The position numbers and the translations under genes are program-made. A stretch of DNA of 64,000 nt from a virus. The stretch covers positions 1-64,000 of IMG/VR virus record IMGVR_UViG_3300025000_000061; one strand, given 5' to 3'. The notes beneath the pieces were generated by a model that worked only from the letters and a program-made list of their open reading frames with translations, was not told where the DNA came from and ran no database searches. Positions within the stretch are counted from its first letter, which is position 1. Each line of letters starts with the position of its first letter. This document shows positions 1 through 64,000 of this stretch, one piece after another.

Positions 1-1
1 A

Positions 2-286
2 TTTAGACAAATTAAAAAACCAATATATAAAAAGAATCCTGATTATATTAAATTAACAGGGTATGAAAAATATTCTCAACCTTTTCATTATGAAGTATAT
101 GACTGTGATGGAACGATACTATTTAAATCTGATATAGTTAAAACTGATTTTGAATATTCAAATAATGAGCATTGGAAATTCTTTGACCATTTAGATGAAA
201 TAGAGAAAAAAGCAAAAGGCCAATGTCTAGAATGGCTGAATAATAATTATCCTGATTGGGAAAATGATTTAGCATATTGGGATTAG
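2..286 (+). CDS. Hypothetical protein, 5' truncated by window edge
   Basis: An open frame enters from the left edge and ends at TAG 284-286, leaving 94 residues of a C-terminal part. The visible protein is rich in Trp, Asp and Glu near its end. No family recognised. The next gene begins 11 bases downstream. Confidence 0.6.
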   Translation, partial: FRQIKKPIYKKNPDYIKLTGYEKYSQPFHYEVYDCDGTILFKSDIVKTDFEYSNNEHWKFFDHLDEIEKKAKGQCLEWLNNNYPDWENDLAYWD

Positions 287-297
287 GAATAATTAAT

Positions 298-465
298 ATG
301 AAAAAACTAGACTTAAATGAACTACACAATTTTGCATGGTTATGGTTAGTAGAAGGTGAACAATTTGAAAAGTTAACTTCAGAGCAATCATTGTTCTTGT
401 ATTATGTAATGGTTGTATTGAATAAGGTGAAACAGAGTGAAATGGATATAATTGTTTGGGGATGA
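298..465 (+). CDS. Small hypothetical protein (55 aa)
   Basis: ATG 298 was chosen over an upstream TTG at 277 because it follows a weak AGGAA and avoids overlap with the previous stop. Predicted helical and acidic, with one hydrophobic stretch (LFLYYVMVVL). Overlaps the following gene by four bases. Function unknown. Confidence 0.5.
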   Translation: MKKLDLNELHNFAWLWLVEGEQFEKLTSEQSLFLYYVMVVLNKVKQSEMDIIVWG

Positions 466-704
466 AATACAGAGGAATATGTGTGTTGACAAATGTAGAA
501 AAGAGGTTAAGTAATAATATGATTAATATAGATTTACAATATGAAACTATGGAGAAATGTCAGGAGTATTATGATGCCGTAACTGCTGAGATAGGTAAAA
601 AAGGTTTTATATGGTTAAAGAATGAAGAAACAAGGCAATTAATGGTTTATACTAGAGGTGAATATACTGAGCAGATACTTAAATTTCTTAAGAGTTTAAA
701 ATAA
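462..704 (+). CDS. Small hypothetical protein (80 aa)
   Basis: ATG 462 overlaps the previous stop, suggesting translational coupling. TTG 486 behind GAGGAA is an equally possible start. Mixed alpha/beta character, no recognisable domain. Confidence 0.55.
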   Translation: MKYRGICVLTNVEKRLSNNMINIDLQYETMEKCQEYYDAVTAEIGKKGFIWLKNEETRQLMVYTRGEYTEQILKFLKSLK

Positions 705-745
705 ATCATGTCCAAATGAGATTTTTATTCAAAGGAGAGAATATT

Positions 746-1189
746 ATGAATTTCATATTAATTGAAAATATTGTTGATACCTTAGTAAATACAAATTTGA
801 TGTTTGACGAAGGAATTAAAAAGACTTGGTATTATAATAATCAAATAAAAGATATATACCCAAATAAACAAGAAATTGAGGTTATTCATAGATTAATTTT
901 TTGGAGTACTCCTAGCCAGTTATGGTCAAAAACATATAAAAAGCCAACTAATGAAGAAAAATATAAACTAGTTGAAAATATTTCTGATAAAGAGAAAATA
1001 GTTCTTAAAGCTTTAATAATTTTGAAATATAATCAAATTTACAGATTGAATCATGTTTTTATTCCTGTAACAGAAACTTATGAAATAGATATTAATGAAA
1101 GAAATCACCCTCAATTATTTTTTTATGGTTTATTTCATAACTTAGAAAGAGAAGTTTTTTATAATATCAATAAATTATTAGAAATATAG
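746..1189 (+). CDS. Hypothetical protein (147 aa)
   Basis: ATG 746 follows AAAGGAGAG at good spacing, so it is preferred to ATG 716, which lies upstream of that site. Largely helical with aromatic patches. No Cys cluster, membrane segment or known motif. Confidence 0.75.
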   Translation: MNFILIENIVDTLVNTNLMFDEGIKKTWYYNNQIKDIYPNKQEIEVIHRLIFWSTPSQLWSKTYKKPTNEEKYKLVENISDKEKIVLKALIILKYNQIYRLNHVFIPVTETYEIDINERNHPQLFFYGLFHNLEREVFYNINKLLEI

Positions 1190-1243
1190 ATTATAACATG
1201 ATAGATTGTGAATATGGTCATGATATTAAAGGAGAATAATTTA

Positions 1244-1432
1244 ATGAGTAATAAATATATGTGTGAAGGTTTAGGTCATAAAAATGATTATTGTTGTTAT
1301 ATGATTAGTCCAATATTATGTAAAGGGTGTCCTTACTTTGAAAAAGAATGGCAATATAAAATAAAACAAAGTCAATTTACATATTGTATAATCTATGAAA
1401 AAAAACCTATAAATGTCCTTATAAAACAATAA
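1244..1432 (+). CDS. Cys-rich microprotein (62 aa)
   Basis: The start is ATG 1244 behind AAAGGAGAA. The chain carries six or so Cys, including a CKGCPYF stretch like those of small metal-binding or disulfide-stabilised proteins. Function unknown. Confidence 0.7.
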   Translation: MSNKYMCEGLGHKNDYCCYMISPILCKGCPYFEKEWQYKIKQSQFTYCIIYEKKPINVLIKQ

Positions 1433-1469
1433 GAAAAGAATTTATAAAATAATAGAGGGAGATGTTATA

Positions 1470-1706
1470 ATGAGTCATTCAATATTTAAAATTAATTTTG
1501 ACACTCAAAAACATACGGTATTATATGAATGTATAAGTAATATTAAAGATGCAGAATTATTAGCACAATTAGCAATGGTTAATAAAAGTGTTGATGATTT
1601 AATTTTTATAAGTGCAGGATGGAATAGAGGTATAGAAAATAATCCTGAAGAATATGAAAAGGCATTAGAATTAGCAGAGAAATATAAATGTGAAAGGAGT
1701 AAATAA
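1470..1706 (+). CDS. Small hypothetical protein (78 aa)
   Basis: Preceded by GAGGGAG. Predicted beta then helical; the last third is charged and alpha-helical. Two bases separate its stop from the start of the next gene. Confidence 0.75.
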   Translation: MSHSIFKINFDTQKHTVLYECISNIKDAELLAQLAMVNKSVDDLIFISAGWNRGIENNPEEYEKALELAEKYKCERSK

Positions 1707-1708
1707 AT

Positions 1709-1960
1709 ATGAAAGAAATTAAACCGTTTTTTATATCATGTTCAATAGAAAAAGTAAGATACATGAGAGGTGAATTTATTTACAATCATCCTATAAATTT
1801 ATCTCTTTGTATAAGCATAAGTAAAAGTAATTATTCTTGGTATCCTGATAATATTGGGAAACCATCTATAAAATTAAATGGTTGTGATCAAGAATGGGTT
1901 TACAATAATGAAGAAGAAAGAGAAATTGATTATTTGAAAATTGTCAATAATGAATATTAA
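1709..1960 (+). CDS. Small hypothetical protein (83 aa)
   Basis: Its Shine-Dalgarno sequence (GAAAGGAG) lies inside the end of the preceding gene, indicating coupling. Predicted beta-rich with several aromatic residues and an acidic C-terminus. No family recognised. Confidence 0.7.
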   Translation: MKEIKPFFISCSIEKVRYMRGEFIYNHPINLSLCISISKSNYSWYPDNIGKPSIKLNGCDQEWVYNNEEEREIDYLKIVNNEY

Positions 1961-1985
1961 TTATAAAAGGAGATATAATTACATT

Positions 1986-2192
1986 ATGAATAATAATTCT
2001 CACAAAGATATCAAAGGTAGTCATTTAGCACCCAATGAAATATGTGAATATTATTATAATTGTAAAATAGAAAATTGTGAAGGTAAGAATAAAAACAGAA
2101 ATAATAAATTAAGTTGTGGATTACGGAGAGCGTTTTTAATGTCAGATGGTTACGAAGTTGAATATGGCTGTATTAATAATAAATTAAAATAA
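1986..2192 (+). CDS. Cys-containing hypothetical protein (68 aa)
   Basis: ATG 1986 follows AAAAGGAG; the longer frame back to 1941 would overlap the previous gene. Has spaced Cys (CEYYYNC, ENC, SCG, GC) and a basic centre, consistent with a small metal-binding fold. Function unknown. Confidence 0.65.
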   Translation: MNNNSHKDIKGSHLAPNEICEYYYNCKIENCEGKNKNRNNKLSCGLRRAFLMSDGYEVEYGCINNKLK

Positions 2193-2218
2193 TAATTATA
2201 GAAAGGAGATGATTAACT

Positions 2219-2539
2219 ATGCTAAATAAAATCATGCAAGAATTTAACTTAAAACATGATTGGTGTTCTGATTATGATGTTTATGTTTGTAAAAACGATA
2301 ATTTACTAATTCAATTCATAAATCCTCATAATGGTACAGATTGGAAATATTGTTTAAGAGCAGATTTTCCAGAGACACTTGATAGATGGGGAGTATGTTT
2401 GTTTGAAGAATCATTTGAATATGATGAATTAGACATAGTTATTGAGAAATTGAGGGAGTTTGTTAATGATAAAGAGAGTATTATTAAGAAGCAAAAAGAA
2501 AAATATCTAGAATTGTATGATGATGATTATAAATTATAA
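2219..2539 (+). CDS. Hypothetical protein (106 aa)
   Basis: Good site AAAGGAG. A mixed alpha/beta N-terminal half contains an NGTDWKYC motif and the C-terminal third is a highly charged helix. No known domain. Confidence 0.75.
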   Translation: MLNKIMQEFNLKHDWCSDYDVYVCKNDNLLIQFINPHNGTDWKYCLRADFPETLDRWGVCLFEESFEYDELDIVIEKLREFVNDKESIIKKQKEKYLELYDDDYKL

Positions 2540-2562
2540 TAAAAGAAAAGGAGAGATTAATT

Positions 2563-2811
2563 ATGAGCGACGAAGTATATTATAAAATTTATTATTTAGA
2601 TCGTGAAGATCATGTAACTGTAGTTTGTATGCAAGATTTTGATGAATATGATTATATACAAGAACATTTCTTTAAAGATGAGAATGGAGAAATATTAAAA
2701 TTTGAATGGGAACATGAAGCAATTCAATGGCTTATAGATAACGTAAAGGAAGATAAGGTTGATCCTGAGTATAAGCAATATGGATTTAATCAGAGTAAAT
2801 ATATGAAATAA
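2563..2811 (+). CDS. Small acidic hypothetical protein (82 aa)
   Basis: AAAAGGAGAG precedes ATG 2563. Acidic, predicted beta strands followed by helix, with a WEHEAIQWL segment. Function unknown. Confidence 0.75.
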   Translation: MSDEVYYKIYYLDREDHVTVVCMQDFDEYDYIQEHFFKDENGEILKFEWEHEAIQWLIDNVKEDKVDPEYKQYGFNQSKYMK

Positions 2812-2827
2812 TATAGGAGGTAGTTAT

Positions 2828-3073
2828 ATGTTAAAATATCTACATTTACAATTTATTAAATTAAAATCATTAATAAATAAAGATATAATAATATGTGCTA
2901 TTGATAAAAAAAATAATATGTCTTACATTATTAAAAATGGTAGTATTGTAGATACTATTCCGATAAGTAATAATATAATTAGAGGCAAACGAAGTAAGAT
3001 ACCACTATTCTACGATGAATTTGAATATAATAAAGAGAATTTAGATAAGGTAATTAAAGAATACATAATATAA
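2828..3073 (+). CDS. Small hypothetical protein (81 aa)
   Basis: AGGAGG precedes the start. Lys/Ile-rich and basic, without membrane segment or Cys pairs. No recognised family. Confidence 0.7.
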   Translation: MLKYLHLQFIKLKSLINKDIIICAIDKKNNMSYIIKNGSIVDTIPISNNIIRGKRSKIPLFYDEFEYNKENLDKVIKEYII

Positions 3074-3091
3074 TAAAGGATGTTAATTAAT

Positions 3092-3472
3092 ATGCTCATT
3101 CCATTAAATAAAATAAAAGACACTTCAAATGATTTCTATCAACCATTAACTCAATGGGAATGCATTATAAAAGGTATTTATGCTGGTGTTAATGGTTTTT
3201 ATCATTGTAAAATAGTTAGATATTATAGTGTTTGTAGTATTGATGATATGGAATACGCTATGATTGATTTTATTGTAGAAGTTAATTTTGGAGAAACTGA
3301 GGAAATATCTAAAAATGTTATATTATCACAAAGTATAACTTGTTCTGCACATAGGATAGGTGGTACTAATATGGATATTAGGAAAAGACATGATAATCTT
3401 GAATCTGCAAAAAGATTTGCTAAATCATTAATCAATGAGAAGCAAGGAAGAATGAAATGGATTAAAACATAA
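3092..3472 (+). CDS. Hypothetical protein (126 aa)
   Basis: ATG 3092 is preferred to ATG 3080, since the AAAGGA motif ends at 3080. Predicted beta-rich with a basic C-terminus. It is the last gene before a hairpin terminator at 3508. Confidence 0.7.
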   Translation: MLIPLNKIKDTSNDFYQPLTQWECIIKGIYAGVNGFYHCKIVRYYSVCSIDDMEYAMIDFIVEVNFGETEEISKNVILSQSITCSAHRIGGTNMDIRKRHDNLESAKRFAKSLINEKQGRMKWIKT

Positions 3473-3507
3473 TAAAAGATTGATTTGGTCATGACATACG
3501 ATTCAAT

Positions 3508-3538
3508 AAACCCTTTGTTTATAAGGGTTTTTGTTTTA
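3508..3538 (+). terminator. Rho-independent terminator
   Basis: AAACCCTT (3508-3515) pairs with AAGGGTTT (3523-3530) around a 7-base loop, followed by TTGTTTTATA. Closes the first gene train. Confidence 0.75.
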
Positions 3539-3557
3539 TATAATTTAAATATTTATA

Positions 3558-3572
3558 AGAATACTAAAATAA
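3558..3572 (+). repeat. Copy of the 15-bp box AGAATACTAAWATAA
   Basis: This copy reads AGAATACTAAAATAA and lies just upstream of the promoter at 3578. Near-identical copies occur at 9680, 21414, 29867, 39247 and 54714, most spanning a -10 element. Confidence 0.5.
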
Positions 3573-3577
3573 ATATG

Positions 3578-3606
3578 TTGACATTGTATTTCTTATATGT
3601 TATCAT
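3578..3606 (+). promoter_or_regulatory. Sigma-A type promoter
   Basis: TTGACA (3578-3583), 17-bp spacer, TATCAT (3601-3606), 37 bases upstream of the 3643 gene. It follows the 3508 terminator, so it starts a new unit. Confidence 0.75.
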
Positions 3607-3642
3607 TAATTAATTAATTAATCCAATCGAGGAGGAATACAT

Positions 3643-4119
3643 ATGATTACACAAGAACAATTTAATAAACTCGAAATGGAATATGGTTGTGGATACTGGA
3701 ATATATGTTGGGAACATGCTTGCCCTTGTGCTATTACTATTGAGAATAAAGGATTAACAAAAGAAATATATGATAGTTTAGTAGAAGAAGCAAGAGAAAT
3801 TGTTGAGATGGATGAGCAACAAAACGATGATTACTATGAAGAATACGGAGAAGAAAATAGTTTAGAAGATATTTTCTATGAAGATTATGAACAAGATTGG
3901 TTTGAGGAAGAAGATTTATTAATAAATTTTACTGAGAAGCAATTACCATTATATGAAAAAGCTGTTCAGGAATTTGGTGACGATACACTTTTTATTAGTG
4001 ATGAAACATATCATAGCAATGGATTTAGACTTGAAGGATATTATTCATTAAGAACAAAAGAGCATAAAGATAGACATGAATTTTGGAATTTATTTGATTC
4101 AATAAGAAAATCATTTTAA
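3643..4119 (+). CDS. Acidic hypothetical protein (158 aa)
   Basis: First gene after the 3578 promoter, with a GAGGAGG site. The N-terminus has Cys and Trp residues (CGYWNICWEHACPC). Residues about 50-90 are almost entirely Asp, Glu and Tyr. Such a strongly acidic core could mimic nucleic acid, but that is speculation. Confidence 0.8.
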   Translation: MITQEQFNKLEMEYGCGYWNICWEHACPCAITIENKGLTKEIYDSLVEEAREIVEMDEQQNDDYYEEYGEENSLEDIFYEDYEQDWFEEEDLLINFTEKQLPLYEKAVQEFGDDTLFISDETYHSNGFRLEGYYSLRTKEHKDRHEFWNLFDSIRKSF

Positions 4120-4142
4120 GATATAAAAAGGAGAAAAATACA

Positions 4143-4352
4143 ATGAAAACTATTAAACAACAAAATAAATTCGATGAACAATTATTCAGAAGATACAAAA
4201 AGGCATTAGAAGGTTTAACCGTTGGTGGTTCTGAATATTATAATAATCCTAAAAGATGTGCTGAGTATGTAAGGAGTAGGTTAGATGGTCACGTTAAAAC
4301 AATAAAAAGGTTAATTAAAGAAAGAAATGATAGTAGGAATAAGAATAAATAA
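4143..4352 (+). CDS. Small basic hypothetical protein (69 aa)
   Basis: AAAAGGAG site. Lys/Arg-rich and helical, possibly nucleic-acid binding by composition only. Confidence 0.7.
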   Translation: MKTIKQQNKFDEQLFRRYKKALEGLTVGGSEYYNNPKRCAEYVRSRLDGHVKTIKRLIKERNDSRNKNK

Positions 4353-4370
4353 AATAAAGGAGAGATACAT

Positions 4371-4913
4371 ATGTTAGTAGATATTAATTTTAAGCAAAGT
4401 TTAATTGACGAATACAGAAAAAAGATTGAAGAACATTGTACACCTGAAAAATTTGAAGAAATCAAAAATCATATACCTAAAAATCTTAATGATATATTTC
4501 ATAGAATAGACACAGGTATATATTATACTGGGTTAAATTTTAATCACAGAATTAAATTACTCTCAACTAATAAAATTAAAGATAAATTTGAAAGTTTTAC
4601 TTTTATGAAACGAGTAAATGGAGAAGTGGATTGGGAATACATCCGTAAGTGTATTAAAGAAGGTAAGGAGCATAAAGACAATTATGGTGTATGTGACAAT
4701 TATCAACAAGTATTAGATCGTTATCCAGAATTAAATGATGTTAATAGGAAATTTGTGTTGTCCTTATGTAAGATCAGTAAAAAAGAAAATAGTGGTTGGA
4801 GATGGCATAAATGGGGAAAGTATATAGGCGTTCAAAATTCTCAATGTGAGTATATTGATGATGAATCTGAGATTGAAGAAGTTTATGTTTATCATATTTA
4901 TGAAATGGAATAG
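4371..4913 (+). CDS. Hypothetical protein (180 aa)
   Basis: AAAGGAG site. Mixed fold; residues 83-105 contain a VDWEYI segment followed by a charged helix, and there is a Trp-rich WRWHKWGKY patch near residue 145. No enzyme motif seen. Confidence 0.75.
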   Translation: MLVDINFKQSLIDEYRKKIEEHCTPEKFEEIKNHIPKNLNDIFHRIDTGIYYTGLNFNHRIKLLSTNKIKDKFESFTFMKRVNGEVDWEYIRKCIKEGKEHKDNYGVCDNYQQVLDRYPELNDVNRKFVLSLCKISKKENSGWRWHKWGKYIGVQNSQCEYIDDESEIEEVYVYHIYEME

Positions 4914-4926
4914 GAGGAATTACATA

Positions 4927-5136
4927 ATGTTTGCAACAGACCAACAAGGATGGGATACTTTTGATATGGCAGGTGTATTATCAAATATACCTGATAGTAT
5001 GAAATATATATTTGCAGAAATAATTCGTAGTACTATGACAAGTAGAGAATTAAATCAAGAAATTAAGGATATATTGATTTATGCTTGTTATCATAGTACG
5101 TTATCTTTTGATGATAAAGAAGTGTTAAGTTGGTAA
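4927..5136 (+). CDS. Small hypothetical protein (69 aa)
   Basis: ATG 4927 sits behind TAGGAGG; the longer frame from 4846 overlaps the previous gene. Mostly helical and neutral. Function unknown. Confidence 0.7.
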   Translation: MFATDQQGWDTFDMAGVLSNIPDSMKYIFAEIIRSTMTSRELNQEIKDILIYACYHSTLSFDDKEVLSW

Positions 5137-5151
5137 TAAGGAGTTAAAAAT

Positions 5152-5427
5152 ATGAAAAAATATTTTAAAATTAATGATAAACATACTATCATTATCGAAG
5201 ATACTTGTTCAAATAATTATTATTATGCTGTTATAGCAAAAACTATATTTACTATAAATATACCTTTTACTAATGGGTGCTATACATTATTTAGTAAGAT
5301 AAAATATTATGATATGCCATATTATCATGGTATGGATTTTAAAGAGGAATGTAATAAAATATATGAAATGTATATTAAGGAATTACAAGATAAGAAGGAT
5401 AAATATGAATTGTTAAAGAATTTATAA
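5152..5427 (+). CDS. Hypothetical protein (91 aa)
   Basis: AAGGAG site. Tyr- and Ile-rich beta-like N-terminal two thirds, charged helical tail. No family recognised. Confidence 0.7.
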   Translation: MKKYFKINDKHTIIIEDTCSNNYYYAVIAKTIFTINIPFTNGCYTLFSKIKYYDMPYYHGMDFKEECNKIYEMYIKELQDKKDKYELLKNL

Positions 5428-5439
5428 AGGAGATAAATT

Positions 5440-5874
5440 ATGCAATTAAAATATGGTGGAGAGCGTAAAGTATTTATATTTGATAAAATAGTAATCAAAA
5501 TTCCTTATACATGAAAAGGATGGTTGTCAAATGTTAATGAAATTTATAATTGGCATACATACAAAGAATTAAGATATATTATGTGTCCTATATTGTTTCA
5601 TGATCTATTAGGAATATTTATAGTAATGCGAAAGGCAAATCAAGATAATTTAAAAGAATATGAAAATTATTTAAACACAATAATGAATAAACACAAAGTA
5701 ATATATGATAATACAGAGTATCCACATCCTGTATTGAATGATAAACACCATTCTAATTTAGGTGTATATGAGGGTAAATTAGTTAAAATAGATTACGGAA
5801 ATTGGTATTGGTTATATAATATATATGTAGATATTAAAAACAAATTAAATAATATAAGGAGGAAAATAATATGA
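5440..5874 (+). pseudogene. Hypothetical protein gene interrupted by in-frame TGA
   Basis: ATG 5440 follows AAAGGAG and the frame reads on to 5874 except for TGA at 5512-5514 (codon 25). Sequence on both sides is protein-like, and a Trp (TGG) would suit the stop position. Downstream of the stop only a TTG start at 5524 is available, without a good binding site. Standard TGA stops occur elsewhere, so a nonsense mutation or base-calling error is likelier than recoding. Confidence 0.65.
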
Positions 5875-6110
5875 TAATCAAGAAAACAGAATTTGAAGGT
5901 ATTATGCATGGAAATGGTGAACAAACTATATTTGCAGTAACGGAAGATAGTTTTATGAATATATTTTTTGATTATCCACAGAAATATGATAGAGATTCTA
6001 GGTATGAAAACTTATATGAATTGTTGCCTGAACATTGCTATCCAGAATTAGAAGATGGTAAGATGTATAAGTTTGAGATAATTGTTAAGGCAATACCTAT
6101 TGATAAATAA
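5871..6110 (+). CDS. Small hypothetical protein (79 aa)
   Basis: ATGA overlap with the previous frame; site AGGAGG. Acidic, beta-rich N-terminus. Unknown. Confidence 0.75.
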   Translation: MIIKKTEFEGIMHGNGEQTIFAVTEDSFMNIFFDYPQKYDRDSRYENLYELLPEHCYPELEDGKMYKFEIIVKAIPIDK

Positions 6111-6165
6111 CATGATAAAAGCAATTTTTCATGCAAACTTAAATTAAATTTAGGAGGAATAAAAT

Positions 6166-6459
6166 ATGAAAATTCAAGATTATGTAAATCAAGGTATAAA
6201 CGTAGTAGATAGCATGAGAGGATTAAGAAAAACTACATACTCAGATACTTATATTTCTATTGTATTTCCCAATGGATACGTTGCGAGTATTTCTATAAGA
6301 GACAATAAATATTCAGTTGCCACTTGTGATTATGATGGTTATTTTGATTGGGATATATTAAAGCAATTTAAAAATAGTGATAGTGGTGCAGTTAGTTGTG
6401 ATACCGAAGATGAAGTATGTAGTATATTAAAATTTATTAAGGAATTGAGAGGTAGATAA
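6166..6459 (+). CDS. Hypothetical protein (97 aa)
   Basis: TAGGAGG site. The central part (FPNGYVASI, then KYSVATCDYDGYFDW) is a well-formed beta-sheet pattern I associate with small phage proteins, though I cannot name the family. Three bases from the next gene. Confidence 0.75.
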   Translation: MKIQDYVNQGINVVDSMRGLRKTTYSDTYISIVFPNGYVASISIRDNKYSVATCDYDGYFDWDILKQFKNSDSGAVSCDTEDEVCSILKFIKELRGR

Positions 6460-6461
6460 CC

Positions 6462-6758
6462 ATGAATAATACTCAGAAAATACTAAATAAGATTATTAAT
6501 TTCATAGATGATTATTATAAAATAGCACCTATATTTTACAAAGATTGGTTAGATAAATATGGAATTAGTAATTTCAATTTTATAAATTATATATCTTTTA
6601 AAGAAGAGAATGAGGATATTGAAGAATATTTAAATTATTGTTTGTATATGCTTGAAGAATGTGAAAGACAATATCCTAAAGGTAGTGAGATTGTAGGATT
6701 TCAAATTGCTGATGTTATGAGAATGATGGCAGAAAGTAAAGAGTTGAATGGATTGTAA
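6462..6758 (+). CDS. Hypothetical helical protein (98 aa)
   Basis: Starts two bases after the previous stop; weak own site, so probably coupled. Aromatic and acidic, predicted all helical. Confidence 0.7.
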   Translation: MNNTQKILNKIINFIDDYYKIAPIFYKDWLDKYGISNFNFINYISFKEENEDIEEYLNYCLYMLEECERQYPKGSEIVGFQIADVMRMMAESKELNGL

Positions 6759-6782
6759 AGAGAGAGAAAAGGAGGAATACAT

Positions 6783-7004
6783 ATGAAATTAACAATAGAG
6801 AAAGAATTAAATCAAATTAATAATTTTAAGAAAAGTGAAGAAATAGAAGTAAAAGAAATAAAATTAGAAATAGGCAATATTACATTGTGTATAACTGAAC
6901 ATCAATTAGGATTGCCGTTAAATAAACCATATATTAATATAATAACTGATAGTGTAGTATATAGTATGGATTTAGATGCATTTATTAATAAAGGTATAAG
7001 TTAA
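6783..7004 (+). CDS. Small hypothetical protein (73 aa)
   Basis: AAAAGGAGG site. The charged N-terminal helix is followed by a beta-rich half. Unknown. Confidence 0.7.
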   Translation: MKLTIEKELNQINNFKKSEEIEVKEIKLEIGNITLCITEHQLGLPLNKPYINIITDSVVYSMDLDAFINKGIS

Positions 7005-7043
7005 TACAAAGAGAATTTTAATCACAAAAAAGGAGCAAATAAT

Positions 7044-7409
7044 ATGAAAAAGTCAGATTTAAAAAATGGAATGATAGTAAAAACAAATGGTGACGATTAC
7101 GGAGTAGTTATAATTAAAGATTCTACAAATGAGAATTGTATAAAATTTTTATATTGTCCTAGATATTTAGTAGATAACGGTTGTTTGTTGAATAGTAATT
7201 TTGGTATAGTACATCCATTAGATGAATTAGATGATAATTTAAACTTTTATCATATTGTTACTGAGAATGATTTAGAACATTTTATAGATTCTAAAGTAGG
7301 AGATAAAATAATATTAGGACAAATAATTGAAGTGTTTGACTTAAATAGAATATGGATAAGAAATAATTTACAACCAACTCCTAGCGGGTTAATGGGAGAT
7401 TGTGAATAA
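7044..7409 (+). CDS. Hypothetical protein (121 aa)
   Basis: Begins with KKSDLKNGMIVKTNGDDYGVV, a pattern common at the start of small SH3-like phage proteins. The remainder is mixed alpha/beta. Function not assignable. Confidence 0.7.
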   Translation: MKKSDLKNGMIVKTNGDDYGVVIIKDSTNENCIKFLYCPRYLVDNGCLLNSNFGIVHPLDELDDNLNFYHIVTENDLEHFIDSKVGDKIILGQIIEVFDLNRIWIRNNLQPTPSGLMGDCE

Positions 7410-7423
7410 AGGAGGAAAAATTT

Positions 7424-7726
7424 ATGTATTATAGAGGAATGGAAATAATAGGAAATGATATTTTAAATTATAAATATCCCCATAATTTTAGTATAGATGA
7501 TATTATCAATGAATTATCTAAAGATAATAATAAAAAAGTTAAAAAACATTTATTATGGATGTTAGGGAAACATTTAAATCATATGAAAGAAACTATAAAT
7601 AAACACGAAGAAGTTATAAATAAACTTGTTAATTATATTAATAGGGTTGATAGAATGGTTTCCATGATGGATCATAGTGGTACAGCTAGAAATCTCGTTA
7701 ATAAACATAATTATGATTGGAGATAA
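7424..7726 (+). CDS. Hypothetical helical protein (100 aa)
   Basis: AAAGGAGG site. A basic, His-rich helical region spans residues 35-90. Followed by a two-stem intergenic element. Confidence 0.7.
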   Translation: MYYRGMEIIGNDILNYKYPHNFSIDDIINELSKDNNKKVKKHLLWMLGKHLNHMKETINKHEEVINKLVNYINRVDRMVSMMDHSGTARNLVNKHNYDWR

Positions 7727-7746
7727 ATAATTCAAAATCTATGATC

Positions 7747-7818
7747 CTACAAACCATTGATTTTATTGGGTTTGTAGACTTGTAAATTATGACAAAAGAG
7801 ACATTTTATTCAAACTTT
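7747..7818 (+). repeat. Two-stem intergenic element, copy 1
   Basis: CTACAAACC (7747-7755) pairs with GGTTTGTAG (7769-7777) around a 13-base loop. Then come TTATGACAAAAG and TTTTATTCAAACTTT, whose ACAAAA and TTTTAT parts can form a second short stem. Related copies lie at 26034, 36854, 52845, 54213 and 62354, always just upstream of a gene's ribosome binding site. Confidence 0.6.
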
Positions 7819-7832
7819 AAGGAGGAAATATA

Positions 7833-8276
7833 ATGAGAGATAAAATAAGATTGAATGCCAGTTTTCCATTATTTACTGATGAATTTATGAAAAAATTTTT
7901 ATTAGATGTTAAAAATACTATTGACAATGAAGATATATTGTATGAACATTCTACTAATAATACTAATATATTTGTTTATAAATTAGATGAAGCAGAAGTA
8001 TGTATTAGCAACATGCATTTTTGTTTAGAATTTAATCCAGAGAATATTAACATAAGAAAATTTATTGATACGTTAAGGTGTGAATATAATAAATTAAAAA
8101 TTATTTATGAACACTTGGATACATTGTATAAATTTACTATCTACACACCTTATGCCTACAATGATGAAATCAAAAATCAATTAATTGAATTAGGAATTAT
8201 ATTTGAGGAAAATAAATCATGTAGGGATAATACAATGTATTTTACGGTTCATAGTCAAGTAAAGTTTTATAATTAA
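7833..8276 (+). CDS. Hypothetical protein (147 aa), paralogue of the 34419 gene
   Basis: AAGGAGG site. Shares its start (MRDKIR), an FMK-FLL pattern, a central FTI segment, QLIELG and the KFY end with the protein at 34419-34859. Both have near-identical length. The pair indicates duplication within the element. No domain recognised. Confidence 0.75.
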   Translation: MRDKIRLNASFPLFTDEFMKKFLLDVKNTIDNEDILYEHSTNNTNIFVYKLDEAEVCISNMHFCLEFNPENINIRKFIDTLRCEYNKLKIIYEHLDTLYKFTIYTPYAYNDEIKNQLIELGIIFEENKSCRDNTMYFTVHSQVKFYN

Positions 8277-8290
8277 AGGAGGAGATTATA

Positions 8291-8428
8291 TTGAAAAACA
8301 AAAGAAGACAACTAACACTATTAGAAAGTATTAAATTTAATATTTACATTGACAAATTAGGCATAACCAATATGCTTATCTATGAAGCAATATTAGAAGA
8401 TTATCTTGATGGTTATATAAAAATATAA
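8291..8428 (+). CDS. Small hypothetical protein (45 aa)
   Basis: A TTG start at 8291 sits six bases after AAAGGAGGAG. Basic N-terminus followed by a helical acidic C-terminus. Tight spacing to both neighbours supports coding. Confidence 0.55.
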   Translation: MKNKRRQLTLLESIKFNIYIDKLGITNMLIYEAILEDYLDGYIKI

Positions 8429-8443
8429 AGGGAGGAATTATTA

Positions 8444-8764
8444 TTGGAATTAAGCAATAATGATATTTATGAATATATCAACAAATTAAATTTTAATGAA
8501 GGTTATGAATTGATTAAAAATTTAGTAAATATAATTAACAATAATATTAGTAAAGATAATAGTTATCAATTAACAAATATTAAACTAGGAACAATAAATC
8601 CTTATATAATTGATGTTTCATTAAAAGATATAAGAGAAAATGTTAATTATGGTTCTTTTTTATTAGATAGATTAGAGGGACAAAAACAGGCAGAGTGTAA
8701 TTATACAAATAGTTTAGATTGGCATACAAGAATTCAATATGATAAGTTTCATAAAGAAGGATAG
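8444..8764 (+). CDS. Hypothetical protein (106 aa)
   Basis: TTG start behind AAAGGGAGG. Asn/Ile/Leu-rich helical first half. Unknown. Confidence 0.65.
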   Translation: MELSNNDIYEYINKLNFNEGYELIKNLVNIINNNISKDNSYQLTNIKLGTINPYIIDVSLKDIRENVNYGSFLLDRLEGQKQAECNYTNSLDWHTRIQYDKFHKEG

Positions 8765-8781
8765 AAAGGATTGATTAATTC

Positions 8782-8966
8782 ATGACTAGATTACAGGCAC
8801 TAGAAGCAATGAAACAGGGACATAAAGTAACTCATAGATATTTTATACTCCAGACGAATATTTGTATATGGTAGATGATAATATTAAATCAGAAGAAGGT
8901 TATAACTTCGATGATTGGTTTGAAGATGGAACTGAATGGAAGGAAGATGGATGGAGTATTTATTGA
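8782..8966 (+). pseudogene. Frameshifted small phage protein, DUF2829-like
   Basis: ATG 8782 opens MTRLQALEAMKQGHKVTHRYF, after which the frame shifts by one base. The other frame continues YTPDEYLYM and ends at TGA 8964. One T lost from the run near 8840 would restore an approximately 62-aa protein resembling DUF2829 (Thoeris anti-defence Tad2-like) small phage proteins. Base-calling error or true decay. Confidence 0.6.
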
Positions 8967-9004
8967 TAAATATATAGTTATAAAATATAAAGGAGGAATT
9001 AATT

Positions 9005-9610
9005 ATGGGATTATACGATATATTTTTAGGTGAAGTAAAATGTCCTTATTGCGGAGAAATACATGAATTTGAAGATCAAACAAAATCTTATGAATGTTCA
9101 TTAGAAAATTTTCATATAGGAGATTATGTAGATAGAGGTAATGCCAATTACATTCATAAATTTAAATGGTGGTGTGATAATGATAGAAGTAAATTATTTG
9201 ATATTGGTATTGCTATTCGTAAAGGACAAATAATTAAATTTCTTATAAACGATGAAATAGAAACAATTAATATTATGGATTTAGATAATATTGAAGATGG
9301 ATTAGGTAGAAGATTGCTTTATGAAAAAACATGTAAAGAAGCAGATGGATACCCAAAAGAAGAATTAAAATATGAATTAAATCCATATTCTGAAAGTTAT
9401 AAATTTATTGCATTTGGTGTTGAATGGGAGATAAATAAATTTTATATGCAAAGAAAAGCATTTTTTGTTGGTGATATGGAATATTATTATGAAATTAAAT
9501 CTAAAGAGCATGGAATGAGAATTATGAAATCTATTAATATGTATGGTGAAGGTAAGATGGAGATTGTTAGTTTAGAATTTGCAGAGAAATATAAGGAATT
9601 ATATTTTTGA
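9005..9610 (+). CDS. Zinc-ribbon-like hypothetical protein (201 aa)
   Basis: AAAGGAGG site. The N-terminus MGLYDIFLGEVKCPYCGEIHEFE carries one CxxC. A second Cys half-site appears reduced to a single WWC near residue 58, so the metal site may be incomplete. The rest is alpha/beta. Last gene before the 9667 promoter. Confidence 0.75.
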   Translation: MGLYDIFLGEVKCPYCGEIHEFEDQTKSYECSLENFHIGDYVDRGNANYIHKFKWWCDNDRSKLFDIGIAIRKGQIIKFLINDEIETINIMDLDNIEDGLGRRLLYEKTCKEADGYPKEELKYELNPYSESYKFIAFGVEWEINKFYMQRKAFFVGDMEYYYEIKSKEHGMRIMKSINMYGEGKMEIVSLEFAEKYKELYF

Positions 9611-9666
9611 TAAAATAATCGGTGCAATATTATTTAATTTTCTCTTGCAAATAATCAAATTTTATC

Positions 9667-9695
9667 TTGACATTCTAACAGAATACTAATATAAT
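9667..9695 (+). promoter_or_regulatory. Sigma-A promoter containing the 15-bp box
   Basis: TTGACA (9667-9672), 17-bp spacer, TATAAT (9690-9695). The AGAATACTAATATAA box (9680-9694) spans the spacer and most of the -10. Serves the unit beginning at 9724. Confidence 0.8.
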
Positions 9696-9723
9696 AATAT
9701 TAAAAAAAGGAGGTGAGCAATAC

Positions 9724-9884
9724 ATGAAAAATATTAAAATCAAAGTAGTAGAATCAGAAAGAGGTTATATCCTAACTGCTAATGGTTGTAAATATCATTT
9801 AGGCACTACTTAGATAAAGATTGTGCAAATGAAATTGCTTTAAGGGATGCAAAATATTATGGCTGTCAAGTTGAATTAGCGTAA
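9724..9884 (+). pseudogene. Frameshifted small hypothetical gene
   Basis: ATG 9724 follows AAAGGAGGTGAG, one of the strongest sites here. The frame stops at TAG after HLGTT, while the adjacent frame continues LDKDCANEIALRDA and stops at 9884. A single missing base around 9810 separates them. Intact length would be about 53 aa. Confidence 0.6.
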
Positions 9885-9990
9885 GGTTAATATATTCTGC
9901 TTTGGTAAATTTCTGCTAGGGCAGATAAAATAAATAAAGGGGAAAAATTTATACTAATAGACAATACTATAATGAAAGGAGATAAATTAG

Positions 9991-10314
9991 TTGAGATTAG
10001 ATACATATTTTATAATTCTTGCAATTATATTTGCGGTAATATTTATACATTTTCTTGTAAAAGAAAAAATAAATATTGCAATACCATTTCTTATATTATT
10101 TTTATCATGTTCTTTTATTATATTGCCAATACAAGATAAACAAAATGCAATAGTATTTAAAAAATCTACAATAGAACAACTTAAAAATACAGAATATAAA
10201 GATTTTAAAATAGATAATAATTATTCAAATTCATCAAGTATAAAAATTTATATGAATAATAAAGCATATATTGTGAAAAGAGAATATGGTAAATTAGTAT
10301 TTATAGAGAATTAA
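9991..10314 (+). CDS. Small membrane protein (107 aa)
   Basis: TTG start behind AAAGGAG. Two hydrophobic segments at about residues 5-24 and 28-46, then a hydrophilic tail likely outside or in the cytosol. Unknown role. Confidence 0.7.
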   Translation: MRLDTYFIILAIIFAVIFIHFLVKEKINIAIPFLILFLSCSFIILPIQDKQNAIVFKKSTIEQLKNTEYKDFKIDNNYSNSSSIKIYMNNKAYIVKREYGKLVFIEN

Positions 10315-10346
10315 AAGAAATAATAAAAAGGAGAGATGATACATAA

Positions 10347-10514
10347 ATGACTATAGATAAAGATTTACTAAAACTTGCAGAATTCTACGGGATTGAAATT
10401 ACAGAAGGAAATGGAGGTGTTATAATAATGCCAGATGGTACAGAGAAATTGTTTAGTGAATTGTTAGATGAAGAATTACTTGAAATTATGAGTTTGAATT
10501 ATATTTTGAGTTGA
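10347..10514 (+). CDS. Small acidic hypothetical protein (55 aa)
   Basis: ATG 10347 after AAAGGAGAG. Clean 55-codon frame with an acidic helical C-terminus. Confidence 0.6.
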   Translation: MTIDKDLLKLAEFYGIEITEGNGGVIIMPDGTEKLFSELLDEELLEIMSLNYILS

Positions 10515-10530
10515 TAAAAAGTAGAGATAG

Positions 10531-10605
10531 ATGAATAAAATTAATATCGAATATAAAATTAATGATTATAAATTAGTTGATAGTAAATCCATATTAGATG
10601 TATAA
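10531..10605 (+). CDS. Possible micro-ORF (24 aa)
   Basis: ATG 10531 after GAGAT, 24 codons to TAA. May be a gene remnant, since the stretch between its neighbours is otherwise empty. Confidence 0.25.
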   Translation: MNKINIEYKINDYKLVDSKSILDV

Positions 10606-10625
10606 TATAGAAAGGAGATTGAAAT

Positions 10626-10823
10626 ATGTTAGCACTAGAATCAATATCTGATAATAATAAGATATTAATAACCAAAGGTAAGAAGTATAGAATAGGGAAA
10701 GAAAGTTATAATTATCATATTAAATATTATGTTATTGATGATTATGGAGAAAAATTATATATATCAAAAGAAGAAGTTGTATTTAAATTTAAACTATCAG
10801 GTAAGGAACATGAAAGGGTATGA
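10626..10823 (+). CDS. Small hypothetical protein (65 aa)
   Basis: AAAGGAG site. Tyr/Lys-rich, beta-like. Overlaps or abuts the next gene. Confidence 0.7.
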   Translation: MLALESISDNNKILITKGKKYRIGKESYNYHIKYYVIDDYGEKLYISKEEVVFKFKLSGKEHERV

Positions 10824-10828
10824 TTAAA

Positions 10829-11386
10829 ATGATTAACTTCGTATTTGACTTACCAAGAAAAAGTGACATACTAGATTCAAAATCATTATGTGTGCTTGCA
10901 ATTAGCAAAGATGAAATATTAACTAGAGATTTTAGAAGAGTAGACAAATTTATGAAATTATTACAAGAATGTAAAATATCCTCTCGTCAAAAAGTTATGA
11001 TAACATTCATGGGATATGACAATACGCCACAAGAAATATATGAAATTAAAGCAATAAGAAGATTTACAGAGAAGTTATTTCGTAAATATCCATATATTTT
11101 ATATTTTATTAATAACTTCGAATCTAATGCAGGATTATTATTAGCGTGTATTGCTGATATTAAGATGCAAGTAGATATAGATAGAAAACCATTTGTTGAT
11201 TATATGGGTAGTAAGGAGAAATTTATAAATAGACCACAACAATCAGTTGAAGTTAGTTTACCAGAAGCTAAATGTATAGGTATAATTAATGATATTGTTG
11301 AATATGGGTTGAAAATTGGTGAGAGTGAAGCAAGAATGAAGGAATTAATTAATAGTATCCCATTATTGGGCAAATATTTGAAATAG
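10829..11386 (+). CDS. Hypothetical protein of a phage/plasmid family (185 aa)
   Basis: ATG 10829 (INFVFDLPRKSD) is preferred to 10820 because the AAAGGG site ends only three bases before 10820. The order FDLP, LCVLA, RDFRRVDKF, FGGY-like and YPYILYFI resembles a recurrent uncharacterised phage/plasmid family, as far as I recall. No catalytic motif visible. Confidence 0.7.
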   Translation: MINFVFDLPRKSDILDSKSLCVLAISKDEILTRDFRRVDKFMKLLQECKISSRQKVMITFMGYDNTPQEIYEIKAIRRFTEKLFRKYPYILYFINNFESNAGLLLACIADIKMQVDIDRKPFVDYMGSKEKFINRPQQSVEVSLPEAKCIGIINDIVEYGLKIGESEARMKELINSIPLLGKYLK

Positions 11387-11402
11387 TAAAGGAGAGAATA
11401 AT

Positions 11403-11792
11403 ATGAAACCAACACAAATAAAATGTGAATTAATAGGTCTAGAAAGAAGAAAAGATAATAAAGTAGGTACAATCATTATACTAAAAGAATTAGCGAACAA
11501 TACTAAACATGAAATAATCGTTGATGAATCATTAGGTAGAGTTAAACCAAGATTAATTCAACAATATTATGGTGATTCAAGGGATGGTATTTATTTAACC
11601 AGAAATATGACCAATATTGATATTAATACTCAAGGTGATATTTGGGATATTAATCAAGAGGATTGGATTTGGTATACATTTAGTAAGGAAGATGTTTTGA
11701 AAAATGTTATTGATAAGGATAAAGTGTCTATCCCTATTGATTATGAGAAGATTAAAGAAATTGCTGAAGGATTAAAACCGGGAAATAGATAA
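11403..11792 (+). CDS. Hypothetical protein (129 aa)
   Basis: AAAGGAGAG site. The N-terminal two thirds are beta-rich with regularly spaced charged residues, and a WDINQEDWIWYTF patch follows. Unknown. Confidence 0.7.
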   Translation: MKPTQIKCELIGLERRKDNKVGTIIILKELANNTKHEIIVDESLGRVKPRLIQQYYGDSRDGIYLTRNMTNIDINTQGDIWDINQEDWIWYTFSKEDVLKNVIDKDKVSIPIDYEKIKEIAEGLKPGNR

Positions 11793-11845
11793 ATTATATA
11801 GTGATAATGAAAAGTAAATCTATTAAATATAAAAGGAGATATATT

Positions 11846-12061
11846 ATGAATAAAATAATTGAAAAATGTGCATGGTGTGAAGAAGATTTATCTATGTTTC
11901 AAAGTTTAAAATTTGAAGGTAAATTAATAAATTGTCCATTATGCAATAATCAATATTTAGTAGAATATGATGATAATTGTTATAGTTATCTTCTTAAGAA
12001 ATGCATAAATGGAGAAACAGTTAATAGTATATGTATTAAAAGATATTCAAATAAAAAATAA
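11846..12061 (+). CDS. Zinc-ribbon microprotein (71 aa)
   Basis: ATG 11846 after AAAAGGAG. Two Cys pairs, CAWC (8-11) and CPLC (about 30-33), form a four-Cys zinc ribbon, followed by two further Cys. Confidence 0.7.
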   Translation: MNKIIEKCAWCEEDLSMFQSLKFEGKLINCPLCNNQYLVEYDDNCYSYLLKKCINGETVNSICIKRYSNKK

Positions 12062-12076
12062 GGAATGGTGAATTAT

Positions 12077-12298
12077 ATGAATGAATATGTTCTAGATCAA
12101 GAAGTTAATAAACTTTCAGTAAAAGATATGAAAACTGCATATTATGAATTGAAAGAACTTTCTGAAACAGGAATATTAGTAAATGGGATTGTTAGAGATA
12201 TTTTACGTAAATCTCAATTACAAAATCCATCTTTAAGTATTACTAATGTTCAATTAGCAATCTATGATAAATTAATTGAAAAATTAATATCATTATAA
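12077..12298 (+). CDS. Small helical hypothetical protein (73 aa)
   Basis: ATG 12077 lies at proper distance from AAGGAA; ATG 12065 would touch it. The last codons form the left arm of a perfect 16-bp hairpin. Confidence 0.65.
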   Translation: MNEYVLDQEVNKLSVKDMKTAYYELKELSETGILVNGIVRDILRKSQLQNPSLSITNVQLAIYDKLIEKLISL

Positions 12299-12321
12299 AT
12301 TCGTGAATTTATAATGATATT
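12286..12321 (+). terminator. Perfect 16-bp hairpin across a stop codon
   Basis: AATATCATTATAAATT (12286-12301) and AATTTATAATGATATT (12306-12321) enclose a CGTG loop. The upstream stop codon lies in the left arm and the next gene's AAGGAGG follows two bases after the right arm. It could attenuate transcription or mask translation; no clear U-tract beyond TTTT. Confidence 0.5.
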
Positions 12322-12338
12322 TTAAGGAGGAATGTTTA

Positions 12339-12827
12339 ATGTCTAAAATATTTAAATGTAATTATTGTGGTAAAAAATTTACGATGGAATATTATGAAGG
12401 TGGATATATAGATCATGAAAATTTTTGTAGAAATGTAAGTAATAGAGATGCGGAAGATATTATTGGAATGCTTGAAGAAGAAAAAGGATCTTCGGATTGT
12501 ACAATAAGCGTTCAGCAAAATAAATTAGATAGTTTGCTTAAAAGAAAAGATGTAAAACAAGATGTTAAAGATTCAGTTAAAAAACATTTTGACGAGAAAT
12601 ATGAATTTTTAAGAAATATTTTTAATGAAGATTTTATTGAAAAATTTAATTTTTATGTAAAAGATATTAATAAATTATTGAAATTTTCAAAAGAAATGGA
12701 CTTAAAGAACAAAGAATTTCAAATTGTGTATTTAGAAAGTTATCCAAAATCATATTTGTCATGGGCAGAAAAACCAAATATAGCAATAGTTATTGATGGT
12801 AATGGTTATTTATTATTAAATAAATGA
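12339..12827 (+). CDS. Zinc-finger hypothetical protein (162 aa)
   Basis: The N-terminus carries CNYCGKKF, then H...FC about 20 residues later, a C2HC-type zinc finger. A charged helical middle and a small C-terminal beta region follow. The finger suggests nucleic-acid or protein binding. Confidence 0.75.
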   Translation: MSKIFKCNYCGKKFTMEYYEGGYIDHENFCRNVSNRDAEDIIGMLEEEKGSSDCTISVQQNKLDSLLKRKDVKQDVKDSVKKHFDEKYEFLRNIFNEDFIEKFNFYVKDINKLLKFSKEMDLKNKEFQIVYLESYPKSYLSWAEKPNIAIVIDGNGYLLLNK

Positions 12828-12848
12828 ATTTAAGGAGATTATTAAAAA

Positions 12849-13115
12849 ATGAGCAGAGAAGCGTCTATGAATTATACAAAACATCAAATAGATACTCAAT
12901 TAAATGAATTTCTAGAAAAGTTTAATATTGCAAGTAAGAAAATATCAGATATTATCAATTCTAATATATCTCCTGTTAGTAAAATTACAACCTTATTAGT
13001 ATTACTTAAAGGTATAGATAGTAGTTTAGATGTAGCAACATTAGTAAATCTTTGTGCAAATTATGAATTTAATTATGGTTGTCTATATAATAGTAAAGGA
13101 GAATCAAAATTATGA
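12849..13115 (+). CDS. Small helical hypothetical protein (88 aa)
   Basis: AAGGAG site. All-helical prediction with Ser/Asn caps. Overlaps the next start by four bases (ATGA). Confidence 0.7.
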   Translation: MSREASMNYTKHQIDTQLNEFLEKFNIASKKISDIINSNISPVSKITTLLVLLKGIDSSLDVATLVNLCANYEFNYGCLYNSKGESKL

Positions 13116-13345
13116 TTAAAACAACAATATACTTGCATAGAATAGGCGAAAGATTATATGCTAGGGATTGTGATTTAATAGCAGAATTTGATATAATAAA
13201 TGAACCTGATGATGAATATATTGGTAAAATAATCAAGCAAAAATTTGGGTTTGAAATGAAAAAGAGTGAAGTAGAAAGTAATTCTTTTGTAACTGAGGAT
13301 GGAAGAATAGAAGTTAGGTATCATAATTATAAAAGAGTAAATTAA
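13112..13345 (+). CDS. Small hypothetical protein (77 aa)
   Basis: Coupled to the previous gene; AAAGGAG lies within that gene's end. Beta-rich first half with a LYARDCDLIAEFD pattern. Unknown. Confidence 0.7.
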   Translation: MIKTTIYLHRIGERLYARDCDLIAEFDIINEPDDEYIGKIIKQKFGFEMKKSEVESNSFVTEDGRIEVRYHNYKRVN

Positions 13346-13366
13346 AATTAAGGAGAGTGTTTAATA

Positions 13367-13690
13367 ATGTTATATGAAATTAAAAGAGATGAAAAAGAGG
13401 TTAATGGTGTTAGAGTAGAAACATGGAAAAGAGAAATTATACATTGTAATATTCTTGAAGTAGAAGTAGGAACAACGGGATTTCAAGGTGGAGACACAGG
13501 ACATGGTGGAAGAACATATTTAAGGATAGAAAATTTAGCAAGCACAGATATAAATGTTGCCGTAATAAAAGATGATAACTTTGATACACAAGGACTTACT
13601 CTTGAATTAGGTGGAGATGCAGAATTAGAAACATTTATTGAAGCATTAGAATTTGCTTTAAGAGTATTGAAAGAGCAAAGTAAAGAATAA
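13367..13690 (+). CDS. Hypothetical protein with GGDTGHGGRT motif (107 aa)
   Basis: AAGGAGAG site. The Gly-rich FQGGDTGHGGRTYLRI segment (about residues 39-54) is a distinctive motif I recall in uncharacterised phage and mobile-element proteins. The remainder is beta sheet with an acidic C-terminal helix. Confidence 0.75.
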   Translation: MLYEIKRDEKEVNGVRVETWKREIIHCNILEVEVGTTGFQGGDTGHGGRTYLRIENLASTDINVAVIKDDNFDTQGLTLELGGDAELETFIEALEFALRVLKEQSKE

Positions 13691-13711
13691 CATTATTGGA
13701 GGTAATTAGAA

Positions 13712-14047
13712 ATGCTTTTGAATTTTATAATTGACAAAAATATTGTTTTCCCAGTAGCTTTAGAATGGTTAATTGAAAATGGAATTTTAAATAAGGCAGG
13801 TGTGTCTTCGGTATTTTCTAAGGAAAAAGATTTATATTTAACTATTGAATTAAAAGTTGCTCCTAATTTGTTAATAGATTACATGATAAAATTTAATCAC
13901 CCTGATTTATATTTAACAAATGTAAATTTATATGGTATTGTTGGATTTACAATGAGTGAATATGAGGATGAGGATGATAATATAGAAAATTTATTTATAC
14001 CATTTAGTAATATTAGTTGTATTTATAAAAAGGAAAAATCTGTATAA
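13712..14047 (+). CDS. Hypothetical protein (111 aa)
   Basis: GGAGG site. Starts with alternating hydrophobics and has an acidic EDEDDN stretch near residue 90. Unknown. Confidence 0.7.
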   Translation: MLLNFIIDKNIVFPVALEWLIENGILNKAGVSSVFSKEKDLYLTIELKVAPNLLIDYMIKFNHPDLYLTNVNLYGIVGFTMSEYEDEDDNIENLFIPFSNISCIYKKEKSV

Positions 14048-14089
14048 AAATCTAGTTTTGTTTTAAATAGAAAGGAGTGATTATTTATT

Positions 14090-14326
14090 ATGGGATCATA
14101 TTATGTAGAAATTCCTATTGTTTTAAAGTTGATGGTATCTATAGAAGCGGAAAGTAGAGAGGATGCAAGAGAAAAAGTTTTAAATAGTGATATAAATATA
14201 GACATAAATGATGAAAAGAAAGAATTTGAATCTATTGATTATGAATGGGATATTTATGAAAGAATAGTGCAAGGAAATGTTTATTATGGTATTATTAATG
14301 AAATGAGTATTGAAGAAGATGAATAA
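14090..14326 (+). CDS. Small hypothetical protein (78 aa)
   Basis: AAAGGAGTGA site. The layout of a beta strand, then SIEAESREDAREKV helix, then strands, is typical of small ferredoxin-like phage proteins. Function unknown. Confidence 0.7.
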   Translation: MGSYYVEIPIVLKLMVSIEAESREDAREKVLNSDINIDINDEKKEFESIDYEWDIYERIVQGNVYYGIINEMSIEEDE

Positions 14327-14362
14327 AAAATATTAAAAATATTAAAGGAGGAATTACATATT

Positions 14363-15058
14363 ATGGACGATGCAAAAACATACGAACATGAAAGTTTTGC
14401 AATGTTAGGAATTTCAAGAACTACTTGTAACAAAGGTCAGAATCTATTTGGTAGTTCAATCAAACATAATAATACAATCAGTTTAAGAATTAAACCAGCA
14501 AAGGTTGATAGATATTTAAATAGAGATTGGTATCATGCAAAAAGTTTACCATATATCGAAGTTGAAATGTCATATTCCCAATTTGCCGAAGCAATTACAT
14601 CATTAAATTGTGGTGATGGAATTCCTGTAACACTTAGACAATTAAATGGGAAACAAATGGAAGAATGTCCTCAGTTTGATAAAAGACAAGAATTTGAAGT
14701 AGAATTTGAAAAGGAAATGCAAGGTATTGGTCAAAGTTTAAGAAAATTAACTGAACATGCTGAAGCATTATTGAATAGTAAGAAAGCACCTACTAAATCA
14801 GAAAAAGAAATAATACTTAATGGTATTAAATCTTTGAGACAAGAGATAGAGAAAAACATTCCATTTATTCAGCAGAGTTTTAATGAGCAAATGGATAAAA
14901 CTGTGCTTGAAGCAAAAGGTGAAGTAGAAGGATTTGTGATGCATAAAATTATCTCAGCAGGATTGGAAGGACTTCAGAATGAGTTGAAGTTACTTGGTAA
15001 TAATGAAAATGAAGATGAAGAGATGTTAGAATTGGAGGTTATAAGCGATGGAAAATAA
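14363..15058 (+). CDS. Hypothetical protein with coiled coil (231 aa)
   Basis: AAAGGAGG site. The N-terminal 110 residues (YEHESFAMLGISRT, then LFGSSI and ISLRI) match a pattern I know from a widespread uncharacterised phage/ICE protein. Residues 115-200 form a long charged helix. Overlaps the next gene by 11 bases. Confidence 0.75.
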   Translation: MDDAKTYEHESFAMLGISRTTCNKGQNLFGSSIKHNNTISLRIKPAKVDRYLNRDWYHAKSLPYIEVEMSYSQFAEAITSLNCGDGIPVTLRQLNGKQMEECPQFDKRQEFEVEFEKEMQGIGQSLRKLTEHAEALLNSKKAPTKSEKEIILNGIKSLRQEIEKNIPFIQQSFNEQMDKTVLEAKGEVEGFVMHKIISAGLEGLQNELKLLGNNENEDEEMLELEVISDGK

Positions 15059-15428
15059 AGTATGGGATATTTTAAAGAATCAAAAAGAAGTTTACACAGA
15101 AGAAGGACAGAAGCAAATTGAACAATTACATGACGTTATTGCTATGATATTTGAAAAAGTAAATAAAAATGATATAAGAATATTACATGATGGTATGTGT
15201 ACAAAATTATTTCCAACAATGGATATATTAGAGGAATATTTAAAAGAAGAAAATTGCAAAATAGAAGATAAAAAATATTCATTTTCATATAATTGTAAAG
15301 GTGCAGTAACATGGATTGGTGGTTGTAAAACTGGTTATGTAATGGCAAAAGATGAAAATGAAGCAAGACAAAAAATTAAAGAATTAATGGAAAGAATGAA
15401 TGGTGAAGTGTGCAATGAATATTTTTAA
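15048..15428 (+). CDS. Hypothetical protein (126 aa)
   Basis: Starts inside the previous gene behind GGAGG, so translation is probably coupled. Helical N-terminus, a Cys-containing beta middle (YNCKGAVTWIGGCKTGYV) and a helical end. Confidence 0.7.
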   Translation: MENKVWDILKNQKEVYTEEGQKQIEQLHDVIAMIFEKVNKNDIRILHDGMCTKLFPTMDILEEYLKEENCKIEDKKYSFSYNCKGAVTWIGGCKTGYVMAKDENEARQKIKELMERMNGEVCNEYF

Positions 15429-15448
15429 AGAAGGAGGAATGAAAAACC

Positions 15449-15763
15449 ATGAGAAAAATAATCCCAATCATAGCAGGTAGGCAGATAGATATATCTTCTC
15501 ACATTGATTTATCTAAAATTAAAATAAATCATCTATGGACATTATATGATGAACAAAAGATGTGGGATTCTTGTAAGTTTAATCCGCAAACAGGTGAACC
15601 AGTTAAAACACTAGAAGATTTATATTTACAACATCATGAAGGTGTATTTATTGAGGATTGGGTACACGATTGGAACATTAGAAATGGTAAGTTAGATTAT
15701 TATTCTAGGGTTGTTGGGCAGGGTGAAAGTGTTAAGATATTGATTGAGTATGAGGAGATGTAA
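15449..15763 (+). CDS. Hypothetical protein (104 aa)
   Basis: AAGGAGG site. Trp/His-rich second half (EDWVHDWNIRNG). Abuts the next gene with no spacer. Confidence 0.7.
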   Translation: MRKIIPIIAGRQIDISSHIDLSKIKINHLWTLYDEQKMWDSCKFNPQTGEPVKTLEDLYLQHHEGVFIEDWVHDWNIRNGKLDYYSRVVGQGESVKILIEYEEM

Positions 15764-15991
15764 ATGAATATATTTAACATATTTAACATATTTAAGAACA
15801 AGAAGGATAATAAAATTACGTGTAAAAATTGTGGAAAACATATTTATAATTTAATTGGCAATGTAGAAATTCAAGGTGAACATCCTGTATACCCTCCAGA
15901 GTCATTTCAACCAGTAAATATAGATATTAAACAACCTAAACATGGTGATAAAACTATTTGTCCTTATTGTAATGAGCAATGGCATAATTAA
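15764..15991 (+). CDS. Zinc-ribbon microprotein (75 aa)
   Basis: CKNCGKH and C-terminal CPYCNEQW form a four-Cys zinc ribbon. The first residues encode a tandem NIF repeat from a 9-bp DNA repeat (AACATATTT-like). Confidence 0.7.
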   Translation: MNIFNIFNIFKNKKDNKITCKNCGKHIYNLIGNVEIQGEHPVYPPESFQPVNIDIKQPKHGDKTICPYCNEQWHN

Positions 15992-16020
15992 TAAAGATAT
16001 TAAAGAGGAGTTAATATAAT

Positions 16021-16227
16021 ATGTATAAATATGATATTTTTCAAGTTTACAGAGCATTAATTGATTATGATTGTGGTAGAGGAACTATTATTCCAAAAGA
16101 TACATTATTGCAAATTAAACAATATAGAGGTTCAAGCATTGCACTATTAGCAGAAGATAAAGAAGGATACTATTGGATTCAAGCAAGGGATTTATTAAAC
16201 GAAGATAATTTTCAGAGAGTATTTTAA
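16021..16227 (+). CDS. Small hypothetical protein (68 aa)
   Basis: GAGGAG site. Compact beta-rich SH3-like pattern ending in WIQARDLL. Unknown. Confidence 0.65.
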   Translation: MYKYDIFQVYRALIDYDCGRGTIIPKDTLLQIKQYRGSSIALLAEDKEGYYWIQARDLLNEDNFQRVF

Positions 16228-16245
16228 GAAGGAGGAATAATTATT

Positions 16246-16452
16246 ATGAAAAAAATTGAATTAGAATTAACTGATGATGAAGCATTATATTTGAAAAGTG
16301 AAATGGATATGTTATTAAGATCATATAAAAGAAATTATGCAGGACAAAGATATGATAATGATACTATGGGAGATGTTTTTAATAAGGTTTATAAAGCATT
16401 GTCTGGTGAAGACCATAATCATTATTTGAGAGTTAATATATTAAAATTTTAA
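16246..16452 (+). CDS. Small helical hypothetical protein (68 aa)
   Basis: AAGGAGG site. Begins KKIELELTDDEALYLKSE, a strand-then-helix start like ribbon-helix-helix or small regulator proteins, but no clear family. Confidence 0.65.
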   Translation: MKKIELELTDDEALYLKSEMDMLLRSYKRNYAGQRYDNDTMGDVFNKVYKALSGEDHNHYLRVNILKF

Positions 16453-16479
16453 TTGAATATGAGGAGGAGAATAATTAAT

Positions 16480-16761
16480 ATGTTTACAGTAAAAGATGCT
16501 ATTTTAACTTCATTGAGAAATAGTAATAAGCAAGTATATGAATTTATATGTATTCTTGAAAATGAGATAATAAGTGAATCTCATAAAGGTAATAGATATT
16601 GTAATGGAGAATTTATTTTACAAAATAAGGTAGAAATAATAGATATAAATATTGGTGATGTAATAGAATATTTTGAAATATTAGGATATGAAATAGATTT
16701 TGATAGGTCTATTAGTCCTTTTAACCAAGCAATAACTTATGAAGTTAAAATACAGTGGTGA
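16480..16761 (+). CDS. Hypothetical protein (93 aa)
   Basis: ATG 16480 after GAGGAGGAG. Alpha/beta with no motif. Unknown. Confidence 0.7.
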   Translation: MFTVKDAILTSLRNSNKQVYEFICILENEIISESHKGNRYCNGEFILQNKVEIIDINIGDVIEYFEILGYEIDFDRSISPFNQAITYEVKIQW

Positions 16762-16805
16762 GATTATAAAAACGGAAAATTTATTACTAATTAGGGAGTT
16801 ATATT

Positions 16806-16967
16806 ATGAAAATTAGAAATATAAATAGCGGTGAAATATATCAAGTTTATGGAATTAGTGGTTCAGGATTTAGCAGATGGATTAATCGTTCAGATAAAAT
16901 TGATAGACTTTTAATTTGGGATTTTGGTTATAGATGGGTAAGTATAGATAACTTTGAATTAATATAG
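16806..16967 (+). CDS. Small hypothetical protein (53 aa)
   Basis: ATG 16806 with TAGGGAG upstream; clean frame to TAG. Beta-rich and aromatic. Confidence 0.6.
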   Translation: MKIRNINSGEIYQVYGISGSGFSRWINRSDKIDRLLIWDFGYRWVSIDNFELI

Positions 16968-16978
16968 GAGAATAAATT

Positions 16979-17194
16979 ATGCAAATATTAAAAGAAAATA
17001 TAGAAGTAGAAGTTGTAAAAATGACAAAACAAGAGTATGAGAATAAATTAAAGGAATATTACAATAAAGGAAAAAAATCTTTAGCAATTGATATTATGAA
17101 TATGATAAAAAATTTTGAATATAGATTAAATTGGGGAGGATTAGATATATTATGTTCTAGAATAATTAGTAAAGTAGCAAAGGAATCGGAATAA
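16979..17194 (+). CDS. Small basic hypothetical protein (71 aa)
   Basis: TAGGAG site. Lys-rich helical middle. ATG 17021 is an alternative internal start. Confidence 0.65.
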   Translation: MQILKENIEVEVVKMTKQEYENKLKEYYNKGKKSLAIDIMNMIKNFEYRLNWGGLDILCSRIISKVAKESE

Positions 17195-17215
17195 ATATGT
17201 TAGGAGACATGTCAA

Positions 17216-17401
17216 ATGAGAATTGATAGTTTAGTAAAAGTAAAAGGTAAAAATATTACAGGCATTGTAAAATGGATTGGTGCAGATTATCCACAAACAA
17301 TTAAAATTAAAAATTTAGAGAATGGTGAATTAATAACTTGTTTAAAAAATGAATTAGAAAATATTAACAAACTTTTATTTCTAATCATAAGGGGTGAATG
17401 A
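17216..17401 (+). CDS. Small hypothetical protein (61 aa)
   Basis: TAGGAG upstream. SH3/KOW-like pattern (LVKVKGKNITGIVKWIG) suggests a small beta barrel. Overlaps the next start (ATGA). Confidence 0.65.
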   Translation: MRIDSLVKVKGKNITGIVKWIGADYPQTIKIKNLENGELITCLKNELENINKLLFLIIRGE

Positions 17402-17574
17402 ATATTTTATTTGATATATTATTATTTATATTATTATTTTTATCTTGTTTTATTATTGGATGTGGTATTTGTATAATAAACGACAAAAGTATAAATGGTC
17501 AGTCTTATATAAAAAATACATCTTATTTAAAAAAATTAGTAGATGAGACACCATTACCATCAAAAAGAAAATAA
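17398..17574 (+). CDS. Small single-pass membrane protein (58 aa)
   Basis: ATG 17398 overlaps the previous stop and follows AAGGGG. Residues 4-27 are very hydrophobic with three Cys; the tail is basic. Could be a membrane anchor or a toxin-like peptide; undecidable. Confidence 0.6.
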   Translation: MNILFDILLFILLFLSCFIIGCGICIINDKSINGQSYIKNTSYLKKLVDETPLPSKRK

Positions 17575-17593
17575 AAAAGGAGATTGTATAAAT

Positions 17594-17986
17594 ATGAACA
17601 TTAACAGAGATACAATTGAGAAAATATCTAAAGACAATAATATTCAAACTATATCAGAATTGTTAAAACATATTGACCACGAAGAATTCTTTGAATTAGT
17701 TTATGAAAAAAGCAAAGAACTAGAAAATGGAATATTAAGATTCAGATATAAAGATAGGGAAGAAGTATTGAATAATTATAAAAGAGAATTATATGATATA
17801 ATGATAAGTAAAGGAAGATATTTAGATAAGGAAAAATGTGGTATAAGTGAAGAAGTAAAAGATAATGTAAAATATGTTTGTAATTATATTATTAAATGTG
17901 ATAATCAAAAATATGATTCTCAATTACAAACTATGATTTGTGAATGGGAAGATGCGGAAGATTGTGTACATTGTTTTAAAGTATAA
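17594..17986 (+). CDS. Hypothetical protein with C-terminal Cys motif (130 aa)
   Basis: ATG 17594 after AAAAAGGAG. Helical body. The end (TMICEWEDAEDCVHCFKV) resembles the DCSHCFE region of the broken gene at 25109, so the two share a small Cys domain. Confidence 0.7.
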   Translation: MNINRDTIEKISKDNNIQTISELLKHIDHEEFFELVYEKSKELENGILRFRYKDREEVLNNYKRELYDIMISKGRYLDKEKCGISEEVKDNVKYVCNYIIKCDNQKYDSQLQTMICEWEDAEDCVHCFKV

Positions 17987-18006
17987 TTATTAAGGAGGTT
18001 ATTAAC

Positions 18007-18195
18007 ATGAATAAAAATGATAGAATATTATTAAATGAAGCAACAAGAGAAGCAGGGAAATTAATGATAAATCAAGGTATATCTATAGCAAATATTTTAA
18101 ATGAGTATGAGAAAGTTAAACATTTAATACTTTATGAAGACTTTGTAGAGTTATGTAAGAAAAGAGTTGTTAATTTTTATAAGGATGTGGTGTAA
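18007..18195 (+). CDS. Small helical hypothetical protein (62 aa)
   Basis: AAGGAGG site. All helical. Its stop abuts the next TTG start. Confidence 0.65.
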   Translation: MNKNDRILLNEATREAGKLMINQGISIANILNEYEKVKHLILYEDFVELCKKRVVNFYKDVV

Positions 18196-18393
18196 TTGGA
18201 CAAAAATGAAGCATTAGACATATTGAAAGCATTTGTAATTTGTCATATTCCAAGTAGAAAATTTACTTGCAATGATTGTCCTTTTAATGGAGATTTTATA
18301 AAGGAAAATGGAAAAACTATATTACATTGTACTTATCATAAGAAACTATCAAATGAGAGAGTGGAAGAAGCATTGAAAGTTTTGTCTGAGTGA
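18196..18393 (+). CDS. Cys-containing small protein (65 aa)
   Basis: TTG start after AAGGATG. Contains CNDCPF and later HCTYH, a probable four-ligand metal site. Unknown role. Confidence 0.6.
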   Translation: MDKNEALDILKAFVICHIPSRKFTCNDCPFNGDFIKENGKTILHCTYHKKLSNERVEEALKVLSE

Positions 18394-18426
18394 GATATGA
18401 TTATTATAAGAGGAGGAATTTTTAAT

Positions 18427-18738
18427 ATGGATAAGTTATTTATTAAATGTATTGATAATAGTCAAAATGTTGATAATTTATTAGTATGGAAACTAGTGGA
18501 TTGTGTTAAGAAAAACATATATAGTGAATTATCTATAGGTGAATTATATGAATTATTATTTTGGGATGTAATGTTAACTGAATATATTGTTAAAATTCCT
18601 TATGTACAATTAGTGTTTATAAAATATGGTGATAATGTTGCTACTTTAATGATTGAGTATATAAAACAATCAACAAAAGAGTATAATTTAAAAGGTGAAG
18701 ATAAAGTTATATTTAAAAATATTATTAAAAAATTATAA
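18427..18738 (+). CDS. Hypothetical helical protein (103 aa)
   Basis: ATG 18427 after GAGGAGG. Neutral helical protein. No family. Confidence 0.7.
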   Translation: MDKLFIKCIDNSQNVDNLLVWKLVDCVKKNIYSELSIGELYELLFWDVMLTEYIVKIPYVQLVFIKYGDNVATLMIEYIKQSTKEYNLKGEDKVIFKNIIKKL

Positions 18739-18782
18739 AAATTATTAATAATAAATTGGAGATTTCGATTGGAGGTTTCGTT

Positions 18783-18956
18783 GTGAATACAGATAAATAT
18801 AGTGATATGATTAATAAATTAAAGAAGGAAAAGAAATTAGATTTAACTGAACAGGAATATATTGAATTAAAAATGCATGTTAGTAAGAGTAGAAATTTTC
18901 ATGATGCAGTTAATTTATTTTATTACGAGGATAAAATTAATGTCATTCATAGATAA
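18783..18956 (+). CDS. Small helical hypothetical protein (57 aa)
   Basis: GTG 18783 is seven bases after GGAGG; TTG 18756 lacks a site. Lys-rich helical N-terminus. Confidence 0.6.
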   Translation: MNTDKYSDMINKLKKEKKLDLTEQEYIELKMHVSKSRNFHDAVNLFYYEDKINVIHR

Positions 18957-18999
18957 GATCAAATTTTCATTTTTAATACAATATAAAAGGAGAATATAA

Positions 19000-19212
19000 A
19001 TGGAATATATTGGTGGAGTATTAAATGTATTAGGTTCACTTATAGCTTTAATTAGTAATATTAATTTTAAAAAAGATATTAAAAAACAAACAGAAGCAAT
19101 TTGTGGTGGGAATCCGCATTTAGAAAAAAGTCTTATTAAACAATCTATATTATCAGCTATAGGGTTTTCTATGATAACTATAGGTTTTATATTGCAGTTG
19201 ATATCAAAATAA
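19000..19212 (+). CDS. Small two-pass membrane protein (70 aa)
   Basis: AAAGGAG site. Hydrophobic segments at about 4-20 and 50-67 with a charged loop containing CGG. Unknown. Confidence 0.65.
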   Translation: MEYIGGVLNVLGSLIALISNINFKKDIKKQTEAICGGNPHLEKSLIKQSILSAIGFSMITIGFILQLISK

Positions 19213-19232
19213 AAACATAGGAGGTATATATT

Positions 19233-19451
19233 ATGGAATTAAAAAATTGTTTTTCAAATACAGATGATTCAATATTATTTAAAGCATTTGAGGAGTTTCT
19301 TAAACATGAAGAAACAGGAGATTTGAAAAGTGGTATAATTAAAAATCTTGCATATCAAATAAATCAATTTCAAGCTATTTCTATAGCAATTAATTTTGTA
19401 GAAATGGAATTGCTAAAAGAAATGGCAATGAGATATTATGAACGAGGTTAA
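19233..19451 (+). CDS. Small helical hypothetical protein (72 aa)
   Basis: TAGGAGG site. All-helical, slightly acidic. Last gene before the 19468 promoter. Confidence 0.7.
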   Translation: MELKNCFSNTDDSILFKAFEEFLKHEETGDLKSGIIKNLAYQINQFQAISIAINFVEMELLKEMAMRYYERG

Positions 19452-19467
19452 AACAGGTTTAGATTGC

Positions 19468-19496
19468 TTGACAGAATACAAAAATAATGTTATTAT
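19468..19496 (+). promoter_or_regulatory. Sigma-A type promoter
   Basis: TTGACA (19468-19473), 17-bp spacer, TATTAT (19491-19496), about 33 bases upstream of the 19529 gene. The spacer starts AGAATAC, a partial match to the 15-bp box. Confidence 0.75.
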
Positions 19497-19528
19497 GTTT
19501 GAAATACATATAAGGAGATGAATAAACT

Positions 19529-20008
19529 ATGGATATTAAACCTAATCCCAATAAGCAAATTAAGCAGTTTAAAAAGCTAATCAAATCATTTGAGAAACAA
19601 ATACAACAAATTAAAGTAGAAAACTTTATTAATAAGAAAAATATAATTGAAGAACGTATTAAATTGCATTGTGGATTAACTGGTTCTAAATATACTATAG
19701 ATAAATATTCAGAAGAAAATATGGAATTAAAAATTATAGTAAGAGAAAAACCTATTTACAAAAATGAAGAAACAGGGTTAGATATTTATTTTACTATTGA
19801 AAATGAACATTTGGCAATATCAACAGGAATATGTCAACCTTATAAATATTGGGAGAAAAATCCTGATTGGTTTAAGATTATGAGTATGAATAATACTGAT
19901 GAATGTATATTAGGTAAAGTAAATAAAATACTTGTAAAAGTAGATCATCATATGCAAAGTAGAATTCAACGGACAGAGTATCAAGAATGTAAATTTAAGA
20001 TTGTATAA
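19529..20008 (+). CDS. Hypothetical protein with N-terminal coiled coil (159 aa)
   Basis: First gene after a promoter. Residues 7-45 are a Lys/Gln-rich heptad-like helix; the rest is beta-rich with a few Cys. No known domain. Confidence 0.75.
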   Translation: MDIKPNPNKQIKQFKKLIKSFEKQIQQIKVENFINKKNIIEERIKLHCGLTGSKYTIDKYSEENMELKIIVREKPIYKNEETGLDIYFTIENEHLAISTGICQPYKYWEKNPDWFKIMSMNNTDECILGKVNKILVKVDHHMQSRIQRTEYQECKFKIV

Positions 20009-20032
20009 ATTTTGATTGGATAGGTGAATGAA

Positions 20033-20209
20033 ATGATTAAAGATAATTGTAATAATTGTTTATGTAATAATTGTGCTAAGAGAAAACATGATGGTGCAAA
20101 TGGATATTATTGGCATGGTAAATGTGAAAGATGCAATAAAAATAATTGTAATAAATCGGTGATTGAGTGTGATAGATATTTAAGTGAAGAAAAATATAAA
20201 GAAATGTAA
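20033..20209 (+). CDS. Cys-rich microprotein (58 aa)
   Basis: ATG 20033 after TAGGTGA (GTG 20024 is an alternative). Nine Cys in 58 residues, including CNNC, CNNC, CERC and NCNK, compatible with two zinc or iron-sulfur type sites. Confidence 0.65.
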   Translation: MIKDNCNNCLCNNCAKRKHDGANGYYWHGKCERCNKNNCNKSVIECDRYLSEEKYKEM

Positions 20210-20241
20210 TAATTAATATTAAATATTAGGAGGAATAAATT

Positions 20242-20439
20242 ATGGAGAACAAAAATTACCTAGAAGAAATTATTTATGAATATATTAAAAAACATCAAGA
20301 CCATAATCTTGATAGTTTAGATATAATTAGTCATTTTATGTTACGTGATACATTAATTACACTTAGTAGTTTAGAAGAGAAAAATAGAATTAAACGTGAA
20401 TATGTTTATGGAGTTAATTATAGATATGTTGTTTGTTGA
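20242..20439 (+). CDS. Small helical hypothetical protein (65 aa)
   Basis: TAGGAGG site. Helical with a LRDTLITLSSLEEKNRI stretch resembling a winged-helix fragment; not assignable. Confidence 0.65.
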   Translation: MENKNYLEEIIYEYIKKHQDHNLDSLDIISHFMLRDTLITLSSLEEKNRIKREYVYGVNYRYVVC

Positions 20440-20466
20440 AATAATTTATAAATGAAAAGGAGAATA

Positions 20467-20688
20467 ATGATGAATAAAAATAAAATATATGTTGTAACAA
20501 TGTATAGAAATGGAACTAGAGACAAACATTCTTATGTACTTGGAGCATATACAAAGAAAGCATTGGCATTGTCAGAAGCAGATAAAGAAGAAAATGATAG
20601 AGGTGGTAAATATTTATCTGAAATATTAGAATATAATCATAATGAAACCAATAGTCAACCAAAAGAAATTAGAGGATTGTTTAGATAA
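20467..20688 (+). CDS. Small hypothetical protein (73 aa)
   Basis: ATG 20467 (or 20470) after AAAAGGAG. A beta strand KIYVVTMYRNG is followed by a helix with alternating Ala/Glu, as in small phage proteins of ferredoxin-like fold. Confidence 0.65.
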   Translation: MMNKNKIYVVTMYRNGTRDKHSYVLGAYTKKALALSEADKEENDRGGKYLSEILEYNHNETNSQPKEIRGLFR

Positions 20689-20736
20689 TTAACATCATAT
20701 AAACCTTTGTTCAAATTTTAAGGAGGAATTTTTAAC

Positions 20737-20940
20737 ATGCCAGATAAAAATTATCGTGATATGAGTAAACCATGTGCATTTGTTACTGGTGAAGAAATGA
20801 TGGATTTAGTTGATTATCACCATGCTTTTAGTAGAAGTCATAGTTTTATGTTAATTACTTATAAATTATGGAATGAATTAATGAAGAATGAAGATAATAA
20901 GAAATTGGTTAAATCATTGCAAAGTAAAGGAGATAATTAA
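20737..20940 (+). CDS. Small hypothetical protein (67 aa)
   Basis: AAGGAGG site. Helical, His/Ser rich middle (DYHHAFSRSHSFM). Unknown. Confidence 0.65.
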   Translation: MPDKNYRDMSKPCAFVTGEEMMDLVDYHHAFSRSHSFMLITYKLWNELMKNEDNKKLVKSLQSKGDN

Positions 20941-20941
20941 T

Positions 20942-21121
20942 ATGCATACAGAAAAAGAATTATTAAAACTAGCAGGTAAACTTGCTATGGCATGTGAACA
21001 AATTTTATTAAGTAATTCAAAAACATTAAGTGATAATATTAAATTAATGGAAATTGCTTTAAATAGTTATAATAATGCTATCATTGAAAATTTAATGGAA
21101 AATGAATTAAATAATAAATAA
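20942..21121 (+). CDS. Small helical hypothetical protein (59 aa)
   Basis: ATG 20942 with AAAGGAG inside the end of the previous gene. All helical. Its 3' end runs into a period-7 repeat. Confidence 0.65.
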   Translation: MHTEKELLKLAGKLAMACEQILLSNSKTLSDNIKLMEIALNSYNNAIIENLMENELNNK

Positions 21122-21136
21122 TAAATAATAAATAAT
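21109..21136 (+). repeat. Period-7 tandem repeat (AAATAAT x4)
   Basis: Four exact copies of AAATAAT spanning the stop codon of the preceding gene and the leader of the next. Likely slippage-prone spacer. Confidence 0.7.
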
Positions 21137-21152
21137 AAAAGGAGAATATCAA

Positions 21153-21410
21153 ATGCCAAAAATTAAATGTATCGGTTGTGGAAAATCTAAAATAATTCCA
21201 TCACAGAATATAGATTTACAAATAGTATTAGACAATGGATTTAACTTTGTTTGGAATGTATCAGATGGATTAGTTAGTGAGATACTATGTGGTGAATGTG
21301 CTGAGAAGGTTAGAGAACACGTTCATGCAATTGAGGATATTATAGGAATTGAAATTGGGTTATTACATTTAGGTGATTATAGTAAGTATAAGTTAGATAA
21401 ATCTGATTGA
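21153..21410 (+). CDS. Zinc-binding hypothetical protein (85 aa)
   Basis: CIGCGKSK at the start and CGECAEK near residue 47 give a four-Cys site split by a beta-rich insert. Unknown function. Confidence 0.7.
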   Translation: MPKIKCIGCGKSKIIPSQNIDLQIVLDNGFNFVWNVSDGLVSEILCGECAEKVREHVHAIEDIIGIEIGLLHLGDYSKYKLDKSD

Positions 21411-21413
21411 ATA

Positions 21414-21428
21414 AGAATACTAAAATAA
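21414..21428 (+). repeat. Copy of the 15-bp box
   Basis: AGAATACTAAAATAA, identical to the 3558 copy; overlaps a TAAAAT -10-like sequence about 50 bases before the 3D-domain gene. No good -35 seen. Confidence 0.45.
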
Positions 21429-21475
21429 TAAATAGTATGTAAGCACATGTAAATAAAATCAGAAAGGAATTGATA

Positions 21476-21916
21476 ATGAAAAATATAATTGTAGCAACAT
21501 TTACTTTACTTTTTGTATTTACGTTTTCTACAGAGTTGTCTTATAGTCAAATCAGCACACAATTAATTAATAAACCAATAGAATCAGTTAGTATTCATAA
21601 TCCTCCTGTTATACCTTTGAAAATAGAAAAAGAAAATTACATAATCATGAGAGCATCGGCATATACAAAAAGTGTTGAAGAAGGGACAAGCAGAGGAATT
21701 ACTAGATGTGGGACAAAAGTAAACAGAGGTACAGTCTCAGTAGATCCTAGAATAATACCACTAAAAACTAAGTTATATATAGAAGGATATGGGGAAGCTA
21801 CTGCATTGGACACTGGTGGAGCAATTAAAGGTAATAGAATTGATCTATATATGGAAACAAAGAAAGAAGCATTAGAATGGGGATTAAAGGAAGTTAAGGT
21901 TTTTATTTTAGAATGA
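21476..21916 (+). CDS. Secreted 3D-domain protein (146 aa)
   Basis: Probable cell-wall-acting protein. ATG 21476 follows GAAAGGAA at good spacing. Residues 1-20 form a signal peptide (KN then a hydrophobic stretch). Residues about 60-146 are a 3D domain, the MltA/YabE/YocH-like fold named for three Asp: the order SAYT, RCGTKVNRG, SVDPRIIPLKTKLYI, GYGEATALDTGGAIKGNRID and WGLKEVKVFIL fits well. Family members are peptidoglycan lytic enzymes or resuscitation-type factors. Nothing in front of the domain (no LysM or SH3), so it would be a minimal secreted enzyme. Confidence 0.8.
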   Translation: MKNIIVATFTLLFVFTFSTELSYSQISTQLINKPIESVSIHNPPVIPLKIEKENYIIMRASAYTKSVEEGTSRGITRCGTKVNRGTVSVDPRIIPLKTKLYIEGYGEATALDTGGAIKGNRIDLYMETKKEALEWGLKEVKVFILE

Positions 21917-21956
21917 TAGTATTAATAATAGAATTAATAGAATAATAAAATAAATG

Positions 21957-21985
21957 TTGACATTATATTTGATATAGACTATTAT
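21957..21985 (+). promoter_or_regulatory. Sigma-A type promoter of uvsE
   Basis: TTGACA (21957-21962), 17-bp spacer, TATTAT (21980-21985), 35 bases before the uvsE start. No LexA-type box seen around it. Confidence 0.75.
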
Positions 21986-22020
21986 ATATTTATAGTATAA
22001 TAAATCGGAGGTAATTTTAT

Positions 22021-22911
22021 ATGATTCGTAACATTGGATTTGCTTGTATGTCTTTAAAATGTAATACTAAATACAAAACATTTAGACTTGCTAATTTTAG
22101 TGAGCATAAATTATATCAAACTGTAATGCACAATATAAAAGAGACTGAGAGAACCATTAGACAGTGTTCTATAGATGGTATTAAAATTTTTAGATTAAGT
22201 TCTGACATTGTACCATTTGCTACTCATGAGGTAGTAAAAGGTATTGATTTTATGTCTTGGATTAGAAATGATTTAAAGAATATAGGTAAACTATGTAAAG
22301 ATAATGAAATACGTTTTAGTATGCACCCTTCACAAATAGTTAATATAAATTCACCAAGTAAAGATGTTGTTAAGGCTTCGATAAAGGATTTAATATATCA
22401 TTATAATATATTGAATTCTATGAGATTGGAAATGGATGATGATTTTAATATAATCATTCATGTAGGTGGTGTATATGGTGACAAAGTTGAAGCAATGAAG
22501 AGATTTATTAAAGTATTTAATAAATTACCAGAGCAGTTACGAAATCATATTGTGCTAGAGAATGATGATAAAAGTTATAATATTAATGATGTTATGGAAA
22601 TACATAATCATACTGGAGTGAAGATTGTGCTTGATCTACATCATCATATATGCTGTAACGATGGTTTAGTATTAAATTTAAAATCTATATTTAACACTTG
22701 GAACGGTAAATGTCCAAAGATACATATAAGTTCTCCTAAGTCGGACAAAGAGTTTAGGAGTCATGCAGAGATGATTGATTTTGATTATTGTAAGGAGTTT
22801 TTGAAACGGTCAGAAGGTTATGAGTTTGACGTTATGTTGGAGTGTAAGAATAAAGATTTAGCAGTTGATAAATTTAAAAAAGATTTAATGGAATACAAAA
22901 ATAATAGTTGA
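22021..22911 (+). CDS. uvsE: UV-damage endonuclease UvsE/UVDE-like (296 aa)
   Basis: Predicted TIM-barrel endonuclease that nicks DNA 5' of UV photoproducts, starting alternative excision repair. Full family length. Motifs in order: RLSSD (about 58-62), HPSQ (102-105), YHYNIL (126-131), HVGG-YGDK (147-155), RF, LENDDKSY (179-186) and LDLHHH (204-209). The His and Glu in these motifs are the expected metal ligands. It has its own promoter, and its stop overlaps the -35 of the next one. Element-borne UV repair suits a temperate phage or large plasmid. Confidence 0.88.
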   Translation: MIRNIGFACMSLKCNTKYKTFRLANFSEHKLYQTVMHNIKETERTIRQCSIDGIKIFRLSSDIVPFATHEVVKGIDFMSWIRNDLKNIGKLCKDNEIRFSMHPSQIVNINSPSKDVVKASIKDLIYHYNILNSMRLEMDDDFNIIIHVGGVYGDKVEAMKRFIKVFNKLPEQLRNHIVLENDDKSYNINDVMEIHNHTGVKIVLDLHHHICCNDGLVLNLKSIFNTWNGKCPKIHISSPKSDKEFRSHAEMIDFDYCKEFLKRSEGYEFDVMLECKNKDLAVDKFKKDLMEYKNNS

Positions 22912-22936
22912 CAGGTGAAAATATATAGTATAGAAT
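22908..22936 (+). promoter_or_regulatory. Sigma-A promoter overlapping the uvsE stop
   Basis: TTGACA (22908-22913) includes the uvsE TGA; 17-bp spacer; TAGAAT (22931-22936). Probably drives the 23007 gene. Confidence 0.65.
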
Positions 22937-23006
22937 AGTTATTAGTTAAATAAATTCCTGAATGGTTAATAGTAAGTTAAATATAAAATATAGGAGATAA
23001 TAATTA

Positions 23007-23333
23007 ATGTATAATAGGATTTTGAGTATTGCAGATATTGATTGGTGTATTAGAAGAATTGAATTTAAAGAAGATACATTGGTATGTCACAAAAAATTTG
23101 GTGTTGGAATAGTATTACATAAAGATTATGAGATTATGAATAATCCAAATGTATTTGCTGAAAATTATTGGTATGTATGTTTTGATAAATCTACAGATGG
23201 GAAAGTAATAAGAAGTATAAGAGCAGATCAATTAAAAAGTATTAAGAATAAAGAAGAAGCAAAATATTATGATTGGAATAAACATAATGATAAATTGATT
23301 AATGCTTATAGAAAAGGAGAATATTATAATTAA
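23007..23333 (+). CDS. Hypothetical protein, possible Tudor/CarD-like fold (108 aa)
   Basis: Residues 28-75 (LVCHKKFGVGIV, then WYVCFD and IRADQL) follow the V-H-FG-G-V / V-FD pattern of small Tudor/CarD-like barrels found on helicases and RNA-polymerase-binding proteins. The assignment is tentative. Convergent with the signal peptidase gene. Confidence 0.65.
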   Translation: MYNRILSIADIDWCIRRIEFKEDTLVCHKKFGVGIVLHKDYEIMNNPNVFAENYWYVCFDKSTDGKVIRSIRADQLKSIKNKEEAKYYDWNKHNDKLINAYRKGEYYN

Positions 23334-23342
23334 AAATAAAAT

Positions 23343-23368
23343 AAGGAATGATTTCCACATCATTCCTT
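23343..23368 (-). terminator. Hairpin terminator of the signal peptidase gene
   Basis: AAGGAATGA (23343-23351) and TCATTCCTT (23360-23368). On the minus strand the stem is followed by a T-rich tract. The gene's TGA lies within the stem. It may also stop + strand reading from 23007. Confidence 0.7.
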
Positions 23369-23875
23369 AGACAAAATTTTTATATCTTTGATAGGATAGT
23401 AAATAAATTCTGCTTTGCCTATTATATCATATATAGGAACTGTTCCCCAATACCTACTATCGTAACTATTGTTTCTATTATCACCCATTAAGAAATAATT
23501 ATTATCAGGTATCTTATAAGGTGAAAAATTGTTAATAGGTGGTGCAGATATATATGATTCTCTCAATGGTTCATTGTTAATATAAACTATACCATTATTA
23601 ACACTTATAGTTTCATTAGGTAAACCGATAACTCTTTTCACAAAAGGTTTATTGTCAGATTCTATTGGAGGATTAAATACAACAACGTCACCTCTATTAA
23701 TATCTGTGAATTTATAAGTGAATTTACTTGTTATAATACGATCACTAATATTTAATGTTGGAATCATAGAACCACTTGGAATGTAATAAGCTTCAGCAAT
23801 ATAGGTTCTAAATACAAAGAAAAATACGAGAGTTATTAATAAGGTTTTAGCATATTCTAAGATTGTTTTCTTCAT
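23360..23875 (-). CDS. lepB: Type I signal peptidase (171 aa)
   Basis: Serine-lysine membrane protease that removes signal peptides. Residues 9-28 form the single N-terminal membrane anchor typical of Gram-positive SipS-type enzymes. Box B has PSGSMIPTL with nucleophile Ser36; box D has FVKRVIGLP with general base Lys80; box E has GDNRNNSYDSRYWG near residue 131. Full family length. Strong site AAGGAGGT. Only intact gene on the minus strand, with its own promoter, so acquired or regulated separately. Signal peptidase I is known to trim AgrD-type leaders in staphylococci, a possible link with the agr genes at 42-45 kb. Confidence 0.92.
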   Translation of the reverse strand: MKKTILEYAKTLLITLVFFFVFRTYIAEAYYIPSGSMIPTLNISDRIITSKFTYKFTDINRGDVVVFNPPIESDNKPFVKRVIGLPNETISVNNGIVYINNEPLRESYISAPPINNFSPYKIPDNNYFLMGDNRNNSYDSRYWGTVPIYDIIGKAEFIYYPIKDIKILSKE

Positions 23876-23906
23876 GTTTTAACCTCCTTGATTATTGATA
23901 GATTTA

Positions 23907-23935
23907 ATTATATCATAATTAAATATAGTGAGCAA
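23907..23935 (-). promoter_or_regulatory. Sigma-A promoter of the signal peptidase gene
   Basis: On the minus strand: TTGCTC (23930-23935), 17-bp spacer, TATAAT (23907-23912). Divergent from the 23972 promoter. Confidence 0.75.
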
Positions 23936-23971
23936 GAAATAGCAAGTAAACAAACTGTAAAGTTAAATACC

Positions 23972-24000
23972 TTGACACTAACAAAGTATTGATATATAAA
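23972..24000 (+). promoter_or_regulatory. Sigma-A type promoter
   Basis: TTGACA (23972-23977), 17-bp spacer, TATAAA (23995-24000). Starts the + strand unit at 24066. Confidence 0.75.
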
Positions 24001-24065
24001 GGTTTTAAAAAGTGTAAATCATTACAAAAGAATGGTTTTATGATGAAATTAAAAAGGAGTGTATT

Positions 24066-24278
24066 ATGAGTAAGCATTATGAATTTATACATAAAAAAGT
24101 AATAGATATTTGTAATTGTATTTTTGGTAATATAAAAACAAAAACAGATGCAAAAGAAACTATATTACTAATGATTGCTACATCTTGTAAATTATATGAA
24201 AGTGACAATAACTTCAGAAATAAAATTAATGAAACTGAAAGATATATAAAATTAAAAATGAAATTGGAAAAATTATAA
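24066..24278 (+). CDS. Small helical hypothetical protein (70 aa)
   Basis: First gene after the divergent promoter pair; AAAGGAG site. Basic, helical. Unknown. Confidence 0.7.
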   Translation: MSKHYEFIHKKVIDICNCIFGNIKTKTDAKETILLMIATSCKLYESDNNFRNKINETERYIKLKMKLEKL

Positions 24279-24300
24279 TAATAAAAAGGAGAATATAAAA

Positions 24301-24546
24301 ATGTTTACTTGTTATAATGAAGATACTCATAATTGTGACGGTAGATGTCAAGGTGCATCAGATTGTCCTTTAGCACATGATATAAATATAAGTAAAAGAG
24401 TAATGAAATTATATATTAAACAAGCAATCGAACGGAAGAAAGAATGGGATAAATTTACTGAAGAATTACATCAAGATGAAGAATTTATAAAAGAAATTAA
24501 AAGTATTTTAGATAAATTTAATTATGGAAGGAGAGCAAATAAATAA
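24301..24546 (+). CDS. Cys-rich N-terminus protein (81 aa)
   Basis: The first 25 residues contain four Cys and two His (CYNEDTHNCDGRCQGASDC); a charged helix follows. Probable small metal-binding head with helical tail. Overlaps the next start by one base. Confidence 0.7.
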   Translation: MFTCYNEDTHNCDGRCQGASDCPLAHDINISKRVMKLYIKQAIERKKEWDKFTEELHQDEEFIKEIKSILDKFNYGRRANK

Positions 24547-24755
24547 TGAATAAAATTGATCGTTTAATTTATGAATCAGAAAAAGGTCAATCAATCCATA
24601 ATTTTGCAGAAGAACTTTGTGAAGAATATAAATTAAACAACATAGAATTTTATGGTATATTCAATGATATTAAATTAGTAGTAAATCAATATGAAAATCC
24701 TATGTCTTTGTATTGGCAGTATATGTATAAAAGAGAATTAGAAAGGAGTAGATAA
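24546..24755 (+). CDS. Small helical hypothetical protein (69 aa)
   Basis: TAATG overlap with the previous stop and GGAGAG upstream. Acidic, helical. Confidence 0.7.
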   Translation: MNKIDRLIYESEKGQSIHNFAEELCEEYKLNNIEFYGIFNDIKLVVNQYENPMSLYWQYMYKRELERSR

Positions 24756-24757
24756 TT

Positions 24758-25090
24758 ATGAAATACCCAAACTATATTAAAATCTACTTTGATAATGAAG
24801 AATGGTGTGAAAAATTAAACACAAAGAAGAAAGAATATTTTTCAGAGGATTTAGCATTAAGTTGTACAAAAGGTAAAGAAAATGAATTAGTTGTTTTTGA
24901 AAGTGAAACTTATTCTATAGAAGATTTAAAAAACGATGGGTTGAAATATGAAAAGATAACTGAAAAAGAATACAAAGAATTTATAAGGCAAAAACTTAAA
25001 CAGCAATTTAAAGAAGAAATAGAGAGATTGTATAAAAGAATAGAGGAAACTAAAAGAGAAGAAGAATTGATTTTAAGTAAGTATTGTTAA
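24758..25090 (+). CDS. Hypothetical protein with C-terminal coiled coil (110 aa)
   Basis: AAAGGAG within the previous gene. Residues 65-105 are a charged Lys/Glu heptad helix. Unknown. Confidence 0.7.
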   Translation: MKYPNYIKIYFDNEEWCEKLNTKKKEYFSEDLALSCTKGKENELVVFESETYSIEDLKNDGLKYEKITEKEYKEFIRQKLKQQFKEEIERLYKRIEETKREEELILSKYC

Positions 25091-25108
25091 TAGGGGGAGA
25101 ATTAATTT

Positions 25109-25424
25109 ATGAAATATATTTGTAAAAGCATTGAAAAATGTCCTTGTCAAAATTATGATACTGAATTACGAACAATGACTTGTGATAGTGAATTTAAAGA
25201 AGATTGTTCACATTGTTTTGAAGCAGAAAAGAATGAAGAATCATCTTTAAGATGTCCAGTATGTAAATATAAATATCAATCGTGAAGATTTAATAGAAAT
25301 TATGAGTGATAACAATTTTTATATTTCTAATCCAGAAATAAAAGAATATCCTTGGCTTAGTGATAAAGTAAGAATAGTACTATTTGGCTGTCCGAAGTGT
25401 CATAGTATATGGTTTGTAGATTGA
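25109..25424 (+). pseudogene. Frameshifted double Cys-motif protein
   Basis: ATG 25109 after GGGGGAG reads through CPC, DCSHCFE and CPVCKYKYQS to TGA 25283. The neighbouring frame resumes INREDLIEIM and ends FGCPKCHSIWFVD at 25424. Two bases lost from an AT repeat, or one gained, explains the break. Intact it would be about 104 aa with two Cys pairs forming a zinc ribbon. Confidence 0.6.
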
Positions 25425-25456
25425 AATAAATATAATTAGAAAGGAGAAAATAAATT

Positions 25457-25624
25457 ATGCGTATAACTATTGACAAAAAATTATATTTCAAACCAGTTAA
25501 TCTACCAATTAAATTCAATAAAAAGTTATCTTGTGTAAATTGTATATTATCAAAAACATGGCCTTGGGTTTTGACATTTGGATTGTTTTATGGATTGGCT
25601 GTTTTAGGGTTAAGGTGTTTTTAA
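25457..25624 (+). CDS. Small membrane protein (55 aa)
   Basis: AAAGGAG site. A basic N-terminus with CVNC precedes a hydrophobic C-terminal segment (WPWVLTFGLFYGLAVLGL). Unknown. Confidence 0.6.
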   Translation: MRITIDKKLYFKPVNLPIKFNKKLSCVNCILSKTWPWVLTFGLFYGLAVLGLRCF

Positions 25625-25649
25625 ATTATATATAAAAGGAGATATAAAT

Positions 25650-26027
25650 ATGAAAATAGAATTTGAAATTCCTGATTTAAAATTTAATGTTGAAGATATT
25701 GTAGAAATTAAGAATACTGAAAATGATAAATCAATATTTGTGAGAGTTGAATCTTATGAAATATCAGGTAATTGGATACATAGTGATAAGCATACGACAG
25801 TAAGAGAAAATAAACATTGTTTTTATAATACAACGGTACAGTTAAATAGTTATTACAATACTAGTGATATAGAATTAATAAGACCTGGGAAAATTATATG
25901 TTTTAGTATAGAAAGATTAGAAAAATTCAAAAAGGTAAATTGGGATTTGCAAGTTACAACACCTGATACAATAGAAAATATAGATCGAAGAGAAAAAGAA
26001 TGGTTAAAGAGCAAATTAGAAATTTAG
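25650..26027 (+). CDS. Hypothetical beta-rich protein (125 aa)
   Basis: AAAGGAG site. Regular beta-strand pattern through residue 95, then helix. Followed by a strong hairpin. Confidence 0.7.
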   Translation: MKIEFEIPDLKFNVEDIVEIKNTENDKSIFVRVESYEISGNWIHSDKHTTVRENKHCFYNTTVQLNSYYNTSDIELIRPGKIICFSIERLEKFKKVNWDLQVTTPDTIENIDRREKEWLKSKLEI

Positions 26028-26033
26028 ATAGTC

Positions 26034-26102
26034 TATAAACCCTTATAATATAAGGGTTTATAAAACACAAAATCATGACAAAAGTGTAATTTTATGCAAA
26101 GT
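26034..26102 (+). repeat. Two-stem intergenic element, copy 2
   Basis: TATAAACCCTTA (26034-26045) pairs with TAAGGGTTTATA (26051-26062), 12 bp. Then AAAATCATGACAAAAGTG and TTTTATGCAAAGTT, matching the second half of copy 1. The first stem could terminate transcription; the second half is conserved beyond what termination needs. Confidence 0.65.
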
Positions 26103-26123
26103 TGAAAAAGGAGATTAAAATAT

Positions 26124-26291
26124 ATGAGATATTTAATTTGGTATTTTAAAAGTTGTTTCTGTAAACATGAATGGATATACGAAGAAAGAAAATGGACGGG
26201 TTCTAGTCTTTTAGGACAACAATCTAGTGGAGTAACTGTTTCTGCAACATGTAGTCAATGTGGATGGCATAGAAAATATGAAAAGTTTTAA
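26124..26291 (+). CDS. Zinc-ribbon microprotein (55 aa)
   Basis: ATG 26124 after AAAAGGAG. CFCKHEW near the start and CSQCGW near the end; the same CKHEW / CxxCG layout occurs at 63460. Confidence 0.6.
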   Translation: MRYLIWYFKSCFCKHEWIYEERKWTGSSLLGQQSSGVTVSATCSQCGWHRKYEKF

Positions 26292-26301
26292 TAAATAATT
26301 C

Positions 26302-26330
26302 TTGCAACATTACTAAAATGATAATATAAT
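26302..26330 (+). promoter_or_regulatory. Sigma-A type promoter
   Basis: TTGCAA (26302-26307), 17-bp spacer, TATAAT (26325-26330) before the 26365 gene. The ATAATATAATAATA context resembles the 15-bp box promoters. Confidence 0.7.
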
Positions 26331-26364
26331 AATAAGCAAGTAAATAAACAAGGAGGAATTTATC

Positions 26365-26691
26365 ATGTCAAGAACAACACAATACATAGGGTTATCATCT
26401 AGAGCAGAGGAGTTTTTAAATAAACATAAATACATTAAATTATGTGATTATCATATGACAGAGGGTATGTTTGGTGAGCCAGTTTTAGGAAGTATTTATG
26501 AATGTACATTGCAAAGAGAAGGTATGTATAGTATACCTGATAATAGATACATGGAAGATTATAAGGAAACTTATGCAGAAGTAGTTCAAGCAACACCTTG
26601 GAGTGGTGGTATGATGATTTTTACTTGTTTACAAGAAATTCAGACAGGTAGAAGGATAGGTGAATGGACAAAAGAAGAAATTAATAGTTAA
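26365..26691 (+). CDS. Hypothetical protein of a mobile-element family (108 aa)
   Basis: AAGGAGG site. The pattern SRTTQYIGLSSRAEEFL, then GMFGEPVLGSIYE, and VVQATPWSGGMMIFTCL is a layout I recall from uncharacterised phage and ICE proteins. No Cys site or catalytic motif. Confidence 0.75.
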   Translation: MSRTTQYIGLSSRAEEFLNKHKYIKLCDYHMTEGMFGEPVLGSIYECTLQREGMYSIPDNRYMEDYKETYAEVVQATPWSGGMMIFTCLQEIQTGRRIGEWTKEEINS

Positions 26692-26707
26692 GGAGGTAAA
26701 TTAAATA

Positions 26708-27040
26708 ATGGTTATTAAAAACAATTATGATACTATAGAAAAATTATATAAATTAAAAGATAAAACAAGTATATTTGAATTTCTTGATAGTAATAGTTAT
26801 TTAACTGATTTTCTTATTGATGCTCATAAACAAATAGTAAATATTTTTGAGAATTCAGTTATTCAATTAAACCTAGTGATAGATGAAGGGATAGAAAGTT
26901 TGTTTGCAAACATTTTTACAGATTTATTAGTTGATGAAGCAATGTCAAAAATGGACTATTTAGATGAGAATTGGTTTTTGAGTAATATGGATAAAGCAAA
27001 AGGAAAGTTTAATTTTGATGTAGAATGGAATTTTAATTAA
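26708..27040 (+). CDS. Hypothetical helical protein (110 aa)
   Basis: AAGGAGG site. Acidic, mostly helical, with a Trp-containing C-terminus. Unknown. Confidence 0.7.
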   Translation: MVIKNNYDTIEKLYKLKDKTSIFEFLDSNSYLTDFLIDAHKQIVNIFENSVIQLNLVIDEGIESLFANIFTDLLVDEAMSKMDYLDENWFLSNMDKAKGKFNFDVEWNFN

Positions 27041-27065
27041 ATATAAATAAATAAGGAGATTAAAA

Positions 27066-27245
27066 ATGAGAGGTAAAAGAATTGTATTATATATGTTACT
27101 AAGTATGTTATTAGGATTTTTAAATCAATACTTTAAAATATTTATTATTAACTACAGTGTAAAGTATATGATGGATGCGTGTGTAATATTTTTTGGTATT
27201 ATGTTTTTCTTATCAATGTTTGATTATTACTACAGTGTACATTGA
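27066..27245 (+). CDS. Small two-pass membrane protein (59 aa)
   Basis: AAGGAG site. Two hydrophobic stretches (LYMLLSMLLGFL and CVIFFGIMFFLSMF). Unknown. Confidence 0.6.
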   Translation: MRGKRIVLYMLLSMLLGFLNQYFKIFIINYSVKYMMDACVIFFGIMFFLSMFDYYYSVH

Positions 27246-27295
27246 TTTGTTAGATAAATAAATATAAATTTATAAAAAATAAGGAGGAATTTATC

Positions 27296-27960
27296 ATGCG
27301 TGAAGATTTTGAAAGAAAGTTAACTAAAAACGAATTTGATAACTTAATAAAAGTATTAAACAGACACTTTAAACCTAAGTCAGTATTAGAAATCTTTGAA
27401 TATTTCATGGAAAAAGGTAGTTATACATGGACTAAAGGTAAATTTACTAATAAGATCGGATTATTATATAAAACTCATGCCGATATTATGTTACATAAGA
27501 TTAATAAGCAAGAAGATTTAGAAATACTCAAAGATATGATTGATAGTGAACAAGGTGAAAATAAACAATATTTCTTGTTTATCAATTATCATAAAGCACT
27601 TCAAATGTGGAGATTAGAAGATGATAGATGTATATGGGGTGTAGACGTACATGAGAATTATAAACCATTGCAGAGTGAATATTTTTTAAGGTTAAGAGAA
27701 TTGAAAGAGAAAGAAAGACAGAAAAATTTAAATGAATTTTACAATAAATACGTCGAAGAAATTGAAGTAAAAGATAATCATATAATTAATGGAACATCTG
27801 GAGTATGTAATCGTTGTAACACATATAATACACTTTATTATTCTGAAATTATTAATAAATATGTTTGTAAAAATGTTGGGATTATATTAATGACACAGAT
27901 AATAATGAAGAATTGCAAATAATTATAGACGATGTATTTGAGAAATATGATAATGAATAA
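27296..27960 (+). pseudogene. Frameshifted zinc-ribbon protein (about 221 aa if intact)
   Basis: ATG 27296 after AAGGAGG. The frame reads to 27922, but after YVC the sense switches to the adjacent frame (CWDYINDTDNNEEL), ending at TAA 27958. Restoring one A in the run near 27870 gives CNRC ... CKKC, a zinc ribbon closing the protein. The N-terminal 150 residues are alpha/beta of unknown family. Confidence 0.65.
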
Positions 27961-28014
27961 TATGAGGAAATTCTGGTTTCGTTTTAATATTAAATAAAAG
28001 GAGATATATAAATA

Positions 28015-28422
28015 ATGGCAACATGGATAGATGGTAAAGCATTTGTACCTGAAATAAGTGAAGAAAAATTAAGTAGTTTAATTGAGAAAATTGTCCCTGT
28101 GGTAAGGGAAAATAATAAATTGTATCAGATTAAAATACCTGATTTACGTAATGTGGCTTATACATGGGATTATAAAGTTGTTGAAGAATGTAAAAATCTA
28201 AAAGAAATTGTAAGAATCAAAACTCATCATTATTGTGGATATTATGGTTTATTCAAACCAAGTATTGCTGAAGTATTATCTCAAATACCTGAAGATTTTA
28301 TTGACAAAGTAAATGCTTTTGAAATTATTAGTGATGTTTGTTCTGGAACAGATGATGAAACAAAGATATTTAAAGAAGGTAATGGACATTTAGCAACTAC
28401 GATATTATATGAAAAATTATAA
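28015..28422 (+). CDS. Hypothetical protein (135 aa)
   Basis: AAAGGAG site. Alpha/beta with a conserved-looking HHYCGYYGLFKPSIAEVL region at about 75-92. I associate it with uncharacterised phage genes; no function. Confidence 0.7.
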   Translation: MATWIDGKAFVPEISEEKLSSLIEKIVPVVRENNKLYQIKIPDLRNVAYTWDYKVVEECKNLKEIVRIKTHHYCGYYGLFKPSIAEVLSQIPEDFIDKVNAFEIISDVCSGTDDETKIFKEGNGHLATTILYEKL

Positions 28423-28440
28423 TTTGGAGGGAAATAATTA

Positions 28441-28824
28441 ATGGGATTTATGACAACATTAACATTTCTTAATGATGGATTTGACCAGATTGAAAAACAT
28501 CCTGAACAATTTATTGAAGCAATTAAATTAGGTATTAACGGAATTGATAAATACCATAAAAATTCAGGTAGAAAGTTTATTACTACTCATGGTATTGGGT
28601 TTCATGTAAATTTAGTAAAAGTTGCTAAATCTCATCATGCAGATGATTATAGATTATATTTAGTTGGTAGAAATACAATGACCACATTTGGATATGCGAA
28701 TGAGATCGATGATATTAAATATAGAAAAGAATTAGTAGAAATAGCTAAGTTTATTATTGAGGAAGAAGAAAATAGGATTAAAAAGTTAGAAAAACATTTA
28801 AAAGGAGAAATAGAATATGAATAA
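28441..28824 (+). CDS. Hypothetical protein (127 aa)
   Basis: Site GGAGGG. Starts MGFMTTLTFLNDGFDQIEK and has His-rich strands (HGIGFHVNLVKVAKSHH). The end overlaps the Thg1-like gene by eight bases, so the two are translationally coupled. Confidence 0.7.
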   Translation: MGFMTTLTFLNDGFDQIEKHPEQFIEAIKLGINGIDKYHKNSGRKFITTHGIGFHVNLVKVAKSHHADDYRLYLVGRNTMTTFGYANEIDDIKYRKELVEIAKFIIEEEENRIKKLEKHLKGEIEYE

Positions 28825-29587
28825 AAAAGATGGTTTAGGTGACAGAATGAAGAATTATGAAAATGTTACACGTAATCATTTAATTAGGAGAGTGCCAGTT
28901 ATAATTCGCATAGACGGTAAGGCATTTCACTCATTTACAAAAGGATTTCAAAGACCATTTGATGAAATATTAATTTCAACTATGCAACAAACAGCAAAAT
29001 ATTTTTGTGAGAATATTCAAGGTTGTAAATTAGCATATACACAATCAGATGAAATAACTTTGTTATTAACTGATTATGAAACTATTGGAACGCAGGGATG
29101 GTTTGATTATAATATTCAGAAAATAGTGTCTGTATCTGCAAGTATGGCAACATTAGCATTTAATAAAATATTTAGAAATATATATGATGAAATTGATTTA
29201 GAAAATATATCAGATTATGTTGACATCTATCGAAAAAGAATTGGTAATGCAATGTTTGATTCAAGAGTATTCAATATTCCCAAAGAAGAAGCATGTAATT
29301 GTTTTATTTGGAGACAGCAAGATTGCACAAGAAATGCTATTGAAATGGTAGGTAGAAATTATTTTAGTCATAAAGAATTGCACAAAGTAAATTGTAATCA
29401 GATTCAAGAAAAATTATTTCAAGAAAAAGGTATTAATTTTAATGATTTACCAACTTATCAGAAACGTGGTAGTTGTATAGTTAAAGAGCAGTATGATAAG
29501 GACGGTACTGAACGTAGTAGATGGATTATTGATAAAGATATACCTATATTTACTCAAAATAGAGATTACATTGAGAAATATTTGTAA
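28817..29587 (+). CDS. Thg1-like 3'-5' nucleotidyltransferase (256 aa)
   Basis: Member of the tRNA(His) guanylyltransferase superfamily, which adds nucleotides in the 3'-5' direction to tRNA 5' ends. Evidence: KKDGLGDRMKNYE start, metal-binding RIDGKAFHSFTKGFQRPFD (about 33-51), second metal Asp in YTQSDEITLLL (about 75-85), then SVSASMATLAFN, FDSRVFNIP and WRQQDCTRNAI. Length matches bacterial Thg1-like proteins, which mostly repair truncated tRNA 5' ends. Coupled to the gene upstream. A phage copy may repair host tRNAs damaged by anticodon or acceptor nucleases; that role is inference. Confidence 0.88.
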   Translation: MNKKDGLGDRMKNYENVTRNHLIRRVPVIIRIDGKAFHSFTKGFQRPFDEILISTMQQTAKYFCENIQGCKLAYTQSDEITLLLTDYETIGTQGWFDYNIQKIVSVSASMATLAFNKIFRNIYDEIDLENISDYVDIYRKRIGNAMFDSRVFNIPKEEACNCFIWRQQDCTRNAIEMVGRNYFSHKELHKVNCNQIQEKLFQEKGINFNDLPTYQKRGSCIVKEQYDKDGTERSRWIIDKDIPIFTQNRDYIEKYL

Positions 29588-29622
29588 AAATTAAAAAATT
29601 ACTTCAAAAGGATGATTTGGTT

Positions 29623-29835
29623 ATGAATTTATTAGACAATAAAAATTTTATGGAAAATGTTTATAAAAAATTTCCAAGAAAGGATATGTATCCTAATACC
29701 TATTATGATGGATTACATAATTGTTTTGATAATTCACAAGTAATTTATTGTGGATTGGATACAGATATTCGCAGATGTAATCTATGTGGTGATGAATGGG
29801 AATGTAAATGTAATTTTGATAATAATTTTAGTTAA
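29623..29835 (+). CDS. Cys-containing small protein (70 aa)
   Basis: ATG 29623 after AAAGGATG. The C-terminal half has CNLCGDEWECKC, a zinc-ligand cluster. Unknown. Confidence 0.65.
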   Translation: MNLLDNKNFMENVYKKFPRKDMYPNTYYDGLHNCFDNSQVIYCGLDTDIRRCNLCGDEWECKCNFDNNFS

Positions 29836-29853
29836 AATTATGAAAAATAATCC

Positions 29854-29882
29854 TTGACAAATAAACAGAATATTAATATAAT
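29854..29882 (+). promoter_or_regulatory. Sigma-A promoter containing the 15-bp box
   Basis: TTGACA (29854-29859), 17-bp spacer, TATAAT (29877-29882); AGAATATTAATATAA (29867-29881) overlaps the -10. Drives the 685-aa gene pair. Confidence 0.8.
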
Positions 29883-29959
29883 AGTAAACAGATACAGTAA
29901 TGATAAAAACAAAAATAATTAATAAAATAAAAATATAAATAAAAAAGGAGATTAAAAAC

Positions 29960-32017
29960 ATGTCAAACTTTAAAAATTTCAAAATTTTATTCCAAAAGAA
30001 TTTTCAAGAATTAACTAAAGATGTTAGTCATTTGTTTCAAGTAGAATTAAATAAAGATGAATTATGGGAAAAAATTTATCTTGAGAGTTTTAGACCAGAA
30101 GATAATCCAATCTTTAGAGAACGCAGAGAATTTGATTGTACTTGTTGTAGACAATTTATCAGAAATATTGGAAATGTAGTTCTTCTAAAAGATAATCAAA
30201 TTAAAACTATTTGGGATTTTGATGCAAAAAGTGAAACATTTCAGCCAGTAGTTGATGCTTTAGATAAATATGTTAAATTACATATTGTCTCAGATGTGTT
30301 TGTTAGTAAATTAAAGAAAATTGGCACAGATAAGAATTTTGAGCAATTATCGAATGGACAAATTAATACATGGGAACATTTTTACTTAGAACTTCCGCAG
30401 AAATTTTTAGATCGATCAGGAAAATCCGAAGGTGAAATTAAAGGTGAATTTAGAAGTACGAGAGATGTATTTAAAGGTTCATTAGAAAAAATTACAGAAG
30501 ATAGTTTATTAACTGTTTTAGAGTTAATTTCTCAGAACAGTTTATATCGAGGAAAAGAATGGGAAGGTGTATTGACGGAATTTTTAAAGTATAAGAAAGA
30601 ATATGATAAATTAGAAACAACAGAAGAAAAAGAAAATTATACATGGGAACAGTCAGTTAAAGTTGGTGGTGCTGTTGGCAGAATCAAGAATCACTCAATG
30701 GGAACATTGTTATTAGATATTAGCGAAGGAATGGATTTAGATAAAGCAGTTGGTAAATTTGAATTTATTGTAGGAGATGGATATAAAAGACCAAATCCAG
30801 TATACACAGAAAGAATGTTAAATGATTTTAAAAATAAGATTATTGAATTGGGATATTTAGAATCGTTAGACAGAAGATTTGCTAATCTAAATGATATAAC
30901 TATTAACAATATCTTATTCTCTAATAAAGATTCTGCAAAGAAAATGCAAGGTGGATTAGATGTATTTGATGAAATGTCAAAAAATATTCCTCTTAATCCT
31001 AAAAAATTTAATAAAGTTACTGAAATTTTAATTGATGATTTCATTGCGAATGTATTGCCAATAACAAGAGAAATTGAAGTCTTCTTAGAAAATAAACATG
31101 CTAGTAATATGGTATCATTAATTGCACCTGAGAATAAAGACAGCAAAACAATATTTAAATGGGATAATAACTTCTCATGGGCATACACAGGGAATATAAC
31201 TGATAGTAGTATGAAAGAAAGAGTTAAATCAGCAGGTGGAAAAGTAGATGGAGTATTAAGATTTAGTATTCAATGGAATGATGACAATAGTAAACATGAT
31301 AGAAATGATCTTGATGCACATTGTATTGAACCTAATAGTAATGAAATTTATTTTGGAAATAAAACAAATAGATATACAACTGGACAATTAGATGTTGATA
31401 TAACTAATCCACAAAGAAATAATCCTGCTGTTGAGAATATAACTTGGTTAGATAGAAATAAAATGCAAGAAGGTGTCTATAAATTCTTTGTTAATAATTT
31501 TGCTCATAGAGGTGGGAAAGAAGGATTTAGAGCAGAGATTGAATTTGATGGTCAAGTATTTAGTTTTGATTATGGAAAAGAATTAAGACAAAGCGAGAAA
31601 GTTTTAGTGGCAGAAGTTACCTTTAGTAGAATTAAGGGATTTAGTATTAAAGAAAAACTACCATCTAATATATCGAGTAAAGAAGTATGGGGATTGAAAA
31701 CTAATCAATTTATTCCTGTGAGTGTGATTTGTTATTCACCGAATTACTGGAATTTGCAACAAGGAATTGGGAATAAGCATGTGATGTTTATGCTGAAGGG
31801 TTGTATTAATAATGAGAAACCGAATTCAATGTTTAATGAATATTTGAATCAAGAATTAAATCAACATAGAAAAGTTACAGAGGCATTGGGTAGTAAAATG
31901 GCAGTTAAAGATACACCAAATCAGCTTAGTGGATTAGGTTTTTCGTCAACTAAGAGAAATGAATTGCTAGTGAAGATTAAAGGACAGACTGAAAGAATGT
32001 TAAAAATTAAATTTTAA
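29960..32017 (+). CDS. Large protein of a widespread uncharacterised phage family (685 aa)
   Basis: Largest gene here, with its own promoter and AAAAGGAG. The N-terminal region has a CTCC Cys cluster (about 60-63) and mixed helices. Residues about 400-570 form a beta-rich domain ([50 protein letters not shown]) resembling secreted or tellurite-type beta-sandwich domains. The C-terminus ([44 protein letters not shown]) is the most conserved-looking part. I recall such proteins in many large phages without a known role. TerD or VWA function is not supported. Confidence 0.8.
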
Positions 32018-32055
32018 ATAAAATAAAATATAAAATAAAAGGAGAAATGATTATT

Positions 32056-32442
32056 ATGACAATGCAAAATGTAAATATGTTTGAAATGGCAGTTAAAAGT
32101 AAGTTTAGATTTCCTTATAAGGGCATGATTAATGTTGAGGATTTATTTGATTTATCATTGAATGATTTAAATGTTGTTTATCAAACCTTAAAGAAACAAC
32201 AAAAACAAACACAAGAAGAAAGTTTACTTGAAGTTAAATCTCAGGAAGATCAAGAATTGGACATTAAGATTCAAATTGTTAAACATATTTTTGATGAAAA
32301 AGTAAATGAAAGAGAAATGAAACTTAAAGAGAAAGAATTTAAACAACATGAACAAAAAATTATGGCAATAATTGCAAAAAAACAAGATGCAGAATATGAA
32401 AATATGTCCATTGAAGAATTGAATAAGATGATTAGTAAATAG
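32056..32442 (+). CDS. Partner of the 685-aa protein (128 aa)
   Basis: ATG 32056 after AAAAGGAG. NMFEMAVKSKFRFPYKGMINVEDLFDLSL start, then a long charged helix ending EELNKMISK. This small helical protein commonly accompanies such large phage proteins, as far as I recall. Last gene of a two-gene unit closed by a hairpin. Confidence 0.75.
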   Translation: MTMQNVNMFEMAVKSKFRFPYKGMINVEDLFDLSLNDLNVVYQTLKKQQKQTQEESLLEVKSQEDQELDIKIQIVKHIFDEKVNEREMKLKEKEFKQHEQKIMAIIAKKQDAEYENMSIEELNKMISK

Positions 32443-32451
32443 TTTTAAATG

Positions 32452-32480
32452 GTAGGGAGTAATATAAACATACTCCCTAC
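32452..32480 (+). terminator. 10-bp hairpin after the two-gene unit
   Basis: GTAGGGAGTA (32452-32461) and TACTCCCTAC (32471-32480), 9-base loop. GC-rich for this DNA, but followed by TAAAATAATA rather than a clean T-run. Confidence 0.6.
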
Positions 32481-32525
32481 TAAAATAATAACAATAAATT
32501 ATTTTTAAAAAGGAGAAAATATAAT

Positions 32526-32753
32526 ATGAAAGGTAAAGATGCTTTTAAATTATTAGAAGAAGGTATTCTTAAAAAAGGTGTAAAAGTAAAGATGAGTAGT
32601 CTTAAAGATTTTGATAAATTTACAGAAATTGATGATGTTTTTGTAAAAAGAGCAAGACCAGGAAGATTAGAAGATGATTGGGTTGTTGTTATGATTGATG
32701 GACAATTATATGATGCTTTTTGGATTGATGAGATAGAAGGTTATAATATTTAA
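32526..32753 (+). CDS. Small hypothetical protein (75 aa)
   Basis: AAAAGGAG site. N-terminal helix (DAFKLLEEGI) then a beta-rich half. Typical small phage protein; unknown. Confidence 0.7.
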   Translation: MKGKDAFKLLEEGILKKGVKVKMSSLKDFDKFTEIDDVFVKRARPGRLEDDWVVVMIDGQLYDAFWIDEIEGYNI

Positions 32754-32774
32754 TAAAAGGGAGAAAATATTATT

Positions 32775-33014
32775 ATGTTTAATAAAATTAAAAAAGATAT
32801 TATACCACCTGAATACATATTGCCTGAAAATGTACCTTTAGGTGAGGTTAAATATATTACAGATGGGCAATTTATTAAAGATGAACGATTTATATACAAT
32901 GGTTATATGTATAAATATCATCATAATGCAATATCTACTTTAAGTTCATTTTTAGGATTTAATGATGGTAAACATGCATACATAAGAGGAGAAAAATATA
33001 ATACATACAAATAA
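32775..33014 (+). CDS. Small hypothetical protein (79 aa)
   Basis: AAAAGGGAG site. Pro-rich start, Tyr-rich beta middle. Unknown. Confidence 0.65.
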   Translation: MFNKIKKDIIPPEYILPENVPLGEVKYITDGQFIKDERFIYNGYMYKYHHNAISTLSSFLGFNDGKHAYIRGEKYNTYK

Positions 33015-33029
33015 AAGGAGATAATAATT

Positions 33030-33392
33030 ATGAATATAAATGAAATATCAGATGAAGAATTAAATAATCTAAAATTAAACATATTAAAAGAAGAAAATAA
33101 ACGTAAAAATAATGATAAAGAATATATTCCAATAACAAGTATAGAAGAGTTGGTAAAACTTGTTAAAAATAATCACCAATTATATTATAAATTATTAAAT
33201 AAATATTGGAAAGTAGATTATGCTAATGTGGTATATTATAATCCAAGTAGGGGAAGATATATGGTTAGTTTTGGAGCAGGTCATATGTCTAATCAAGTAG
33301 ATGAAAATTATGGTTGTTGGTCATGTAATATGGCAGGTGGAGGCAGAAATAATATTTGGTCAGGTTATTATATGTTTATAAAAAATAAATAA
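33030..33392 (+). CDS. Hypothetical protein (120 aa)
   Basis: AAAAGGAG site. Charged helical first half; the second half is Gly/Tyr-rich (YYNPSRGRYMVSFGAGHMSN). Unknown. Confidence 0.7.
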   Translation: MNINEISDEELNNLKLNILKEENKRKNNDKEYIPITSIEELVKLVKNNHQLYYKLLNKYWKVDYANVVYYNPSRGRYMVSFGAGHMSNQVDENYGCWSCNMAGGGRNNIWSGYYMFIKNK

Positions 33393-33444
33393 TAAATATC
33401 ATTACCAAATAATATAACATGATATTTAAAAAGGAGCAAAATTT

Positions 33445-33912
33445 ATGAAATCAATATTTCAATTTAAAATATATGAATATTTTTATAAAATAGAAAATTA
33501 TTTATCAATTGATTATATAAAAGATGTCTATCTTATAGGTACTGATATAAAGCATGAAAGAGTATTACCAATACATACTCTGAAAGATAATGAATTGATG
33601 GTATGTAAATACAGTTTGTTTAAAGAAATAATAGATTATTATGAAACAGATAAATATAATTGTAGGTTTAAAGAAAAAGATAAAATATGTATAGATGATG
33701 AAATATATGAAATTATAAGTTGTGTATATGGAGAAGATAAAAATACATATATAATTAAAGGGAAAGATAATATAATTATTGATAATAATAAAGAGAAAGA
33801 AGAGATTATTAAGACATATGAAGAAATGAAAGAAAAAGAAAATATTAAGGTAATAAAATGGTGGCAATTTTGGAAGCAAATTAATAATTTTATTAATAAG
33901 GAGGATTCATAA
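33445..33912 (+). CDS. Hypothetical protein (155 aa)
   Basis: AAAAGGAG site. Beta-rich core and a charged helix ending in a WWQFWKQ patch that could contact membranes. Unknown. Confidence 0.7.
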   Translation: MKSIFQFKIYEYFYKIENYLSIDYIKDVYLIGTDIKHERVLPIHTLKDNELMVCKYSLFKEIIDYYETDKYNCRFKEKDKICIDDEIYEIISCVYGEDKNTYIIKGKDNIIIDNNKEKEEIIKTYEEMKEKENIKVIKWWQFWKQINNFINKEDS

Positions 33913-33913
33913 C

Positions 33914-34180
33914 ATGAAAAAGTTTTATCTTGATGATGGATGTTTTTACTGCAATAAAGAAGTTGATAATATAATACATGAAACACATATAGAAATAAAA
34001 GCATTAGTAGAGTATGATGTAGAATTTAATCGTATTCAAACACCATATATAATAAGTAGACCTTTAGATAACTATATTGGTTTAGTATGTTCTTGTGGAG
34101 AAGTAGAAGATATTTCGGATGAGTTTATGATTGAAGGTGATTATATTGTTAAAAGGGAAGATGAAGGAGAATTAAAATGA
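33914..34180 (+). CDS. Zinc-binding hypothetical protein (88 aa)
   Basis: AAGGAGG site inside the previous gene. CFYC (10-13) and CSCG (about 60-63) form a four-Cys site. Overlaps the next start (ATGA). Confidence 0.7.
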   Translation: MKKFYLDDGCFYCNKEVDNIIHETHIEIKALVEYDVEFNRIQTPYIISRPLDNYIGLVCSCGEVEDISDEFMIEGDYIVKREDEGELK

Positions 34181-34368
34181 TTATACGTGAATTAGGTGAG
34201 CATCAATGTATTGTTAGATTTGGTTATGATAATATTACATTAGAAAAATTAATTGCAGATAATATTATGTATATGTATGATTTAATTGATAAATGCAATG
34301 ATTGTGGATTATGTTGGATGAATGAAGAAGAAACTGATTGGTATATGAGGAAAATAGGGGTATTTTAG
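34177..34368 (+). CDS. Small Cys-motif protein (63 aa)
   Basis: ATGA-coupled to the previous gene. Has CNDCGLCWMNEEE; the same C-x2-CGLCWMN motif occurs at 54523, so these are related microproteins. Confidence 0.7.
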   Translation: MIIRELGEHQCIVRFGYDNITLEKLIADNIMYMYDLIDKCNDCGLCWMNEEETDWYMRKIGVF

Positions 34369-34418
34369 AGTCAAAATGAAAGTTTAGTTTCATCACGATA
34401 TTAGGGGGAGGAATATTA

Positions 34419-34859
34419 ATGAGAGATAAAATAAGATTTCATTTTAGTTCAGGTTGTTATGTTAATGATTTTATGAAAGAATTTTTACTAAAAATTAAAA
34501 ATAATATTGATAAAGAAGATATATTATTTGAGCATAAATCAACATTAATTTATAAATCAAATAATGTAGAAGTATCTATTTCTAATGTAGGTTTAGATGT
34601 GCATTTATCTAACATTGAAGAAATAAATATAGAAAAATTTATTAATATATTGTTACAGGAACATAAAAAATTAAAAGATTTATATGAGCAATTCCCAAGA
34701 TTATATGAATTTACTATATTTACTAATGATAAATACTGTGATGAAGTTAGGAAACAGTTAATTGAATTAGAAGCAGATTTTACTGAGAATAATTTTAAAT
34801 CATTTGATGAAATGACGTATACGTTTTGTGTATGTACTAAAATTAAATTTTACAAATAA
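34419..34859 (+). CDS. Hypothetical protein (146 aa), paralogue of the 7833 gene
   Basis: GGGGGAGG site. Same length and motif order as the 7833 protein (MRDKIRF, FMKEFLL, EFTIFT, QLIELE, KFYK). Duplicated family of unknown role. Confidence 0.75.
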   Translation: MRDKIRFHFSSGCYVNDFMKEFLLKIKNNIDKEDILFEHKSTLIYKSNNVEVSISNVGLDVHLSNIEEINIEKFINILLQEHKKLKDLYEQFPRLYEFTIFTNDKYCDEVRKQLIELEADFTENNFKSFDEMTYTFCVCTKIKFYK

Positions 34860-34873
34860 AGGAGATGAATAAT

Positions 34874-35284
34874 ATGGAAAATGAAATTGTTCAATATTTT
34901 GTAGTTAATAATGAGATTAATATTTCTTCGCCCAAATTATCTGCTCAGATAGGGCATGTAGCAACCATAATTACATATGAAATTACCAAATTAATGTATC
35001 AACCAATAAATTTAGATGAATATGTTAATCCTAATGTATTAATAAATATTAATGATTGGATAAATTGGTATGATAATGGCAAAGGGCAAAAGAAAATTAT
35101 ATTAGCAGGTAAAGAAAAACAATTATTAAAATTAATTGATCAAGGATTTTATTATATTAGAGATAATGGTTTAAATGAATTATTGCCGGATACATTAACG
35201 TGTGTAGGACTTCCACCTATGAAAAGATTTGAAGCACAGAAATACATAAAAAGATTACAATTATATAAAGGGGAGAAAGTATAA
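34874..35284 (+). CDS. Pth2-like peptidyl-tRNA hydrolase (136 aa)
   Basis: Predicted hydrolase that frees tRNA from stalled peptidyl-tRNA. ATG 34874 sits at good spacing from AAAGGAG; ATG 34865 lies within the site. Pth2 pattern: VQYFVVNNEINISSPKLSAQIGHVA (strand plus K-x2-Q-x3-H helix), GQKKIILAGKEKQLLKL, then YIRDNGLNELLPDTLTCVGLPP with the D-G-E-T-C-GLPP order of the family. Length is family-typical. Could restore tRNA pools when host toxins stall translation; that is inference. Overlaps the next start (TAATG). Confidence 0.75.
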   Translation: MENEIVQYFVVNNEINISSPKLSAQIGHVATIITYEITKLMYQPINLDEYVNPNVLININDWINWYDNGKGQKKIILAGKEKQLLKLIDQGFYYIRDNGLNELLPDTLTCVGLPPMKRFEAQKYIKRLQLYKGEKV

Positions 35285-35481
35285 TGAATAAACCATATTA
35301 TATATTAAATAGAGATGAATTTATAAGTATTTTAAATTTATTTCATGCTTATGGATTTGATTTCAAAGAAAATGAATTACAAGAATTTGGCTTGTTAGTT
35401 TTAATTGATAAAGTAATTGGTGATATATCAAAAGAAAAATTTGATTTGAAATATAAATTAAGCAAATTGGAAGGAGAATAA
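35284..35481 (+). CDS. Small helical hypothetical protein (65 aa)
   Basis: Coupled to the Pth2-like gene by TAATG overlap; GGGGAG upstream. Helical, neutral. Confidence 0.65.
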   Translation: MNKPYYILNRDEFISILNLFHAYGFDFKENELQEFGLLVLIDKVIGDISKEKFDLKYKLSKLEGE

Positions 35482-35486
35482 TAATC

Positions 35487-35663
35487 ATGTTAGTAGAATT
35501 CAAAGCATGTGAAACTTGTTTATGTGTATCATGTTGTTGGACTTATGATTGTCCAAAAGCAAAAGGATATGTATGTGTTGATTGTAGTGGTGATCCTCCT
35601 AAATCAGAAGAAGAATGTGAATATTATGAAATGGAATCTTATTTTAAAAATAAGGGAGAGTAA
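35487..35663 (+). CDS. Cys-rich microprotein (58 aa)
   Basis: ATG 35487 after GAAGGAG. Nine Cys (CETCLCVSCCW, DCPK, CVDCSG, EEEC) suggest two metal sites. A 63-codon frame from 35509 is a shadow. Confidence 0.65.
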   Translation: MLVEFKACETCLCVSCCWTYDCPKAKGYVCVDCSGDPPKSEEECEYYEMESYFKNKGE

Positions 35664-35668
35664 AATAT

Positions 35669-36097
35669 ATGAGTTATCAAGAAGCATGGGAAGAACTTAA
35701 AGAATGGTTATTAAGAAGTCAAGAAATAGTTAAAGAATTTAAAGATGATAAGAGTATAGAAAATAATAGATATTTTATTTTAAGATTAAATGAAAAACTA
35801 AAAACGATGAAAATGATTAATAGAAAAATAGATCAATTAGAGAAAATTCATATTGATGACGGAGGTTGTAAGTTAATTGTAAGTCCTGAATTAGAGTATT
35901 TTAGCAATAACTTTGATGAAATATGTTGTAAATATGATGGACGATGGATAGCAATAAAAGGTGATAAGATAGTTGGTCATGGTGATACATTGCATAAAGC
36001 ATGTGAAATGGCAAGAAATAATGGATACGAGAAATATGTGACTACTAGAGCAAATAGAGATGGGTGGAATTGTGACTATGTAAGTTTGTTGGGTTAA
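35669..36097 (+). CDS. DUF5678-like hypothetical protein (142 aa)
   Basis: GGGAGAG site. N-terminal 60 residues form a charged helical region. Residues 75-140 (IVSPELEYFSNNF, KYDGRWIAIKGDKIVGHGDTL, KACEMARNNGYEKYV) follow the DUF5678 pattern of a short strand-rich repeat. Function unknown. Confidence 0.65.
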   Translation: MSYQEAWEELKEWLLRSQEIVKEFKDDKSIENNRYFILRLNEKLKTMKMINRKIDQLEKIHIDDGGCKLIVSPELEYFSNNFDEICCKYDGRWIAIKGDKIVGHGDTLHKACEMARNNGYEKYVTTRANRDGWNCDYVSLLG

Positions 36098-36123
36098 GAT
36101 TAAAAGAGGAGGAATTAAGAAAT

Positions 36124-36375
36124 ATGTATACAAATAATTGGGTAGATTTTACAATTGAAGATTTAACATGGGGTGAAGAAACATTATACACTCAAGAAAT
36201 ATTTGAAGAAATGTGTGACGATAAATTTGTAACTATGGAATTAGATGATGAAGGGAAACCAAAATATATTTGGACAGAAAAATTTGCATTTGTAATTAAT
36301 ACTTTTCGTAAGATTGGGATTGGAAATCCTGCTATAGTAGGTGTACCAAGAAATCCTGATTGGAATGATGTATGA
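36124..36375 (+). CDS. Small acidic hypothetical protein (83 aa)
   Basis: GAGGAGG site. Ends NPDWNDV and overlaps the next gene by ATGA. Unknown. Confidence 0.7.
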   Translation: MYTNNWVDFTIEDLTWGEETLYTQEIFEEMCDDKFVTMELDDEGKPKYIWTEKFAFVINTFRKIGIGNPAIVGVPRNPDWNDV

Positions 36376-36593
36376 ATATAATATTTAAAATACTTTGTAC
36401 ATCATTTGGATTGTGGACTATAACATTATGTGCAATTCTAACAGCTATGATTACACCTAATATTATGATGTTTGAAATATCGTATGAATATATTAAATTA
36501 TTAGTATTTTGGTTAGGGAGTATAGTATTAGGATGTTTTTCTTTAGAACAAATTAAAAAATATATTATTGAAGTTTGGAAAGGAGATAATTAA
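36372..36593 (+). CDS. Small two-pass membrane protein (73 aa)
   Basis: Coupled start. Hydrophobic segments at about 3-27 and 43-60. Unknown. Confidence 0.7.
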   Translation: MNIIFKILCTSFGLWTITLCAILTAMITPNIMMFEISYEYIKLLVFWLGSIVLGCFSLEQIKKYIIEVWKGDN

Positions 36594-36595
36594 TT

Positions 36596-36844
36596 ATGCC
36601 TAGACCATATGTAGTAGGATGGTATTATTTTATAAGAAAAGTAATATATGATATTAGACTACATGGTTTTAAAATTGTAAAGAAAAGAAAGAATATTTAT
36701 AAACAAATGATAAAGAAAAAACATTTTTGGTATACTACTGAAGAAAGAGTAGAAAAACATAAGAGATTTATTGAGGAATTGAAAAAAGTAAGTGCAGAGA
36801 TACAAGATGATTATAAAAAAGTTTTGTTTGATTGTGAGGAATAA
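36596..36844 (+). CDS. Basic hypothetical protein (82 aa)
   Basis: AAAGGAG site within the previous gene. Very Lys/Arg-rich (KIVKKRKNIYKQMIKKKHF), possibly nucleic-acid or membrane-surface binding. Coiled end. Confidence 0.7.
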   Translation: MPRPYVVGWYYFIRKVIYDIRLHGFKIVKKRKNIYKQMIKKKHFWYTTEERVEKHKRFIEELKKVSAEIQDDYKKVLFDCEE

Positions 36845-36853
36845 AATATTTAT

Positions 36854-36930
36854 CTATATATTGTGTGTATATGGTTGTTAGACTACAATATATAGTATAA
36901 AAATCATGATAAAAGACAGATTTGGAATTA
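36854..36930 (+). repeat. Two-stem intergenic element, copy 3 (diverged)
   Basis: CTATATATTG (36854-36863) pairs with CAATATATAG (36886-36895), 22-base loop, then AAAATCATGATAAAAGACAG, matching the second-half motif of copies 1 and 2. Confidence 0.5.
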
Positions 36931-36954
36931 AAATAAGGAGGTAGTTAAGTTTAA

Positions 36955-37185
36955 ATGACATTAGATGAAGCTATTAAACATGCTAGAGAAATTGCAGACA
37001 ATAAAAAATGTACAGAATGTGGAGAAAATCATAGACAATTAGCTGATTGGTTAGAAGAATTAAAATACTATAGGGAAGAATGTGAAACATTTAAAGTAAA
37101 AAAGATTATTCAACCATTAAAACCGATTAATACAGTGACAGGAAATGTAAGAATTGTAGAAAAACCAAAGAAAATATTTGAATAA
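36955..37185 (+). CDS. Small phage-type protein with CTECGENHRQLADWLEEL motif (76 aa)
   Basis: AAGGAGG site. N-terminal helix-loop-helix TLDEAIKHAREIA, then C-x2-C-x4-H and RQLADWLEELK. This pattern is common in small uncharacterised phage proteins. Role unknown. Confidence 0.7.
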   Translation: MTLDEAIKHAREIADNKKCTECGENHRQLADWLEELKYYREECETFKVKKIIQPLKPINTVTGNVRIVEKPKKIFE

Positions 37186-37197
37186 AAGGAGAATGAT

Positions 37198-37383
37198 ATG
37201 ACAAATAAATCAATTTTTCAATGTCCTAAATGTGGAAAGAAATATATTAGAAATTTTCATTATATTTCAATAGTAGGTATGCAAAATATAATTGCTATTT
37301 CTTCTGGTGGAAAAGAAATTGAAGATATGTGTATGTGTTGTGGTTATGTTATTGAAAAGGAGATAAACAAATATGGATTTTAA
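37198..37383 (+). CDS. Zinc-ribbon microprotein (61 aa)
   Basis: AAAAGGAG site. CPKCGKKY and CMCCG form a four-Cys zinc ribbon. Overlaps the next gene by 11 bases. Confidence 0.7.
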   Translation: MTNKSIFQCPKCGKKYIRNFHYISIVGMQNIIAISSGGKEIEDMCMCCGYVIEKEINKYGF

Positions 37384-37642
37384 TATTAATTTAACTATGT
37401 ATGCTATTGTTGATAGTACAGAAGAAGGATATTATTGGAATTTTAAGAAAGAAGATATGAGTAGTAAATTAAATGGAGAATGTTTATTACCTACAAAATT
37501 GATGGCAGAGCAATATATTGAAGAAGAATTGGCAATTTATTATAAAGTTATTGAAGTTAATATAGAAAGCATATCTAAAATTGGAACATGGTGTTATAGT
37601 ACCAATGAACATGAAATATTTGATGAGTATTTTGATGAATAG
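37373..37642 (+). CDS. Hypothetical protein (89 aa)
   Basis: Starts inside the previous gene behind AAAGGAG. Alpha/beta, acidic. Unknown. Confidence 0.7.
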   Translation: MDFNINLTMYAIVDSTEEGYYWNFKKEDMSSKLNGECLLPTKLMAEQYIEEELAIYYKVIEVNIESISKIGTWCYSTNEHEIFDEYFDE

Positions 37643-37658
37643 AAGGAGATAAATAAAT

Positions 37659-37838
37659 ATGGATGATAGAATATTTATATTAGGGTTTCCATTGTTAATT
37701 TATTTTATGGCACAATCAAGAAAACAATATGAAAAATCAAATATAGAAAAAATATTTATAGATATTATAGCATTTATATTTGCTTCGTTATTTGGATTTG
37801 GTTTAAATTTTATATTAATGACTTGGAAGGGAAATTAA
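37659..37838 (+). CDS. Small two-segment membrane protein (59 aa)
   Basis: AAGGAG site. Hydrophobic residues 5-17 and 32-53 around a charged loop. Unknown. Confidence 0.6.
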   Translation: MDDRIFILGFPLLIYFMAQSRKQYEKSNIEKIFIDIIAFIFASLFGFGLNFILMTWKGN

Positions 37839-37888
37839 TATTTTAATGAAGTAGGACTTTTATTATGATTTAGAAAGGAGAAAAAGAT

Positions 37889-38069
37889 ATGAATTATAAT
37901 TTACAATTAATATTGTTTTTAGGGCTATCTATTTTATTGTTTAGGATTTTTAGTTGGTGGACAAATTGGTTGGAAAGCAGGATATGATTTTTATGATAGA
38001 AATAAAGATGTAATAAATGAAAATAATAAAGATAATAAGATAAGATTGAAATATCCAAATAATTTTTAA
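37889..38069 (+). pseudogene. Frameshifted small membrane-anchored protein
   Basis: ATG 37889 after AAAGGAG begins a hydrophobic helix; sense then moves to the adjacent frame (GFLVGGQIGWKAGYDFYD) and ends at TAA 38067. One extra T in TTGTTTAGG would explain it. Intact length about 59 aa. Confidence 0.55.
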
Positions 38070-38094
38070 TTTTTCTTAAAGGAGAATAATACAT

Positions 38095-38265
38095 ATGACT
38101 ATGAAATGGAATGATTATCATCCAGATTTAAAGAAACTTTGGAATGCGATAGCAGATAGTTATTTTGAAGTGAGTAGTTATAGGATAAAAGAAGAAGCTA
38201 ATCAGGAAGCGATTAGTTTAATGGGAAAGTTGACGATTGAGTTGAATAAATTGGAGGATGAATAA
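38095..38265 (+). CDS. Small helical hypothetical protein (56 aa)
   Basis: AAAGGAG site. MKWNDYHPDLKKLW start, then amphipathic helices. TAATG overlap with the next gene. Confidence 0.6.
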   Translation: MTMKWNDYHPDLKKLWNAIADSYFEVSSYRIKEEANQEAISLMGKLTIELNKLEDE

Positions 38266-38468
38266 TGTGTGAACATATTTATAGACATTTAGAAACAAGA
38301 AAATTTACTAATGGTGATTTAAATTATAAAGAAAAAACTGTAAATGGCAATACTTATATAAAAATATTTACATTTTATTGTCAAAAGTGTTTGGATATTA
38401 TAGATGTTAGAAAAGAAGTGTATATTAAAACAGGTGAAAAAATACCTGAATGGTATAGGGAATTATAA
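38265..38468 (+). CDS. Small Cys-containing protein (67 aa)
   Basis: Coupled to the previous gene by TAATG. CEH at the start and CQKCLD near residue 45 could form one metal site. Confidence 0.65.
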   Translation: MCEHIYRHLETRKFTNGDLNYKEKTVNGNTYIKIFTFYCQKCLDIIDVRKEVYIKTGEKIPEWYREL

Positions 38469-38501
38469 ATAAAATAAAATAAAAAGGAGAATAAATAATT
38501 A

Positions 38502-38820
38502 TGAAGAAAAAATTCAAATGTAAAGTAGAAAGAGTAGACGAATACATAATTGAATTTGATGATGAGATTATCAATCAAGAATGGTTAGATGATTTTCAAA
38601 TGATTTTCGTAATTTTAAAACATTAAAAGAACATGCTGAACATTTGGCACAATTTAGAGCAAGATTTTCTGAAATTAATTTTATTGAGGGTTATAGAGTA
38701 CCATTGATTGATGGTAAACTGCCTTTATTTTCAGATAAAAATGATATTGAAGAAGGTATTAATATTATTATTGTAAGTGAAGATGAAGATTGTGAAGTTG
38801 ATGTTGAGGAAATTGAGTAG
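38502..38820 (+). pseudogene. Frameshifted hypothetical gene (about 106 aa if intact)
   Basis: ATG 38502 after AAAAAGGAG reads to EWLDDF, then sense continues in the next frame (SNDFRNFKTLKEHAEHLAQF) to TAG 38818. One T lost from a T-run near 38597 accounts for the break. Acidic C-terminus. Confidence 0.6.
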
Positions 38821-38837
38821 GGAAAAGGAGAATAGAT

Positions 38838-39128
38838 ATGTTTAAGAAAAGAAAAGATGTTATTGTTTTGGATAAACATTTGACACGTTTAGAATCATCA
38901 CCTAAAGATAGTAGACCAAATTATAAATATTCAATCACAAATAATAAGCAAGTTGCGCCAAAATTAAAATGTTGTCCTATTTGTGGAGAATTAGAAGATA
39001 TTGCAACTAGATATGAGAGTTGGAGTATTGATTTTCATTGTAACAAATGTGATTTTAATGGTTCTGTAGATTATTTATGGATAGAAGAATGGGAACCTAA
39101 TGTGAAGGGTGAGGAAGTGCTGTTTTAG
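38838..39128 (+). CDS. Zinc-ribbon protein (96 aa)
   Basis: AAAAGGAG site. CCPICGEL and HCNKCDFNG define a restriction-alleviation (Lar)-like zinc ribbon, a small fold frequent in phages, though Lar function is not shown. The stop lies in a 10-bp triplicate. Confidence 0.7.
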   Translation: MFKKRKDVIVLDKHLTRLESSPKDSRPNYKYSITNNKQVAPKLKCCPICGELEDIATRYESWSIDFHCNKCDFNGSVDYLWIEEWEPNVKGEEVLF

Positions 39129-39150
39129 GTTGTTTTAGATTGTTTTAGGT
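39121..39150 (+). repeat. Tandem 10-bp triplicate
   Basis: TGTTTTAGGT, TGTTTTAGAT, TGTTTTAGGT in direct succession, carrying the stop codon of the upstream gene in its first unit. No gene up to 39302. Confidence 0.7.
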
Positions 39151-39246
39151 GGAAATTAATTATAAAATGGTAAGAAAATATTAAATATTAGTAAAATAGT
39201 AAAATAAATATTCCATAATAAGGTATGAATAGGACATGTGTTGGAC

Positions 39247-39261
39247 AGAATACTATTATAA
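39247..39261 (+). repeat. Copy of the 15-bp box before the mazF-like gene
   Basis: AGAATACTATTATAA overlaps TATAAT (39257-39262), the likely -10. TTGGAC at 39241 is too close to be its -35. Confidence 0.5.
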
Positions 39262-39301
39262 TATAAGAAACAAAATATATTATAATAGGAGAGTGAATTG
39301 A

Positions 39302-39724
39302 TTGAAAATATTACATAATGCTCAGTGTTATAAGCAAGATAGGGAGTTGGATTGGAGAGGGTGGTGTCCGAAGAGGGGTGAGATTTATTTGTGTCAATTG
39401 GGTAATGAAGGTCTTATATATTCAGAGATTAAGGGGTATCGTCCCGTATTGGTTGTGTCAAATAACATAGCAAACAAACATAGTCCAGTAGTTTCTATTA
39501 TACCATTAACTTCTAGTCAAATAAAAAATAATAATATGCCTGTTCATGTTAAAGTAGGAGTAGAAGAAGGGTTACGAACTTCGAGTTTAATTTGTTGTGA
39601 GCAGACTAAAACCGTATCTAAAAATCGTATGTTCATAAATGGTAGTTTAACTAGAATTTGTAAATTGAGTAGTAAATCGATGTGTAAAGTGGACGAGGCA
39701 ATACGAATACAATTTGGATTGTAA
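39302..39724 (+). CDS. mazF: Orphan MazF/PemK-family ribonuclease toxin (140 aa)
   Basis: Predicted sequence-specific mRNA interferase. The SH3-like barrel spans about residues 24-140: PKRGEIYLCQLG, GYRPVLVVSNN (RP at 47-48), HSPVVSIIPLTSS (catalytic-type Thr70), SSLICCEQTKTVSKNRM and the end KVDEAIRIQFGL. The first 20 residues are an extension. TTG start behind AGGAGAG. No antitoxin-like gene is upstream or downstream, which is unusual for the family. Separated from the 43180 HTH-MazF fusion by the HNH endonuclease and agr genes. Confidence 0.88.
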   Translation: MKILHNAQCYKQDRELDWRGWCPKRGEIYLCQLGNEGLIYSEIKGYRPVLVVSNNIANKHSPVVSIIPLTSSQIKNNNMPVHVKVGVEEGLRTSSLICCEQTKTVSKNRMFINGSLTRICKLSSKSMCKVDEAIRIQFGL

Positions 39725-39873
39725 ATAAATTGGGAATAGATTATAAATATAAATTATAATATATATTATCATATATTATAAAAGGGTGTGATGTCTTTGA
39801 TTGTGTAAAAATAAATTAAAAAGTTATTGTGTTTAAATTGTATCTATTAAAAAATAATATAAAAGGAGGATAT

Positions 39874-41412
39874 ATGTTAGTAAAAAATCAAAAAGTTAAA
39901 ATGAATTGGAGTGGAAGTAATAGAAAACATTATGAATTAAAAGGATATCCTTTTACTAATTATAATGATGAATTTGAAGTTAAAATAGAGGATTTAGCAC
40001 CAAAAAGTCAAAAATATGTTTTGATTAGATGTGATTATTGTGGGATACCTTTTTTGAGAAGGTATGTAAATCATAATACAAGAAAAGAGAAATATGGTAT
40101 AAATGATAAAGATTGTTGTGATGATTGTAGAGCATATAAAAGAGAAGAAACATGTTTAGATAAATATGGTGTTAAAAACGCTGCTCAGACAGAAGAAATA
40201 CAAAATAAAATAAAAAGAACAATTAAAGAAAAATATGGAGTAGAATATATTTCTCAATCAGAAGAAATTAAAAACAAAAAGAAACAAACTTGTTTAGATA
40301 AATATGGAGTAGAATATACCTTACAAGTGCCAGAAATTAGAGAAATAATTACAGAAACTAATATAAATAAATATAGATGTGAAAATCCATTTCAAGCAGA
40401 AGAAATTAAAGAAAAAATAAGACAAGTCAATATGGATAAATATGGAGTTGAATATGCTTCCCAATCTTTAGAAGTGAAAGAAAAAACCAAACAAACTAAT
40501 TTAATAAAATATGGGAAAGAATACTACTTACAAACAGATGAATACAAAGAAAAGATTAAACAAAATAACCTAGACAAATACGGAGTAGAATATTATTCAC
40601 AAACAGAAGAATATAAAAACAAATATAAGCAAACCTGTCAAAATAAATATGGTGTTGATAATGTTTCACAAGTTCCAGAAATTGCAGAAAAAATTTCACA
40701 ATCACGTACAAAAGAATTTAAAGATTTGACAAATATAAAATTTAACCATTTAACAGTAATTTCTTTAGTACCTGATAAAACAAATAAGCACCATGATAGG
40801 TATTGGCTATGCGAATGTGATTGTGAAAATAAAACTAGAAAGGAAATTTCAGAAAATCATTTAGTTAGAGGAAATATTAAAAGTTGTGGGTGTATACGAA
40901 AAGAATCATTAATTGAAAGATGGGAAGGTAAAACAAAAAAGGATATATATCCTTATTACAAAGAAATATATTGTACATATGATAGTATGAGAAAAAGATG
41001 TTATAATGAAAAACATGATAATTATAAAAGATATGGTGGTAGAGGAATAATTATTTGTGATGAATGGTTGAATGATTTTATGAATTTTTATAATTGGGCA
41101 ATAAAAAACGATTATAAAGAAGGATTAACTATTGAAAGAATTGATTATGATGGCAATTATGAACCTGATAACTGTAAATGGGCAACATGGGAAGAACAAA
41201 GTTATAATAAATCAAATACGTTATACATAGAAGTAGACAATGAAATGAAAACAGTTAAACAATGGTCTGATGAAACAGGGATACCTCAACATATAATATA
41301 TCAAAGATATGCCAGATATAAAAGAAAAGATAAAAAAGAATTAGAGTTATTAACTAAAGAAAAATTCTTTAAACCAGTTAGACAACTCAAAAGAAAGGGT
41401 GATGTTGTCTGA
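39874..41412 (+). CDS. Repeat-rich HNH/homing-type endonuclease-like protein (512 aa)
   Basis: ATG 39874 follows AAAAGGAGG; the frame back to 39829 has no site. Residues about 45-85 contain CDYCG and CCDDC, a zinc pair. Residues 95-290 hold eight copies of a CLDKYGVEYxxQxxEIKEK repeat, known from phage proteins and thought to aid DNA binding. A second Cys site (CECDC, CGC) follows, then a C-terminal HNH/AP2-like region: YDSMRKRCYN, YGGRGIIICDEW, TIERIDYDGNYEPDNCKWAT and an HTH tail. Probably a selfish endonuclease inserted before the agr genes. Its stop overlaps the next gene. Confidence 0.78.
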   Translation: MLVKNQKVKMNWSGSNRKHYELKGYPFTNYNDEFEVKIEDLAPKSQKYVLIRCDYCGIPFLRRYVNHNTRKEKYGINDKDCCDDCRAYKREETCLDKYGVKNAAQTEEIQNKIKRTIKEKYGVEYISQSEEIKNKKKQTCLDKYGVEYTLQVPEIREIITETNINKYRCENPFQAEEIKEKIRQVNMDKYGVEYASQSLEVKEKTKQTNLIKYGKEYYLQTDEYKEKIKQNNLDKYGVEYYSQTEEYKNKYKQTCQNKYGVDNVSQVPEIAEKISQSRTKEFKDLTNIKFNHLTVISLVPDKTNKHHDRYWLCECDCENKTRKEISENHLVRGNIKSCGCIRKESLIERWEGKTKKDIYPYYKEIYCTYDSMRKRCYNEKHDNYKRYGGRGIIICDEWLNDFMNFYNWAIKNDYKEGLTIERIDYDGNYEPDNCKWATWEEQSYNKSNTLYIEVDNEMKTVKQWSDETGIPQHIIYQRYARYKRKDKKELELLTKEKFFKPVRQLKRKGDVV

Positions 41413-42008
41413 TTGAATTTATTATAGGAGCAATTTTATATGCAAAATATAAAAAGAAATATAAATTAAAATACATATTTAAATACCCATACATATTTGC
41501 AATAATACCACCTTTATTATGTGCCTTACTATACATATTTATAGAAATATCAGTTTGGAATCAATGGTATTGGTTTTTACCATATCAACATATAATAAAA
41601 ACTACAACTTTGTTAAGTTATATACCTTTACTTTATATATATAATCTTTATGAAAATGATAATCAAAAATACATAAATAATAATATAATGAATGTAGTTA
41701 CTTCACCTATGTTTAAAGCAGGATTCTGCTTATGGTTAGGTTCGACATTAAATAAAATAGTTATAAATGCTAACAATGGTATGCCAGTTTTCCCTAGTAA
41801 TACATACTGGACTGGTTACGCCAAACCAGATTTATTTAATGATGGTATACATATATTAGGTAATGCTTATACAAAATTAATTCCTTTGTCAGACTGGATT
41901 GATATTTTTTACTCGGTGATTTCCCCAGGAGATATTTTAATTCGTATGTATGTTTTTTTAATTATATATTATGCTATAAAATATTCTAATAAATTATTAA
42001 TAAAATAA
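41409..42008 (+). CDS. DUF5317-like membrane protein of agr locus (199 aa)
   Basis: The open frame begins right after a TGA at 41400, and its only sensible start is CTG 41409 (overlapping the previous stop as CTGA) with AAAGGGTG upstream. The first ATG, 41610, would remove conserved-looking sequence. Hydrophobic segments fall near 2-11, 28-47, 65-80 and the C-terminus. Residues 100-180 (GSTLNKIVINANNGMPVFP, DGIHILGNAYTKLIPLSDWID, SPGDILIRM) follow the DUF5317 pattern, often found in clostridial agr clusters as I recall. Function unknown. Confidence 0.68.
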   Translation: MIEFIIGAILYAKYKKKYKLKYIFKYPYIFAIIPPLLCALLYIFIEISVWNQWYWFLPYQHIIKTTTLLSYIPLLYIYNLYENDNQKYINNNIMNVVTSPMFKAGFCLWLGSTLNKIVINANNGMPVFPSNTYWTGYAKPDLFNDGIHILGNAYTKLIPLSDWIDIFYSVISPGDILIRMYVFLIIYYAIKYSNKLLIK

Positions 42009-42019
42009 TAAAATAAATG

Positions 42020-42048
42020 TTGACACTTAAACAACTCTATGGTAATAT
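42020..42048 (+). promoter_or_regulatory. Promoter of the agr-type receptor/autoinducer genes
   Basis: TTGACA (42020-42025), 17-bp spacer, TAATAT (42043-42048), 33 bases before GTG 42081. Confidence 0.65.
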
Positions 42049-42080
42049 ATAAATAGAAAATTACTAAGGGAGTTGGTTAT

Positions 42081-42881
42081 GTGGAACAAAATATTATAAA
42101 TGCGATATTGAATTTTTTCACAATTAGTTTGTTCGAGGAGTTAGGTATAGTTTTACTAATTTTAATATTTTTAAAAAGATTTGATTTACTTGATAAATAT
42201 ATGTGGAGATGGAATATAAAATGGATAATTTTGCCTACAATTTTAACGTCATTCTCCATAAATATATTTATATACATAATACCAAATTTTATATTAAAAT
42301 TTTTTGTTTCTATTATTGTTTTATACTTTTCTATAAATTATATCTTAATTAAAACAGACCCATTAGATGAAAAAATAAAATGGTATAAAATATTAATCAG
42401 TATAATATTAAGCATAGTTATGATAACAAGTGCAGAAATAATATATTTACCAATAATGCTTCAATATGTTAATCAACCAATAGAAATATTGAATAATAAT
42501 ATGTTATTAAAATTTATAGTAAGTTTGCCAGCAAAAACATTTCAAGTGTTATTGATTTATTTCATGTATAAAAAACATAATCAAAGTGAAAAATATGTTT
42601 CTAATATTTTAAAAGATAGAATATTATCTTTAGTTACAATTAGTTTTACTGGTTTAATATTGTTTGCTTTAACATGTATAGTAAAAATTGTAATTAGTTC
42701 AGAAATGATTGGTAAATATTCAATACAAACTCAAATGATGATTAGTGTATTAATAACAATTGTACCAACAATACTAATATTTCTTTATATCATACCAATT
42801 AATTACCTATTATCACGATTATTCAGAATACAACAGAGTTATCAACAAATGTATGATGATGTTGATGATACTGATGTATAG
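42081..42881 (+). CDS. Polytopic AgrC-sensor-like protein lacking a kinase (266 aa)
   Basis: GTG start behind AAGGGAG. About seven hydrophobic segments (near 9-30, 47-66, 69-89, 102-125, 145-165, 186-208, 217-240), after which the protein ends in a 25-residue acidic tail. Segment five (IVSLPAKTFQVLLIYFMYKK) resembles the corresponding part of AgrC sensor domains. No DHp helix, HATPase motifs or response-regulator partner follow. It ends 33 bases before agrD. Could be a receptor, decoy or immunity protein for the peptide. Homology is by pattern only. Confidence 0.6.
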   Translation: MEQNIINAILNFFTISLFEELGIVLLILIFLKRFDLLDKYMWRWNIKWIILPTILTSFSINIFIYIIPNFILKFFVSIIVLYFSINYILIKTDPLDEKIKWYKILISIILSIVMITSAEIIYLPIMLQYVNQPIEILNNNMLLKFIVSLPAKTFQVLLIYFMYKKHNQSEKYVSNILKDRILSLVTISFTGLILFALTCIVKIVISSEMIGKYSIQTQMMISVLITIVPTILIFLYIIPINYLLSRLFRIQQSYQQMYDDVDDTDV

Positions 42882-42913
42882 ATACAATGAATTGAAAGGA
42901 GGTGAAATTTATT

Positions 42914-43039
42914 ATGAAAAAATATACTCTTTTAGTCGTAGCTGGTTTTATTGCTTTAGTTGCTACTGCACTTACTAATTCCGTAGCATCTTTCATGGGA
43001 TTGAATCAACCTAAGAGTCCTTCTATGTTAGTAAAGTAA
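42914..43039 (+). CDS. agrD: AgrD-type cyclic (Ser-lactone) autoinducer precursor (41 aa)
   Basis: Peptide pheromone precursor processed by AgrB. Strong site AAAGGAGGTGA. Layout: basic-hydrophobic amphipathic leader (residues 1-25), core SFMGL (about 27-31), then NQPKSPSML. The QPK-x-P tail right after a five-residue core is the clostridial AgrD signature. Ser takes the place of the usual ring Cys, so the product would be a lactone rather than thiolactone, as known for some staphylococcal species. AgrB is 1.5 kb downstream in the same direction. Confidence 0.82.
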   Translation: MKKYTLLVVAGFIALVATALTNSVASFMGLNQPKSPSMLVK

Positions 43040-43055
43040 TATGACTACATAGAAA

Positions 43056-43093
43056 ATTCTAAAGTAGAGTGTTTACTTCCTCTACTTTAGAAT
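43056..43093 (+). terminator. Perfect 14-bp hairpin between agrD and the HTH-MazF gene
   Basis: ATTCTAAAGTAGAG (43056-43069) and CTCTACTTTAGAAT (43080-43093), loop TGTTTACTTC. Followed by A-rich sequence on the + strand, so it is a poor rho-independent terminator in this direction. May act as a 3' stabiliser or processing site for a short agrD transcript. Confidence 0.55.
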
Positions 43094-43114
43094 AAAAAAA
43101 TAATATAAAAACTA

Positions 43115-43143
43115 TTGTGTTCTATATTAATATATGGTAACAT
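43115..43143 (+). promoter_or_regulatory. Probable promoter of the HTH-MazF gene
   Basis: TTGTGT (43115-43120), 17-bp spacer, TAACAT (43138-43143), 36 bases before ATG 43180. Confidence 0.5.
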
Positions 43144-43179
43144 ATAGACAAGAATATAATAAATAAGGAGTGGTAAAAA

Positions 43180-44055
43180 ATGATGTTATTTAATAAAAAA
43201 GAAATTCTTAAAAAAGATAATCTTGTGGATGATAAATTTAAAAAAGAGATGGCATTTTTAGTATTTAAAGCAAAAGGTAGACGAAATATTGAACAATTCG
43301 TAAAAGACATGAAAATGTTTGATCCTACACCAATCGTTAATTTAATAAATAAAAATTATAATGAATTACCTGATAGAAAATTATTAAGGAAAATAGCCGA
43401 TAATAGTATGGGAATGGTTAATTTTAGGATATTATATGATCTCTGTGGTTACTCCGAGAGAGATCCTGAAGAAGATCGTAGTTGGATAAAATGGGTTCCA
43501 AGATGGGCAGAAGTTTATATGTGTGATCTAGGCATAGGAGAGGATTGTATTCAAGGAGGGAAAAGAAATGTATTAATAATTCAAAATAATAAAGGCAACC
43601 AACACTCACCGAATGTATCTATATTGCCAATATCCAGTAAATGTAAATTTAACCATATGCATATACTATTAGAAAAAGAATTGGGTTTTGAAAGGGATAG
43701 TTACGCATTGTCAGAAATGCCATTAACTGTAAGTAAGAGGAGGTTCTTTTATAATACAGTACCTTATAAAATTACAACACTTTCAGATTTTAAAATGAAA
43801 GAAATACAGGTATGTCTTGAGAAACAATTTGGATTTTTACCACTTTATTTTGACGTAGAACATGCATTTGAACTAGTCAGACATATAAAAAATCTAGAAC
43901 AAAATATAAAAATCAAAAAATCACATAATTTAGTAGATATTATGGAAGATAAATTAAATGACCTAAAAGAATACTGTTCAAAATACAAAAAGAATTATCA
44001 ACATTACCTACAAGAATACGATAGAATCAATAACTATGGTATTCAAGCAATATAG
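43180..44055 (+). CDS. HTH-like domain fused to MazF/PemK domain (291 aa)
   Basis: Site AAGGAG. Residues about 34-92 (NIEQFVKDMKMF, then LPDRKLLRKIADNS and RILYDLCGYSE) have the pattern seen in Cro/C1-type HTH regulators of clostridia. Residues 107-220 are a MazF barrel: PRWAEVYMCDLG, KRNVLIIQNN, HSPNVSILPISS, LTVSKRRFF and EIQVCLEKQFGF, parallel to the orphan toxin at 39302. Residues 225-291 form a coiled tail. The toxin Thr is replaced by Ser in PISS and the RP is RN, so RNase activity is uncertain. It could be a self-regulated toxin or a repurposed regulator in the agr locus. Confidence 0.75.
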   Translation: MMLFNKKEILKKDNLVDDKFKKEMAFLVFKAKGRRNIEQFVKDMKMFDPTPIVNLINKNYNELPDRKLLRKIADNSMGMVNFRILYDLCGYSERDPEEDRSWIKWVPRWAEVYMCDLGIGEDCIQGGKRNVLIIQNNKGNQHSPNVSILPISSKCKFNHMHILLEKELGFERDSYALSEMPLTVSKRRFFYNTVPYKITTLSDFKMKEIQVCLEKQFGFLPLYFDVEHAFELVRHIKNLEQNIKIKKSHNLVDIMEDKLNDLKEYCSKYKKNYQHYLQEYDRINNYGIQAI

Positions 44056-44126
44056 TGTAAATACTATATTTCTTCTATAAAATATTAATAATAAACAAAA
44101 AACAAATAAAAGGAGATGTTCAACAA

Positions 44127-44600
44127 ATGATTAACGAACACAAATTAAAGTATCTATGCAACAAATATGGTATTAATTATCAAGTATTTCATGCAACAGA
44201 TACCATATTAATAGATGCAAAATTAGATATATGGGAGGTGAAATATTATGAAGAAATACAAAAAAAATTAAATTTATTATACAATAAACAAAAAGAAATT
44301 CAATTGCAATTATTATCTCCTGTATTAGATGAACCAATTAAGAAAAAATTATTATATGAATATGAAAAAATAAACAAAAAAATAAAAGAAACAAAACCAT
44401 ATTATTTACTTCATAAAAATAAATCTGATAATAAATTTAGCAATCAGCACACACAAGGATGGAAGAAAAATTTATATCAAGTAATAACTTTTATATTAGC
44501 ACATAAAAGAGTTTTATATGGCATCCAATTAGGAAAGCCATATATACATAAGCACAATATTAAAATAAATAAGAAGGGAAAAGTATGTTTAAATACATAA
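44127..44600 (+). CDS. Hypothetical protein of the agr locus (157 aa)
   Basis: AAAAGGAG site. A Lys-rich coiled region lies at 45-95; QHTQGWKKNLYQVITFILAHKRVLYG is the most protein-like block. Overlaps agrB by 16 bases, so co-translated. No family recognised; might be a partner of AgrB or of the MazF fusion. Confidence 0.7.
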   Translation: MINEHKLKYLCNKYGINYQVFHATDTILIDAKLDIWEVKYYEEIQKKLNLLYNKQKEIQLQLLSPVLDEPIKKKLLYEYEKINKKIKETKPYYLLHKNKSDNKFSNQHTQGWKKNLYQVITFILAHKRVLYGIQLGKPYIHKHNIKINKKGKVCLNT

Positions 44601-45271
44601 GATACCTATTAACATTCCGATATATCAAACTAATATCCTATATATCTGCTAAATATCTTCATAATAAAATACCTGTATTCCCACTAATAGATTCAAAAGT
44701 TTTATTAAAATTTTTACCAAAAAATATGTTAGATTTATTTGAAAATTTACATCAACAATCTAAATTAAAACCATATAAACTTAAATATGTTTATTACTAC
44801 GGTTGTCAAATCATCATAGGAGGCATTAACAAATTCCTACTCTTAATCACACTAGGCATCCTACTCAACATCCTCCCATATCTCATACTAACAACAATAT
44901 CATTCGTATCATTGCGAATTTGGTCTGGAGGGTTACATTTTGACTCTTACTCTAAGTGTGCCTACATTTCACTCTTATCATTTACAATCATGGCACTATT
45001 AGCAAAATACATCTACATATCAACCATACCTACTATATTAATATTCTTAATTGTCTTAATTTTAATTCTATTATATGCACCAGTAGAGCATCCCAACAGA
45101 CCAATAAAAAATAACGAAAAAGTTAAATTTAAATTAATTTCAATTTTCTCATTGTTAATATTACTATTAGTTATTTTATGCGTAAATAATATTATTATCT
45201 GTAATTCTATAGTGTTTGGAGTGCTATTAGCAGGTATAATTATGTTGCCTATTATAAACAAACTGAAATAG
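44585..45271 (+). CDS. agrB: AgrB family peptide protease/exporter (228 aa)
   Basis: Membrane endopeptidase that cleaves the AgrD C-terminus, cyclises the core and helps export it. Catalytic pair in RIWSGGLHFDSYSKC: His118 and Cys125, the same seven-residue spacing as the staphylococcal His77/Cys84. The YAPVEHPNRPI motif (about 164-174) is the other AgrB hallmark. Hydrophobic segments at about 80-110, 125-165 and 180-225. The N-terminal region is some 40 residues longer than staphylococcal AgrB. Starts inside the previous gene behind AAGGGAA. The order agrD ... agrB, with two genes between, departs from the usual adjacent pair. Confidence 0.88.
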   Translation: MFKYIRYLLTFRYIKLISYISAKYLHNKIPVFPLIDSKVLLKFLPKNMLDLFENLHQQSKLKPYKLKYVYYYGCQIIIGGINKFLLLITLGILLNILPYLILTTISFVSLRIWSGGLHFDSYSKCAYISLLSFTIMALLAKYIYISTIPTILIFLIVLILILLYAPVEHPNRPIKNNEKVKFKLISIFSLLILLLVILCVNNIIICNSIVFGVLLAGIIMLPIINKLK

Positions 45272-45388
45272 TTGTTAACGCAAGTATATAAAAAGTCGAA
45301 AAATGTCGCTAGGTAATTGTTGTCTATATGTGAAATTTTATGTAAAATAATATACAATAAAATTATTAACAAAATTCAAAAAAAACAC

Positions 45389-45417
45389 TTGTTCTTTTGT
45401 TATCAATGTATTATAAT
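45389..45417 (+). promoter_or_regulatory. Sigma-A promoter under a LexA-type operator
   Basis: TTGTTC (45389-45394), 17-bp spacer, TATAAT (45412-45417). The operator-like palindrome begins six bases downstream, around the expected start of transcription. Confidence 0.75.
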
Positions 45418-45422
45418 TGGAC

Positions 45423-45434
45423 GAACAGGTGTTC
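45423..45434 (+). promoter_or_regulatory. LexA (SOS) box
   Basis: GAACAGGTGTTC fits the Gram-positive SOS consensus GAAC-N4-GTTC exactly and is flanked by CG on the left, as in the Bacillus CGAAC form. Position +5 to +16 suits repression. Confidence 0.7.
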
Positions 45435-45466
45435 TATAAATAATAACATAATAATATTAGGAGGAG

Positions 45467-45703
45467 ATTGCAACGAATAGTGAAAAAATTTATACAATCA
45501 AAGATGAAAAAGGTAATTTTGTTCATGGTGATGGTATTAGAAAGATCGGCAAAGAATATTATTATTTGCCATATGAAAGTTTAAAAGATGGCTGTATTGT
45601 TTATACTAATAAAATAAGAGTAGAGAAGGCTCTGAATAATCTTGAAATACATAATCGATTAGGTGAGTTAGGACATAAATTTATTATTGAACTTGTCTCT
45701 TAA
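45467..45703 (+). CDS. Small protein behind SOS promoter (about 75 aa, start unclear)
   Basis: After AGGAGG the coherent protein (YTIKDEKGNFVHGDGIRKIG, then KEYYYLPYESLKDG) ends at TAA 45701. The frame has no ATG/GTG/TTG near the site. Either ATT 45467 is used, or one A is missing from the A-run at 45483, in which case TTG 45468 or GTG 45480 starts it. No family recognised. Its position, SOS-controlled and just before the repressor genes, suggests an induction factor. Confidence 0.6.
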   Translation: MATNSEKIYTIKDEKGNFVHGDGIRKIGKEYYYLPYESLKDGCIVYTNKIRVEKALNNLEIHNRLGELGHKFIIELVS

Positions 45704-45732
45704 TAAGATAAAAATAATAACTGACTTTCCTA

Positions 45733-45761
45733 TTGACATAGTATGAAGATACATATATAAT
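45733..45761 (+). promoter_or_regulatory. Promoter of the YopQ/MrpR-like operon
   Basis: TTGACA (45733-45738), 17-bp spacer, TATAAT (45756-45761), about 48 bases before ATG 45810. Confidence 0.75.
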
Positions 45762-45809
45762 AAGTATTAATGATTATTATATATAATTTAAAATGAGAGG
45801 TGAAGAATT

Positions 45810-47183
45810 ATGCTTAGTATAAAAAATGCTATGTTAATAGGAGAGTTAAAACCACTAATATTAAAGTATGGCAACAATTCAAAAATCTATAACATTATAC
45901 AAGAGGAATTTATTAAAAAAGGGTTATCTGGTAGCAATGCAAAAAACTTACTAACAGGTAAAATTGCTTTAGAAACATTAGATATTACCAATCAAAAAGA
46001 ATTATTCTTATTATTTTCTTTTACAGATGCTATGAAGAAAGCACTAAGTACATTTGATGAAATGTCCAAGGACACTTTTGGCATGGAAGAGGAATATATT
46101 AAATTAAAATTAGAATATTATTTTACACCCATAGAGATTGAAGAATTTACAGAATTCGTTATAGAGAAAGAAGAAGTAAGAAAATATCCGTATAGATTAA
46201 GAAATATGTTAAAAGTAGGAGAAAATCATTATATAGGGATTATAACTTCTAAAGAATTAGCCGAAATAGATTCTACTAATGATATAGTATATGACTTTGC
46301 AACACAAAGAGATCCTAAAATTGATATATTTGGAATGAGACGTATTAATGTTGACACAAGAAAAATTGATGCAATTGAAAAAAGTTTACTTGCTGGTGAA
46401 TATTTTTCAGATGAAATCAAGTTGAATGTTAAGAATGATGGAGAAGATCATATCGAATTCGATTCAAAGGACGGAATTTATGGTGATCTTATTATTCATT
46501 CAGGAACAATAACTTGTTTTGATGGCTATCACAGAAAAACTGCCAATTCTAAAGCGCAAAATAAAAATAATGAATTGCAATTTAACTGGAAGTTAGGTGT
46601 CACCAATTATCCAGAACCTAAAGCAAGAAAATTTATGACACAGATTAATAAACAAAAACCTATTAAACGTGAATACGTTAAAAATATTGATGAAACAAAA
46701 AATGAAAATACAATTGTCAATAATATTATTAATAATTCTAATTCTGAATTTGCCGATAAAATTAAAGAATCTGATGCAGAATTAAAATTTAGTGGTTTAA
46801 CTAAAAAATCTATATTATCTCTAGCAATAGAAGAACAATATGAAGAATTTTTAAACACTAAAATTTATAATATTGAAATCTCTAATTGGATAGTAGACTT
46901 TACAAATTATTTAATGGGACTATATCCTAATGAATTTTTATTTAATGTAGACAAAACTAAAAAAGTAAGTTATATTAATAATAGAAATATGTTCATAGGT
47001 TATATTGCACTTTCAAGAAAGTTATATAAGCAAGATGATTGGAAGAGTAAGACCGTTAAAATAATGAACAGTATTGATTTTAGCATTGAAAATAGCATAT
47101 GGAAGAATATTCGTATTGATGATAATATTTTAAATAAAACATCAAGAAAAGAATTATATAATCTATTTATAAAGGAGGTGTAA
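45810..47183 (+). CDS. SPbeta YopQ-like protein with DGxHR motif (457 aa)
   Basis: Length and position directly before an MrpR-like gene match SPbeta YopQ (about 460 aa). Residues 225-300 have the DndB/ParB-like DGxHR layout: IIHSGTITCFDGYHRKTANS (DGYHR at 238-242), then KLGVTNYPEPKARKFMTQIN and KPIKREY. The N-terminus is helical. In DGxHR proteins this site binds DNA or nucleotides; the role of YopQ is not established to my knowledge. Operonic, three bases from the next gene. Confidence 0.72.
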   Translation: MLSIKNAMLIGELKPLILKYGNNSKIYNIIQEEFIKKGLSGSNAKNLLTGKIALETLDITNQKELFLLFSFTDAMKKALSTFDEMSKDTFGMEEEYIKLKLEYYFTPIEIEEFTEFVIEKEEVRKYPYRLRNMLKVGENHYIGIITSKELAEIDSTNDIVYDFATQRDPKIDIFGMRRINVDTRKIDAIEKSLLAGEYFSDEIKLNVKNDGEDHIEFDSKDGIYGDLIIHSGTITCFDGYHRKTANSKAQNKNNELQFNWKLGVTNYPEPKARKFMTQINKQKPIKREYVKNIDETKNENTIVNNIINNSNSEFADKIKESDAELKFSGLTKKSILSLAIEEQYEEFLNTKIYNIEISNWIVDFTNYLMGLYPNEFLFNVDKTKKVSYINNRNMFIGYIALSRKLYKQDDWKSKTVKIMNSIDFSIENSIWKNIRIDDNILNKTSRKELYNLFIKEV

Positions 47184-47186
47184 ATA

Positions 47187-48251
47187 ATGGTAAAGCATAA
47201 AAATGGTAAGATTAACTTAGCAGAGAGAGTATTTAAACATGATAGAGATGTTAAAGAAGAATTTTTAAAAGATATTAAACCATCAACTGCAAAAACTATA
47301 AGAAGCATACTTTTTAAAGTAGATGATTATGAAGATCGAATCGGTAAAAGTATATATGATTTTACCTTTGAAGAGCGTGATGATTTCTTTATTTCTCAGT
47401 TTTGTAATAAAAGTAAGGGCGTTATTAATACAACAAGATCATATTTAGTAAAGTATATTAACCATTGTATTGATAACAACCTTGTTAGACATATGGAGAA
47501 TAGGTTTGATTTAATTTCTAAAGATGATATTGATAAATATATTAATGATACTGCAATGCAAATGAAATATCTATCTAGAGAAGAAATTAAAGAAGCACAG
47601 GATAAATTAGTTAATAATTGTGATAAGTTAATTTTGCAATTAATACCTTTGTCTGTCAGAGGGCGTACAGAATTGAATAATACTAATGAAGAATTAATTA
47701 ATTTGAGAGTAAAAGATGCTGAAGAATCTTATGAAACAGGTATTTTGCATGTCTGGAATAATGACGGTGATAGAAGACCTGTGAAAATTGATGAAGAAAC
47801 AATAGAATTATTGAAAAAGACAATAAATGATGATAGTTATATTATTAATAACGGAAGCATTTATGATAAAAAAGGGAGAATACTTGGCAGGGGTATCGGA
47901 GAAAAATGTTTTCCTTTAAATGATACTGGTTATGTATTTAGAACTGCTGGTAAGAATAAAAAAGGAAAAGTTAAAACTAATTTTTTTGGTTCTAGGATGA
48001 GAATAATGAAAACCTGGACGATGAATCCATTTATCACCGTAACGAATTTGTATTATTCTGGAATTATCGATTATGCTATGCAATTAAGAAAAGAAAAAGG
48101 TACAGAATTAGATAATCATGATTATATTAAAATAATTGATAAGTTTTCTTATGGTAAACCACAAATACTATCAAACAAAGAATTAGATTGGAGTGTACCA
48201 ATATCAAAAGTAAAATCTATGGTGGAAGATTATATTAATAGAAAATTATAA
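47187..48251 (+). CDS. Integrase-fold phage repressor, YopR/MrpR-like (354 aa)
   Basis: Probable lysogeny master repressor. Site AAGGAGGTG. Residues 20-110 fit a tyrosine-recombinase core-binding (SAM-like) domain. Residues 140-215 (LQLIPLSVRGRTELNNTNEELINLRVKDAE, then PVKIDEETIELLKK) follow the catalytic-domain fold. The C-terminal part where HxxR and Tyr should be reads ITVTNLYYSGIIDYAM, so the recombinase residues seem lost. SPbeta MrpR is likewise an integrase-like DNA binder without recombinase function. Length is slightly above YopR (about 325 aa). Confidence 0.75.
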   Translation: MVKHKNGKINLAERVFKHDRDVKEEFLKDIKPSTAKTIRSILFKVDDYEDRIGKSIYDFTFEERDDFFISQFCNKSKGVINTTRSYLVKYINHCIDNNLVRHMENRFDLISKDDIDKYINDTAMQMKYLSREEIKEAQDKLVNNCDKLILQLIPLSVRGRTELNNTNEELINLRVKDAEESYETGILHVWNNDGDRRPVKIDEETIELLKKTINDDSYIINNGSIYDKKGRILGRGIGEKCFPLNDTGYVFRTAGKNKKGKVKTNFFGSRMRIMKTWTMNPFITVTNLYYSGIIDYAMQLRKEKGTELDNHDYIKIIDKFSYGKPQILSNKELDWSVPISKVKSMVEDYINRKL

Positions 48252-48263
48252 AGAGGTGATAAA

Positions 48264-49145
48264 ATGGCAAAAGACGTTAATTTATCTGATTACACTGATA
48301 TAGAAGTTTATAATATGCTTAGATTTGGTATTATAGGTAGATTTCCTAATAATTTTTGGGGTGGTTTAGATACCTTTAAAACTGCAAAAGATTTAACCAA
48401 GTATATGTTTGAAAATATTCTCAAATGGGATATAGAAGATATTAAAAATAATACAACAGCAGATATTTTTTATGACTATAGACTTGGTGGTATGCTGAAA
48501 CAATTATTTAATGGTAATGTTTTAGATGCATTATTAAATGCATATCCAGAATTAGAAGAAGAATGGGTAGAATCTAAAAGAAGGACTAAAAACGAAAAAG
48601 AAGAAGATAAAAGAGAAAAAGAAGAAAAAGAAACAAGAGAAAAATATACAGATGAACAATTGATAGAAAATTTACAGCAAAAATTTAAACAATTAAATAG
48701 AAATCCTTATATAAGAGAAATGTCAGATCCAGATGGAAATGTATATTTAACAAGATTTGGTAGTTGGACTAAGGCATTAATTGCAGCAGAATTGCTTGAT
48801 GATATTTGTGCAGATGTAGATGATTCCGAAGAAGCAATTTATGAAGCACAAATTAAGATTAAAGAATTTGCATATCAATTAGGAAGATACCCTACAGAGG
48901 AAGAAGTTAATGATTTATTTTCACAAGGAGAAATAAAAGTTTATTTTAAATCTTTAGTTGGACTTTATAATTATTTAAATGAAGGGTATACAAAAGAAGA
49001 ATTGATAAATATTTTGGTTGATAAAAGAAATAAATTAGATAGAAATCCAATAAACAAAGATATAAAATTCCCAAGACCAATTATTTTTATTGATAAATTT
49101 GAAAGTTGGGAAAATGCTTTAAAAGAAGCGGGATTAGATAAATAA
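48264..49145 (+). CDS. HNH-associated-repeat protein (293 aa)
   Basis: AAGAGGTG site, same operon as the repressor. The N-terminal 100 residues (FPNNFWGGLDTF, AKDLTKYMFENIL, LGGMLKQLFNG, LLNAYPEL) look DUF4046-like. A charged linker spans 103-128. Three homing-endonuclease-associated repeats follow at about 131-178, 190-238 and 243-291 (LNRNPYIREM ... FGSWTKAL; LDRNPINKDI ... FESWENALKEAG). No HNH or GIY-YIG nuclease motif is seen, so likely a DNA-binding protein. Its end is part of a terminator. Confidence 0.75.
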   Translation: MAKDVNLSDYTDIEVYNMLRFGIIGRFPNNFWGGLDTFKTAKDLTKYMFENILKWDIEDIKNNTTADIFYDYRLGGMLKQLFNGNVLDALLNAYPELEEEWVESKRRTKNEKEEDKREKEEKETREKYTDEQLIENLQQKFKQLNRNPYIREMSDPDGNVYLTRFGSWTKALIAAELLDDICADVDDSEEAIYEAQIKIKEFAYQLGRYPTEEEVNDLFSQGEIKVYFKSLVGLYNYLNEGYTKEELINILVDKRNKLDRNPINKDIKFPRPIIFIDKFESWENALKEAGLDK

Positions 49146-49170
49146 CTAAATCCTGCTTCTTTTATTTTTA
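49123..49170 (+). terminator. Bidirectional rho-independent terminator
   Basis: AAGAAGC-GGATTAG (from 49123) pairs with CTAAATCC-GCTTCTT (to 49161), then TTTATTTTTA. Covers the stop codon of the 48264 gene and also lies at the end of the minus-strand gene at 49173. Confidence 0.8.
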
Positions 49171-49172
49171 AT

Positions 49173-49415
49173 TTACATATTCTCTTTCCTAATCCATTCT
49201 TCAGCTACCAATCTACACTCTTCAAAACTATTAAATTTAATATTCTCATCCAAAGACATATATACAATAATTCCATTATAATCTATATGAAAATGATAAT
49301 AATTCATATCAGGTATATAATAAATATATACTTTGCATCCTTTTGCTCATCTTGTTTTGCTTGTCCATGTCGGATAAACATTACGTTTTAATATCCTTTT
49401 AAATTTCATTTTCAT
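49173..49415 (-). pseudogene. Minus-strand small gene with internal TGA
   Basis: On the minus strand, ATG 49413-49415 follows GGTGGTG and an 81-codon frame runs to TAA 49173, interrupted only by TGA at codon 23 (49347-49349). The remaining sequence (GCKVYIYYIPDMNYYHFHID ... LVAEEWIRKENM) is clearly protein-like. Either nonsense-inactivated or a sequence error. Convergent with the repressor operon, sharing its terminator. Confidence 0.6.
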
Positions 49416-49570
49416 ATCACCACCTATATATTAATACGTTATTATTTGTAGAAATATGTCGATTATTCTTAATATTATATATTATTTAAAGAATAAATCT
49501 AATGTAATATATGACATTTTATAGGTATAAGTAGTGTATTAAAAATTTGCTAAAAATTCATAAATAGTTG

Positions 49571-49599
49571 TTGTAATTATTTTAGTATTATGTTAATAT
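49571..49599 (+). promoter_or_regulatory. Sigma-A type promoter
   Basis: TTGTAA (49571-49576), 17-bp spacer, TAATAT (49594-49599), in the 227-base gap 49416-49642, which otherwise shows no gene. Confidence 0.55.
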
Positions 49600-49642
49600 G
49601 TATCTAAGGAAAATTTAATTATCGAAAGGGGCGAAATAAATT

Positions 49643-49792
49643 ATGAGTAACACACATAATAAACCAGAGATATTAGTTCCTCCATACGGTGTTTGCTTGA
49701 ATCCACCTAGACTATCTAATCTAAATTGTAAAGATTGTAAGTATTTTGAAGGATGTACAAATGCAAAAAAAGGTAATTATAAGAGTAAATAA
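49643..49792 (+). CDS. Small Cys-motif protein (49 aa)
   Basis: ATG 49643 after AAAGGGGCG. Contains CLNPPRLSNLNCKDCKYFEGC, four or five Cys likely binding metal; the CKYF element recurs in other microproteins here. Confidence 0.65.
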   Translation: MSNTHNKPEILVPPYGVCLNPPRLSNLNCKDCKYFEGCTNAKKGNYKSK

Positions 49793-49862
49793 AAGTAAAT
49801 TGAATGTTTTCAGAAAATATAGTACAATATATATTAACATTATCTTATAAAGGATGTTGCAT

Positions 49863-50090
49863 ATGACTAAAAATAATGATAATTTTAAAACGTATATCAT
49901 TTGTTCAGGTGACAACCTTGGTAATATAGAGACACTCGATTACAGATGCCCGAAGAAAGGGATTCATAAGGGAGATTGTAGATTGAATGGAAAACAATGT
50001 GAGTATTTTTTAGGGATTAAGAATGATAGACTGAATTTTGATATAATGAATATTAAAGGGTATTGTGAGTATATTTTGAATATGAAGTGA
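49863..50090 (+). CDS. Small Cys-containing protein (75 aa)
   Basis: ATG 49863 after AAAGGATG; ATG 49854 overlaps the site. Cys at YRCPKKG, DCR, QCEYF and YCEYI resemble the 49643 protein's spacing. Confidence 0.65.
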   Translation: MTKNNDNFKTYIICSGDNLGNIETLDYRCPKKGIHKGDCRLNGKQCEYFLGIKNDRLNFDIMNIKGYCEYILNMK

Positions 50091-50138
50091 TAATTCAATT
50101 CAACATAAACATAAACATAAGGAGTGTGATATAGTAAT

Positions 50139-50897
50139 ATGAATATTGGTGGTAGAGCAATGGCAAATGGTATAATATTACAATCCAATAAAGCAATTGT
50201 AAAGGCTGTGAGAAATAAAAATAATAAAATTGATATTTTTGTTAAAGAATTAAAGAAAGAAAAATTACAAACAAAGAATAAATATAAAAATATTATCAAA
50301 AAGATACCATTGGTTAGAGGTATATATAGTTTTGCATTTACAAATGGAACGTCTTTTGTAAGATTAATAATTGTACTAACAATAATTATAGATTTTTTAG
50401 GGTTTATTAAAACAGATACACAAAATACTGCAATATCTAATATGTATTTATTTTTACTATCAGTATTAAGTCTAATTTCAATAGTATTTTATATTTATAG
50501 TTTTATCAACTTAAAAAATTTTCTTCAGTATCATGGAGCAGAACATAAAACTGTCAATGCATATGAAAATAATATATCATTAGATATTGGTGAAGTGAAA
50601 AAATGTAGTAGAATTAATTACAGATGTGGTACAATATATGCAATATTTTTGCTATTATGTGTGTTAATTTTAAGTAAATTTATAAATTTTACAAGTCTAA
50701 TATTTTTATTGTCTGTAAGTATTGCTGAAGAATTATATTCTAATGATAAATTATATAAATATGGTTTTAAATATTTATATGTGTTAGGTGGATATATTCA
50801 GAAATATTTAACAACATTAGAACCAAATGAAAAACAACTTGAAGTTGGTATTGTTTGTATGAAAAAACTTATAGAAATTGAAAATAAGATTGAATAA
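50139..50897 (+). CDS. DUF1385 family membrane protein (252 aa)
   Basis: Starts GGRAMANGIILQSNKAIVKAVR, has LVRGIYSF, then hydrophobic segments at about 72-90 and 103-125. The DUF1385 core is QYHGAEHKTVNAYEN (about 129-143) and YRCGTIYAIF (about 163-172), followed by two more hydrophobic segments. DUF1385 proteins are common in Firmicutes, with unknown function. It is unusually short of the family's typical 300 or so residues, and uncommon on a mobile element. Confidence 0.82.
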   Translation: MNIGGRAMANGIILQSNKAIVKAVRNKNNKIDIFVKELKKEKLQTKNKYKNIIKKIPLVRGIYSFAFTNGTSFVRLIIVLTIIIDFLGFIKTDTQNTAISNMYLFLLSVLSLISIVFYIYSFINLKNFLQYHGAEHKTVNAYENNISLDIGEVKKCSRINYRCGTIYAIFLLLCVLILSKFINFTSLIFLLSVSIAEELYSNDKLYKYGFKYLYVLGGYIQKYLTTLEPNEKQLEVGIVCMKKLIEIENKIE

Positions 50898-50937
50898 ACT
50901 CTTTATTTTGTTATAACTAAAATTTTGAGGTGATTTC

Positions 50938-51166
50938 ATGGAATTTACAAAAGAAGGGTTTGTTGTAGAAACGGAAAGAGGTTGGTATTTAGCAGAAGAA
51001 GGAATAGGCAGATATATTGAAATATCTGATATATTTAGAGCAAATGTTTATGATGATTTAGATTCTGCAATTTATTATTTAAAAAGATTAAAAATATGAG
51101 AAAGAAGATTATCTTGATGCAAGAATTATTAAAGTAAATTGTGTAATTAAAGGAGAAATATTTTAA
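50938..51166 (+). pseudogene. Frameshifted small hypothetical gene (about 75 aa if intact)
   Basis: ATG 50938 after GAGGTGA reads MEFTKEGFVVETERGWYLA to TGA 51097. The adjacent frame continues YEKEDYLDARIIKVNCVIKG to TAA 51164, just before the next ATG. One surplus A in the A-run at about 51092 explains it. Confidence 0.6.
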
Positions 51167-51472
51167 ATGATACAACAAATAATAAGAACACCTCAACAAA
51201 GCAAAAATTGGTATAAATATGTTAATGAATCGCAATTTAGAATAAAATTATTTAATAGAAGTAAATATTGCGAAGAAGGATTCCCTAGATATATTTATTC
51301 AGATCATGGAATGATAAAATTTATTGTTATATTACGTAATGGAGATATTATTGAAGATGTGATATTAGATGTTAGTAGACAGTATATGTCCGAAGGTAGT
51401 CAATGGATAGATAAATATGGTAGAATATATAATGAATATGAAGTGCTTGCTTGGAAAGAAATAATAAACTGA
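51167..51472 (+). CDS. Hypothetical protein (101 aa)
   Basis: AAAGGAG lies inside the upstream reading frame. Beta-rich with a DGMIKFIVILRNGDIIEDVILD-like strand pair. Unknown. Confidence 0.7.
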   Translation: MIQQIIRTPQQSKNWYKYVNESQFRIKLFNRSKYCEEGFPRYIYSDHGMIKFIVILRNGDIIEDVILDVSRQYMSEGSQWIDKYGRIYNEYEVLAWKEIIN

Positions 51473-51505
51473 AATATGGAATAATAAAAATGGAGGTAAA
51501 ACACT

Positions 51506-51948
51506 ATGAATTCAAAAGAAGCAATAGAAAATTATATGACCAATGGCAAGAATACACAAACGAAACTTTCCCTGATAATGAATCATTAGACACATATTTT
51601 ACTATACAAGAAAAGAAATGTATATTTTTATCATCTGCTATCGTAGGTATTACAACTTATGATGATGAATTAAGTAAAGAATATGGTAAAATGATTCTTG
51701 ATACATTAATTCAAATTAAAAATAGAACAATTTTTGAGTATATTAAAGATAAAGAAAATTATAAGAATTTTATCTTTTCTTGTAATTTTATTAAAGATTG
51801 GTTAGAATGGGGAATAAGTATTAGGGGTGCATGGTTTAATACTGGTGATGGGAAAATAGTACCAGATGAAGCATTAAGTAATGTTGGTTATGAAGAGGAT
51901 AGTATTAGGATTACTGATGAATTTATGGAATGGTTTATTGATAAGTGA
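51506..51948 (+). pseudogene. Frameshifted hypothetical gene (about 147 aa if intact)
   Basis: GGAGG sits nine bases before ATG 51506 (MNSKEAIENY), after which sense moves to the next frame (DQWQEYTNETFPDN) and runs to 51948. One base lost near 51535 explains it. Read only in the second frame, a start at 51490 or 51451 would have no proper site. The body is helical with Trp-rich WLEWGISIRGAWF. Confidence 0.6.
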
Positions 51949-51972
51949 GAAGAATAAGGAAAGGAGATAAAT

Positions 51973-52164
51973 ATGACAAAACTAAAAGATATTTATTTAA
52001 AAGAAGATGAATGTTTAGTTGTTTGGTTAAAATCATCTGATGGAACATATGAACCAATAGAGATAAGTGTTGATAAGAATAATAATAAAGAAGTTAAATA
52101 TGGTATTGGTATTTCAGGAAGATGTATTTTAGGTATGAGTAGTAAAAGTAAGAGTATAATATAA
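51973..52164 (+). CDS. Small hypothetical protein (63 aa)
   Basis: AAAGGAG site. Beta-rich; ends GRCILGMSSKSKSII. Unknown. Confidence 0.65.
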   Translation: MTKLKDIYLKEDECLVVWLKSSDGTYEPIEISVDKNNNKEVKYGIGISGRCILGMSSKSKSII

Positions 52165-52190
52165 AATAATATTTGAAAGGGGAATAAAAT

Positions 52191-52271
52191 ATGTTTTTAT
52201 ATTTAGATGATATTAGAAATCCAAAACTTAATAGTCTTTATATTGTCAGAAACTATGAAGATTTTAAATAA
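52191..52271 (+). pseudogene. Truncated cyclic-phosphate receiver-like (cPPRD) remnant
   Basis: ATG 52191 after AAAGGGG encodes FLYLDDIRNPK and VRNYEDF, the start of the small receiver-like cPPRD domain, but TAA follows at codon 27 where the family runs to about 100 residues. The next gene starts 13 bases later, so the rest is deleted. Confidence 0.5.
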
Positions 52272-52284
52272 AGGAGAATAAAAT

Positions 52285-52527
52285 ATGAAAAAAGTAATAA
52301 TAAAATCATGTACTAGATGTCCATATTCTGATTTTAGTATACCTGATGAAGATGAGATGGGAAGTTATATTTGTTATAAAGTAAAAAGAGAACAGTATGA
52401 TTATGAATCTGATTATGATAACAAAGAAGGTAAATTTATTATCACTTTAAAAGGTATTAGTGATCTTGAATATTCTAAAATGCTAGATAGTTATATTCCT
52501 GATTGGTGTCCATTAGAAGATAATTAA
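52285..52527 (+). CDS. Small Cys protein (80 aa)
   Basis: AAAGGAG site. SCTRCPYS at the start, CYK in the middle and a C-terminal IPDWCPL, the last a frequent ending in small phage proteins. Likely one zinc site. Confidence 0.7.
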   Translation: MKKVIIKSCTRCPYSDFSIPDEDEMGSYICYKVKREQYDYESDYDNKEGKFIITLKGISDLEYSKMLDSYIPDWCPLEDN

Positions 52528-52554
52528 AAATTATAAAAAGGAGATAATTTAATT

Positions 52555-52787
52555 ATGAATGTAAGAGAATTAAAGAAATTATTAGAAAATATGAAGATGA
52601 CGTAGAAATTATTACATCATCAAGTAATTATGAGTTAAGTGGTGGTAGAGTTAAAGCAAGAATTATAGAAACAAAATGTTCTATAATAAGAGAAAGATTT
52701 AGAGATGATTTTGATGGAACAATGTATAGTAAAGAAATTTATAAAAGTGATCAAAATGGTAAAACAATGTTATTGGTAGTAGGGTAA
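52555..52787 (+). pseudogene. Frameshifted small phage protein
   Basis: ATG 52555 after AAAAGGAG: VRELKKLLEN then TAG. The next frame gives KYEDDVEIITSSSNYELSGG and ends at TAA 52785. One missing A in the run at about 52587 restores the VRELKKLLEKYEDDVEI form common to small phage proteins of about 76 aa. Confidence 0.65.
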
Positions 52788-52844
52788 AGGAAATAAATGC
52801 CCAAAAAATGTGAATTTTAACAATCTATGAAAAATAGACATGCC

Positions 52845-52906
52845 ACAAACCATTGATATTACTGGGTTTGTAAAACTCAATATCATGACAAAATACTCGT
52901 TTTGTG
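52845..52906 (+). repeat. Two-stem intergenic element, copy 4
   Basis: ACAAACC (52845-52851) and GGTTTGT (52865-52871) with loop ATTGATATTACTG, nearly identical to copy 1. Then ATCATGACAAAA (to 52893) and TTTTGT (52900-52905), which pair to form the second stem ACAAAA/TTTTGT. Confidence 0.65.
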
Positions 52907-52928
52907 TTAAATGGAAAGAGGTGAAAAT

Positions 52929-53123
52929 ATGACTTGTAAATATTGTGATAAACCTCATATATTTGAATCCGAATATACAGGTGACAAAGTATGTCTTGAA
53001 CATTTGTGCAATATATGTTATTGTAATGATTGCCATAGAAGATTAACTGATTGTCCATGCGGAGGTTGTAATCGTTGTAATGATGATCCACTTGAAATTC
53101 AAGATGGTTGTAGTTGGAGATAA
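52929..53123 (+). CDS. Cys-rich microprotein (64 aa)
   Basis: ATG 52929 after AGAGGTGA. About 12 Cys arranged as CKYC, CLEHLCNICYCNDC and CPCGGCNRC, compatible with two or three zinc sites in RING-like style. Unknown. Confidence 0.7.
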   Translation: MTCKYCDKPHIFESEYTGDKVCLEHLCNICYCNDCHRRLTDCPCGGCNRCNDDPLEIQDGCSWR

Positions 53124-53143
53124 TTAATAAGGAGTAAAATATA

Positions 53144-53536
53144 ATGGAATGGAATAAACAAGAAAAATGCAATTCATGTGGTATAAAATATGAAAATGGT
53201 AAACTGATATTTAAAGAATGTTTTCAATATGGATTTTCTGGTGGAACATTAAATACAAGTGGCAAAGGTATATCTATATGTGATTTTGGTTCACTAAGAT
53301 ATTGCAAATGGACAATAGAGAAAGGTAAAAATAATGATTATTGGATTGTTCAAGGAGACAAAGCAAATTTAATTTATCCAACAAAAGATAAATTGATTTA
53401 TATAAAAGATTTTAAAGAGTACGAAGAATATATTGAAATAGTTGATGTAAATAATAATAAGTATAGAATTTGTTGTTGTGATTGTATTTATGTTGAGTGG
53501 TTGCCGATAAGGTATTTGAAAATTAGTTTAAAATAA
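53144..53536 (+). CDS. Cys-containing hypothetical protein (130 aa)
   Basis: AAGGAG site. CNSCG near the N-terminus and CCCDC near the C-terminus bracket a beta-rich core. Unknown. Confidence 0.7.
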   Translation: MEWNKQEKCNSCGIKYENGKLIFKECFQYGFSGGTLNTSGKGISICDFGSLRYCKWTIEKGKNNDYWIVQGDKANLIYPTKDKLIYIKDFKEYEEYIEIVDVNNNKYRICCCDCIYVEWLPIRYLKISLK

Positions 53537-53566
53537 GTTATATAAAATAGATAAGGAGAGAATGCT

Positions 53567-53971
53567 ATGAAAATTAAAATAAGAATAAAAGATTTGAATG
53601 GCAATACTGAATGGAATGAAATTTATGACATTGATAATAATATTAATCCTAATATATATGCTAATAATTTAATTAATAATTTTAATGCAACTCTAAGAAA
53701 CAATGAAACTCCTAGAGAATTAATCAATGTAGAAATAATTGATAATAATGAAATGAAACATGAACATGATTGGCAGAAACAAAATATTATTACTATTATA
53801 AAAGGTAATAATATTTATGATATTATGAAATGTTCAAGATGTGGGATAACTGCAAAAAGATATGATTTAAATAATATTGTTCGTGATGCTAAATATAAAG
53901 CAAAAATATATGATTATTGCGAGGATGCTTTAAAACAATTAGAAAAATTAGCAAATAAAAAACTTAAATAA
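53567..53971 (+). CDS. Hypothetical protein with HxH-CxxC site (134 aa)
   Basis: AAGGAGAG site. The beta-rich first half precedes HEHDW (about 65-69) and CSRCGITAKRY (about 89-99), a likely zinc site; helical C-terminus. Similar H...CxxCG modules occur in small phage proteins. Confidence 0.7.
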   Translation: MKIKIRIKDLNGNTEWNEIYDIDNNINPNIYANNLINNFNATLRNNETPRELINVEIIDNNEMKHEHDWQKQNIITIIKGNNIYDIMKCSRCGITAKRYDLNNIVRDAKYKAKIYDYCEDALKQLEKLANKKLK

Positions 53972-53988
53972 AAGGAGAATAGATAATT

Positions 53989-54183
53989 ATGAAATGTTTA
54001 AATTGTAATTGTGAATCAATGTTTAAAACAAAAATTGGTTTTACATTTGAAGGTGGGTATCCTGAAGGAATATTAATGGAAGAAGAAATAAAAATTAGGG
54101 AAAAGGGTTGGGTTTATACTAATTTAAATGCTTATAAATGTGACAATTGTGGATTTGTTATGTTATTTAGTGAGAAAGAATAG
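53989..54183 (+). CDS. Zinc-ribbon microprotein (64 aa)
   Basis: AAAAGGAG site. CLNCNC start and CDNCGFVM near the end form a four-Cys ribbon. Confidence 0.7.
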   Translation: MKCLNCNCESMFKTKIGFTFEGGYPEGILMEEEIKIREKGWVYTNLNAYKCDNCGFVMLFSEKE

Positions 54184-54212
54184 ATATTATAAAAAATTGA
54201 AATTTTAAAAGT

Positions 54213-54268
54213 ATTGATTTATAAGGGTTTGTAGCATGTAAAATTGCGACAAAACCATCATTTTATGA
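54213..54268 (+). repeat. Two-stem intergenic element, copy 5 (left arm lost)
   Basis: ATTGATTTATAAGGGTTTGTAG matches the loop and right arm of copies 1 and 4, but no CTACAAACC left arm precedes it. The second half, GCGACAAAACC and TTTTATG, is retained. Confidence 0.5.
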
Positions 54269-54283
54269 GGAAAGGAAAAAATT

Positions 54284-54493
54284 ATGATAGATAAATTTTT
54301 ATTAACTGGTCAAGATAAATTAATATTTACTGAAATACCACAAAAACCGGATGAATTTACTAATAGTAATTTTGTAAAGATGATTATTCCTATTAAGTAT
54401 ATTGATTATGAAACTGGTGTATTTAAATTAAAAGAATTTATTGATAGTATTAATAATGAAGTAATTCAATTTGAATATAATCCTAAAAATTAA
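54284..54493 (+). CDS. Small hypothetical protein (69 aa)
   Basis: GGAAAGG upstream. Beta-rich, no motif. Unknown. Confidence 0.65.
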   Translation: MIDKFLLTGQDKLIFTEIPQKPDEFTNSNFVKMIIPIKYIDYETGVFKLKEFIDSINNEVIQFEYNPKN

Positions 54494-54522
54494 AAACAAA
54501 ATTTAAAAGGAGGTTTTATCAT

Positions 54523-54684
54523 ATGCCTAATAAATTATATGAAGAATTAAAAATATATGTATTTGTCAGAGATTATCTTAGACAATATAATGCAATGTGT
54601 ATAAACGGTATTAATGATTGTATTGAATGTGGTTTATGTTGGATGAATCCAAAAGAGATAACTGAAGTAGAAAAATGTTTATAA
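54523..54684 (+). CDS. Small Cys-motif protein (53 aa)
   Basis: ATG 54523 after AAAAGGAGG. CIECGLCWMNPKE repeats the C-x2-CGLCWMN motif of the 34177 gene. Confidence 0.65.
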   Translation: MPNKLYEELKIYVFVRDYLRQYNAMCINGINDCIECGLCWMNPKEITEVEKCL

Positions 54685-54700
54685 AAATTAAAATAAATGC

Positions 54701-54729
54701 TTGACATTAGAATAGAATACTAATATAAT
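54701..54729 (+). promoter_or_regulatory. Sigma-A promoter containing the 15-bp box
   Basis: TTGACA (54701-54706), 17-bp spacer, TATAAT (54724-54729); AGAATACTAATATAA at 54714-54728 is identical to the 9680 copy. Confidence 0.8.
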
Positions 54730-54766
54730 AATAACCACAAATAAAAATAAAAGGAGGACACCTACT

Positions 54767-55005
54767 ATGACAGAAATTACACTAAACAGTGAAGTATACG
54801 TTAAGAAAGATGAGATTGAAATTGATTATGAAATGGCAGTTAATATTTTAAAAATCTAGAAGAACACAAATTTATTCAATTAGTTGATGAAATTGTATTA
54901 GAAATGCTTAAAGGAAAATATGATGATTTAGAAAGTTTAATGGAAGGACATTGTAATACAAATAGAACATTACTTAAAATTCACTATGCTACGCATGACT
55001 ATTAA
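54767..55005 (+). pseudogene. Frameshifted hypothetical gene (about 79 aa if intact)
   Basis: ATG 54767 after AAGGAGG, first gene of a promoter-led unit. Reads TEITLNSEVYVKKDE to TAG after LKI; the next frame gives NLEEHKFIQLVDEIVLEML and ends at TAA 55003. One missing A in the A-run at about 54852 explains it. Confidence 0.65.
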
Positions 55006-55024
55006 AAATAAATAAAAAGAAAGG

Positions 55025-55231
55025 ATGTGTACTCTATTGGCTTTTGATTATCTTAAAATGACTATGCAAGGATTAAGCAATATTCTTTATAATACTACTC
55101 AAAGTAATTCAGTACATAACTCTAAAGATGAGATTCTTAATAGTATTAAAAGAATGATTTTAGATTACAATAATAAAGTAGATAACAAAAATAAAGTTAA
55201 TTGTGTTGATTTTAGGAAAGGAATAAATTAA
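55025..55231 (+). CDS. Small hypothetical protein (68 aa)
   Basis: ATG 55025 is close to AAAGGA; TTG 55037 is a better-spaced alternative. Helical, neutral. Confidence 0.6.
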   Translation: MCTLLAFDYLKMTMQGLSNILYNTTQSNSVHNSKDEILNSIKRMILDYNNKVDNKNKVNCVDFRKGIN

Positions 55232-55235
55232 TATA

Positions 55236-55454
55236 ATGAAAGTTTTTAGAGTATATAGAAAAGATATTAATGAATTGCCTGGATGGTGGAATGAAGTAGG
55301 GTATAGAGAAGTAATTTGTGTTGCAGAAAATGCTAATCAGGCAAAAGGAATTGCTCTAGCAAAACACAGAAGTTTAATGGATGATATAGCTAAAAGGGAT
55401 ATTTTAGTTGAAGAAATAACATTAGAAATAGGAATGATATTGGGAGCAGATTAA
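55236..55454 (+). CDS. Small hypothetical protein (72 aa)
   Basis: AGGAAAGG upstream. Strand (KVFRVYRKDI) plus helix with AENANQAKGIALAKH, a ferredoxin-like small phage pattern. Confidence 0.65.
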   Translation: MKVFRVYRKDINELPGWWNEVGYREVICVAENANQAKGIALAKHRSLMDDIAKRDILVEEITLEIGMILGAD

Positions 55455-55488
55455 ATAATAAATATAATATATTAGGAGGAATAATAAT

Positions 55489-55647
55489 ATGTGGTATCGT
55501 ATGAGTGGTAATGGAAATATAATTTGTAAAGAATGTAATATGGTGTTTAGTATAATGATTCAACATGATTATTTTTGTCCAAGATGTCAGAATGGTATGG
55601 AAGAAGTAAAAGAAGTTATAAGAAAAGCAGAAAATAAAAATAAATAA
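55489..55647 (+). CDS. Zinc-ribbon microprotein (52 aa)
   Basis: ATG 55489 after TAGGAGG. CKECNMVF and CPRCQNG form a four-Cys zinc ribbon. Confidence 0.65.
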   Translation: MWYRMSGNGNIICKECNMVFSIMIQHDYFCPRCQNGMEEVKEVIRKAENKNK

Positions 55648-55669
55648 AAATAACTAGGAGATAAATTTT

Positions 55670-55852
55670 ATGAATGATTATCATGTAATAACATTTATTA
55701 CTGGAATTGTTGTTGGTGCATCTTTAATGATATATAAACTAAATAAAATAGAAAAGGCTTATTGGACTTGGAAAAATGGTTATGAGCAATTAGAATGTAA
55801 ACTTAAACATTATGAAGAAGTTTTTAGATTAATGGGTAAAGAGGTTGAATAA
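55670..55852 (+). CDS. Small membrane-anchored coiled protein (60 aa)
   Basis: TAGGAG site. Hydrophobic residues 6-23 then a charged helix. Unknown. Confidence 0.65.
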   Translation: MNDYHVITFITGIVVGASLMIYKLNKIEKAYWTWKNGYEQLECKLKHYEEVFRLMGKEVE

Positions 55853-55883
55853 ATTATTGATAATGAAAGGAATTAATATTATT

Positions 55884-56114
55884 ATGGAAAATAAAGAAGA
55901 AATAATATTTGATGTAACAATTATGCATAAAGGTGATGTAATCAGTTATTTTACACACGATAACGGAAGATACTTTATTGAACAAGGTGAAGTCAGAAGC
56001 GAAAATCCATATAAAGATGGTGTAGAAGTTTATGGAGATGGTTGGAGACAGTATGTAGGTAAATGGTTTATTAATAAAGTAGTGCGAAATGGTGAAGTTA
56101 TATTTAAAAAATAA
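55884..56114 (+). CDS. Small hypothetical protein (76 aa)
   Basis: ATG 55884 after GAAAGGAA. Beta-rich with Gly/Tyr (DGVEVYGDGWRQYVGKWF). Unknown. Confidence 0.65.
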   Translation: MENKEEIIFDVTIMHKGDVISYFTHDNGRYFIEQGEVRSENPYKDGVEVYGDGWRQYVGKWFINKVVRNGEVIFKK

Positions 56115-56119
56115 TAATG

Positions 56120-56145
56120 AAATGAAATGAAATTTCATTTCATTT
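56120..56145 (+). repeat. Perfect 26-bp palindrome
   Basis: Arms AAATGAAATGAAA and TTTCATTTCATTT (13 bp each, no spacer), followed by GATCATGATTAAG. May be an operator or a transcript hairpin; no T-run. Confidence 0.6.
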
Positions 56146-56172
56146 GATCATGATTAAGAAAGGAGAAATAAA

Positions 56173-56376
56173 TTGCTAACTAAAAAGAGTTATATATTGT
56201 TAAAACCTATTGATATAATAGAAACTGTTAATAAATATCATTATAATGAAATTACTATTGAAGTTAATGTATTTTATTTATTTTGGTTTATACCTATTTA
56301 TAAAACACAAAAAACAACTCATATTAATAAATTTAAAAATTCATATGTAAAACCAAAAATAAGAAAGTTAAAATAA
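56173..56376 (+). CDS. Small basic protein with hydrophobic patch (67 aa)
   Basis: TTG start after AAAGGAG. VFYLFWFIPIYK in a Lys-rich protein; possibly membrane-associated. Confidence 0.6.
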   Translation: MLTKKSYILLKPIDIIETVNKYHYNEITIEVNVFYLFWFIPIYKTQKTTHINKFKNSYVKPKIRKLK

Positions 56377-56388
56377 AAGGAGTTTCTA

Positions 56389-56982
56389 ATGGATACATCA
56401 AAAGAATACACATTAATGTGCAAAAAAGCAATAGAAATACAAGGTAAAATTAATGAAGATAAAAATAAAGATATTTTAGGTATTTTTCAAGAACGAGGAT
56501 TAAAAAGTGGTGATTATGTAGTAATTCAAAGATATAGTGCATTATCAGAATATGAAGAAAGATGGAAAGAAACAATAACTAATATTCATGTTGATTTTGT
56601 AGTAATTAATGAGGAAGATAGGGATAATTTTTATTTACAAGGAGTAGAAAACTATTCACAATGGCCTTTTGGAATAGTTAAAAGAAATGCAGTTTATTTT
56701 GAATTCCCTTGTTGGGATGTTGATGAAGACGATTTATGCTATACGTCTGGTGAATATGTTTATTGGCTTCCTAGACAAGATCAAATTCATTCAATGTTTT
56801 TAAATGGACTTACCGAATATAATAAATTAAGAAAACTTATAGAATGGTTAGATTCTAAAGCAGAATATAATCCATATACATATTCATTAGAAATGCTATG
56901 GTTAATGTTTTATATGTATGAAAAACATAATAAAAAGTGGAATCCTATTAATAATATAAAGGAATGGGAATATTTGAATTAA
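56389..56982 (+). CDS. Hypothetical protein (197 aa)
   Basis: AAAAGGAG site. Helical N-terminus, then GLKSGDYVVIQRY strand region, acidic Trp-rich centre and helical C-terminus (LIEWLDSKAEYNPYTY). Reminiscent of uncharacterised phage proteins. Confidence 0.7.
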   Translation: MDTSKEYTLMCKKAIEIQGKINEDKNKDILGIFQERGLKSGDYVVIQRYSALSEYEERWKETITNIHVDFVVINEEDRDNFYLQGVENYSQWPFGIVKRNAVYFEFPCWDVDEDDLCYTSGEYVYWLPRQDQIHSMFLNGLTEYNKLRKLIEWLDSKAEYNPYTYSLEMLWLMFYMYEKHNKKWNPINNIKEWEYLN

Positions 56983-56992
56983 AGGAGAAATC

Positions 56993-57208
56993 ATGAATAA
57001 GGAATTATTATATAAAGCAGAAGGTGTTAAAGAATGTGTTAAATGGTTGATTAAAGAAATAAAATTAGAACAAGAACAACAAAACAGAGCATTATTTTGG
57101 TATGATGATACTACAGATTATAATGAAAGAATAAATACTATGATAAGAATTAAAATTGGATTAGAAAAGTATGCCAAAAAATTAAAACATCAATCAAAAG
57201 AAAATTAA
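56993..57208 (+). CDS. Small helical hypothetical protein (71 aa)
   Basis: AAAGGAG site. Charged all-helical protein. Unknown. Confidence 0.7.
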   Translation: MNKELLYKAEGVKECVKWLIKEIKLEQEQQNRALFWYDDTTDYNERINTMIRIKIGLEKYAKKLKHQSKEN

Positions 57209-57239
57209 TACTCTATTATCTAAGGAAGCGAGGTGAAAT

Positions 57240-57437
57240 ATAATATTATATACAAACTATAAAGATAATAAATTTATTAAACATTATAAGGAACGTAGAA
57301 TAGGGATGACCACTAGAATTATTGTTTCAGACATAGCACAAGAATACAATACATATAAAAGACAGAAAAGAAATAAATTGCATAATATTAATGTCGATGA
57401 AGCAACGGAGAGAATTTGTAATATAATTGGTATTTAA
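57240..57437 (+). CDS. Small basic hypothetical protein, non-standard start (about 65 aa)
   Basis: GAGGTGA precedes an open frame (LYTNYKDNKFIKHYKERRIG ... RICNIIGI) with no ATG/GTG/TTG at the right distance. ATA 57240 or 57243 may serve, or a base is missing. The only in-frame ATG (57306) gives 43 residues. Confidence 0.5.
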   Translation: MILYTNYKDNKFIKHYKERRIGMTTRIIVSDIAQEYNTYKRQKRNKLHNINVDEATERICNIIGI

Positions 57438-57484
57438 TTTAAAGAAACAAATAAATAAATAATATAATAAAGGGGTTTATAATT

Positions 57485-57868
57485 ATGAGCAAAGAAAATA
57501 TTTTAATATTTGATAAAGTTAAATGTAATATGGTTTTTGAAATTCAATTTTATACTTTTGATAATGATGAACCATTTGATGAATATGTCGAAGTGTCTTG
57601 TGGAGAAGATATTGAAAGTTTATTAAATGCTTATAAAAGTAAAAAATGGGACGAATTGTTTTATAAGCAAAGTTATAGAAACACTGATATTGCATATGTT
57701 GAATTTAAAGGTTTACATTTTTTTGCAGAAAGTATTGATGGACATAAATTTAGAGTAGGAAATAAAAATGGTATGAAACAATATGCAAATGCTGTTTTAA
57801 ATATTGAAAAACTAGGTGAAGACAATTCTTTAAAGTTAAAACAAATCAGAAATATATTAGATAAGTAA
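57485..57868 (+). CDS. Hypothetical protein (127 aa)
   Basis: AAGGGG upstream. Beta-rich with alternating aromatic residues, acidic. Unknown. Confidence 0.7.
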   Translation: MSKENILIFDKVKCNMVFEIQFYTFDNDEPFDEYVEVSCGEDIESLLNAYKSKKWDELFYKQSYRNTDIAYVEFKGLHFFAESIDGHKFRVGNKNGMKQYANAVLNIEKLGEDNSLKLKQIRNILDK

Positions 57869-57909
57869 TATAAATGTAAAATATAAAAATCATAAAGTGA
57901 GGTGAAAAT

Positions 57910-58095
57910 ATGAAATTCCAAGATAGTGACTTAGATAAATATACACTAATGAAAAGTGAAAAATTAGATAAATGTTTTATATGTCAAGAAGAGACTTATT
58001 ACATTGATTATTGTTGTGAAGGTAGGTTATGTAGTACAGAATGTCATGATAAATGTTATGAACAATTAATGAATATGATTGAAAGAAATGATTAG
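57910..58095 (+). CDS. Treble-clef-like Cys protein (61 aa)
   Basis: GAGGTGA site. CFICQEE, then CCEGRLCSTECHDKC: about seven Cys and one His in zinc-finger spacing. Unknown. Confidence 0.65.
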   Translation: MKFQDSDLDKYTLMKSEKLDKCFICQEETYYIDYCCEGRLCSTECHDKCYEQLMNMIERND

Positions 58096-58109
58096 GAGGA
58101 ATACATATT

Positions 58110-58403
58110 ATGTTTAATTTATTTAGTGTTTTTAGAAGAAAACAAAGTAAATCAAATAATACTATCACAGTAGAAAAATATATTGTAGATATTTATTATA
58201 AAAATAATACTATGAATTCATTTATTAATGATGGTGATACCTTCCCTATTGATTACCGTAAATTTTTAAAATGGTATTTTTGTAGAGATAGTGAGTTATA
58301 TTGCTTTGGTTATAAAAATGGAGGAATGTTACTTATTAATAGGAATGAGATTAGTAAAATTAATTTCTATAGGAAGGAGGTACAAGAAAAAGTAAAAATA
58401 TAA
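58110..58403 (+). CDS. Hypothetical protein (97 aa)
   Basis: TAGGAGG site. A basic N-terminus is followed by beta strands with FGYKNGGMLLINRNEISKI. Unknown. Confidence 0.65.
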   Translation: MFNLFSVFRRKQSKSNNTITVEKYIVDIYYKNNTMNSFINDGDTFPIDYRKFLKWYFCRDSELYCFGYKNGGMLLINRNEISKINFYRKEVQEKVKI

Positions 58404-58449
58404 TGTAATAAGAAGTATAAAGTATAAATGAAAGTGAGGTGAAAGTTAT

Positions 58450-58725
58450 ATGAATTATAAAGAAGAATTAATTATAATTTGGGATGAGTGTATTGAAGAA
58501 ATATTTGAAGGTGAAGAATTAACTGAAGATGATAAATTAGATTTTGATATAGTAAAAGAATCTATAATTGCACAAATAAAGAATGAAAAAGCATCAGAAG
58601 AAGATCAAAAATATGTATGTGACAATATAGAATTATATAAAAAATTTTTTATGACTATGTTAACTTGTAATGAGAAAGAAATGAAATTAATTACATTGGA
58701 ATTATTAAAAATTAAAAATAAGTAA
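58450..58725 (+). CDS. Acidic helical hypothetical protein (91 aa)
   Basis: GAGGTGA site. Very acidic residues 13-35, helical throughout. Unknown. Confidence 0.7.
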   Translation: MNYKEELIIIWDECIEEIFEGEELTEDDKLDFDIVKESIIAQIKNEKASEEDQKYVCDNIELYKKFFMTMLTCNEKEMKLITLELLKIKNK

Positions 58726-58748
58726 AATTAAAAGGAGAAATGATAATT

Positions 58749-59003
58749 ATGTTCAATATGTTTAATACCAAGAAAGTTACTCACGCAGAAAGGTTGGACC
58801 AAGCAAAGACAAGGGTATCTTCGGCATTATCTATGTTTGTACAAGCAAAAGAGGAAATGATTAATGCTAAGAATCAACTGAATGAAACTATTAGCAATAT
58901 TGATAATGAAATTAATGATTTGCAGAGTGTTAGAGATAATGTTGTGAGTGAGATGGGCAGTTATGATAGTTTGATTAGGAAATTTGATGAATTTACTTTG
59001 TAG
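58749..59003 (+). CDS. Small coiled-coil protein (84 aa)
   Basis: ATG 58749 after AAAAGGAG. THAERLDQAKTRVSSALSMF then a long coiled coil; a form I recall as a common small phage protein. Probably oligomeric; role unknown. Confidence 0.7.
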   Translation: MFNMFNTKKVTHAERLDQAKTRVSSALSMFVQAKEEMINAKNQLNETISNIDNEINDLQSVRDNVVSEMGSYDSLIRKFDEFTL

Positions 59004-59061
59004 GATAGATTTGCATAGAATAATAAAATAAAAATAAATACATAAAGGAGATAAATTTATT

Positions 59062-59199
59062 ATGAAAACAATGACAAGGAAAGAAAAAAGAAAATTATGG
59101 AAGATAGATTGGATGATTGTTAAAGACAGTATTGAAGGTGATAATAGAAAAGAAAAACGTGAAAATTGGTATCAATCTTGGAGTAAGTTTAAAATTTAA
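59062..59199 (+). CDS. Small basic hypothetical protein (45 aa)
   Basis: AAAGGAG site. Lys/Arg/Trp-rich (TRKEKRKLWKIDW); might bind nucleic acid. Confidence 0.55.
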   Translation: MKTMTRKEKRKLWKIDWMIVKDSIEGDNRKEKRENWYQSWSKFKI

Positions 59200-59208
59200 T
59201 TTCTATAA

Positions 59209-59248
59209 GTTTAAGAAGTTATTATATATTTTAAATAACTTCTTAAAC
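59209..59248 (+). terminator. Perfect 15-bp hairpin
   Basis: GTTTAAGAAGTTATT (59209-59223) and AATAACTTCTTAAAC (59234-59248), loop ATATATTTTA. No T-run follows, so it could serve as a transcript 3' end or processing site. Confidence 0.55.
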
Positions 59249-59282
59249 CAAAATAAATTATTATAAAGGAGAAAATTATTAT

Positions 59283-59528
59283 ATGAATAATCAAACAGAA
59301 AATTATATCATTCTTAAACCTATTGCTGAAAGATTTAATAAAGTTGCTAAAGAAATATCAGACGAAGATATTAAATATATTATTAAAGAAGCAATGCGAG
59401 AACAAATTAAAGGTGTATTTGATTTTAGTAAATTAGAAGAATTGACTTACGAGTATATTGATAAAAATGAAGAAGATATTAAACAAATGATTGCAGATTC
59501 AATTATTGATAGACTTAGATATAGGTAA
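59283..59528 (+). CDS. Small helical hypothetical protein (81 aa)
   Basis: AAAGGAG site. Acidic helices throughout. Unknown. Confidence 0.7.
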   Translation: MNNQTENYIILKPIAERFNKVAKEISDEDIKYIIKEAMREQIKGVFDFSKLEELTYEYIDKNEEDIKQMIADSIIDRLRYR

Positions 59529-59588
59529 AAATATTTGTTACAATATATTTTTTTTATTCAAACTTAAAATTAAAGGAGGAAAATAAAT

Positions 59589-59771
59589 ATGAATATATTA
59601 CATCAAAAAATACCAATTAATAGCAATGGTGAATACTTATTAAAATTAAGAGAAGTATCAAGAATGCATGATTCTATTAAAGATGTTTTACCTGAAGATT
59701 ATATATTAATAACTTCACCAACCGATATTGCTAAAATTGATGGAAATTATAGAGAAAGCGGAAATATATGA
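59589..59771 (+). CDS. Small hypothetical protein (60 aa)
   Basis: AAAGGAGG site. Alpha/beta; its leader contains TTATTCAAACTTAAA, like the tail of the two-stem element. Confidence 0.65.
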   Translation: MNILHQKIPINSNGEYLLKLREVSRMHDSIKDVLPEDYILITSPTDIAKIDGNYRESGNI

Positions 59772-59816
59772 TGGACTGTGTAAATGATAAAAAATTAAAA
59801 AAGGTGGAATATAAAA

Positions 59817-61070
59817 GTGGGTGCTACAGCACTAAGCGTTAAAGATTTTGTAATTGATATTTCTGAAGCAAAAGAAAAAACAAAACAAAAAAAGATTCAA
59901 CAAAAACAAAAAGCAAAAACTACATATAATGTGATTCTACAAAATAATATTGATTTTGTAATACACAAGAAAACTACAACTACAGATAAGAATTTAGTAT
60001 TTTTAATTAGTCAAAATCAATTTTATATTCAAGATAATAAAACTAAAGATATTGATACTCTATCCAAAGAAAAATTACGTGGATTTTTTCAATCAATATA
60101 TTGGGATAAATTTGAGAAACTAGATAGGGTCGTTTGGTGGCAAGGAAGTCCTGAAAAAATGATAGAGAAAATGATTGAAATAGTTAGCAATACAGATATG
60201 CAAAAAATGTACCAACATGGAATTTGCGTTGATAGGTATAAAATAGATTCTTGGAAAGAGTCATTTAACAATAATGTTAAGTTATTTAAATATTGCTATG
60301 ATAAATGTCAAGAATCAAGAACAAACAGAAGTTATTTTGATCATATATTAAAACTTGCAACTACTATTGAAAAAGAAATAAATTTTAATAATGCAAGATT
60401 ATTTATTGATAAATTTTGCGAATCTAATGTAAAAATGTTTTTAGAAGAAGGATATAAATATAATGCTAATATTAAACCAAATCATGAAATGTTCTTAAAT
60501 TTAATTAATACATATTCATTAGATTTTAGTAGATTTATTGATTATATTTCTATTGATTTATATTCTCAAGGAATTAGTCAATTTGATAAAAATATATTAA
60601 CTGAATATAATGATTATTTACAAATGCAAGTTAAATTGTATGATAAGGTTAAAGAAAAATATCCTAAATATTTAAGAACTGAACATGATATTGTTGCTTT
60701 AAAGGTAACTTTATATGAAAAACATAAACAGGAATTGATGTTACTTGACATAGTAGACAATTTTAAACATTTAGAGTATAAAGATAGAGAATTTTGTATT
60801 GTATTACCTGAATCAAGTATGAATATAGTTGACGAAGGGGTTAATTTGTCGCATTGTGTCGCAGATTATATTGACAAGGTAGCAAATAATGAAAAATTAA
60901 TTGTATTTTTAAGAACAGTAGATGAACCAGATAAATCATTGGTTACAGTAGAAATAAAAGATAATTCTATTGTTCAAGCAAAAGGATATGCAAATAGATT
61001 AATTAATAAGGAAGAAGAAAAGTTTTTAAAGAAATGGGCAAAAGCAAAAGAATTACATTATAGTATTTAA
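59817..61070 (+). CDS. PcfJ-like protein (417 aa)
   Basis: GTG start after AAAGGTGG. The N-terminus is a Lys/Gln-rich coil (15-45) and the centre is helical. Residues about 325-405 match the PcfJ pattern: FCIVLPESSMNIVDEGVNLSHCVADYIDKV, IVFLR, SLVTVEI and QAKGYANRLINKEE. PcfJ-like proteins occur on conjugative plasmids and phages; their molecular role is unknown to me. Full length with no disruption. Confidence 0.8.
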   Translation: MGATALSVKDFVIDISEAKEKTKQKKIQQKQKAKTTYNVILQNNIDFVIHKKTTTTDKNLVFLISQNQFYIQDNKTKDIDTLSKEKLRGFFQSIYWDKFEKLDRVVWWQGSPEKMIEKMIEIVSNTDMQKMYQHGICVDRYKIDSWKESFNNNVKLFKYCYDKCQESRTNRSYFDHILKLATTIEKEINFNNARLFIDKFCESNVKMFLEEGYKYNANIKPNHEMFLNLINTYSLDFSRFIDYISIDLYSQGISQFDKNILTEYNDYLQMQVKLYDKVKEKYPKYLRTEHDIVALKVTLYEKHKQELMLLDIVDNFKHLEYKDREFCIVLPESSMNIVDEGVNLSHCVADYIDKVANNEKLIVFLRTVDEPDKSLVTVEIKDNSIVQAKGYANRLINKEEEKFLKKWAKAKELHYSI

Positions 61071-61110
61071 TGAAATAATAAAATAAAAATATAAAAAGGA
61101 GAATGATATT

Positions 61111-62343
61111 ATGAAAATTGAAGTAGGAATGAAATGTAAACAAATTAAGGCAATTGAAAAGTATGGTTTTGATTGTATTGGTATGGAATTTGAAATCACA
61201 AAAATAGATGACAATGTGATTATGTGTATGGGTAATGGAATTGGTTTTGGCATTGATCCTAATGAGTTTGAGAATTATTTTGAAATAGTTAAAGAGAAAG
61301 TTAAGGAAAAAGGGAAAGAAGATTGCATTATGAACACAAACTACAAAGGCAAAAAAATTAGAATTATCAACACAGAAGGATTCATTAGAGATGATTACAA
61401 AGATTTGGATAAATATATTGGTCAAACAGGAATCGTTAGATGGGATTTTGAAGGTAGTGAACATAGATTATCTATAAAATTTGATAATGAAGTATTAGAT
61501 AGTATAAATGAAAGTAATGGTAGATTATGTTTTAGAGTTGATAGTGTAAAGTTTATTGATGATACTTGTGAAAGAAATATTGATAAAGATAATAAAAATA
61601 AAACTTTAGATATTAATGATATTAAAATTGGTCAAAAATATAGAGTAATTAAGAACAGAGATACTCGTTATGGTTCATGTAGAGATTTAATAGAAATCGA
61701 AAGTCAAGAAGTTGAAATTATGGGGTTGAATGTAGGAGTTAATGGAGATATAAGGATTAAATCAAAAAATAATATACATATTTGTAGAGTTGAAAATCTT
61801 GATAAAATTAATAGTTACGCAAAATTAGGTGATATTGTAGAATTATCAAATGGTTTAAAAATGAAGATATGTGAAGATGAAAATATTAATGGATATTATA
61901 AAACGGTAGATATCTTTACTAATAAAAATATAACAACATATATATCAGAGAATAAATTAAAAGAATATTATTTAGGTAATAAAGTTTGGGGATATGATGC
62001 ATACAAATATGAAATAATTAATATTAAAACTGAGGAAATTAAAAAAGAAACAAAATCTGTAAAAACAAATAAAGTTTATTTCTATAAGATGATACCACAT
62101 AAAATTAATTGGGAAATAACACATGATGATGAAATAATAAATCAAACAACTGATTCAGGTGATGAATCATATAAACTAATAATCAATGGATTAACTACTA
62201 TTGTTATTCTTGATGACGGATGTAAGGGTGTAGCAAAGTGTTTGCCTAGTGATGAATATGATATGGATAAAGGAGTAGATATAGCTTACACGAAAGCATT
62301 AATTAAATCTTATCAGAAAAAATTAAAGAGATTGGTAAAATAG
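61111..62343 (+). CDS. Multi-module beta-barrel hypothetical protein (410 aa)
   Basis: AAAAGGAG site. Reads as four or five SH3/KOW-like modules (IEVGMKCKQI, NYKGKKIRIINTEG, DIKIGQKYRVIKNRD, AKLGDIVELSNGLKM) followed by a distinct end (INGLTTIVILDDGCKGVAKCLP, then a basic helix) found in small phage proteins. Possibly an assembly of fused small-protein domains. Function unknown. Confidence 0.7.
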   Translation: MKIEVGMKCKQIKAIEKYGFDCIGMEFEITKIDDNVIMCMGNGIGFGIDPNEFENYFEIVKEKVKEKGKEDCIMNTNYKGKKIRIINTEGFIRDDYKDLDKYIGQTGIVRWDFEGSEHRLSIKFDNEVLDSINESNGRLCFRVDSVKFIDDTCERNIDKDNKNKTLDINDIKIGQKYRVIKNRDTRYGSCRDLIEIESQEVEIMGLNVGVNGDIRIKSKNNIHICRVENLDKINSYAKLGDIVELSNGLKMKICEDENINGYYKTVDIFTNKNITTYISENKLKEYYLGNKVWGYDAYKYEIINIKTEEIKKETKSVKTNKVYFYKMIPHKINWEITHDDEIINQTTDSGDESYKLIINGLTTIVILDDGCKGVAKCLPSDEYDMDKGVDIAYTKALIKSYQKKLKRLVK

Positions 62344-62353
62344 TTTAATTCAA

Positions 62354-62432
62354 AAATATTGATTTTAGAAACTGTTGATTTATAATGGTTTCTAAACTTC
62401 AATATTTGCACAAAAGAGAATTTTTATCGTGA
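62354..62432 (+). repeat. Two-stem intergenic element, copy 6
   Basis: Outer arms AAATATTGA / TCAATATTT (62354-62362, 62399-62407) and inner arms TTTAGAAAC / GTTTCTAAA (62364-62372, 62388-62396) around a loop with TTGATTTATAAT. Then GCACAAAAGAG and TTTTTATCG. The arm sequences differ from copy 1 while pairing is kept, evidence for selection on the fold. Confidence 0.65.
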
Positions 62433-62460
62433 TATAAAAGGAAAATAAGAGGTAATTTAT

Positions 62461-62736
62461 ATGGAAAACTTATTAATTGGTACAATTATTATATATAGTG
62501 TTATTAGTATGCTTATTTCTGGAATACATGTAGATTATTATATAAAAGAAAATATTAACCCATTCAAAGATGCCAAAGATTCAATTAAAGAAATAGAAAC
62601 AATTGGTGATTTAATTATTTTTATACTATTATCTTATGCTTGGTTAATTGCAGTATTGTTTTATGGTATAGTGAAAGTATTCTATAATCGTTATACAATT
62701 TCTTTAATGAATGTAAGAATAAAGAAGAAAGGATAA
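62461..62736 (+). CDS. Two-pass membrane protein (91 aa)
   Basis: GAGGTAA upstream. Hydrophobic segments at about 4-24 and 52-75, with basic C-terminus. Unknown. Confidence 0.7.
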   Translation: MENLLIGTIIIYSVISMLISGIHVDYYIKENINPFKDAKDSIKEIETIGDLIIFILLSYAWLIAVLFYGIVKVFYNRYTISLMNVRIKKKG

Positions 62737-62741
62737 AATAT

Positions 62742-62972
62742 ATGAATAGATTGATTATTAGTAATAATCCTTCAGATTTTACTGTAATAGATCATACTTA
62801 TCATGAAATTAAAGGTAATTATGAATTTTCATTTTATCAAAATCTAAATTATGGTGGTATAAGTAAATATGGTGAAATAGTTATTGATGATTTTGATATT
62901 GATAAAGTGATTGAATATTTACAGTTAATGAAAAAGTTAGGGGATAGAAACAAAGAAAGGAGAGAAATATGA
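62742..62972 (+). CDS. Small hypothetical protein (76 aa)
   Basis: AAAGGA upstream. Beta-rich, ends in a charged helix; overlaps the next start by four bases. Confidence 0.65.
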   Translation: MNRLIISNNPSDFTVIDHTYHEIKGNYEFSFYQNLNYGGISKYGEIVIDDFDIDKVIEYLQLMKKLGDRNKERREI

Positions 62973-63433
62973 ATCCAACAATTAAAAAACTCTTAGAAAC
63001 AAAACAACCTAAAATAACTACATTATCAGACAAAGAAAAAAGAATATATAAAACTGGTCTAACTATGTTAGGTGCAATTATATCTGATGATTTCTTTGAT
63101 ATTCCTAGATTACCTAAAGATAAATATTCTACTGAAGGATTATTTTATGAAATTACTTATTATGATAGTGATCAATTGTGGACACAAAGTGATGGACAAA
63201 GATTTCTTTTAGTAGTATATAAAATTGAAAAAAGTAAATTAGGTATGAGTTCTCGGTGTCCATTAAGAATTGATTTTAAAATTGTTGATGAAAAGAATTA
63301 TGGTATATATTTTTATGATCAGTCTGGACAGAGGACTGTAAAAAGAGATTTAATGTCTTGTGAAGATGGTAAGTATTATACTGAAATTGATAATTATGAT
63401 AGGGTTAAATTGAGTAAATTGGTGAATATTTAA
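62969..63433 (+). CDS. Hypothetical protein (154 aa)
   Basis: ATGA overlap with the previous gene; AAAGGAGAG inside it. Helical start, beta-rich body (RFLLVVYKIEKS, YGIYFYDQSGQRTVKRD). Unknown. Confidence 0.7.
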   Translation: MNPTIKKLLETKQPKITTLSDKEKRIYKTGLTMLGAIISDDFFDIPRLPKDKYSTEGLFYEITYYDSDQLWTQSDGQRFLLVVYKIEKSKLGMSSRCPLRIDFKIVDEKNYGIYFYDQSGQRTVKRDLMSCEDGKYYTEIDNYDRVKLSKLVNI

Positions 63434-63459
63434 TGGATAAATATGAGAAGGAGATAAAT

Positions 63460-63588
63460 ATGAATAAATTTATAAAAAGATTAAAGAAAAGAATTAAAAT
63501 GAAATTTTGTAAGCATGAATATGAATGGAAAGCATCTTATTTAGTGATGTTTCAACAATGTAAAAAATGTGGGAAGGTAATACCATAA
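63460..63588 (+). CDS. Zinc-binding microprotein (42 aa)
   Basis: GAAGGAG site. Basic helix then FCKHEYEW and CKKCGK, the same layout as the 26124 protein. Confidence 0.6.
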   Translation: MNKFIKRLKKRIKMKFCKHEYEWKASYLVMFQQCKKCGKVIP

Positions 63589-63641
63589 GATAGATAATAA
63601 AAAAATCAACACAAATCATTTCTTTCGTCATGATTTTAGTA

Positions 63642-63670
63642 TTGACAAAATACAAAAATAAATATAAAAT
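63642..63670 (+). promoter_or_regulatory. Sigma-A type promoter
   Basis: TTGACA (63642-63647), 17-bp spacer, TAAAAT (63665-63670). Just upstream, CTTTCGTCATGATTTT (63623-63638) is the reverse complement of the AAAATCATGAC-AAAG motif of the two-stem elements. Confidence 0.7.
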
Positions 63671-63705
63671 ATAATAAAACAAAATGAAAGGAGGATAGAT
63701 AAAAT

Positions 63706-63963
63706 ATGGGTAATTTAAACAAAGAAAAAATTAATAATTTGTTTCAACAAATAAAAGATGAGTTATTCCAAAATGAAATAGATGAAGAGTATAATAATTA
63801 TATGATAAAGGTTAAAGAATTGCAAAAAGGATTATGTGAATTAGATATTAAAGAAAGTCAACCAGAAACATATATCCATGCTAGAAATGATGAAATAGAT
63901 GGTTATGGTTATAAAAAGAAAAATAATTATTGCAATTGTAGTGGCAACGGTGGAATATATTAA
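63706..63963 (+). CDS. Small hypothetical protein (85 aa)
   Basis: AAAGGAGG site. Helical charged first half; the last residues (NNYCNCSGNGGIY) hold two Cys in a Gly-rich tail. Last gene in the window. Confidence 0.7.
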   Translation: MGNLNKEKINNLFQQIKDELFQNEIDEEYNNYMIKVKELQKGLCELDIKESQPETYIHARNDEIDGYGYKKKNNYCNCSGNGGIY

Positions 63964-64000
63964 ATTAAAAATATTAAAATAAAAATAAAATAAAAATACA

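What the first reader, a model, noticed from the sequence alone, without database searches (positions are those of the whole stretch)
42914..43039. AgrD with serine as ring residue: predicted lactone peptide SFMGL
The 41-aa precursor has leader, core and QPK-x-P tail of clostridial AgrD, but no Cys anywhere. Ser27 occupies the ring position. Ser-lactone autoinducers are known but rare, and an element-specific core would give private signalling.
Basis: partly seen in the sequence, partly recalled or inferred. Interest (0 to 1): 0.8.

Follow-up and report, generated by a model that had tools for sequence, protein, structure and literature searches.

The report
Phage serine-lactone signal beside lysogeny repressor
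A bacterial virus carries its own gene for a small ring-shaped signalling peptide, closed through a serine instead of the usual cysteine, next to its main dormancy switch, where related viruses keep a quite different peptide signal; these viruses may therefore count each other with another chemical language when choosing between killing the host and lying dormant.

Summary
The 41-aa ORF is a real AgrD. The window lies on a 151,782-bp virus record, and relatives in IMG/VR carry the same gene block. Across 17 distinct relatives the position six residues before the Q of QPK is Ser in 16 and Cys in one, while the other ring residues vary. This is the pattern expected of a ring nucleophile with lineage-specific cores. 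AgrB is present with its His/Cys dyad.

The surroundings matter more. The block is DUF5317, 7-helix membrane protein, AgrD, helical-domain–MazF fusion, AgrB. It sits directly upstream of homologues of SPβ YopQ and MrpR, the master lysogeny repressor. In SPβ and phi3T the arbitrium genes aimR–aimP lie upstream of yopQ–yopR. Searching with YopQ alone gave 15 loci. Thirteen carry the block, one is truncated, and one (3.4 kb of upstream sequence) lacks agr. No AgrC-type kinase, LytTR regulator or AimR was found.

Best reading: a kinase-less agr system making a cyclic lactone, placed in the lysogeny module of SPβ-like phages and probably standing in for arbitrium. The lactone is well supported. The lysogeny role is inferred from position. 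Receptor and output are guesses.

The parts
39302..39724 (+). Stand-alone MazF/PemK-family protein; a MazF gene also lies upstream of the block in several relatives, so it may belong to it
   Evidence: Pfam PemK_toxin E 2.8e-24; a MazF ORF upstream of DUF5317 in L002, L024, L026, L047, L048
41409..42008 (+). DUF5317 membrane protein, probably starting at a CTG that overlaps the stop of the upstream HNH gene
   Evidence: Pfam DUF5317 E 3.9e-15; one copy per record, beside the block, in 11 of 12 records; the start is inferred by comparison with L002
42020..42048 (+). Predicted promoter TTGACA-17-TAATAT with TGn extension, upstream of the membrane protein and agrD
   Evidence: Consensus scan in corresponding positions of relatives; not tested experimentally
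42081..42881 (+). Seven-helix membrane protein, candidate AIP receptor without kinase domain
   Evidence: No Pfam match; seven long helices in a low-confidence AlphaFold model, pLDDT 69; no fold match; present beside agrD in every relative
42914..43039 (+). AgrD precursor; Ser26 ring nucleophile, predicted lactone core SFMGL
43055..43093 (+). Stable hairpin just downstream of agrD, without a following T-run
   Evidence: Hairpin present in all 11 first relatives, z -2.5 to -6.5 against dinucleotide shuffles, stem sequences differing; also in most of six more; no Rfam match
43180..44055 (+). Helical N-terminal domain (HTH-like) fused to a MazF-fold domain
   Evidence: Pfam PemK_toxin E 1.4e-14; MazF structures E 8e-30 with the family profile; residues 18-89 modelled as five helices, pLDDT about 78-91; catalytic-position Arg invariant, Ser/Thr conserved
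44127..44600 (+). Optional protein of unknown function between the MazF fusion and AgrB
   Evidence: Homologues by position and sequence in L002, L003, L038, absent in the other lineages
44585..45271 (+). AgrB peptidase/cyclase, His118 and Cys125
   Evidence: Pfam AgrB E 7.4e-37; His118/Cys125 invariant in 11 aligned relatives and H-x6-C present in six more
45461..45703 (+). Small conserved protein between AgrB and the YopQ homologue
   Evidence: 65% identical to an 86-aa ORF in the same place in L002
45810..47183 (+). Homologue of SPbeta YopQ
   Evidence: 26% over 372 aa, E 3e-25, to SPBc2 YopQ; phrog_5732
47187..48251 (+). Homologue of SPbeta MrpR/YopR, master repressor of lysogeny
   Evidence: 26%, E 3e-19, to SPBc2 YopR; Pfam MrpR_N_CB; adjacent to YopQ as in SPbeta

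Best explanation
A phage-borne, kinase-less agr system in the lysogeny-control module of an SPbeta-like phage. (1) AgrD is anchored by its hydrophobic leader. (2) AgrB cuts after Leu30 through Cys125, forming an acyl-enzyme. (3) Ser26 rather than Cys attacks it, giving the five-residue lactone SFMGL, perhaps with a short N-terminal tail after a second cut. (4) The lactone leaves the cell and accumulates with the number of infected or lysogenic cells. (5) It is read at the membrane, most likely by the seven-helix protein encoded just before agrD. (6) The output reaches the MazF fusion and the YopQ-MrpR repressor operon and biases lysis against lysogeny, the job arbitrium does from the corresponding place in SPbeta and phi3T. 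Shown by sequence: the parts, the conserved Ser/Cys position, AgrB with its dyad, the fixed gene order, the YopQ and MrpR homologues, and the absence of detectable AgrC kinase, LytTR and AimR in the records tested. Inferred from established agr chemistry: steps 1-4. Inferred from position only: steps 5-6.
For: Ser/Cys at the ring position in 17 of 17 distinct homologues, 16 Ser and 1 Cys, with ring residues 2-5 variable (entropy about 2.0-2.2 bits over 11 sequences). Cys in the same register in bacterial AgrD. AgrB strong Pfam match with invariant His and Cys. Block conserved in 13 of 15 loci found by YopQ alone. YopQ and MrpR homologues in the SPbeta order. Arbitrium lies upstream of the same genes in SPbeta and phi3T. 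MrpR is the SPbeta master repressor (PMC10516654) and arbitrium acts through MazF (PMC10769878), and MazF domains are built into this block. No HATPase_c_5 or LytTR in eight records although the controls respond.
Against: No chemistry, expression or phenotype data. The window peptide alone is below the AgrD cut-off. The seven-helix protein has no sequence or fold match and no detectable relation to AgrC sensors, so the receptor is a guess. The HTH-like reading of the fusion rests on a predicted model and by-eye resemblance; profile searches did not confirm it. AimR absence was tested only with Bacillus sequences, with no positive control. L058 has YopQ and MrpR without agr in 3.4 kb upstream. 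Hosts are unknown and the records are incomplete.
Confidence: 0.6

Rival explanations
1. The peptide is a phage-made agr signal that acts on the host's own agr receptors (host manipulation or interference with host quorum sensing) and is not part of the lysis-lysogeny decision. The membrane protein and DUF5317 would be export or immunity accessories.
For: phiCDHM1 carries agr genes without a response regulator and its authors proposed host-directed roles (PMC3901668). No kinase or response regulator is present here. AIPs commonly cross-inhibit.
Against: The block is locked beside YopQ-MrpR in 13 of 15 YopQ loci. The peptide travels with its own membrane protein and a MazF fusion, and ring residues differ between close phage lineages.
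Confidence: 0.22
2. AgrB and AgrD make a peptide that works as a toxin or entry-exclusion factor against other phages or cells, with the membrane protein as its immunity protein and the MazF proteins as a toxin-antitoxin or abortive-infection unit.
For: MazF domains in the block, and a second membrane-protein paralogue in some lineages, as immunity genes can duplicate.
Against: AgrD/AgrB products studied so far are signals. Five-residue hydrophobic rings with variable residues behind a fixed nucleophile match AIPs. The lysogeny operon is an odd place for a bacteriocin.
Confidence: 0.08
3. Ser26 is not the nucleophile: the product is linear or closed elsewhere, and the conserved Ser only supports recognition by AgrB.
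For: Ring closure was not tested. Some relatives have Cys elsewhere in the precursor (L002, L003, L038, and a tail Cys in several).
Against: The only other residue seen at this position is Cys (L059). The other Cys positions are not conserved. The register equals that of bacterial Cys AgrD.
Confidence: 0.08

Closest known systems
agr system of Gram-positive bacteria (AgrBDCA), serine-lactone forms: S. pseudintermedius AIP and E. faecalis Fsr/GBAP
   Same: AgrB with His/Cys dyad; short AgrD with hydrophobic leader, Ser in the ring position, five-residue ring as in the staphylococcal AIP, conserved tail with P-x-x-P
   Different: No AgrC histidine kinase or AgrA; tail lacks the acidic residues of staphylococcal AgrD; genes lie on phages beside MrpR; the membrane protein is unrelated to AgrC by profile comparison
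phage-borne agr: phiCDHM1 (C. difficile), and Davies, Emery, Abouo
   Same: Phage-encoded AgrB and AgrD; the Davies group also has membrane proteins without a kinase domain next to the integrase and repressor region
   Different: phiCDHM1 keeps an AgrC-like kinase (PMC3901668). The Davies membrane proteins show no profile similarity to this one and its AgrD candidate lacks Ser/Cys at the position. No MazF fusion and no YopQ-MrpR annotated next to agr in Davies
arbitrium (AimR-AimP-AimX) of SPbeta-group phages
   Same: Secreted phage peptide encoded upstream of yopQ-yopR(mrpR); link to MazF (PMC10769878); candidate hairpin after the signal gene
   Different: Arbitrium uses a linear peptide read inside the cell by AimR; here a cyclic peptide made by AgrB, presumably read at the membrane; no AimR or AimP found
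MazF/PemK mRNA interferases
   Same: MazF fold, conserved Arg and Ser/Thr in the catalytic positions
   Different: Fused to an N-terminal helical domain and to a C-terminal extension in some lineages; no MazE identified

Membership tests
AgrD (TIGR04223) | Curated profile score of at least 19 bits | tested here: not met
   Window peptide 14.6 bits; relatives in G002, G003, G004 score 20.1, 31.8, 30.7, so the group passes though this member does not
AgrD (TIGR04223) | Cys or Ser ring nucleophile at a fixed distance before the conserved tail | tested here: met
   16 Ser and 1 Cys in 17 distinct homologues; same register as bacterial Cys AgrD
AgrD (TIGR04223) | Encoded beside AgrB | tested here: met
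   AgrB 44585-45271, two genes away; same block in relatives
AgrD (TIGR04223) | Product is a secreted cyclic (thio)lactone | not testable with these tools
   needs mass spectrometry
AgrB (PF04647) | Family profile and catalytic His/Cys | tested here: met
   E 7.4e-37; His118 and Cys125 conserved
Complete agr two-component system | AgrC-type histidine kinase (HATPase_c_5) | tested here: not met
   No match in eight records, controls respond; the neighbouring membrane protein has no kinase domain
Complete agr two-component system | AgrA-type LytTR response regulator | tested here: not met
   No match in eight records, controls respond
SPbeta-like phage lysogeny module | Adjacent YopQ and MrpR homologues | tested here: met
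   MrpR in 11 of 12 records
SPbeta-like phage | SPbeta-type terminase/virion genes | tested here: inconclusive
   YonF homologue on records G003, G004, G007, G011 but not found on the window's own, possibly partial, record
Arbitrium | AimR receptor and AimP peptide | tested here: not met
   No AimR match; only Bacillus AimR used and no positive control, so a distant AimR could be missed

The most novel reading that the evidence does not exclude
A lineage of SPbeta-like phages uses a cyclic lactone made by its own AgrB/AgrD in place of arbitrium to set lysis against lysogeny. The signal is read at the membrane by a kinase-free seven-helix receptor that acts on a MazF fusion and MrpR, so two unrelated peptide languages have occupied the same slot in one phage decision operon.
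Probability: 0.42. Interest if true: 0.92.

Novelty: new variant of a known kind. Interest (0 to 1): 0.77.

Why it matters
agr genes in phages have been known since 2014, but what they do there has stayed open. Here an agr-type signal is fixed beside the master repressor in a whole group of phages, where SPβ and phi3T carry arbitrium, and MazF domains are built into the block. That makes the question directly testable and would extend peptide-guided lysis-lysogeny decisions to a second, chemically unrelated signal that is presumably sensed outside the cell. The natural Ser-to-Cys change in one relative gives a built-in control for lactone against thiolactone.

Tried and rejected
Chance ORF: rejected, conserved in 17 distinct loci. 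Spurious Cys rings from upstream or tail Cys residues: rejected, not conserved. AgrC sensor domain for the seven-helix protein: profile comparison with GHKL AgrC proteins and with the Davies membrane proteins negative, and AlphaFold plus Foldseek uninformative at pLDDT 69; kept only as a functional guess. HTH for the N-terminal domain: not confirmed by Pfam or PDB sequence search. Search of the species-level genome collection with the MazF fusion and with the membrane protein: no relatives, hosts not found. Annotated phages and plasmids: no close relatives of AgrD or AgrB. MrpR operator search by repeated words: only promoter-like repeats, nothing assignable. A broad YopQ alignment including SPβ was too diverse to search with. 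DUF5317: no literature and no plasmid match. Rfam: no match in the region.

Full report
What was checked. The ORF at 42914-43039 is present as described: MKKYTLLVVAGFIALVATALTNSVASFMGLNQPKSPSMLVK, 41 aa, no Cys, with a strong ribosome-binding site. The ring serine is Ser26. The window is part of a virus record of 151,782 bp. The peptide alone is a sub-threshold AgrD match (14.6 against 19 bits), but AgrB at 44585-45271 is unambiguous (Pfam E 7.4e-37).

Conservation of the serine. Searches of IMG/VR with AgrB, the MazF-like protein, the membrane protein, MrpR and YopQ gave 17 distinct loci with an AgrD, the window included. Anchored on the Q of QPK, the residue six places upstream is Ser in 16 and Cys in one, L059 (VQTACRFWFFQPEEDQTP). 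The predicted cores of the first eleven are SFMGL, SAWTF, SAAWL, SLMWL, SWFFA, SYFIS, SRFFF, SWAFS, SWLGA, SWLFT and SWLFS. Column entropy over these eleven is zero at the Ser and at Q, P and the second P, and about 2.0-2.2 bits at the four other ring positions. A Paraclostridium plasmid AgrD has Cys in exactly this register. AgrB keeps His and Cys in an H-x6-C motif in all relatives. Cys residues elsewhere in some precursors are not conserved in position.

Surroundings. The same genes flank agrD in the relatives: DUF5317 (one copy per record, 11 of 12 records), a seven-helix membrane protein, agrD, a MazF-fold protein with an N-terminal helical domain, and agrB. Some lineages have a second copy of the membrane protein before the YopQ homologue (L026, L041, L048, L055, L052, L061), and in L052 and L061 agrB has moved upstream of DUF5317. 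Stand-alone MazF genes lie upstream in several. The HNH gene at 39829-41412 (DUF7487, homing-endonuclease type) lies between the stand-alone MazF and DUF5317 in the window; L024 and L047 lack such a gene there, so it looks like an insertion.

Link to SPβ. The next genes are homologues of SPβ YopQ (26%, E 3e-25) and of MrpR/YopR (26%, E 3e-19), in the same order as in SPβ. In SPBc2 and phi3T the arbitrium genes aimR and aimP lie upstream of yopM-yopQ-yopR. MrpR is the master repressor of SPβ (PMC10516654), and phi3T arbitrium works by controlling host MazF (PMC10769878). Because a search with agr proteins could only find loci that have agr, YopQ alone was used as bait. Of 15 loci, 13 carry the block with AgrD, AgrB, membrane protein, MazF fusion and MrpR; L057 is cut 0.9 kb upstream; L058 shows a MazF but no agr in its 3.4 kb. 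Four of the records also carry an SPβ-type terminase. The window's own record gave replication genes (ligase, helicase, primase, RecJ, ribonucleotide reductase) but no terminase match, and may be partial.

What is missing. No HATPase_c_5 kinase and no LytTR regulator were found in eight records although control genomes respond. No AimR was found, with the caveat that only Bacillus AimR was used and there was no positive control. The membrane protein has no family, no fold match and no profile similarity to AgrC.

Regulatory features. A strong hairpin follows agrD within a few tens of bases in all eleven first loci (z -2.5 to -6.5), with stems of different sequence that still pair, some closed by a UUCG loop; most of the six further loci show one too. 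It lacks a T-run, so it is not a textbook terminator. It could be an attenuator, a 3' stabiliser or, as DNA, an operator. Promoter-like sites precede the membrane protein and, in most loci, the MazF fusion. These are consensus matches only.

How it most likely works. AgrB cleaves AgrD and Ser26 closes a five-residue lactone. The lactone accumulates outside and is read at the membrane. The response biases MazF activity or MrpR repression, and so lysis or lysogeny. The chemistry follows from established agr biochemistry and from Ser-lactone precedents (PMC12312760, PMC3673130). The lysogeny role follows from position. Receptor and output are conjecture.

Relation to known systems. Phage agr genes are known: phiCDHM1 with an AgrC-like kinase, and the Davies/Emery/Abouo phages with kinase-less membrane proteins (PMC3901668). 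A 2025 review also mentions agr homologues in SPβ-like phages in passing (PMC11945551), which I could not trace to a described locus. New here, as far as this library shows, are the Ser-AgrD clade, its fixed place beside YopQ-MrpR, and the MazF fusion within it. I file it as a new variant of a known kind.

Noticed in passing
window 39829-41412: Large HNH/homing-endonuclease-type gene (DUF7487) lying between the stand-alone MazF and DUF5317. L026 and L048 have a different HNH-type gene there, while L024 and L047 have none, suggesting repeated insertion next to the signalling block.
   Followed up: partly
L059:5425-5568: The only relative with Cys instead of Ser at the ring position, and with extra residues in the QP..TP tail: a natural lactone/thiolactone switch.
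   Followed up: partly
L026:10761-11594, L041:8634-9455, L048:8716-9567: Second copy of the seven-helix membrane protein between AgrB and YopQ in some lineages, possibly a second receptor or decoy.
   Followed up: no
L035:3286-4602 (Paenibacillus rhizovicinus plasmid): AgrB with an AgrD that has Ser at the corresponding place (ASPWLTNSPDVP) and a membrane protein without kinase, on a 229-kb plasmid; possibly a related minimal agr.
   Followed up: partly
L034:26243-28658 (Brevibacillus phage Davies): Two related membrane proteins, AgrB and a short AgrD-like peptide lacking Ser or Cys at the expected place, between integrase and repressor genes.
   Followed up: partly
window 28817-29587: ORF that reads as a tRNA-His guanylyltransferase (Thg1-like) by eye.
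   Followed up: no
L007:11834-12787 (record positions 135834-136787): ORF that reads as an aspartate/ornithine carbamoyltransferase by eye, unusual for a phage.
   Followed up: no
L005:8564-9778 (record positions 92564-93778): ORF that reads as a PARP-like ADP-ribosyltransferase with a WGR domain by eye.
   Followed up: no
record positions 73238, 83174-83217, 89970-90012: Repeated element ACTATATGTAGTAT in inverted pairs between or near genes; possible operator or hairpin family.
   Followed up: no
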